From: a virus
DNA length: 29,543 bases
Reading direction: 5' to 3' (one strand)
IMG/VR virus record: IMGVR_UViG_3300021356_000119
Span: 1 to 29,543 of that record
Positions 1 to 29,543 of this stretch are shown piece by piece; within the stretch, counting starts at the first letter, position 1; each line of letters opens with the position of its first letter. Below the pieces are notes generated by a model that was given only the letters and a program-made list of their open reading frames with translations, did not search any database and was not told the origin of the DNA. The translations under genes were made by a program, and so were the position numbers.

Positions 1-1
1 A

Positions 2-241
2 GCTGCAAGAAAAGCCAATTTAACATCAGTTAAACAATCTAAAACTGTTACAGACATGAGATCTTTATGCCTAGAAATAGGAGATTCAGAGTACAAAAAG
101 TATAAAGCAACTGATGATTTAGCAAATGCAGCTATGTCACTAGCAGCTTATAAGCAAGCAATTGATGCTTCCAAAGCTCAATTAGTATATAATAAGCTAA
201 ATGGTACTACTGCTAAAATTGCTTTCTTAGAAGAAAAGTAA
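2..241 (+). CDS. C-terminal part of unknown phage protein (5' truncated)
   Basis: The reading frame is open from base 2, upstream of the ATG at 56, so this is the last 79 or so residues of a gene that begins outside the window. The visible part is charged and mostly helical in composition, with an alanine-rich stretch (NAAMSLAAYKQAIDASKA) and a lysine-ending tail. No cysteine pair, signal peptide or catalytic motif is visible, and I do not recognise the family. A strong terminator follows 12 bases after the TAA stop, so this gene closes a transcription unit entering from the left. Confidence 0.7.
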   Translation, partial: AARKANLTSVKQSKTVTDMRSLCLEIGDSEYKKYKATDDLANAAMSLAAYKQAIDASKAQLVYNKLNGTTAKIAFLEEK

Positions 242-252
242 TTAAATTACTG

Positions 253-284
253 AAAGCTACCTGTTAATTCAGGTAGCTTTTTTT
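253..284 (+). terminator. Rho-independent terminator
   Basis: An 11-bp perfect stem (core GCTACCTG / CAGGTAGC, flanked by AAA/TTT) with a 6-base loop TTAATT is followed by a T run. It lies just after the stop at 241 and before the lipoprotein gene at 307, separating the incoming unit from the next one. Confidence 0.9.
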
Positions 285-306
285 AGAGGAATTAAAATAT
301 GTTAAG

Positions 307-636
307 ATGAATAAATTATTATTAGTAGCACTCTTATTAGTAGGGTGTGGAGAGAAAGGAAGATTAGAGCAGCATGAAAAAGATTGGTCAAATGCAAAAC
401 CTCTCAAGGTAGAAAGGTACATAGATGAATCAAATTACCATGAAGCAAAAGTAAGTACGTTTATAATAGATGACCATAAGATTATTATATATCATAGTAG
501 TTATGGTGGTAGATTAGTAGCAATACCTTTAGACCAAGATGCAAAAGTAAAAGAGTTAGAAGAATATATATTTAGATTAGAAGAAGAGAATCAATTACTT
601 GGCTCTCTGTTAGCAGAAAAAGAAATAAAAGAATAA
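307..636 (+). CDS. Small predicted lipoprotein (109 aa)
   Basis: The first 13 residues form a short signal peptide (Lys, then a leucine/valine/alanine-rich core) ending in the lipobox LVGC, so Cys14 should be lipidated and the protein anchored in a membrane facing the periplasm or outside. The mature part has no further cysteines. Its last 40 or so residues are rich in Glu, Leu and Lys and look like a helix or coiled coil. Phage lipoproteins of this size are typically outer spanins, superinfection-exclusion proteins or host-envelope modifiers; nothing here decides among them. It is the first gene after a terminator, and a purine-rich AGAGGA lies 16 bases upstream of the ATG, too far for a good ribosome site. 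Four bases later follows a membrane peptide gene, a possible partner. Confidence 0.75.
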   Translation: MNKLLLVALLLVGCGEKGRLEQHEKDWSNAKPLKVERYIDESNYHEAKVSTFIIDDHKIIIYHSSYGGRLVAIPLDQDAKVKELEEYIFRLEEENQLLGSLLAEKEIKE

Positions 637-639
637 GTT

Positions 640-771
640 ATGAAAAGAAGAATTAAACATGAGCTCCACTGGAATTGGAGAAGAATTAAACTCTATGGAA
701 TATTTGCATGGGTTTTTTATGCATTAATGATTTTACGTTTAGTAGAAGCAATTTTTATGTTAGGCTTATGA
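640..771 (+). CDS. 43-residue single-pass membrane peptide
   Basis: This short ORF fills the space after the lipoprotein stop at 636. It reads MKRRIKHELHWNWRRIKLYG, then a hydrophobic segment rich in Ile, Phe, Ala, Leu and Val to the end. The pattern is a very basic N-terminal half followed by one transmembrane helix, suggesting a cytoplasmic N-terminus. Its TGA overlaps the ATG of the next gene (ATGA at 768-771), the usual sign of translational coupling and the best evidence that it is real. Function unknown; holin-like, spanin-related or regulatory roles are all possible. Confidence 0.6.
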   Translation: MKRRIKHELHWNWRRIKLYGIFAWVFYALMILRLVEAIFMLGL

Positions 772-962
772 GTGAAGATTTAAATAAACACAGACAGGTA
801 AAGAGTGTATACAGTAAGAATAACCAGATTAATCCACAAGAGAACAAGTTTGTTCTCTGTGAGTTTGGTGAGAAAGTACTAGAGCTACACAATAAGTATC
901 CTAATGATGCTGATTTTGGTAAACAAGCTAGACAATTATTATTGTTATGGAAAGAAGATTAA
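768..962 (+). CDS. Small unknown phage protein (64 aa)
   Basis: The frame has an earlier ATG at 708, but I place the start at 768. That ATG forms an ATGA overlap with the preceding 43-residue ORF, and the product MSEDLNKHRQ... is hydrophilic, whereas the extra 20 residues would be out-of-frame translation of the membrane peptide. The protein is charged, with a probable C-terminal helix ending LLLLWKED, one cysteine and no known motif. The next gene starts within its last 16 bases. Confidence 0.65.
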   Translation: MSEDLNKHRQVKSVYSKNNQINPQENKFVLCEFGEKVLELHNKYPNDADFGKQARQLLLLWKED

Positions 963-1360
963 GAAACTTAAGTAAGAAAATTTGTAGAGAACACTTTGAG
1001 CTCACTGATTGTGATGAGTGTAAGAACTTACATATGCTTTGGCACATGTATACAGCGGGAGCAAAAAAAGGTACATATAAACCTTTTGTATTCCTAGCAG
1101 AACTCAAACTATTAGAGTATCTTGGTTATATGGATGAGACAAGTGTAGAGAATGCAATAAAACTACTTAGTTCTCCTGATAAAGAGAATTTATTTGTAGC
1201 GTCCCAAGTAATACAATTCTTCAGAAATGAAAGAATTAAGGAAATGGGTGAGTTTAATTTAGAAAAAAGTAGGTATATTCAAGCTAGAATGGATTATGAA
1301 TCCAAGATTATGACAAAGAGTCTTTGGATCAAAAAACAAAAACTAGAAGAAAATGACTGA
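947..1360 (+). CDS. Unknown protein with Cys/His cluster and SSxDxxN motif (137 aa)
   Basis: Residues 13-33 hold a Cys/His cluster (C13, H16, C22, C25, H29, H33) that could bind zinc, though the spacing matches no finger I can name. Residues 67-90 (VENAIKLLSSPDKENLFVAS and onward) match a segment shared with the genes at 8263 and 11168: aliphatic helix, SSxD, two residues, N, then an Ala-containing helix. It resembles one unit of a helical repeat. The C-terminal third is basic and helical. The gene overlaps its neighbours by 16 and 8 bases, so it is part of one tightly coupled run. Function unknown. Confidence 0.65.
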   Translation: MERRLRNLSKKICREHFELTDCDECKNLHMLWHMYTAGAKKGTYKPFVFLAELKLLEYLGYMDETSVENAIKLLSSPDKENLFVASQVIQFFRNERIKEMGEFNLEKSRYIQARMDYESKIMTKSLWIKKQKLEEND

Positions 1361-1601
1361 AAAAGAATTAATTGAATTTGGATTTAAGAAAGAGATTATA
1401 ACTGACTCAGAAAGTCAGAACGGTTATGACTATTATTACTATACACTTGAAGTAATTCAAGATATAGTGCTAGTTAGTTCTGAAAGTGATGAGATAGAAG
1501 ATGATAAGTGGGGTGTATTCTTTTCTGACTCAGATTGTGAGATCTGGGATTCAAAATTATTAAAAGAACTAATAGATGTTTTCAGCAAAATTAAAGGTTG
1601 A
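1353..1601 (+). CDS. Small acidic unknown protein (82 aa)
   Basis: It starts inside the end of the previous gene (ATGACTGA region) and ends inside the start of the next, so translational coupling is likely. The product is strongly acidic, with a tyrosine-rich patch (YDYYYYTL) near residue 26 and a helical C-terminus. The start MTEKELIEFGF resembles many short uncharacterised proteins of Bacteroidota phages, a resemblance I recall but cannot test here. No catalytic motif is visible. Confidence 0.6.
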   Translation: MTEKELIEFGFKKEIITDSESQNGYDYYYYTLEVIQDIVLVSSESDEIEDDKWGVFFSDSDCEIWDSKLLKELIDVFSKIKG

Positions 1602-1938
1602 GAATGGGAAGCTAGTATATCCTAAAAAAATGGATAAGCTAGCTTTTCAATTATTTTTAGAAAAACTTTCTGAAGGTCAGGAAGTTGATATATATATGTC
1701 ACTATCAGATAAAAAAGGTAGTGGTGCACAGATATCTAAAGTGCACAAATGTATCAGAGAATTAGCTAAAGAAAGTGGCTACAGCTTTGATGACATGAAA
1801 AAACTAGTAAAAGAACAAGCAGGATTGGTAGTTGATACTAATTATAAATCATTTGCTGAATGTGACAAAGATGAGTTAAGTCTTGCTATACAAGCGTGTA
1901 TAGAGCTTGGTGAATTCTATAATGTTAATCTGCATTAG
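1576..1938 (+). CDS. NinB-like phage protein (tentative; 120 aa)
   Basis: The layout recalls the lambda NinB family of recombination-associated ssDNA-binding proteins. A beta-strand N-terminus is followed by a helix (residues 20-33), a strand with the phrase GQEVDIYMSL, a Ser/Gly-Gln step (GSGAQ, residues 48-52) entering a helix, and then GYSFDDMKKLVKEQAGL, the helix-Gly-Tyr-acidic-Lys pattern typical near the centre of NinB proteins. Length is near the family norm. The final part (residues 91-120) is helical. It ends in TAG, and the last 14 bases overlap the convergent minus-strand gene. Placement among UDG, Sak4 and other recombination genes fits. The family call rests on pattern only. Confidence 0.45.
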   Translation: MFSAKLKVENGKLVYPKKMDKLAFQLFLEKLSEGQEVDIYMSLSDKKGSGAQISKVHKCIRELAKESGYSFDDMKKLVKEQAGLVVDTNYKSFAECDKDELSLAIQACIELGEFYNVNLH

Positions 1939-2239
1939 GATCAGGTCCTTCATAACCTTCATCACCAGGTACAAGAATTTCTTTATCCTCTAGTTTATCT
2001 TGCTCATTAGCTTGATATTCTATTTCAGCTAATAGTAAAGCTGTTGTATAAAAAGCTTTTTCTGGATCTGAAAGTTTATCAAAATCAGTTTGCATGATCT
2101 TTTTAAGGTCATCAGGGGATTCAATTTTTAATTGTAAAGCAATCCATGTTGATAAACTTTTAGACATTAAATAAAAAGTTTTATTTACTTTGATGTCAAT
2201 AATGACGTCATCTTTAATTTCTTTTACTTTGACAGGCAT
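1925..2239 (-). CDS. Lone minus-strand unknown protein (104 aa)
   Basis: This is the only minus-strand gene within the + strand replication cluster. It is credible because no + strand ORF covers 1939-2250 and its product looks like an ordinary soluble protein: a beta-rich N-terminus (MPVKVKEIKDDVIIDIKV), a central helical part with the phrase SPDDLKKIMQ, a helix ending LLLAEIEYQANEQ, and an acidic, Gly/Pro-containing tail ending DPNAD. Its start codon lies 11 bases from the divergent start of the UDG gene, and its 3' end overlaps the NinB-like gene by 14 bases. Its promoter would therefore have to lie inside the UDG coding sequence. Function unknown; late expression with the other minus-strand genes is plausible. 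Confidence 0.7.
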   Translation of the reverse strand: MPVKVKEIKDDVIIDIKVNKTFYLMSKSLSTWIALQLKIESPDDLKKIMQTDFDKLSDPEKAFYTTALLLAEIEYQANEQDKLEDKEILVPGDEGYEGPDPNAD

Positions 2240-2250
2240 AAAACAAATAT

Positions 2251-2970
2251 ATGGAAAATATTAATATAGCGGAAATTAAACAAAAAATGTTTGACAAGCT
2301 TGAAGGTAGCGGATGGCAACCAGCTTTTAAACATTATATATTTAGTACAGAGTTTGTAAATACAATTTTACAGTTACATAAAGATTCTAAAGAAGGTAAG
2401 AGATTTACCCCACCTCTAAAGAATGTATTTAAAGCATTTGAAGAGTGTCCATTTGATAAACTTAGAGTGGTGATAGTAGGTCAAGATCCTTATCCACAGC
2501 TTGGTGTTGCAGATGGTATTGCATTTAGTTGTAGTAACAATGATAAACCACAGCCTTCATTAAGATATATCTTTGATGAATTAAAAAGAGAGTTTCCAAT
2601 GTATAGAACTAATGATTTATTGTATGACCCATTAGATCTAAAAAGATGGAGTAATCAAGGTATATTGATGCTGAATACTGCATTGACCTGTCAGATAGGT
2701 AAGATAGGATCCCACTATGATATCTGGAAAACCTTTACAGCACATTTATTAACATATCTAAATGATAATAATACAGGTATAATATATGTGTTTATGGGTA
2801 AAAAAGCTGAAGAGTGGTCAGACTTAATTGATGAAAAATTCAATTATAAATTTAATGTACCGCATCCAGCGTCTGCTGCTTATAAAGGTGGTAAATGGGA
2901 CTCTAAAAATGTATTTAGAGAAGTAAATAAAATTTTATATGATAATACTAAACAACAAATAATTTGGTAA
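2251..2970 (+). CDS. ung: Uracil-DNA glycosylase, family 1
   Basis: The enzyme removes uracil from DNA, leaving an abasic site. All main family 1 motifs are present: GQDPYP at residues 77-82 with the water-activating Asp79, the uracil-pocket strand GVADGIAFS (85-93), LNTALT (141-146), and the C-terminal HPASAA (205-210) with catalytic His205. The usual HPSPLS loop, which enters the minor groove, is altered here to HPASAA. The length of 239 residues is close to the bacterial enzyme's 220-230. Its TAA abuts the next ATG at 2971 with no spacer. In a replication cluster it would keep uracil out of the phage genome or process host-derived uracil-containing DNA. Confidence 0.95.
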   Translation: MENINIAEIKQKMFDKLEGSGWQPAFKHYIFSTEFVNTILQLHKDSKEGKRFTPPLKNVFKAFEECPFDKLRVVIVGQDPYPQLGVADGIAFSCSNNDKPQPSLRYIFDELKREFPMYRTNDLLYDPLDLKRWSNQGILMLNTALTCQIGKIGSHYDIWKTFTAHLLTYLNDNNTGIIYVFMGKKAEEWSDLIDEKFNYKFNVPHPASAAYKGGKWDSKNVFREVNKILYDNTKQQIIW

Positions 2971-3558
2971 ATGAAAGAAATATTTGATAGACTAATAAAA
3001 AATGATCTTACACCTAATAGTTTTTATGTTTTACATTGTATAAGAGAGAAAATTATACCCAATAAATTTGTAAATAAATCTTTAGAAGTTAAAAGATTGC
3101 AGACTGATGGTTGGCTTAAAGATGATTTGCATTTGACAAGTAAAAGTCTTATCTTTATGGAAGAAATCGGAGGATTCTTTAAAAAAACCAAAAAGAAAGC
3201 TTCTAAGAATTTAATGGGTGAAAATTTTGCTGTATGTATAAAAACATATAATGAGATATTTCCTTCTAAAAAATTAGGGAGTGGTAAATATGCCAGAACT
3301 AATGTAAAGAATTTAGAAGGAGCATTCAGATGGTTTTTTGAAAACTTTGACTATAGTTGGGAGACTATTTATAAAGCTACTAAAAAGTATGTACAAGATT
3401 ATGAGTTACAAAACTTTAATTATATGCGTACCAGTCAGTACTTTGTTAGGAAACAAACTGTAGATAAAACCTGGGAGTCAGATTTAGCAAATTATTGTGA
3501 AATGATGAACAGTGAAAGTTATAAAGAGACTGTGTATTTTAAAGATGAAGTTGATTAA
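2971..3558 (+). CDS. Conserved phage protein before the helicase, possible helicase loader (195 aa)
   Basis: The first 60-70 residues (LTPNSFYVLHCI ... LQTDGWL ... LTSKSLIFME) have the rhythm of a winged-helix domain. After a lysine-rich linker (around residues 71-80), a second helical domain contains YNEIFPSKKLGSG, several aromatic residues and a Trp near residue 168. No ATPase motif is present. It abuts the UDG stop and lies two genes upstream of the DnaB-type helicase, so a DNA-binding initiator or helicase-loader role is reasonable, but that is inferred from position and fold impression alone. The start at 2971 follows directly on the previous stop. Confidence 0.55.
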   Translation: MKEIFDRLIKNDLTPNSFYVLHCIREKIIPNKFVNKSLEVKRLQTDGWLKDDLHLTSKSLIFMEEIGGFFKKTKKKASKNLMGENFAVCIKTYNEIFPSKKLGSGKYARTNVKNLEGAFRWFFENFDYSWETIYKATKKYVQDYELQNFNYMRTSQYFVRKQTVDKTWESDLANYCEMMNSESYKETVYFKDEVD

Positions 3559-3731
3559 TGACAAAAATAAATTTATTTTTTATTGCAATATTGACTAGTG
3601 TTCTAGCATTCAATATTATTAACATGTTTATTATAGATGTGTCTATAGCACAATTTATAATAATAGAGTTAGTAATATCTTGTTTGCATGCGCTATATAA
3701 TGTTGCAAAGAAAGAAGTATTAAATCCTTAA
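3558..3731 (+). CDS. 57-residue two-helix membrane protein
   Basis: This small ORF exactly fills the gap between the preceding gene and the helicase. Its ATG shares the last base of the previous TAA (TAATG), and its own TAA ends one base before the helicase ATG. After MTKINLF it has a hydrophobic segment (about residues 6-25), a short polar turn with Asp27, and a second hydrophobic segment (about 29-46), ending in a basic tail (KKEVLNP). This suggests a hairpin of two membrane helices. No similarity is recognised. It could tether the replication machinery, act on the host envelope, or be holin-like. Confidence 0.6.
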   Translation: MTKINLFFIAILTSVLAFNIINMFIIDVSIAQFIIIELVISCLHALYNVAKKEVLNP

Positions 3732-3732
3732 T

Positions 3733-4728
3733 ATGAGTAATTATAATAATGCGTCACCACTGAAGCCAGTGAGTGAAAGGGATTCTCTAGCCAAAGCTTT
3801 AACTAAAATGAAAGCAAGAAGGCAAGGGAAGTTACCTTCTTTAATTACTGGTTGGCCAAAGTTTAATGATGCATTTTGTGATGGCTTAGAATGGAAAACA
3901 ATTACTGTTATTGGAGCAAGACCTGGTACTGGTAAGACACTATTTATGGAACAATTAATTAGTGATATTATTGAGAAGAATCCAGATGAAAAATTTAGAG
4001 TTCTAAAATTTCAGATGGAAATGGTTGATGAAACTAATGGTATTAGAAAATTTAGTTTAAAAACAGGATCAGACTACAACACTCTTATGAGTAAAGGTGG
4101 AGATTTAGTTGATAAAGAAATTTGGAACAAGTGTGTACAATATTACAATAGTACACAAACAAAAGATATTGTAAATGTAGTATATGATCAATGCACTATA
4201 AGTGAATTTGAAGCTACAATTGCATATGAACAAGAGAGATATAAAGAAGATGGAGTTTATCCTAATATGCTTGTGTCTATTGACCATTCTGCATTATTTG
4301 CAGTTGATAAGTATGAGAAGGATAAGTTTGATATGTTGGGTCATTTAGGTGAAGCTTTAACTAGATTAAAGAAAAAGTATCCTATTGCATTTGTAGTATT
4401 AAGTCAGCTTAATAGAAATGTAGAAGATCCTAGAAGAGCTGAAGATGGTAGTTATGGTAACTATATTTTAGATTCTGATATTTATGGTTCAGATGCTTTA
4501 TTGCAACATGCTGATGTATTAATTGGCATTAATAAACCTGCTAATAGAAGGATTAGATTATACGGACCTGAAAAATTTGTGATTGAAGATCCAGAAACTT
4601 TAGTATTTCATTTTTTGAAATCTAGAAATGGGACAACTAAAATAAGTTTCTTTAAACTAGATAGAAAGACTATGAGAATAGAGCAGATGGATGTTCCAGC
4701 ACAAGCAGTAAAAATATCAATTAAATAA
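3733..4728 (+). CDS. DnaB-type replicative helicase (C-terminal RecA-fold only)
   Basis: This is a superfamily 4 helicase that would unwind the replication fork as a hexamer. Walker A is GARPGTGKT (residues 61-69), the Walker B strand is MLVSIDH (179-185), VVLSQLNR (221-228) matches the conserved segment after it, and KSRNGTT near residue 297 matches the KxRxG arginine-finger region. The DnaB start-of-domain phrase LITGWPKFND (37-46) is also present. At 331 residues it lacks the usual N-terminal primase-interacting domain of bacterial DnaB (about 450 residues), leaving only about 36 residues before the RecA core. Primase, probable ssDNA-binding protein and polymerase are encoded downstream on the same strand. 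Confidence 0.9.
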   Translation: MSNYNNASPLKPVSERDSLAKALTKMKARRQGKLPSLITGWPKFNDAFCDGLEWKTITVIGARPGTGKTLFMEQLISDIIEKNPDEKFRVLKFQMEMVDETNGIRKFSLKTGSDYNTLMSKGGDLVDKEIWNKCVQYYNSTQTKDIVNVVYDQCTISEFEATIAYEQERYKEDGVYPNMLVSIDHSALFAVDKYEKDKFDMLGHLGEALTRLKKKYPIAFVVLSQLNRNVEDPRRAEDGSYGNYILDSDIYGSDALLQHADVLIGINKPANRRIRLYGPEKFVIEDPETLVFHFLKSRNGTTKISFFKLDRKTMRIEQMDVPAQAVKISIK

Positions 4729-4731
4729 TAA

Positions 4732-5325
4732 ATGAACATAAGAAAAGAAAAAGAAAAAGAGTTCTTAACTGAACACCTAAGCAAGTTCAAAAAGATAAAG
4801 CTTGCTGATCCATTTTTTACTATTAAAACCGCTTTCTTTAAAAAGGGAAAGTATGGTAGACAAGTTCAATTTTTTGAATGGGAACTGGAGAAAAATGAAG
4901 ACATATACATAGAGTTCTATGACAATGTATATGATGACAATAGGACATTAGTAAATGTTCTACCTATGTATCCTAATAGAGCTTTATTTAAGCATAAACA
5001 TAATCCTTTTTATAAAGAAGAATATGAGCTTAAAGAAAGCACTAATGCTCAAGGTAATCCTTATAGTAGTTATGTAATATCTGTTTCAGAATTAACTGCA
5101 ATATTACCTGATGGTAGAGAGGTAACATATAATGAATGGGAAAAAATACAAGAAGAACCTGAAGTTAAAGAACAGAGTACTTTATCTATTTTTCCTGATT
5201 TTGAAGAAAAGAAAGAAGCTGAAAAGAAAGAAGATACACCTTGGTATGATAACAATATTGAGAAGTATTTAGATACAATTGCAAAACAGCTAACAAGAAT
5301 TGCTGATAAATTAGAAAACAAATAA
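4732..5325 (+). CDS. Unknown protein with acidic linker and C-terminal helix (197 aa)
   Basis: Residues 1-135 or so look like a compact, aromatic-rich mixed alpha/beta domain (strand phrases QVQFFEWEL, IYIEFYDNVYD, SSYVISVSEL). A highly charged Glu/Lys linker follows (about 141-172), then an amphipathic helix at the C-terminus (NNIEKYLDTIAKQLTRIADK) that could form a coiled coil or dock on a partner. It sits between the helicase and the Sak4-like ATPase, so a replication or recombination accessory role is likely. I recognise no family. Confidence 0.6.
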   Translation: MNIRKEKEKEFLTEHLSKFKKIKLADPFFTIKTAFFKKGKYGRQVQFFEWELEKNEDIYIEFYDNVYDDNRTLVNVLPMYPNRALFKHKHNPFYKEEYELKESTNAQGNPYSSYVISVSELTAILPDGREVTYNEWEKIQEEPEVKEQSTLSIFPDFEEKKEAEKKEDTPWYDNNIEKYLDTIAKQLTRIADKLENK

Positions 5326-5327
5326 AT

Positions 5328-6050
5328 ATGAGTATAGTACTTCCAACTAAAAAAGTAAAAGCTGTACAGGTTAATCCTAAAAGATTAATTATATACAGTA
5401 AACCAAAAGCTGGTAAAACAACTGCTTTCTCTATGTTAGATAATAATCTAATACTAGATTTAGAAAGTGGTAGTGGTTATGTAGATGCATTAAAGGTTGA
5501 TATTCCTGATCTTAAAACTTTATTAGATACTGGTAAAGCAATTAAAGAAGCAGATAAACCTTATAAGTATGTAACAGTAGATACTGTAACTGCATTAGAA
5601 ACTATGATAATGCCCTTGGCAGTAAAGCTTTATAAAGCAACTCCTATGGGTAAAAATTTTCAAGGTGACAATGTAACTACCTTACCAAATGGTGCTGGTT
5701 ATCTGTATATAAGACAAGCATTTTTTCAAGTGTTAGATTTTATTGATACATTAGCGCCCACAATTATTTTATCTGGTCATATTAAAGACAAAGTAGTTGA
5801 TGATGATGGTGAGATGGTAATGGCTGCAAATATAGACCTTACTGGTAAAATGAAATCTTTAATTTGTGCTAATGCTGATGCAATAGGATATATGTATAGA
5901 AAAGGTAGTAAAGCAATTTTATCATTCAAGAATACTGATGATGTAACTTGTGGCGCAAGACCTAAACACTTAAGAGATCAAGAAATTGTTCTGACTGAAA
6001 TGAATGAAGGTGTCCTTGAAAATAACTGGGACAAAATTTTTGTAAAATAA
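5328..6050 (+). CDS. Sak4-like RecA-fold ATPase (phage recombinase)
   Basis: Walker A is KPKAGKTT (residues 25-32), a strand YVTVDTVTAL (81-90) fits Walker B, and a further strand TIILSGHIKDK fits the sensor region. The compact RecA core with little else (240 residues) and the starting phrase RLIIYSKPKAGKTT are typical of the Sak4/AAA_24 phage group, which promotes single-strand annealing, often with a phage ssDNA-binding protein. The very next gene is a probable ssDNA-binding protein, matching that pairing. The gene follows its upstream neighbour by two bases. A recombination role is inferred from family and context. Confidence 0.8.
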   Translation: MSIVLPTKKVKAVQVNPKRLIIYSKPKAGKTTAFSMLDNNLILDLESGSGYVDALKVDIPDLKTLLDTGKAIKEADKPYKYVTVDTVTALETMIMPLAVKLYKATPMGKNFQGDNVTTLPNGAGYLYIRQAFFQVLDFIDTLAPTIILSGHIKDKVVDDDGEMVMAANIDLTGKMKSLICANADAIGYMYRKGSKAILSFKNTDDVTCGARPKHLRDQEIVLTEMNEGVLENNWDKIFVK

Positions 6051-6066
6051 ATTAAATTAAAAACAA

Positions 6067-6747
6067 ATGGGATTAAGTACAACTGATCTAGGAACAGGCA
6101 AAGCTGGATTGCCTAAAACAATTTCTCCAGGAAATCATGAGCTAAAAATTAATAACATTAAGCTAGAAGAGTTTAAGTTTATTGATAAAGCGTATCATAT
6201 AATATTAGATGTAGAAACAAAGCCAATTGATGGTTTTGAAGGCTTCTTTAGAAATAAAGATGATGAATCTCAAGGTAGATATGAAGGTCAAATAGGTAGA
6301 CTAAAAGCTGGTCAGTATGCATTTGCAGATGGTCAGACTAAGTCTGGTGTTAAGATCAACAGAGATAGATCTATTTTGATATTCTTACAAAACTTATCTA
6401 ATACTCTTGGTATTAATGACTGGTTTCTTGAGCAAGATAATGCACATGAAACTATTGAAGATTTTGTAAAAGCGTTTAATGAAACTGCATCATATCAAGA
6501 TAAATTTCTTGAGTTCTGTGTTGCAGGTAAAGAATATATGAGTAAATCTGGTTATGTAAACTATGATTTACATCTCCCTAAAGCTTCTAATGGTAAATAT
6601 GCTTTTGGTGGTGTTGAAGAAGGTAAGGTAATTATCTATGAAGAAGACAAGCACTTAAAAAAATTAGAAACTAAAAACGTTGAGTCATTTGGTGATGAAC
6701 TTTCACTAAATGGTACAGCTACAGCCGAGGATTTTAACCTCGACTAA
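6067..6747 (+). CDS. Probable single-stranded DNA-binding protein (226 aa)
   Basis: The N-terminal half is beta-rich with glycines and aromatics (NHELKINNIKLEEFKF, YHIILDVETKPIDGFEG), consistent with an OB-fold. The C-terminus is an acidic tail finishing AEDFNLD, resembling the partner-binding tail of SSB proteins. It lies 16 bases after the Sak4-like ATPase and ends the unit at a terminator, the usual order for phage annealase/SSB pairs. The identification comes from overall character and location; there is no single diagnostic motif, so another DNA-binding role is possible. Confidence 0.6.
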   Translation: MGLSTTDLGTGKAGLPKTISPGNHELKINNIKLEEFKFIDKAYHIILDVETKPIDGFEGFFRNKDDESQGRYEGQIGRLKAGQYAFADGQTKSGVKINRDRSILIFLQNLSNTLGINDWFLEQDNAHETIEDFVKAFNETASYQDKFLEFCVAGKEYMSKSGYVNYDLHLPKASNGKYAFGGVEEGKVIIYEEDKHLKKLETKNVESFGDELSLNGTATAEDFNLD

Positions 6748-6766
6748 AACATGCTAGACTAATAAG

Positions 6767-6796
6767 AAAGGGAGATTCTTATAGTCTCCCTTTTTT
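6767..6796 (+). terminator. Rho-independent terminator before the primase
   Basis: The stem AAAGGGAGA / TCTCCCTTT (9 bp) has a 9-base loop and a run of six Ts. It lies 19 bases after the ssDNA-binding protein gene stop and 16 bases before the primase ATG, so it can end the upstream transcript or attenuate readthrough into the primase unit. Confidence 0.85.
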
Positions 6797-6812
6797 ATTT
6801 AAATTTATTGAT

Positions 6813-7784
6813 ATGATCTCAACAAAAAACCTGATTTCAAGTATTAATGATGTAAATAGTGAATGGATATTTGAGTATTATCTAAATTTAGCTGAAAAGC
6901 TGTCTGGACAAGATGTAAAGATGAAGTCCATCTTTAATAAAGATGAGATACCGTCAATGTTTTTATATTGCAAAGACGGTACTTATAAATTCAAAGACTT
7001 TTCTTCTAGTAATCAAGGTGATGGTATTGAACTAGTAAAGCAGATGTTTAATCTAGCTACTAGAAATCAAGCTATCAGTAGAATAATTAGTGATTATCAA
7101 CAGTATGTAAAGTCTAATAAAGTACAAGTAAGTACAATACAAAAGCATGATAGATGGAAAGTAACTGACCATGAGATCAGACATTGGAATAATTTTGATG
7201 CACAGTATTGGTCTGAATTTAATATTAGTAGTTCTATACTAAAAGAATATAATGTAGCTCCATTAGAACATTTTACAATGGAGAAAGAACTTATAGATGG
7301 TAGTACTAAGAGTATTAAGTTTAATAAGACATATACTTATGGATATTTTAGAGAAGATGGAGAATTATATAAAATATACATGCCTAAAAATGTAGATAAG
7401 AAATTTATTAAAGTACAAGATTATCTGCAAGGTACAGATCAACTTAAGTATGATAAGAAGTATTTAATTATTACATCATCACTAAAAGATCTTATGGTAT
7501 TTAGACAACTAGGTATTGGTAATATAGAAGCAATAGCCCCTGATAGTGAGAATACTATTGTTCCTAGAAATTTACTAGATAAGATTACATCAAATTATAC
7601 TAAAACATTTGTATTGTTTGATAATGATCAGCCTGGTATTAATTCTATGAAGAAGTACCAAGAAATGTATGGATTTGATTATATAATACTTGATATGGAG
7701 AAAGATTTATCTGACTCTGTAAGAAAATATGGAATAGAAAAAGTTAGGGGAACATTGTTACCTTTAATGAAAAAGCTGATATGA
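6813..7784 (+). CDS. DnaG-like primase with TOPRIM domain (323 aa)
   Basis: The enzyme would make RNA primers for replication. The N-terminal segment (about residues 39-75: IFNKDEIPSMFLYCKDGTY, KDFSSSNQGDGIELV) follows the layout of the DnaG CHC2 domain but has only one cysteine, so the zinc site appears lost. The TOPRIM domain is visible as YLIITSSLKDLMVFRQLG (about 217-234) and FVLFDNDQPGI with the DxD metal pair (about 267-277). The glutamate of the canonical EGxxD motif is replaced by serine (SSLKD), a variant I associate with other Bacteroidota phage primases. No helicase domain is attached; helicase is supplied by the gene at 3733. The stop overlaps the next start (ATGA). Confidence 0.85.
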   Translation: MISTKNLISSINDVNSEWIFEYYLNLAEKLSGQDVKMKSIFNKDEIPSMFLYCKDGTYKFKDFSSSNQGDGIELVKQMFNLATRNQAISRIISDYQQYVKSNKVQVSTIQKHDRWKVTDHEIRHWNNFDAQYWSEFNISSSILKEYNVAPLEHFTMEKELIDGSTKSIKFNKTYTYGYFREDGELYKIYMPKNVDKKFIKVQDYLQGTDQLKYDKKYLIITSSLKDLMVFRQLGIGNIEAIAPDSENTIVPRNLLDKITSNYTKTFVLFDNDQPGINSMKKYQEMYGFDYIILDMEKDLSDSVRKYGIEKVRGTLLPLMKKLI

Positions 7785-8266
7785 AAAAGCATTTAAAAAA
7801 TAGAGTAAGAGAAGACATGTATGAATGGAATATTGAAATTGCTCATGGCAAAGTGATACCATTTACAGATGATATGATTCCTGAAAAAGCTGTAGGATTT
7901 GTTTATGTAATGAACTACTTAGCAAATGATGGACAAATGTATTCTTATATAGGTAAGAAGAACTTTTTTAGCAGAAGGAAGAAAAAGTTTGGAAAGAAGA
8001 AGTTGGCTGCTATGACAGACAAGAGAGCTAAGAAGTATGATATAGTTATCAAGCCTGACTATAAAAATTATTTCAGTAGCAATGCAGAATTAAAGCAAGC
8101 TTATAAAGATGGTAGATTAATATATAGAACCATACTTAAGATTTGTTTTAGTAAATCAGAACTAACCTATCAAGAAACTAAATATCAATTTAAATATGAA
8201 GTTCTTGAAAGAGATGAGTACCTAAATGGAAACATATTAGGAAGATTTTATAAAGGAAAAATATGA
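7781..8266 (+). CDS. GIY-YIG-type endonuclease (161 aa)
   Basis: GFVYVMNYL (residues 39-47) followed by YSYIGKKNF (54-62) is the two-strand GIY-YIG signature in the GFVY...YIGKK form common in phage proteins. A following basic stretch (SRRKKKFGKKK) could carry the catalytic arginine and bind DNA. A Glu in the later part (ELTYQETKYQFKYEVLE) could supply the metal ligand. The length is short and there is no extra DNA-binding domain. It could be a free-standing homing nuclease, though its ATGA overlap with the primase and coupling to the next gene suggest a settled role in phage DNA metabolism. Confidence 0.7.
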   Translation: MKKHLKNRVREDMYEWNIEIAHGKVIPFTDDMIPEKAVGFVYVMNYLANDGQMYSYIGKKNFFSRRKKKFGKKKLAAMTDKRAKKYDIVIKPDYKNYFSSNAELKQAYKDGRLIYRTILKICFSKSELTYQETKYQFKYEVLERDEYLNGNILGRFYKGKI

Positions 8267-8655
8267 GGTTTACATTAGAAGAAGCAAAAAACTTGATTAA
8301 AATGTTAAGATCAAGTGATGAAGAAAATCATCATGTAGCATTTGAAGCTATAAAGCAATCAGATTTATCTGATACTAGTACACTACTACTTTTATATAAA
8401 TTTGGAAGACGTTCTGATACAGAATGGCAAACACACTGTTATAAACCTTTTTTAACTTTAAGAACAAAATTAAAATTTTGGTATGAGTTGGAAGAAATAA
8501 GGAATGCAGAATGTTTATGGCTTTTAAGTACTACTCTTAAAGCGCCACATAATTTATTGGAAGCAGCTGTAGAGTATAGCGTAGAAGCTCTTACAGATTT
8601 TTTAAAACTTCAAAACTACAAAAAAGTAGATATACAAGTAAAATTAGAAAAATGA
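8263..8655 (+). CDS. Small helical protein with SSDxxN repeat motif (130 aa)
   Basis: The first 45 residues contain the segment NLIKMLRSSDEENHHVAFEA followed by a leucine-rich helix (TSTLLLLYKF). This aligns by eye with residues 263-300 of the 468-residue protein at 11168 and more loosely with the protein at 947. The pattern is two helices separated by SSDxxN, as in HEAT- or leucine-rich-type repeats, so a protein-interaction role is likely. The remainder is helical and weakly basic, ending in VKLEK. It overlaps both neighbours by four bases (ATGA), placing it in one coupled run from primase to the VWA protein. Confidence 0.65.
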   Translation: MRFTLEEAKNLIKMLRSSDEENHHVAFEAIKQSDLSDTSTLLLLYKFGRRSDTEWQTHCYKPFLTLRTKLKFWYELEEIRNAECLWLLSTTLKAPHNLLEAAVEYSVEALTDFLKLQNYKKVDIQVKLEK

Positions 8656-9890
8656 ATAAACAAGATTCACTAAGTAAAACATCAAAAGATTTGATGTTAA
8701 AGGAACCGTATTATGGTTTCTTTTTGTTAATGTTGCATAAGTCATGGGATGACAGAGTAGGCACAGCAGGTGTCTGTAAGAATGGTATCAACTATCAATT
8801 GATGATAAGTGAGAAGTTCTGGAATGATCTATCTGAAGATCATAGATTAGGTTTACTAAAGCATGAGTTATTACATATTGCTTTTAATCACCTTACTACA
8901 TTTGATATGTTCTCTGACAAGAAGTTGGCTAACATTGCAATGGATATGGAGATTAATCAATATATAGATTCAGCTTGGTTGCCTGAAGGTGGTATTGATA
9001 TAGATGATTATGAGCATTTAAATCTAGACAGAAAAGCGGGTACTAGATATTATTATGATCAGCTTTTGAAAGCTCAAGAGAATAAGAAACAACAAGGTAC
9101 TTCTGGAGATGAGAATATGGATAAGCTTCTTGATGCTCTAGAACAAGGTGAATGTAAAGTTATGATCGGTGATGGTCAAGGAAATAGACCAGGTCAAGGT
9201 AATGATAAAGAAGTTGAGATACCTGATCATGAGTGGGAAGAGTTTGAGAATATGCCTGATGCAGAAAAGAAGTTGATTGAAAAGCAATTGCAAAGAGTAT
9301 TGCTTGATGCTAAAGAGCAGACTGAAAAGAAGCGCGGGTTTGTACCTGGAGAGATATCAGGTCTACTTAAACTAGATGAAGTTATACCACCTAAATTTAA
9401 TTGGAAAGCATATATAAAGCGCTTTACAGGTATATCTACAAAGATCTTTACTAGAAAGCTAAGAAGAAAAGAGAACAAAAGGTACTCTGATAATCCTGGC
9501 CTTAAGATAAAGATGAGACAAAACATGCTTGTTGGTATTGATACATCAGGTTCTGTTTGTGATGATGAATTAAAAGAATTTATGAATGAGATTCATCACT
9601 TGTATAAAGCAGGTGTTGAAGTTACAATTGTACAGTGTGATTCTAGAATACAATCTATCAAACCATATGATGGGAAGTTTGAACTAGAAGTTGCAGGTAG
9701 AGGCGGGACAACATTTGATCCTGTTCTAGAATATTTTAATGAAAGAAAGCAGTTTACAAGCTTGATTTACTTCACAGATGGTGAAGCATGGACAGATATA
9801 AAACCTAGGAAACCAGTCCTATGGGTATTGTCAGAGAGATCTGATTTTAATGATGAATTACCAGGAAAACAAATTAGATTAGAACTTTAA
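8652..9890 (+). CDS. VWA-like metallopeptidase-type protein (DUF2201-like; MoxR partner)
   Basis: The N-terminal domain carries HELLH (residues 71-75) with His80 and the later DMEINQYID phrase, the layout of the predicted metallopeptidase domain of the DUF2201 family. A Gly/Gln/Glu-rich linker (about 150-200) follows, then a basic segment. The C-terminal von Willebrand A-like domain has the MIDAS sequence DTSGS (297-301), GRGGTTFDP (349-357) and YFTDGEA (373-379), all consistent with metal binding. The next gene is a MoxR-type AAA+ ATPase; such VWA/MoxR pairs act as chaperone-like machines in bacteria. The substrate in this phage is unknown. It couples to the upstream gene by an ATGA overlap. 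Confidence 0.85.
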   Translation: MNKQDSLSKTSKDLMLKEPYYGFFLLMLHKSWDDRVGTAGVCKNGINYQLMISEKFWNDLSEDHRLGLLKHELLHIAFNHLTTFDMFSDKKLANIAMDMEINQYIDSAWLPEGGIDIDDYEHLNLDRKAGTRYYYDQLLKAQENKKQQGTSGDENMDKLLDALEQGECKVMIGDGQGNRPGQGNDKEVEIPDHEWEEFENMPDAEKKLIEKQLQRVLLDAKEQTEKKRGFVPGEISGLLKLDEVIPPKFNWKAYIKRFTGISTKIFTRKLRRKENKRYSDNPGLKIKMRQNMLVGIDTSGSVCDDELKEFMNEIHHLYKAGVEVTIVQCDSRIQSIKPYDGKFELEVAGRGGTTFDPVLEYFNERKQFTSLIYFTDGEAWTDIKPRKPVLWVLSERSDFNDELPGKQIRLEL

Positions 9891-9900
9891 AAATTAAAAA

Positions 9901-11070
9901 ATGAGTACACAATTGAACGTAGATGAGTTGAAAGACTTCTTAAAACACATGGTGAAAAACAATCAGCACATTCAAAATGAAGGTAAAGTACCTGTTGCTG
10001 TGAATATTGAAGGTGATGCGGGCCTTGGTAAAACTTCTGCAATTATGCAGCTTGGTAAAGAGCTGGGTATGGATGTTGTAAAGATTAATCTATCTCAGAT
10101 AGAAGAATTAGGTGACCTTGTTGGTTTTCCTGTAAAAGAATTCAAGATAGCTAATAAAGATGGTAAAACTACCTGGATTAATGAAGCTCAGATGGATGCT
10201 GCTATGAAGAAAGGTTACAAAGTTGTAGACAAGAGAATGTCTCATGCTGCACCTGAATGGATTCAAGGTAAGTCTGAGGGTGGTTTCTTGGTTCTTGATG
10301 ATTATACTCGTGCTGACCACAGATTTATGCAAGCTACTATGGAGTTAATTGACAGACAAGAATATATTTCTTGGAGTCTTCCAAAGAACTGGCATGTAAT
10401 CCTGACTACTAATCCAGACAATGGTGACTATCAAGTTACTAGTCTTGATGATGCTCAGAGAACTAGATTTATTTCTACAGAAGTAAAGTTTGATTCTAAT
10501 GTATGGGCACGGTGGGCAGAGACTGTTGGTATTGACGGTAGATGTATTAACTTCTTGTTGATGAATCCTGAGACAGTAACTCAGAAGGTTAATCCTAGAA
10601 GTATTACTACCTTCTTTAATTCTATTAGCTCTATTGATAAGTTTGAAGATGAGTTGCCACTGATCAATATGATTGGTGATGGGTCTATTGGTGCAGAGCC
10701 ATCTGCATTATTTGCTATGTTTATTAATAACAAGCTAGATAAGATCATTAGCCCTGAGCAGATTCTTACAAATGATGATTGGAACTATGTCAAAGGTTCT
10801 TTGAAGAGCTGCATTGGTAGCGGAGATGATTTCAGAGCTGATATCTCTAGTATTATTAGTACTAGGATAATCAACTTTGCATCTGTTACAGCTAACAAAG
10901 GTTCTGTTCCTCAAAAGATGATTGATAGAATTATTGAACTAGTCACTGACTGTGATTCATTTACTGATGATTTGAGATATTTCATTGTTAAAGAGATACT
11001 CAATTCTAACAAAGCTAAATTCCAAAAGCTAATGATGAATCAGAAGGTGGTGCAGATGACTGTAAAGTAA
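9901..11070 (+). CDS. MoxR-type AAA+ ATPase (389 aa)
   Basis: Walker A is GDAGLGKT (residues 38-45), followed by the MoxR-family phrase IEELGDLVGFP (67-77). Walker B is FLVLDD (129-134), sensor 1 is TTNP (169-172), and DDAQRTRF (183-190) supplies the arginine-finger region. The C-terminal half is helical, as expected for the lid and an extra domain. It lies ten bases after the VWA-like gene and is almost certainly its functional partner, remodelling proteins or complexes with ATP energy. The unit may end here: a hairpin without a T-run lies in the gap that follows. Confidence 0.9.
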   Translation: MSTQLNVDELKDFLKHMVKNNQHIQNEGKVPVAVNIEGDAGLGKTSAIMQLGKELGMDVVKINLSQIEELGDLVGFPVKEFKIANKDGKTTWINEAQMDAAMKKGYKVVDKRMSHAAPEWIQGKSEGGFLVLDDYTRADHRFMQATMELIDRQEYISWSLPKNWHVILTTNPDNGDYQVTSLDDAQRTRFISTEVKFDSNVWARWAETVGIDGRCINFLLMNPETVTQKVNPRSITTFFNSISSIDKFEDELPLINMIGDGSIGAEPSALFAMFINNKLDKIISPEQILTNDDWNYVKGSLKSCIGSGDDFRADISSIISTRIINFASVTANKGSVPQKMIDRIIELVTDCDSFTDDLRYFIVKEILNSNKAKFQKLMMNQKVVQMTVK

Positions 11071-11124
11071 ATCAAAGGTAAAGCAGTTTCCTGTTTTACA
11101 AACCTTTAAACTAATTAATTCACA

Positions 11125-11152
11125 GATAGAGGGAGGTAAAAGTCCCTCTATC
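11125..11152 (+). other. Strong hairpin without T-tract in the 11071-11167 gap
   Basis: A perfect 10-bp stem GATAGAGGGA / TCCCTCTATC with an 8-base loop (GGTAAAAG) sits 15 bases before the ATG at 11168. Unlike the other hairpins in the window it is followed by CAAACTTT-like sequence (AAACTTT) and not by a clean T-run, so it is a poor intrinsic terminator. It could be a degenerate terminator, a transcript-processing site, an mRNA stabiliser or a translational control element. Confidence 0.65.
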
Positions 11153-11167
11153 AAACTTTAAACAAAT

Positions 11168-12574
11168 ATGGCAGAAGAAATAAAAGCTGAAAAAGTACCT
11201 TATGTGTGCTTAAGTGTAGATGTAGAAAGAGATGAGTATAATAAATTGTCTCTTACAGAATGGAGTGTAGATAGCACTGACACAGTATATATTGTAAGCG
11301 CCTCTAGTAATTATGGAAGACTAATTAAACATGGTCTAAACATGAATACTAATAAGTGGGTTCCACAAATGAAAGATAAGATTTATTTTATGAAGGGATG
11401 TACTGTTCCTAGAGTAAAACTTAAAGACTTATCTGTAAAATATAAAATCAGAACTACTACTGATATAGATAAAGCTACTGTAGTTATAGGTAGTGATGCT
11501 GCAGGTAGTAAATTATTCAAGCAAGATTGGATGAGAAAAGTATCTGGTCCAATATTTGAAGCAACTATTAAAGCTTTACAAGAAGTAGCAGATGAAGAAA
11601 TAGATAGTTACTATTTAAATAGACTTAATCATCTTAAAGAATCATTTGGTGATGAGTGGCCTGAGTATGTTTACTGTGATTGGCACACTTTGAATATATG
11701 CAATCCTTTTAATCAAAACCATACAGTAGAACTTCAGCAAGCTCAGATTAAACACTTAGGGTGTGCTAATGAAGATGAGTTTGAGAAGAAGTATGGTCGC
11801 ATGAATAATCAGACGTCTGAGTATGTACAAACCATTAGTGAAGATAATCTTGAACTATGGGAGCAGTATAAGACTAAGCACATAATAGAGCAAGGTGCAT
11901 TACTTGAAGTTGTTAATGGTGATGAAGCTACTACAATTGATTTAGATACTTATCAGAATTTGAGAAATATGTTCAAGAGTTCTGATACAGATAATCATGT
12001 ACTTGCTATGGAGATCATGGCTAACTGTAATTATAAGGATAGTATATTGTTTCTAACTATGTTATTCTTTCATCACTCTTATCAGATTGGTAATTGCAGA
12101 AGTAGAAATCATGTTAACTTCAAGTCACTTAAGAACTATCTAGGTGAAGTATGGTCACATGTAGATGGAATCTTTAATACTCTTGCAGAACATAACGCTT
12201 TGACTGTAGAGAATATTGAGTTTGTAGTTGAGGATCAGAAGTCATACTTTGAGAATAATGGTCATTCTGATTACTTGGTTCCACAAAGATATGTACTCAA
12301 AAGAGAGCATGCTTTGAACCATGGAGTTAACTATGTGAAAGAGATTTTTGCATATGAAGAAGACCTACCTACAGAAGATGAAGTAACTGAAGAAGTACCT
12401 GTTGAAGATACTGTAGATGAAGTTACAGTTTCTGAGCCTGACACGGCAGAATTAACATGTTCAGAGGATCCTGAAACTGAAGAGGCAGAAGTAGAAACTG
12501 AAGAAGAAGTTACAGAAACTTTAATTGCAGAACAAAAAGAAGAAAAGAATGAAGAAGAGTTTGACTGGTTCTGA
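11168..12574 (+). CDS. Unknown 468-residue protein with repeat motif and SSB-like acidic tail
   Basis: Residues 1-250 look like a folded mixed domain with several Trp and Cys residues but no catalytic motif that I know. Residues 263-300 carry the segment NLRNMFKSSDTDNHVLAMEI, then a hydrophobic helix, shared with the 8263 protein and, more weakly, the 947 protein. Another helical region follows to about residue 395. The last 70 residues are almost entirely Glu, Asp, Thr, Val and Pro and finish EEEFDWF, an acidic tail ending in aromatics like that of SSB proteins. That suggests recruitment of replication partners. The gene begins a unit 15 bases after a hairpin, and its end overlaps the PD-(D/E)XK nuclease gene. 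Function unknown. Confidence 0.65.
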   Translation: MAEEIKAEKVPYVCLSVDVERDEYNKLSLTEWSVDSTDTVYIVSASSNYGRLIKHGLNMNTNKWVPQMKDKIYFMKGCTVPRVKLKDLSVKYKIRTTTDIDKATVVIGSDAAGSKLFKQDWMRKVSGPIFEATIKALQEVADEEIDSYYLNRLNHLKESFGDEWPEYVYCDWHTLNICNPFNQNHTVELQQAQIKHLGCANEDEFEKKYGRMNNQTSEYVQTISEDNLELWEQYKTKHIIEQGALLEVVNGDEATTIDLDTYQNLRNMFKSSDTDNHVLAMEIMANCNYKDSILFLTMLFFHHSYQIGNCRSRNHVNFKSLKNYLGEVWSHVDGIFNTLAEHNALTVENIEFVVEDQKSYFENNGHSDYLVPQRYVLKREHALNHGVNYVKEIFAYEEDLPTEDEVTEEVPVEDTVDEVTVSEPDTAELTCSEDPETEEAEVETEEEVTETLIAEQKEEKNEEEFDWF

Positions 12575-13580
12575 GGAACTAGAATCATTTTATAAAAACA
12601 AATTTTATTTTAGCTATAGCGGAATAAATAAACTCTTGTTTTCACCAGGCATGTTTTATAATCATTATGTGCTCAAACAAAAAGAAGATAGTGTTGACTC
12701 TCACCTTGTAAAAGGTAGAGTCATACACTGCCTTCTTCTTAATCCTGAAGACTTTGATAAAGAGTTTATTCTTATACCTGGTAAGTTACCATCTGGTAAT
12801 AACAGAATGATTGTTGATGAAATCTTTAAATTATATTTGGAAAATCCAGATGATTCATTAACTTTGGACAAGTATGAGACTGCAATAGTAGATCTCTTGG
12901 AGAGAATAAACTTGCATCAAAAGCTTAAAACTGATGAAGCAAGAGTTAAGAAGATCCTTACAGCTGATAACATAAGCTATTTTGATTTTCTGAAATCAAG
13001 TCAAGGAAAGACATTAATAGATCAAGAAACTTTAACATACTGCAAAGAATGTGTAGACACTGTTAAAGAGAATGAAGATATTATGACTCTTTTACAAGTT
13101 GACAAAAGAGAAGAAGATACACATATAGAAGTATTTAACGAGACACTTATAAATATTGAAAACAAAATTTACACAGATGATAAAAGTTTTGGATTCAAAG
13201 GTATACTTGACAATGTAGTTATAGATAATGATGCTAAAATCATATTTATTAATGACATTAAAACAACAGGTAAGCCATTAACTGACTTTCCTGATTCAGT
13301 AGAATATTATAAATATTGGATACAAGCTGCTATCTATTATCAACTAGCATTTTATAAATGGATTAGAGGTAAAGAGAACAGTACAGAATGGAGAATTAAT
13401 TTTACATTTGTTGTTATTGATAAGTATAACCAAGTATATCCTTTTCAAGTATCAGATGATACTATGGTGAGGTGGTTGAGAGGAATTAGAGATGAAATAA
13501 TACCTATATTAGAATATCATTATGATAATAAAGATTATAACTTACCATATGATTTAGCTGTTGGAAATGTAAAATTGTAG
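12525..13580 (+). CDS. PD-(D/E)XK nuclease (RecB/Cas4/RecE-like, 351 aa)
   Basis: The nuclease core is visible as KGRVIHCLLLNPEDF (residues 63-77, His68), FKGILDN with Asp229, NDIKTT (243-248, Asp244 and Lys246), and the helix QAAIYY (267-272). This is the order found in RecB-type and phage exonucleases. It would degrade DNA ends, generating single strands for the Sak4/ssDNA-binding protein pair or recycling host DNA. No cysteine cluster of the Cas4 type is evident. The start is uncertain: the ATG at 12525 overlaps the previous gene by 50 bases, and one at 12549 by 26; both precede the conserved part. It ends in TAG, and the next gene starts one codon later in the same frame. Confidence 0.85.
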   Translation: MQNKKKKRMKKSLTGSEELESFYKNKFYFSYSGINKLLFSPGMFYNHYVLKQKEDSVDSHLVKGRVIHCLLLNPEDFDKEFILIPGKLPSGNNRMIVDEIFKLYLENPDDSLTLDKYETAIVDLLERINLHQKLKTDEARVKKILTADNISYFDFLKSSQGKTLIDQETLTYCKECVDTVKENEDIMTLLQVDKREEDTHIEVFNETLINIENKIYTDDKSFGFKGILDNVVIDNDAKIIFINDIKTTGKPLTDFPDSVEYYKYWIQAAIYYQLAFYKWIRGKENSTEWRINFTFVVIDKYNQVYPFQVSDDTMVRWLRGIRDEIIPILEYHYDNKDYNLPYDLAVGNVKL

Positions 13581-13583
13581 CGC

Positions 13584-14177
13584 ATGGCACTAAAATCTAT
13601 TTACAGTAAATATTTTCAGAAGTCAAAGGTATTTATATACCCACTTCTTGGAATTAAACGTGGTGTTAATGTTATCCCAATAGAAACTTATATCTGTTGG
13701 GATCAACATTATACCAAAGATGACATGAAATTAATATGTCTGTATGAAACAAAAAAGAGTACTGAATTTAAAGAGTTTGAAAGAAAAGTTTTAATTAAAC
13801 ACACTAGGTTAGTTGAGATAGTTAAATCTGAAGATAAAACAGTATTTGTATTTGATTTTTCTGATTTGGAAGATAATTGGGATCACTTTACAAATGGCCG
13901 ATATAGTAAACTTGAGGCTAATATAAAAAACAAAATTCTAAAGTTTTTTGACAAGAATAGTGGTAATCATGCTTATATGTATAGTTACTTAATGCCAGAA
14001 AAACATTTTGCACAGTATTCTGAAATCTTAAATGTTGATGAAGAATTCTTAAAAAGTGTCGGTGAATTATGTGACAAACCATTGTTAGAAAAAGAAACAT
14101 TAATTTTAGAAATTGCAGATTTAGAAAACTTAAATGATAAACCAAAATTAAATTTATGGCAGAACAAAAAAAGATGA
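13584..14177 (+). CDS. Unknown phage protein (197 aa)
   Basis: The ATG lies three bases after the nuclease's TAG, and the last 22 bases overlap the next gene. The N-terminal part is beta-like and hydrophobic (KVFIYPLLGI, VNVIPIETYICWDQHY), followed by KLICLYETKKSTEFKEFE and a region VFVFDFSDL. A helical part ends in SVGELCDKP around residues 156-164, and the C-terminus is basic. It has no nuclease, ATPase or membrane signature. By position, it belongs to the replication/recombination unit that runs from 11168 to 14527. Confidence 0.6.
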   Translation: MALKSIYSKYFQKSKVFIYPLLGIKRGVNVIPIETYICWDQHYTKDDMKLICLYETKKSTEFKEFERKVLIKHTRLVEIVKSEDKTVFVFDFSDLEDNWDHFTNGRYSKLEANIKNKILKFFDKNSGNHAYMYSYLMPEKHFAQYSEILNVDEEFLKSVGELCDKPLLEKETLILEIADLENLNDKPKLNLWQNKKR

Positions 14178-14527
14178 TGCTTATTAATAGCATCTGGAAT
14201 GAACAAGAAACTTTCAAACTAATGCCTATTAGTGAAGACTCACCTTATGTAGAGTGTATTTATGATCCAGAGAGTAAAGTGTTTGTAGTTATTTCAAAAA
14301 CAAAAAAGACTACATTACATATGCTACCTGATTTAGATAGCTACGGTGTCAGAGTTACTGGCACAAAAGGTGCTAAACAGAGTAGGCACAAAATGGAAGT
14401 GTTTCAAGAGTATTATATAAGTGATGTAAGTGATATGGAAAACATTATAAACATGTTTGCCGCAAACTCTGATACATTTGATTATAAAAAATACTTTGAG
14501 TTAAAAAAAGAAGAAGTAAAATCCTAA
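14156..14527 (+). CDS. Unknown small phage protein (123 aa)
   Basis: It starts within the last 22 bases of the preceding gene and ends just before a strong terminator, making it the last gene of its unit. The sequence appears as a compact beta-rich domain (VECIYDPESKVFVVISKTKK, then LHMLPDLDSYGVRV) followed by a basic patch (TKGAKQSRHK) and a helical C-terminus. No motif is recognised. It may be an accessory to DNA replication judging only by its neighbours: the nuclease upstream and DNA polymerase downstream. Confidence 0.6.
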   Translation: MAEQKKMMLINSIWNEQETFKLMPISEDSPYVECIYDPESKVFVVISKTKKTTLHMLPDLDSYGVRVTGTKGAKQSRHKMEVFQEYYISDVSDMENIINMFAANSDTFDYKKYFELKKEEVKS

Positions 14528-14535
14528 GCTAAACC

Positions 14536-14572
14536 AAAAAGGTCTAGGATTGAAAGGTCCTAGGCCTTTTTT
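14536..14572 (+). terminator. Rho-independent terminator before DNA polymerase
   Basis: The stem GGTCTAGGA / TCCTAGGCC (9 bp with one G-T pair) extends by about five A-T pairs on the flanking A and T runs, with an 8-base loop. The T-run comes to six residues. It lies just after the stop at 14527 and 38 bases before the DNA polymerase ATG. Confidence 0.9.
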
Positions 14573-14610
14573 CTTAAACAATGGGGGAACAGCTTAACTG
14601 AACAAATTAT

Positions 14611-16548
14611 ATGAAAAGAACACACTGGGTAATGGATTATGAAACTATGGTCAACTTATTTGTTGGCGTATTTCAAGATTATAATTCAAATGAAACCAAG
14701 ATATTTAAAATTCATTCTTCTCTATATAATGATATCAAACCTCTTGTAAAGTTTCTAGAAAGAAACAAGAATTATAAAGAAAAGCATGTATCTTTTAATG
14801 GTCTTTCTTTTGATTCTCAAGTCACTGAATTTATCTTAAGAAACCAAACTAAGTTACTTAGAATGGAAGGTGATGAGATTGTTGAAGCAATATATAATAT
14901 AGCGCAAGAAACAATCAGTCTTAGTAATAACAGAGAGTTATTGAAATATCCTGAATGGCACTTAAGCATTGATCAACTTGATGTATTTAAAGTTAATCAC
15001 TGGGATAATAGAGCTAAGAGAACTAGTCTTAAGTGGGCTCAGTATAGTATGGATTGGCCTAATCTACAAGATATGCCTATTCATCATACAACTAGAGTTA
15101 CTACTAAAGAGGAGATAGATATGATTACAGATTATTGTATAAATGATGTGGAGTCTACTAAAAAGATTTTGCATTTATCTAAGCCGTTAATTAACGTTAG
15201 AAAAAATATAAAAGAAAAGTATGGTCTGAATTGTTTTAATTATTCTAATACCAAACTTGGATCAAAGTTATTACTGAATTTATATTGTGAAGCTACTAAT
15301 AAAAAGAAACATGATGTAAAAGAACTCAGAACATATAGGAATGGAATTAAGATAAGTGATATATTGTTTGACTATATAGAATTTAAAACTGCTCCGTTTC
15401 AAAACTTTCTTGAGAAGCTTAGAACTAAAACTATTGTCAATACTAAAAGTGACTTTAAGTATAAACTAAGATTCAAAGGATATGAGTTTCATTATGGTGC
15501 TGGTGGTATACATCAATGTATAAAACCAGGTAAATACCTAGCTGATGATAACTTGATAATTAAAGATCTAGATGTTGCATCTCTATATCCTAGTATAGCT
15601 TGTATGAATAATATGTCTCCTGCACATTTGGGTGATGAGTTCTTTCAAGTTTATAAAAATGATATTGTAGATGTAAGACTTGCAGAAAAGAAAAAACCAA
15701 AAGCTGATAGAGATATTTCTATTATTGAAGGGTTTAAAGAAGCTGCAAATGCTACGTATGGTAACAGTAATAGTGAGTATTCTTGGTTATTTGATTCTAA
15801 GTATACTATGCAAACTACTATTAATGGTCAGTTATTACTTAGTATGCTTGTAGAAGAATTACTAATAAGTATACCAGACTCTATATTATTGCAAACTAAT
15901 ACTGATGGTGCAACATTTCAGTTTGATAAACAATATCTTGATGTATATGAATCAATATGTAAGGAGTGGGAAGAAAAAACTAAATTGGTTTTAGAATTTG
16001 CTGACTATTCTGCCATGTATATATGGGATGTAAATAATTACATAAGCTTATATACTAATGGTGCTACTAAATGTAAAGGTAGATTTGAATGGGAAGATCT
16101 TCAGAATCATAAGTATACACACCTACATAAGAATAAAAGTCATCTGATTGTAGCTAAAGCTATATATAATTATTTTATAAATGGTATTGAGCCTACTGAA
16201 TATATAAAGTCTAACACAAACATATTTGATTATTGTGCAGGTGTTAAGATAAAAGGTGACTGGACATTCTTTGAGTCAAACATTAAAGATGGACAACATG
16301 TAGAAGAACCACTTCAAAAAACTATTAGATATTATATATCTAATAAAGGATCTAAAATCTTAAAGAAAAATAATTCTGATAATAGAATAATCCAGGTTGA
16401 AGCTGGTAGATGGATGCAAACTATATTTAATAAACATATAGAAAAGCCATTTGAAGAATATGATATTAACTATGATTATTATCTAGAAAATATCATGAAA
16501 GAAATTAGAATATTAGAACCAAAAAATCAACAATTAAAATTATTTTAA
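14611..16548 (+). CDS. Family B DNA polymerase with 3'-5' exonuclease (645 aa)
   Basis: The replicative polymerase of the phage. Exonuclease motifs are MDYET (Asp9, Glu11), FNGLSFD (Asn63, Asp68) and YCINDV (Tyr175, Asp179), so proofreading should work. Polymerase motif A is DVASLYPS (321-328), motif B is KEAANATYG (376-384), and motif C is TNTDG (429-433). In motif C the first of the usual two aspartates is Asn430 while the second, Asp432, is kept. Motifs A and B are only about 50 residues apart, leaving no room for the TPR2 insertion of protein-primed polymerases, in line with the separate primase and helicase. At 645 residues it is short for the family. Confidence 0.9.
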   Translation: MKRTHWVMDYETMVNLFVGVFQDYNSNETKIFKIHSSLYNDIKPLVKFLERNKNYKEKHVSFNGLSFDSQVTEFILRNQTKLLRMEGDEIVEAIYNIAQETISLSNNRELLKYPEWHLSIDQLDVFKVNHWDNRAKRTSLKWAQYSMDWPNLQDMPIHHTTRVTTKEEIDMITDYCINDVESTKKILHLSKPLINVRKNIKEKYGLNCFNYSNTKLGSKLLLNLYCEATNKKKHDVKELRTYRNGIKISDILFDYIEFKTAPFQNFLEKLRTKTIVNTKSDFKYKLRFKGYEFHYGAGGIHQCIKPGKYLADDNLIIKDLDVASLYPSIACMNNMSPAHLGDEFFQVYKNDIVDVRLAEKKKPKADRDISIIEGFKEAANATYGNSNSEYSWLFDSKYTMQTTINGQLLLSMLVEELLISIPDSILLQTNTDGATFQFDKQYLDVYESICKEWEEKTKLVLEFADYSAMYIWDVNNYISLYTNGATKCKGRFEWEDLQNHKYTHLHKNKSHLIVAKAIYNYFINGIEPTEYIKSNTNIFDYCAGVKIKGDWTFFESNIKDGQHVEEPLQKTIRYYISNKGSKILKKNNSDNRIIQVEAGRWMQTIFNKHIEKPFEEYDINYDYYLENIMKEIRILEPKNQQLKLF

Positions 16549-16549
16549 A

Positions 16550-17746
16550 ATGCCAAGAAAAATAAAAGAATATGGCAGGCAGGATCTTATAGATGTTGCC
16601 TTGCCAAATCATGCAAGTACTTATACTGTAATTAGCCACAAGTCTGTAATGGACTTGTCAACTAAAGCATTGGAAGATGCTGGATTTAAAATTACTGCTG
16701 AGAACTATAGAGCCACACATGATGGTAATATTGCATCAGCTATTTATACTTTGAACTATGGAGATGATCCAGAGTTGTCTATGATGTTTGCTTGGTCAAA
16801 CAGTTACAATAAGCAAATGAGGTTTAAGTGTGGTATTGGAGCTATCCATACTACTAATAAAACTACTATGGTCTGTGGTGACATGGGATCATGGGCTCGT
16901 AAGCATATTGGTACAGCTGACACTGAGACTGAAGATACAATTAAAGAGCAAGTTAGCCTTGCTAAGATGTATTACAATCAGCTAGTGTCTGATAAAGAAA
17001 GAATGAAAGAGATTATTCTTGATAGAAAGAAGCAAGCACAATTGCTTGGTATCTTGTTTGCTGATGAAGAAGTATTAACTACTGAACAGGCTAGTATGAT
17101 TAGACAACAAATGTCTAGACCAACTCATACATTTACAGATAACTATAGTTTGTGGGCATTCTACAACTATGTTACTCTAGCTTTACAGCAATCACATCCA
17201 AAGACTTGGATGGAAGATCAGCGAGTACTACACTGGTTTATTTCTGAAGCTTTTAAGTTTGATAAAGTAGAGAATGAAGAAGTAGATAAAGCCACAGTAA
17301 ATATAATAACTTCAGATTCTGAATCTGAAGAAGAGACTCTGGACCCTAATCAAGTGGATCTAGAAGACTCTATTGCTCAGATTGAAGCAGAGAATGCTGC
17401 TGATGCTGAGATGCAAGAGATGAAGACTGAACAGGCTATTGAAGAGAGAGATGAAGAAGATGAGAATCCTGTGTATGATGAAGATCAGATTGCAGAACGT
17501 ATCAAGGAAGATGAAGCTGCAGTAGCTGAAGTATGTGATGAACAAGAAGTCACATATGAAGAGGCACAAGAGTATATTGCTAACCAAATGGAAGCAGATA
17601 AACTTGATGCTAAAGAAGCTGACAATGCAGTTAGTGATGAAAATGTAGACGATGTTGTCAAAGGTGCAGACTTTGATATGGATTTTGCAGTAGCAAATTC
17701 AGACGAAGAAGAATCTGATGATGATGTTGACTTTGACTTTGCTTAG
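16550..17746 (+). CDS. DUF932-like protein with long acidic C-terminus (398 aa)
   Basis: The N-terminal 240 residues resemble the DUF932 family of phage and plasmid proteins: a region like AWSNSYNKQMRFKCGIGAIH (81-100) followed by MVCGDMGSWARKHIG (107-121), and later FTDNYSLWAFYNYVTLALQQ (about 196-215). The family's function is not established. Residues 250-398 are dominated by Glu, Asp and Ala and end DDDVDFDFA, an acidic aromatic tail reminiscent of SSB-type tails. The ATG is one base after the DNA polymerase's TAA, so the two are co-translated. It ends in TAG and is the last gene of the + strand cluster, closed by a terminator. Confidence 0.65.
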   Translation: MPRKIKEYGRQDLIDVALPNHASTYTVISHKSVMDLSTKALEDAGFKITAENYRATHDGNIASAIYTLNYGDDPELSMMFAWSNSYNKQMRFKCGIGAIHTTNKTTMVCGDMGSWARKHIGTADTETEDTIKEQVSLAKMYYNQLVSDKERMKEIILDRKKQAQLLGILFADEEVLTTEQASMIRQQMSRPTHTFTDNYSLWAFYNYVTLALQQSHPKTWMEDQRVLHWFISEAFKFDKVENEEVDKATVNIITSDSESEEETLDPNQVDLEDSIAQIEAENAADAEMQEMKTEQAIEERDEEDENPVYDEDQIAERIKEDEAAVAEVCDEQEVTYEEAQEYIANQMEADKLDAKEADNAVSDENVDDVVKGADFDMDFAVANSDEEESDDDVDFDFA

Positions 17747-17768
17747 TTAATTAGCAAGTTATCAAAAT

Positions 17769-17805
17769 AAGGGTAGGTGGTTTAGGCCATCTGCCCTTTT
17801 TTTTT
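17769..17805. terminator. Probably bidirectional terminator between convergent clusters
   Basis: The stem GGGTAGGTGG / CCATCTGCCC (10 bp with two G-T pairs) has a 6-base loop and, on the + strand, nine Ts. On the minus strand the same hairpin is preceded by nine As and followed by TTATTTTG, a weaker but plausible tract. It separates the + strand replication genes from the minus-strand virion genes. Confidence 0.85.
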
Positions 17806-17809
17806 ACTG

Positions 17810-17962
17810 CTAGTCATGTATGATATGAAAAGAGGTAGTAAGAATAAAAAGAAACATTGTAAAAGTTGTAATATTATCTGCGTCACTTGGAGCAATATAT
17901 TCCCAACCAACTGCACACCTATCGTGAGGCCAATGTAAATTAAATTCTAATTGCCAATTCAT
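17810..17962 (-). CDS. 50-residue phage protein at the end of the minus cluster
   Basis: This small ORF lies one base after the stop of the 1980-residue gene (TAA, T, ATG) and ends in TAG five bases before the terminator hairpin. It begins MNWQLEFNLHWP, with GWEYIAP near residues 19-25 and a hydrophobic C-terminal half (TFTMFLFILTTSFHIIHD). I recall a group of short phage proteins with a similar pattern (W...GWE.I.P...., then a hydrophobic strand or helix) in other Bacteroidota phages, but cannot verify that here. It could be a small membrane or virion-associated peptide. Apart from it and the terminator, the convergent gap holds nothing that I can identify. Confidence 0.6.
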   Translation of the reverse strand: MNWQLEFNLHWPHDRCAVGWEYIAPSDADNITTFTMFLFILTTSFHIIHD

Positions 17963-17963
17963 A

Positions 17964-20900
17964 TTAACTAAATCTTGTTGATGAACCTTCTAAGTTTTTA
18001 AGTACTGTAGTAGGATCTCCTGTTCCACCTGTAAAACCAACTGCTTTAAATATCTTTTTGTACAATTTAGCTTCACCTTTTTGTTGCCACCAGTATGGGC
18101 CAGTATCTTTTTGATATTCAGGTAAACCATTACCACTAATAAAACTAAGTATGTCTCCAAATATTTGAGCATAAAGTGTAGTAGTGTTATACCATGCTGA
18201 TGATGTTGATGTAATCATTTTAGTATAATCATCAAGACCAAAGTTTTGTCCAGCTACTCTTGGTAGTGGAATGAATGCTGTGGTCTCAGCTTGTACACCT
18301 AATGTTAAAAGAAGCATGTGATTAGCTAAGAAACCATATGTATTATAACTTTCTGTACCATATGCACCTGATCTTCTTTTTAATTTCTTCCATTTGTCTT
18401 CATCATCTGGATCAAATCCTAGTAACATTGATGCAATTAAAGCTAACGCAATAGTTGCTAATCCTTCACTAGCAAATCTTCTAAAGTCACCCTTTTCTTG
18501 ATCTGTTAGATACTGATAGTCTGCGCCTTTTGATTTAATTAACTTAACTAAAGTTTGGAATGCAGATATATAATATCCTTTTGTATACTTACCTAGAGCC
18601 CAGTCATATCTATAACCACCATCTGTTAATGTAGCAGTCTTAGGGTCAAAACCAAATCTATTTACAAACATAGGAGTAAACCATTTTCTCATAAAGAAAA
18701 ATAATCTATAGATAACATACTTGTTACCTTCTGGAGCACCCATTCTATCATATACACCAAACAATCTTCTTGATGTACCTTGTAATTTATTTTTAAATCC
18801 TTTAAATTTTTCAGACTTAGCTATAACGATCTCTTGTCCATCTTCTAATTGTATTTCAGACTTAATTCTATTCTTAGCTTTAAGTTCATCTACTGGTATA
18901 TAATATCTTTTAGCAATCTCTTCTAAACTTTCTCCTTCAGTATAGCTATGGTACACAGGTACATTATTCCAACCTGGATGGACACCTTCTTTTAATTTAA
19001 TAATTCCTTCTTCATCTTTTTCCCAAGCATCTACATATCTTAATGACTTTTCTGTACCATCACTAAGAATTTGAGTTACTTTTTGACCGTGTAAAAAGGA
19101 CCCAAATAACTTAACAGCTACGTCCATCTCACCAAATTTTCTATGCATGAATGTCCACTCCAAGTTTGTTAAATCTTTTACCATAGATCTCATAACTTCT
19201 CTACCAAACTCATCTGTAGTTTTAAATGCAGGATCAAATATTTGTATAAGCTGTGTGCTCATGGCGCCAGGACCTACACCATAGATACCTTTTCTAGTCC
19301 ACTCTAACATAGCTTTAGTAGCCCATGGAGTTGCAAGTGCTAAATCTTTAGATGTAATAAAGTCACCACCTGTAGATTCAATTATTGTTTGAACATAACC
19401 TGATATTTGGTTCTTTAAATCTGCAGGTATATTTAAAACAAGAGATCCGAAACTAGAGAAGCCTTGAAGCTTTTGAAGTATTTTACCCATCATAGGATGG
19501 TTTTCTTCTAAACCTGCAACTTGTTTACCATAATATTCTCTTTCTATTAAAGACCTAACTTGACCTAATCTATTATTAGTAGCACCTTTTTTAAGAACAG
19601 CTTGTAATTTATTTTTAAGATTAAATTGATTTTTAGAAAATGTATCAAGTTCTTTTAGTTGATTCTCAGGATTTTCTAAAGTATCAAGTAAGCTTTCTAC
19701 TAATGGAAGACTTTCTAATAACTTACCTTGTGTCTGAATTGATAAGGCGTATCTAAACATAGTTGATATAACGTCTGCATCAGTAATATCTAGATCAAGA
19801 TTATATATACCAGTGATTGGTATGTAACTAACTTGCTCACCATTTAAATCAGTATTAACTAAGTTATTTTCTGGATTATAATTTAAATCATTTTCAAAAT
19901 CAACTTTAGATTTACCAAACTCTTGACTTAAAAAGTTTTTTACTCCAGCTTTTATATCTCTAAAGCGTTCACCATACTTACCTCTTTGTAATCTTTGATA
20001 AATGTCATTTGTTTTAGTGGCATATCTAGGCATGTCCATATATAACTTACCATAGTTACTCATACCTTCTTGCATCTCTAAATGAAAATCTGTCATTGCT
20101 TTTAGCAATTGATACTCTGCTGAATTTTTATTAGAACTTATTTGTTTAAAACGTTGACTAATAAATCTATCATCCTTTGCACTATACTCTTCATTCTCAC
20201 TAAACTTTCTTGGAAGCCAGTTGCCTTTATTATCTATATATTTTCCAACATATTGCTGCCTATCTTCTCCAAAAGGTATAGTTCTAAACTCATTTTTAAC
20301 TTCAAATCTTGAATGTCTAGCTGAAGGTACACCTAGCAAAGTAACTTCTTCTCCAGTAGCTGTATCTGTTATAGTTGTAGTTTCAATATGTTCAGGATTA
20401 GATGGCATCTTTACAACATTAGCTGCAGTAGGCATATATTTAATGTCTAATGCTTTTGCTTTTTTATTGTAAAAAGTTTTCTCTACATGATTTAATTCAA
20501 ACCACTCTAATAAAGCTGTATCATTTTGAAGTAATTCTTGAAACTCTTCAGAATTTATAAAGTCTTCTACTTCATTAGCTTGTATTTCTTTAACATTCTG
20601 TTTTGATAAGTTATAGTTTAGAGTATCTATATAGTAATCAGTAACATAAGTATCTGTCATACTACCTAGTTCTGCAAATAACTCTCTTCTTCTTAATTGT
20701 TCTTCTGCAGTTAATCCAATATCTTCTTGTAAATCACTTAAATAAATAAATCTATCTGCTTGAGCTGATCCAGGTGTAATCTCACCTCTATTATTCATCC
20801 TACTAAGGTTTCTTAATTCTTCAGCTTGCTCAGAAGTTAAACCTGTATTTGCCTCACTCTCTCTTTGATAATCAAGTATTTGTTGTTGAAGTTCTTTAAT

Positions 20901-23900
20901 TCTACGTAATCTTTCTGTACCCATTTCATTAGATATAGGCTGATTATAATCATCTTTATATGCAAACATTAAATTAGAGATCTCTTTGTAAGCAGCGCCA
21001 ATATCAAAAGTTTTATTTTTAATCTTAGCATCTATCATTGCAAGCTCTTCAAACAATTCATTTCTAGATTTCCAATACTCATCAGTATATTTTACGCTTA
21101 AGTTTTGTCTTTTCCACTGATTTAATTTTTCTATAAACTCACCAGAACCCTTTGTTATACCTTCACCCTCTAATTGATTTAAAAATTCATTATAAGATAG
21201 TTGTAAAGAACCAGGTACAGGAATCATTTCTCTAAATTGAGTTCCTTCTCTAGATTGTCTTAGTGTCTCTGCAATACTTTTATCATAAATACCTTTCTCA
21301 GGATCATCTATTTTATCAGTACCATCTTCATATTGTAAAGAATATAATTGTTGGTACTCTCTCCACGCAGCTTGAATAGAAGGATATGCTTCTAATCTTT
21401 CTAACTCATTATCAAATTGATTTTGTAAGTTATTAAATGCTTGAAGTTTTTCTTGACGTACAGTGTATGCTAGTTTACCTATCGCACTATTTTGAAATAT
21501 CTGTTGTCTTTCATAATACTCAGGGACATACTCTTGCCACATGTAATCATTATTAAACTGCTGTAACTTTTGACGAGCTTCAGCTAGCTTAGTTAAATCA
21601 CCTTCTTGTCTAGCTTTCTCAACTTCAAACTCTAGCGTATCTTGTTCAAATCTCCAGCCATTACCAAACTCATTAAGAAACACATAGATCTCTTTAGCAA
21701 CTGGTTCACCTGATTCTTTATCAAAAAACATTATAGTATCTTTTTCTCCTAACAAATCTCTCATTTGAGCAGTGTTCATTTTAGAAAAGTTTACTTTAGG
21801 TAAAAGTTCTGCTAACTTTTTTCTAAAAGACATTGATTTTTTCCAGACTTCATTTTCTACTTCAGTTCTTTGATCCTGAATAAATATAGATAAAGGACCT
21901 ACTATAACATCATTAGATGAACTATAACTTTCTAACCATCTATTAAAGAAAGAAACATCATGAGCATTACCTGTAAGTGCAGCTTTGATCTTATCTTCAT
22001 TTACAACATAATCTCTATATTCTTTAATAAAAGATTCTAATATATTTCTAGGTACACCTTTTTTTACTAGTGCATCTACATCTTGATCAGTAAATTGTTG
22101 AGTTATGACTTTATTATAAGTATCTTCTATAGCCTTCTCAAGCTCTTGCGGATTTTTAAATGCTTTTTGAAATGCAGTATTCAAATTAGATTTAAATCTA
22201 TCATTTACAAACTCATTCATATAACCTGTAATTTCTACAAACCACTGTACATTATTATCTAATAATATCTTAGCAACCTGAGAGTTGATCCTTGTAATGT
22301 TATTAGTAATCTCATTTAAAGTTTGATAGAATAAATTATTTGTATCTGTATATTGACCGTTCTTCATTAACGTTTCATCAATATCTTTAAGCATCCCCAA
22401 CCAGGCTCTGGCTGTATTCTTATACAAAAACATTAAAGCAACAGTGTGTCTATTATTTAAACTAGGATCTGATTGGATCTTAGCTAAATCTTTAAGCATG
22501 TTTTTACTTATTGTATTTATAGTATCAAAGCTATTAATAAGTGCTTGGGATTTATTCTTAATAGTAATTGCTCTACGTTCTTCTCCTTCTAATACTTCTT
22601 GTATTTTTTCATCTTCTGTAGCTTCTTTAAGTTCATCAAAGTCTACAAAATCTCGTAATGATTGTGTTATACTAGGTAGCAGCTTTGTGGTTCCTTTTTG
22701 AAACAGTGTCTCCTTGAGCATTTTTTTTGTACGCTTATCACTTTTAAAATTCTTTGCGTCATTTAAAACTCTAAGGTTTACATTTAAATCTGTTTCTATA
22801 ACTTCTTGTAAAGATTCAACATTTGTATGATTGGCCAGATCTTGTGCTCTTTCATTTACCATCCTAGCATACATTACTAAATCTTCTTCTGTAATATCAG
22901 GAGTACCTAAATCAAAATCTTTTTCAAGCATCATAGTAGCTAGCTCATTAAGAGTTGTATCTTGATTAAGCTTAGATACTTTTATTTTCTGACCAAAGAT
23001 ATTTCTTAGCATCTTTTTAATAGACGCTAATAGCTTTTTAATAAACTCTTGGAAACCATTAGTCTCTACTTGATTAAGTACTTGATTAAAAGACTTTAGT
23101 TGTAAGGCGTATGCTAATACTTCTTCTTTAAATAAATCAGAATCTTCATTTAGTTCTGGATAGTTTGTTCTTACATGTTCAGCAATACCTACACCTTCTT
23201 CAGTGGCCATTGCTTGATCATACAAATTATCAAATAACTTTTTATTATCCTTACGTATAGCTTGTAATAATGGATGAGAGAACTCATGTAATACTGTGTT
23301 GACATTAACATTGTCTCCCACTGTATATATAGTTCCTGCAAAATAGAAACCAGCTTCTCCGTTGTATGGTACAGATGTATTCTCTAATATCTTACCAGCT
23401 TCTTCAGGAGTAACATTCTGATAATTCATCTGCATACTAAGAGCAAGCTTCTCAGAAAGAGCCTGTGCTATTCTTTTTGATCTAGTATCTCCAAGCTGTT
23501 TTAAATTTAGGTCTATTAAAGGGACCCCTTGTACAGTCTCAAAAGGACTTTTAAATGTAAATTGCTCTAAGTTAGGTTCATTTACATCTGGAGAAGCTTC
23601 TACATTTTCTTTACGTTTATATAGTTGATCAAGCTCATTAAATAAACTGTCATTTGGAATTGCTCTATAAATTTTTACTTGATCATCTCTCCAATATTTT
23701 GAAGTTCTAACATCAATTTGCTCAGAAATATTTATATCAAAAAGCTTTTGACCTTGTGTATCAAGACCATACTTAGTCTCAGCTAAGATTGTAAGCTTAT
23801 CATTAAGCTCGTCAAACTTACTTCTATCAACAATAGCTCTAATATTATTAGTAGCTCCTTGATTTTCTAAATAATTTATTGCATTAACTTTTACTTCACA

Positions 23901-23906
23901 CAGCAT
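17964..23906 (-). CDS. Giant virion-type protein: zincin domain, LysM domain, hydrophobic C-terminal segment (1980 aa)
   Basis: Three parts can be identified. HEFSH at residues 207-211, with EEVLAYA (261-267) as a possible third ligand, is a zinc metallopeptidase signature. A long central region of about 1300 residues is rich in charged helices and has no motif I know. A LysM-type segment (about 1653-1697: YTEGESLEEIAKRYYIPVDE, then a LKAKNRI turn and GQEIVIA) would bind peptidoglycan. Near the end a hydrophobic stretch starting at residue 1815 (GLATIALALIASMLLG) precedes DPDDEDKW. In crAss-like phages the genes next to the virion RNA polymerase encode giant ejected cargo proteins; this fits. 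It begins one codon after the polymerase's TAG, in the same frame. It could cross the cell wall with the polymerase or process cargo; both are inference. Confidence 0.8.
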   Translation of the reverse strand: MLCEVKVNAINYLENQGATNNIRAIVDRSKFDELNDKLTILAETKYGLDTQGQKLFDINISEQIDVRTSKYWRDDQVKIYRAIPNDSLFNELDQLYKRKENVEASPDVNEPNLEQFTFKSPFETVQGVPLIDLNLKQLGDTRSKRIAQALSEKLALSMQMNYQNVTPEEAGKILENTSVPYNGEAGFYFAGTIYTVGDNVNVNTVLHEFSHPLLQAIRKDNKKLFDNLYDQAMATEEGVGIAEHVRTNYPELNEDSDLFKEEVLAYALQLKSFNQVLNQVETNGFQEFIKKLLASIKKMLRNIFGQKIKVSKLNQDTTLNELATMMLEKDFDLGTPDITEEDLVMYARMVNERAQDLANHTNVESLQEVIETDLNVNLRVLNDAKNFKSDKRTKKMLKETLFQKGTTKLLPSITQSLRDFVDFDELKEATEDEKIQEVLEGEERRAITIKNKSQALINSFDTINTISKNMLKDLAKIQSDPSLNNRHTVALMFLYKNTARAWLGMLKDIDETLMKNGQYTDTNNLFYQTLNEITNNITRINSQVAKILLDNNVQWFVEITGYMNEFVNDRFKSNLNTAFQKAFKNPQELEKAIEDTYNKVITQQFTDQDVDALVKKGVPRNILESFIKEYRDYVVNEDKIKAALTGNAHDVSFFNRWLESYSSSNDVIVGPLSIFIQDQRTEVENEVWKKSMSFRKKLAELLPKVNFSKMNTAQMRDLLGEKDTIMFFDKESGEPVAKEIYVFLNEFGNGWRFEQDTLEFEVEKARQEGDLTKLAEARQKLQQFNNDYMWQEYVPEYYERQQIFQNSAIGKLAYTVRQEKLQAFNNLQNQFDNELERLEAYPSIQAAWREYQQLYSLQYEDGTDKIDDPEKGIYDKSIAETLRQSREGTQFREMIPVPGSLQLSYNEFLNQLEGEGITKGSGEFIEKLNQWKRQNLSVKYTDEYWKSRNELFEELAMIDAKIKNKTFDIGAAYKEISNLMFAYKDDYNQPISNEMGTERLRRIKELQQQILDYQRESEANTGLTSEQAEELRNLSRMNNRGEITPGSAQADRFIYLSDLQEDIGLTAEEQLRRRELFAELGSMTDTYVTDYYIDTLNYNLSKQNVKEIQANEVEDFINSEEFQELLQNDTALLEWFELNHVEKTFYNKKAKALDIKYMPTAANVVKMPSNPEHIETTTITDTATGEEVTLLGVPSARHSRFEVKNEFRTIPFGEDRQQYVGKYIDNKGNWLPRKFSENEEYSAKDDRFISQRFKQISSNKNSAEYQLLKAMTDFHLEMQEGMSNYGKLYMDMPRYATKTNDIYQRLQRGKYGERFRDIKAGVKNFLSQEFGKSKVDFENDLNYNPENNLVNTDLNGEQVSYIPITGIYNLDLDITDADVISTMFRYALSIQTQGKLLESLPLVESLLDTLENPENQLKELDTFSKNQFNLKNKLQAVLKKGATNNRLGQVRSLIEREYYGKQVAGLEENHPMMGKILQKLQGFSSFGSLVLNIPADLKNQISGYVQTIIESTGGDFITSKDLALATPWATKAMLEWTRKGIYGVGPGAMSTQLIQIFDPAFKTTDEFGREVMRSMVKDLTNLEWTFMHRKFGEMDVAVKLFGSFLHGQKVTQILSDGTEKSLRYVDAWEKDEEGIIKLKEGVHPGWNNVPVYHSYTEGESLEEIAKRYYIPVDELKAKNRIKSEIQLEDGQEIVIAKSEKFKGFKNKLQGTSRRLFGVYDRMGAPEGNKYVIYRLFFFMRKWFTPMFVNRFGFDPKTATLTDGGYRYDWALGKYTKGYYISAFQTLVKLIKSKGADYQYLTDQEKGDFRRFASEGLATIALALIASMLLGFDPDDEDKWKKLKRRSGAYGTESYNTYGFLANHMLLLTLGVQAETTAFIPLPRVAGQNFGLDDYTKMITSTSSAWYNTTTLYAQIFGDILSFISGNGLPEYQKDTGPYWWQQKGEAKLYKKIFKAVGFTGGTGDPTTVLKNLEGSSTRFS

Positions 23907-23909
23907 AAT

Positions 23910-26900
23910 CTAACATTTAAACGGATCTTCTTCTAAACTTAATTGAGCAAGAATCTCTGCATCACTTATTCCTTGAGTCTGAGCCACTACCTCTTCAACT
24001 ATATCATACTGTGTTGAACCTGGGTTTAAATAACCAAACTCTTCAAAGAGCCTTCTACTTAAATATACGAATAATTCTTGAGGTAAGTTTTTACCAAATC
24101 CAGTTTCTGGAAATGCAATAACTACTCCTGAATCTCTAACTTTTTTAATCTCATTTATTCTACGCTCATACAACTCTTTAATACTTTCATATGTATAAGG
24201 TGTATCAGCCATACCATCATCTTGTCTATTCTGACCTGTTGGTATATCAATTGACATATCTTCAGCTTGAGTTACAAACTGACTTTGACCTCCAAAATCA
24301 ACAGTGTAGTCTGATTGTAGTTCTTTGATTGTACTATTGTGAATAAATACTACATCTTTATTATTGTACACTAGATTATTATAGTACCTAGCGCCTGGTC
24401 TAGAATCATTATATGTAAATACACCAGGTCTAGATGTAATAGATAAACCTAATCTGTTAGATGGAGCTTTTTCTTCATCTAAGATTCCTACATCATCTGT
24501 TCTTCCTTCAGTTGGATTTGGTACATCTTTTATTCTTGCAGGATTCTCATAATCTATATTGGCTAAGTAATCTTTAAATCTTCTTTTGTTTTTATTGTAC
24601 TTAGAATTTTGTTGTTCAAATAAAGTTAAGAAGTTGTCTAAGAACTTGTTACCATTCTTATTAAGTGTATTTATAAGATCAGTTTCACCTTGTTCTAGTG
24701 TCTGTACAAACGGTGTGTAATCTACTACATTAGTTATACTTAACTTTTCTTTGTTTAAACCAGTCTGCATAAACGCATAAAGTTTAAGATGATTAAAGAA
24801 TCTACTTATAGTCATGTTTGCATCTCTATCCATAACTTTTACAACACCTGGATTAGCTAAGTCTTCTAAGTTTTTAGTGTACAAGTTAGACTTATCATTG
24901 TTAAAGTCTTTATCAGCTATGTATAGATTAAATACAGTTTGATTCTCATTTGTATCTAGCTGTAATCTTTGTAGAACTTCATACTTAGATTTTAAGTTTG
25001 GAAACTCTGCCATTATTTCTGTAAATCTAATAGCAGTTGCATAATCAGGATCTAAGAACATATGATATATATTCATAGTATTCTCAAGCGCCATGTGAGA
25101 TATCATCTTTTCATAAGTATATCTTGCTTGCTTATCTTTACCTAAATTAGGTTTAGTATCTTCAGTTTTCTCAAGTTCTCTTTCAAACTCTGGAGTCTTT
25201 GACAGCTCAGCTATAGGATAGATATCTCTTAATGATTCTCTTTCTAGTACAAACTTTAAATACTCATTAAAGTTTTTACCTTCATTTCTCATAAATGTTC
25301 CTGGGTTTAGCGGAAACAATCCTCTCTCTTCATAGCTATTATCTGAATCAGAATCTTCTGCCCAGTCTTTATTTAAAAATTCATCTTGTAAAACTCTTTC
25401 ATCTACATACATCACACCATCTTTTACAAAAGCTCCTCTTGATAAGGACTCTACTCTTTTAGTACGGAATGATTTCTTAAGTTCAAAAGAAGTATATGTA
25501 TCTCCTAGTTTATATTTTCTGAGTTCATTTTGGAATAAGAAAGACACCAAGTCATTTCTAAATATAGTTGAGAATAACTCTTTATTACCTCCAGGAAATA
25601 ATGAAGGGATCAAGTTATCTTTAATGTTTTGATCTTTTACAATAAGATAATCTGAGATAGCTTTATTAAATCTAAGATTAAACAATGACTTACTCAGCGC
25701 TATAGATAAAGGTCCGTTAAAGAAAGAACTAATTACAGAATCATTCATAAAAGATTCTAATAGCTCTGCATGATCACCAGTCTTCTGTGCATCTAGATCA
25801 GCTTCAGTTTGTTCTACATCAGATATTGTACTCTTAGTACTTGTATCTGGATTAGAGGTAAGTTTTACAGCTGTCAAGCCGCCAACCTGTGTTTCTAGAG
25901 AAAGATAGTGTAAGAACATAGCTCTAGCTACATTACTAGTTTTATCATTTTTATTGATAACACTTTCCATTTCTGATAGAGTAAAGTTTTTATCTCTTCT
26001 ACCTTTAAAAAGATCTTCTATCATTTCTTCTCCTATCTTATGTCTCTCTGCATTCTTAGATTTTCCTGAAAGTTTATCTTTAAAATATCTAGCAATAACT
26101 TTTGATGATGCTTGTCTTCTTGTGTATGCAGGTGAATCAGGCTGTGTACCTAGCAAAGGAGCAAAGGTAGACTTAGCTAAACGCTGTTCTTCTACATACT
26201 CTCTTACAAGTGGGTTAGATACAAAGTATATTGCTTCTTCTACAGGCACACCAGCTTTAACTAGATATAGTAACTGCGGTGCTACTTCATAGTTACCTTG
26301 TATAAAGAAGATCCATGCATCTTTCTCAACATCTACCCAACCGTTCATCATCTGTGATATAACATCAGCAATTTTATTTACACCATCTACATCAAACTGA
26401 TTAGACAATGAAATCTGTTCTGTATCTCCAAACTTATTATGTCTTAGATACATGTTTACTTTTCTTGATTCAGATTTATTTTTACCAACATTAATAAACT
26501 CAGGCATTTTAGCGCCAGCTGCATTCATGATCACATTAAATGTGTTCTCTACTGCACCTAGACCTAAAGTTCTTTTACCTACAGCGTTTGACTCATGCTT
26601 GTATAAGTTATAAAGCGGTTCAAATATTCTAGTAGGACTGATACCCTTGATATCTACTTTCTTACCATCTTTATCTAATACAGTATTAGGATTGTATTCC
26701 ATAACCTTTTTAGATAATTTATCTGCAATACCTTTAAGTAAGAATGTACCATTAGGAGTTATCAAACTTGCATAGTTGTGTGGCATTTCTAATATCTCTC
26801 TGATATCATTAATCATTTCATTTTCAAGACCTGCTTTTTGTGTCTTAATCTTCTGAGATTCTAGACCATTTTTAGCAATATCTTCTTTTAAGGATGCTGT

Positions 26901-29543
26901 ATTAGAAAATTCTGGTTTAACAACCTTTCCTACTGCATCTAAGTTATTCATAAAGAAAGTTAACTTATCAATATCAAAGTCACCACCTGACTTAGCTACA
27001 ATTTCTTTAGGTACAACTACAATATTACTAGCTTGTGGCGCTAAGAACTCATAGACCTCTGCAAATTCCATAGAGTTTAGACCCTGCACAGGAATACGTA
27101 CACCAACTAGTGTAATTGCTTTTCTATTTGCACCGTTATTAGCATCTAACCATACATCATTCTTAATTTTTTCATTAAGTCTTGCCAAGCTAGCATCTAT
27201 ATCTAAGTTACCATCTTCATCAGTGACCCCTATATATTCTATAGAACCTGGTCTTTCAGCATACTTAAGATTAAATAAGTTATAGTAGTCACCTTGCATA
27301 GCAATTGCCACTTTCATCGCTGCTGTCTTGTTACCATTTCTTTTATCTCTATAATATGTTGGCAGATCTATATCATATAGAGCGGATGATTTTTGAACTA
27401 AAGGTTCACCTTTAATCTTAGGCTTAATTATTCTCTTGTTTATTACAGATAATAATACCTTTTCAATTTTAGCTGCATCTGGGTGGAACGAGGTATCATG
27501 TCTGAGCTCACCACTGTCAAATACATCTATAAATTCTATAAGATTATCACTTAATACATCTTCTCTTTCTAGATTAGTTCTAATTAGATTGATGAGTTTA
27601 CCAGTGCTTCCTGGGCCTTTTGGTACGAAGTTATCCTTACCATCTTCTTTGTATCCTATCTCCTCTAATAGTTCATACTTCAAAAGCTCAGTGTAATCAG
27701 ATACATGGTCTAAGTATCTTTTAACTTTTTTACTTGTTATCTTGGATTCATCAGTTGTATCAATAGCACCCTGAGTATACAAACCTTCTAAGATCAGCTT
27801 TCTCATCTGTGTAGAGAAGATTGATTTACCTTTGTAAGACGCATTAACCTCTGTTTGATTTTTGAGATATTCTGCAAAGATTGCATTTTTAGTAAACTCT
27901 ACTTCTTCATTAAACTTACCGTCTTGCATGATAACATCTCCTGATCCTATGTGAGATACTTTTGAACCTGATTCAAATGTAACATAGTCCATTTCTTGTT
28001 CCATCATCTTCATATGCATTCTATGCAATGGAGAATTTTCTTTTGCTACTCCAGGAATTAATGGAGCTAGTGAGAACTTATGGAAAGATGTGACAGGTAA
28101 ACCTTTGTTTTGGATATTACCAAAGTACTGTAGTTTATATGGTGGGAAGTATTCAATTAAATCTTCTATAGATAGTTTTTCTCCGAGAGCAACTTTCTTA
28201 TATAATCTTTCTTGATTATCTGTCCAATTGTTTTCAAGCTTTTTAAGCATTCTATAAGATTCAAATGTAATATAACCTTGACCATCTCCTATCTTCATAC
28301 CTTGATATTCACCCATTGCTGTTTCAGCAAGCTCTTTAGCCTTAGCTCTATTCTTGATACGAGAATAGTAAACAGATTCTAGATGTTTTCTATACTCTGC
28401 ATACATTGTAGAATCTTCTTCTAACTCTTTAATAATAGCTGTATTTAAAGTACCGTCATATCTACGCATTGGCATATTAAGTCTTTCTGCATAGTATCTT
28501 TTAAATAAAGAGTTATCATTTATATACATCTGAGCTCTAATATCAGAACGGAAACTTCTACCGCCTGCACCAAGACCAGCATTACGTTTATGAAACTCTT
28601 CTTTAGCATGATTGTATTGTACTGCATCACCATAAGCTATAATGGTTGTCTCAAACTTATGTATCCATGAGTTATATACATATGCTTTAACCAATATTTC
28701 TTGCAGCTCATCAGGACTTAATGTATATCCTTTTACATCTACTTTATCTAACAAAGCTTGATCTACATAAGAAGACTTACTTAATTTATTATTAGTCTCC
28801 TTAGTGACACGATCAAAATAATCTTGAATATCTTGACGAACAGCTTCTAACAAGTTGATATCTGATTCTAAATAATCTTTAAAGTTTACATAGTTTGAAT
28901 CTGTCTCACCACTCTCAATATCTTTTATAGCTTGATAAATTTTCTTTTGTGTATCATAAGATAATACATCATCAAAAGCTGTAAGTGCTGATCCAGCGTC
29001 TACTTCTTGACCTAATTTATTAGTTACTGTTCTATTATATCCTTTAAGATTACTATACTTTCCTGTATTATATCTTAGAATTCTATTAACTTCTCCTGAC
29101 AAATAACCAACCATTATATCTGTACCACGATCTTCACCAAATCTACCTGGCATAAATGCTTGTACATCTACATATAATTTTTGTGACTTCTTACCATCAT
29201 AAGTTTGTACTTTATCAGAAAGAGTTATACCCATAGCAGTATTCTTAGAAGCATGTCTCATGAACTCTTCTACACCGTTAAGCAACATACTATGAAATTC
29301 TTGAAGCATCTTACTTGTTGCATCCATAGAAGCTGTAGTTGTACCTTCTGAGTTTTGGTATTTATCTATAAGCTGCGTCCCTGATACATTTTGTAACACT
29401 AATGAGTTCTCTTTCTTTTCCCCAAAGGTATCTGACATTGGATCTAAGTCAAAGATTGAGTTAAGCAATACAGAAAACTGAGTCATAGTATTGTTGTTTG
29501 GATTCATCCAATACATATGTTTAAATAACTGATTAGGATCTGC
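23910..29543 (-). CDS. crAss-like virion RNA polymerase, single chain (5' end outside window)
   Basis: The frame is open to the window edge upstream of the ATG at 29516, so the true N-terminus lies outside and the visible part is at least 1877 residues. Counting from the Met at 29516, SGGDFDIDKLTF places the DxDxD loop at Asp846, Asp848 and Asp850, which hold the catalytic magnesium in two-barrel RNA polymerases. About 40 residues earlier, VRIPVQGLNS (around 806-815) matches the RxP segment that precedes the loop in cellular beta-prime. This arrangement matches the polymerase carried in the virion of crAss-like phages (for example phi14:2 gp66), which is injected and transcribes early genes. 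The last 165 residues may form a separate domain. The stop is TAG. Confidence 0.85.
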   Translation of the reverse strand, partial: ADPNQLFKHMYWMNPNNNTMTQFSVLLNSIFDLDPMSDTFGEKKENSLVLQNVSGTQLIDKYQNSEGTTTASMDATSKMLQEFHSMLLNGVEEFMRHASKNTAMGITLSDKVQTYDGKKSQKLYVDVQAFMPGRFGEDRGTDIMVGYLSGEVNRILRYNTGKYSNLKGYNRTVTNKLGQEVDAGSALTAFDDVLSYDTQKKIYQAIKDIESGETDSNYVNFKDYLESDINLLEAVRQDIQDYFDRVTKETNNKLSKSSYVDQALLDKVDVKGYTLSPDELQEILVKAYVYNSWIHKFETTIIAYGDAVQYNHAKEEFHKRNAGLGAGGRSFRSDIRAQMYINDNSLFKRYYAERLNMPMRRYDGTLNTAIIKELEEDSTMYAEYRKHLESVYYSRIKNRAKAKELAETAMGEYQGMKIGDGQGYITFESYRMLKKLENNWTDNQERLYKKVALGEKLSIEDLIEYFPPYKLQYFGNIQNKGLPVTSFHKFSLAPLIPGVAKENSPLHRMHMKMMEQEMDYVTFESGSKVSHIGSGDVIMQDGKFNEEVEFTKNAIFAEYLKNQTEVNASYKGKSIFSTQMRKLILEGLYTQGAIDTTDESKITSKKVKRYLDHVSDYTELLKYELLEEIGYKEDGKDNFVPKGPGSTGKLINLIRTNLEREDVLSDNLIEFIDVFDSGELRHDTSFHPDAAKIEKVLLSVINKRIIKPKIKGEPLVQKSSALYDIDLPTYYRDKRNGNKTAAMKVAIAMQGDYYNLFNLKYAERPGSIEYIGVTDEDGNLDIDASLARLNEKIKNDVWLDANNGANRKAITLVGVRIPVQGLNSMEFAEVYEFLAPQASNIVVVPKEIVAKSGGDFDIDKLTFFMNNLDAVGKVVKPEFSNTASLKEDIAKNGLESQKIKTQKAGLENEMINDIREILEMPHNYASLITPNGTFLLKGIADKLSKKVMEYNPNTVLDKDGKKVDIKGISPTRIFEPLYNLYKHESNAVGKRTLGLGAVENTFNVIMNAAGAKMPEFINVGKNKSESRKVNMYLRHNKFGDTEQISLSNQFDVDGVNKIADVISQMMNGWVDVEKDAWIFFIQGNYEVAPQLLYLVKAGVPVEEAIYFVSNPLVREYVEEQRLAKSTFAPLLGTQPDSPAYTRRQASSKVIARYFKDKLSGKSKNAERHKIGEEMIEDLFKGRRDKNFTLSEMESVINKNDKTSNVARAMFLHYLSLETQVGGLTAVKLTSNPDTSTKSTISDVEQTEADLDAQKTGDHAELLESFMNDSVISSFFNGPLSIALSKSLFNLRFNKAISDYLIVKDQNIKDNLIPSLFPGGNKELFSTIFRNDLVSFLFQNELRKYKLGDTYTSFELKKSFRTKRVESLSRGAFVKDGVMYVDERVLQDEFLNKDWAEDSDSDNSYEERGLFPLNPGTFMRNEGKNFNEYLKFVLERESLRDIYPIAELSKTPEFERELEKTEDTKPNLGKDKQARYTYEKMISHMALENTMNIYHMFLDPDYATAIRFTEIMAEFPNLKSKYEVLQRLQLDTNENQTVFNLYIADKDFNNDKSNLYTKNLEDLANPGVVKVMDRDANMTISRFFNHLKLYAFMQTGLNKEKLSITNVVDYTPFVQTLEQGETDLINTLNKNGNKFLDNFLTLFEQQNSKYNKNKRRFKDYLANIDYENPARIKDVPNPTEGRTDDVGILDEEKAPSNRLGLSITSRPGVFTYNDSRPGARYYNNLVYNNKDVVFIHNSTIKELQSDYTVDFGGQSQFVTQAEDMSIDIPTGQNRQDDGMADTPYTYESIKELYERRINEIKKVRDSGVVIAFPETGFGKNLPQELFVYLSRRLFEEFGYLNPGSTQYDIVEEVVAQTQGISDAEILAQLSLEEDPFKC

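Follow-up and report, generated by a model that had tools for sequence, protein, structure and literature searches.

A probable zincin metallopeptidase domain in a gp49-type cargo protein from an uncultured crAss-related phage

The closest described counterparts of the protein studied here come from crassviruses. In crAss001, gp49 and gp50 have been detected in virions by mass spectrometry (PMC10172136; PMC6235969). According to the ejection model for this phage, gp45 and gp46 form the channel, and gp47, gp49, and gp50 are polymerase-related cargo that passes through partly unfolded (PMC10172136). The corresponding protein of phi14:2, gp76 (g065), is annotated as structural in the database on the basis of mass spectrometry and is labelled 'RNA polymerase accociated protein' in RefSeq. 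A second precedent is phage N4. The order of structural elements in the zincin metallopeptidases of polyvalent proteins has been described, and every N4-like polymerase is reported to carry such a metallopeptidase as a fusion (PMC5512222). Both the cargo family and the occurrence of zincins beside virion polymerases in N4 were already known.

We analyzed a 29,543-base record of an uncultured virus, referred to as the window. Its minus strand carries a giant gene next to an RNA polymerase gene, with the following features.

17964..23906, minus strand: cargo protein gene (1980 aa), assigned to the crassvirus cargo family (crAss001 gp49/phi14:2 gp76) by BLAST and by Foldseek against BFVD
23652..23906, minus strand: conserved N-terminal segment, residues 1-85, with 36% identity to phi14:2 gp76 (BLAST)
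18390..19850, minus strand: C-terminal core, residues 1353-1839, common to crAss001 gp49 and phi14:2 gp76 (BLAST, structure model, and BFVD matches)
23910..29543, minus strand: C-terminal part of a crAss-type RNA polymerase, its 5' end lying beyond the window, recognized by the DFDID motif and by BLAST to crAss001 gp50 and the phi14:2 RNA polymerase
26967..26981, minus strand: DFDID catalytic motif of the RNA polymerase

In a BLAST comparison limited to the fetched ORFs, the 1980-residue protein matched crAss001 gp49 and phi14:2 gp76, with E-values of 3e-9 and 8e-8. The C-terminal core could be aligned with both proteins and the N-terminus with phi14:2 only, and the protein is longer than either of them (1349 aa in crAss001 and 1421 aa in phi14:2). 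Residues 1001-1980 were modelled (mean pLDDT, 79; pTM, 0.61), and the model was compared with the viral structure library BFVD using Foldseek. The matches were crAss-like proteins, including the phi14:2 structural protein S0A048 (E 8.7e-17, TM 0.53), whose fold the predicted C-terminal half shares.

The gene neighborhood was also alike. As in crAss001 and phi14:2, the cargo gene is codirectional with the RNA polymerase gene and adjoins it, with the cargo ORF starting 3 bases past the polymerase stop codon. Two scans for related loci yielded 11 and 79, respectively. Among the 74 relatives with enough upstream sequence, 72 had the RNA polymerase upstream of the cargo gene, with the ends mostly overlapping or abutting. 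In an 85% relative (L001), the full-length polymerase comprises ~3255 aa. Each of the 12 long contigs with the cargo gene had a portal of the crAss001 type (E 1e-11 to 1e-23); 10 of them encoded a homologue of the crAss001-type major capsid protein, with weak E-values. A homologue of crAss001 gp44 (muzzle/stabilisation) was found in one of the 12, as a marginal match. The window itself contains neither a portal gene nor a major capsid gene. Judged by its homology to crAss001 gp49 and phi14:2 gp76, the polymerase neighbor, and the portal and capsid genes of related contigs, the 1980-aa protein is a cargo protein of the gp49 type, from an uncultured environmental crAss-related phage. By analogy with gp49 and gp76, it is presumably present in its own virion. 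The original prediction of a giant cargo-type protein encoded directly downstream of the RNA polymerase was thus borne out. A single match in a 7-kb contig of a Rickettsiaceae MAG was not used to assign a host, as this contig is probably mis-binned phage.

We then examined the N-terminal part of the protein, where an HExxH motif lies in a zincin-like domain.

23067..23504, minus strand: zincin-like domain, residues 135-280, defined from a 53-sequence alignment (A5), with the secondary structure H-E-E-E-H(HExxH)-H(E262) and an hhalign match to the N4 vRNAP metallopeptidase
23274..23288, minus strand: HEFSH, residues 207-211, part of an invariant HExxHP
23121..23123, minus strand: Glu262, the probable third metal ligand, on helix 257-276

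The motif might have been a chance occurrence in a helical cargo protein, and the lack of a match to any curated family is what such an occurrence would give. From composition, 0.011 HExxH motifs are expected in a protein of 1980 aa, and 1% of 20,000 shuffled sequences contained one. HEFSH alone is only suggestive, and it is the conservation of the site that decides. We therefore counted conservation in an alignment of 79 proteins, considering at each site only the proteins that covered it. H207, E208, H211, and P212 were identical in 73 of 73 relatives, and E262 was identical in 74 of 74, at pairwise identities down to ~25%. In the domain profile, seven of 147 positions showed no variation at all (A, F, H, E, H, P, and E); the four motif and ligand positions were all among these seven, for which the chance probability is 2e-6. 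Together with a zincin-like order of elements and the profile match to the N4 metallopeptidase described below, this invariance makes a chance motif highly improbable, and we strongly disfavor it. The zincin-type motif had been predicted with either Glu261 or Glu262 as the third ligand. The HExxH and a downstream Glu on the following helix were confirmed, and the ligand could be narrowed to one of the two residues: E261 was kept in 64 of 74 relatives and replaced in ten, which leaves E262 as the candidate.

The original prediction had looked to profile searches and a predicted structure for a verdict on this domain, and these gave a divided answer. No curated peptidase family was found for the domain in Pfam, PHROGs, or NCBIfam, and a profile search of the PDB with the domain returned no zincin. 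In a model of residues 125-1000, the domain consists of a helix (135-158), three strands (161-165, 186-189, and 192-196), a helix carrying the motif (202-220), and a further helix carrying E262 (257-276), with pLDDT values of ~70-89 over these elements. This predicted order fits that described for the zincins of polyvalent proteins (PMC5512222). When the 876-residue model was searched against the PDB with Foldseek, the matches were only long helical chains and were uninformative on the zincin.

Ten phages were used to build a profile of the N4 virion-RNAP metallopeptidase. In hhalign, this profile matched the strand-plus-HExxH part of the domain with a probability of 61% and an E-value of 8.3e-5, the alignment covering just 22 columns. 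As a control, an unrelated stretch of the cargo protein gave 0.69 against the N4 profile. The comparison of the domain with N4 was not significant by HMMER. The two domains share the HExxH with a later Glu and a strand-then-helix motif (TIYLV...TLxHExxH), and both are tied to a virion RNA polymerase. They differ in that N4 has its domain fused with a single-subunit polymerase of the T7-like kind, whereas here the polymerase is crAss-type and the domain belongs to the separate cargo protein next to it. The domain thus resembles the N4 metallopeptidase at the sequence level, a likeness that falls short of proving family membership. Taking the model and the conserved site together, residues 135-280 are a probable zincin, with a motif and downstream Glu of the gluzincin type.

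A further HExxH was observed in relatives of the polymerase. The N-terminal extension of these proteins (whole gene in L001, 230-9994) holds a second invariant HExxH...E domain (YHEAWHGFSQLFL ... IEExxAEDFR), for which no family match was found. Its homology to the core zincin of the cargo protein was unsupported (hhalign E 0.03). An HEAFH resembling the motif of this extension was seen in crAss001 gp47 and in Dulem virus 41. PDB sequence searches with the cargo protein, the polymerase, and both HExxH profiles returned nothing relevant.

Other crassviruses differ at the catalytic motif. At the corresponding stretch, crAss001-type cargo proteins have EExxH where the clade of the 1980-aa protein has HExxH. 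EExxH with a later conserved Glu was found in crAss001, DAC15, Dulem virus 41, cr106, cr108, cr112, cr126, cr128, cr85, bajarodcaudo virus 1, and phi17:2. In cr111 and cr116, the motif was absent and the cargo gene was kept. When the gut EEFAH stretch was compared with HEFSH, hhalign aligned 108 columns with an E-value of 0.002, and HMMER gave no significant match between the gut EExxH domain and the cargo zincin; these comparisons give modest support to their being the same domain. If they are homologous, the first histidine is different in the EExxH viruses, and the site there may be dead. The HEIMH of phi14:2 probably belongs to another zincin type. It was considered as the same domain and set aside, as the profile search was unsupportive and the sequence that follows it (YGFTNVHEFISE) looks nearer to zincins found in a variable slot of L027 and L029.

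The EExxH of gut crassviruses and the missing motif in cr111 and cr116 imply that the cargo role is independent of the peptidase. They also favor a structural or pseudo-zincin, which might bind metal without cleaving and whose fold would serve packing or refolding at ejection. In the clade of the 1980-aa protein, however, neither the catalytic Glu208 nor any of the three ligands varies among the 73-74 relatives, and such constancy would be needless in a purely structural domain. We consider a pseudo-zincin unlikely for this clade, and the metallopeptidase is probably active. A broader proposition, that an active injected metallopeptidase is universal in the delivery machinery of the large uncultured crAss-like clade and that gut crassviruses have converted this domain to a pseudo-enzyme with EExxH, is doubtful at present. 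If true, crass-type cargo delivery would exist in protease-dependent and protease-independent forms.

Just before the zincin-like domain, at residues ~110-130 (window ~23520-23580), relatives carry a slot with 0 to ~1200 extra residues of changing sequence. Some of these inserts contain further HExxH domains, with HEIVH in L027 and L029 and HELAH in L048. A PHROG match to 'virion RNA polymerase' in the L048 insert did not cover the HELAH motif and was discarded. From its sequence, the slot looks made for exchanged cargo domains.

What the invariant site does can be considered against this background. A zincin-like domain might be an injected effector that, once delivered, cuts a host protein, for example a defense or transcription protein, as has been proposed for the metallopeptidases of polyvalent proteins (PMC5512222). 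Such a slot, with some inserts bearing HExxH, is as expected of effector exchange. Effectors usually differ by host, however, and here all members of the clade have the core zincin in invariant form, with only the neighboring slot varying. An effector role for the core zincin therefore seems improbable to us. We consider it fairly likely that the 1980-aa protein is a co-injected gp49-type cargo protein with an N-terminal zinc metallopeptidase that works during delivery. The protein would share the virion with the polymerase and enter the host by ejection, either before the DNA or together with it. Given the invariant metal site, the peptidase would act around delivery, and trimming of itself or of the co-delivered polymerase or cargo is the most likely activity, although we propose it tentatively. 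Cutting of a host protein and a role as a metal-stabilised structural domain are somewhat less likely alternatives, about equal to each other. Processing is preferred on account of the universal site, since the variable slot is the place where one would look for exchanged effectors.

In L119 and L120, from the contigs of L004 and L062, the stretch of crAss001 gp45 around a predicted transmembrane helix matched inside ORFs of 2447 and 2763 residues. This suggests that the channel cargo protein forms part of another giant protein in the clade.

The C-terminal half of the cargo protein carries two further features.

18813..18956, minus strand: LysM, residues 1651-1698, an insertion within a core loop (Pfam PF01476; beta-alpha-alpha-beta in the model)
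18420..18476, minus strand: hydrophobic helix at residues 1811-1829, with an acidic DPDDEDKW motif after it

A LysM segment had been predicted near residues 1653-1697, and PF01476 matched residues 1657-1695 with an E-value of 1e-5 and 25.8 bits (gathering cut-off, 20.9). LysM was also among the fold matches, and the predicted model has the beta-alpha-alpha-beta order. The module agrees with Pfam LysM domains in this order and in scoring above the curated cut-off; it differs in being a single copy inside the cargo core instead of at a terminus. PF01476 matched 35 of 46 relatives. Ten relatives (L075-L077, L080-L083, L087, L091, and L093) had a short loop in place of LysM, and the module was also missing from the crAss001 and phi14:2 relatives, including gp49 and gp76 themselves. 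In a tree made from the C-terminal core without LysM, the module was present throughout a large clade, and a small nested group (L079, L094, and L095) had a LysM-like segment plus an extra insert. This distribution implies at least two gains of LysM, or one gain followed by losses. Because LysM is absent from a sister clade and from the crAss001 and phi14:2 relatives, its sequence distribution marks it as a dispensable accessory insert rather than the part that drives passage through the wall.

The hydrophobic segment, predicted to begin at residue 1815, was present, with its maximum slightly upstream of that position. The strongest 19-residue hydropathy window of the whole protein spans residues 1811-1829 (mean, 1.87). 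The median hydropathy of the helix was 1.90 across the 79 relatives, and the aligned place in crAss001 gp49 is also hydrophobic, indicating conservation into that protein.

The original prediction had joined the zincin and LysM into one device for crossing the cell wall, and a fuller form of this idea is a trans-envelope conduit in which LysM would grip peptidoglycan, the helix would be embedded in the inner membrane, and the zincin would clear the way. A canonical LysM and a conserved hydrophobic helix would suit such a conduit, and the DEV/N4-type vRNAP has been modelled in the inner membrane (PMC10925440). Several points speak against it. The zincin-like domain is universal in the clade, whereas LysM is an insertion missing from the sister clade and from the relatives crAss001 and phi14:2, and so cannot be a general requirement for getting through the wall. 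In addition, the channel of crAss001 is assigned to gp45/gp46 and not to gp49, zincins target peptide bonds and not glycans, and the core might enclose the helix. We regard a conduit as quite unlikely, and the two parts that the original prediction combined behave differently. Anchoring to peptidoglycan by LysM is conceivable. In the delivery role that we favor for the protein, LysM would act only in the lineages that have it, holding the cargo at peptidoglycan or docking another virion protein.

The crassvirus literature that we searched contained no mention of zincin, protease, peptidase, or LysM for these proteins; Yutin 2018 and the phi14:2 polymerase study lay outside its scope, and an earlier mention is possible. 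As far as tested, the invariant zincin-type site in the gp49-type protein of this clade, the inserted LysM, and the contrast with EExxH appear to be new. With an invariant peptidase-type site in an ejected cargo protein, an E208A point mutation could separate roles in processing, host attack, and structure. N4 offers a parallel, as a domain of this type is found there on a virion polymerase that is unrelated. Across the group, the natural series of HExxH, EExxH, and lost motif forms a comparative test.

Another HExxH product is encoded in the window. The genes at 8652-9890 and 9901-11070, both on the plus strand, comprise a DUF2201 protein adjoining an AAA ATPase. The DUF2201 protein has a putative metallopeptidase domain with HELLH and a VWA-like domain (Pfam E 1e-14 and 8e-18), and its family is labelled 'HNH endonuclease' by PHROGs. 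Within the replication gene block, a SegE-type GIY-YIG homing endonuclease is encoded at 7781-8266 on the plus strand (Pfam E 6e-19).
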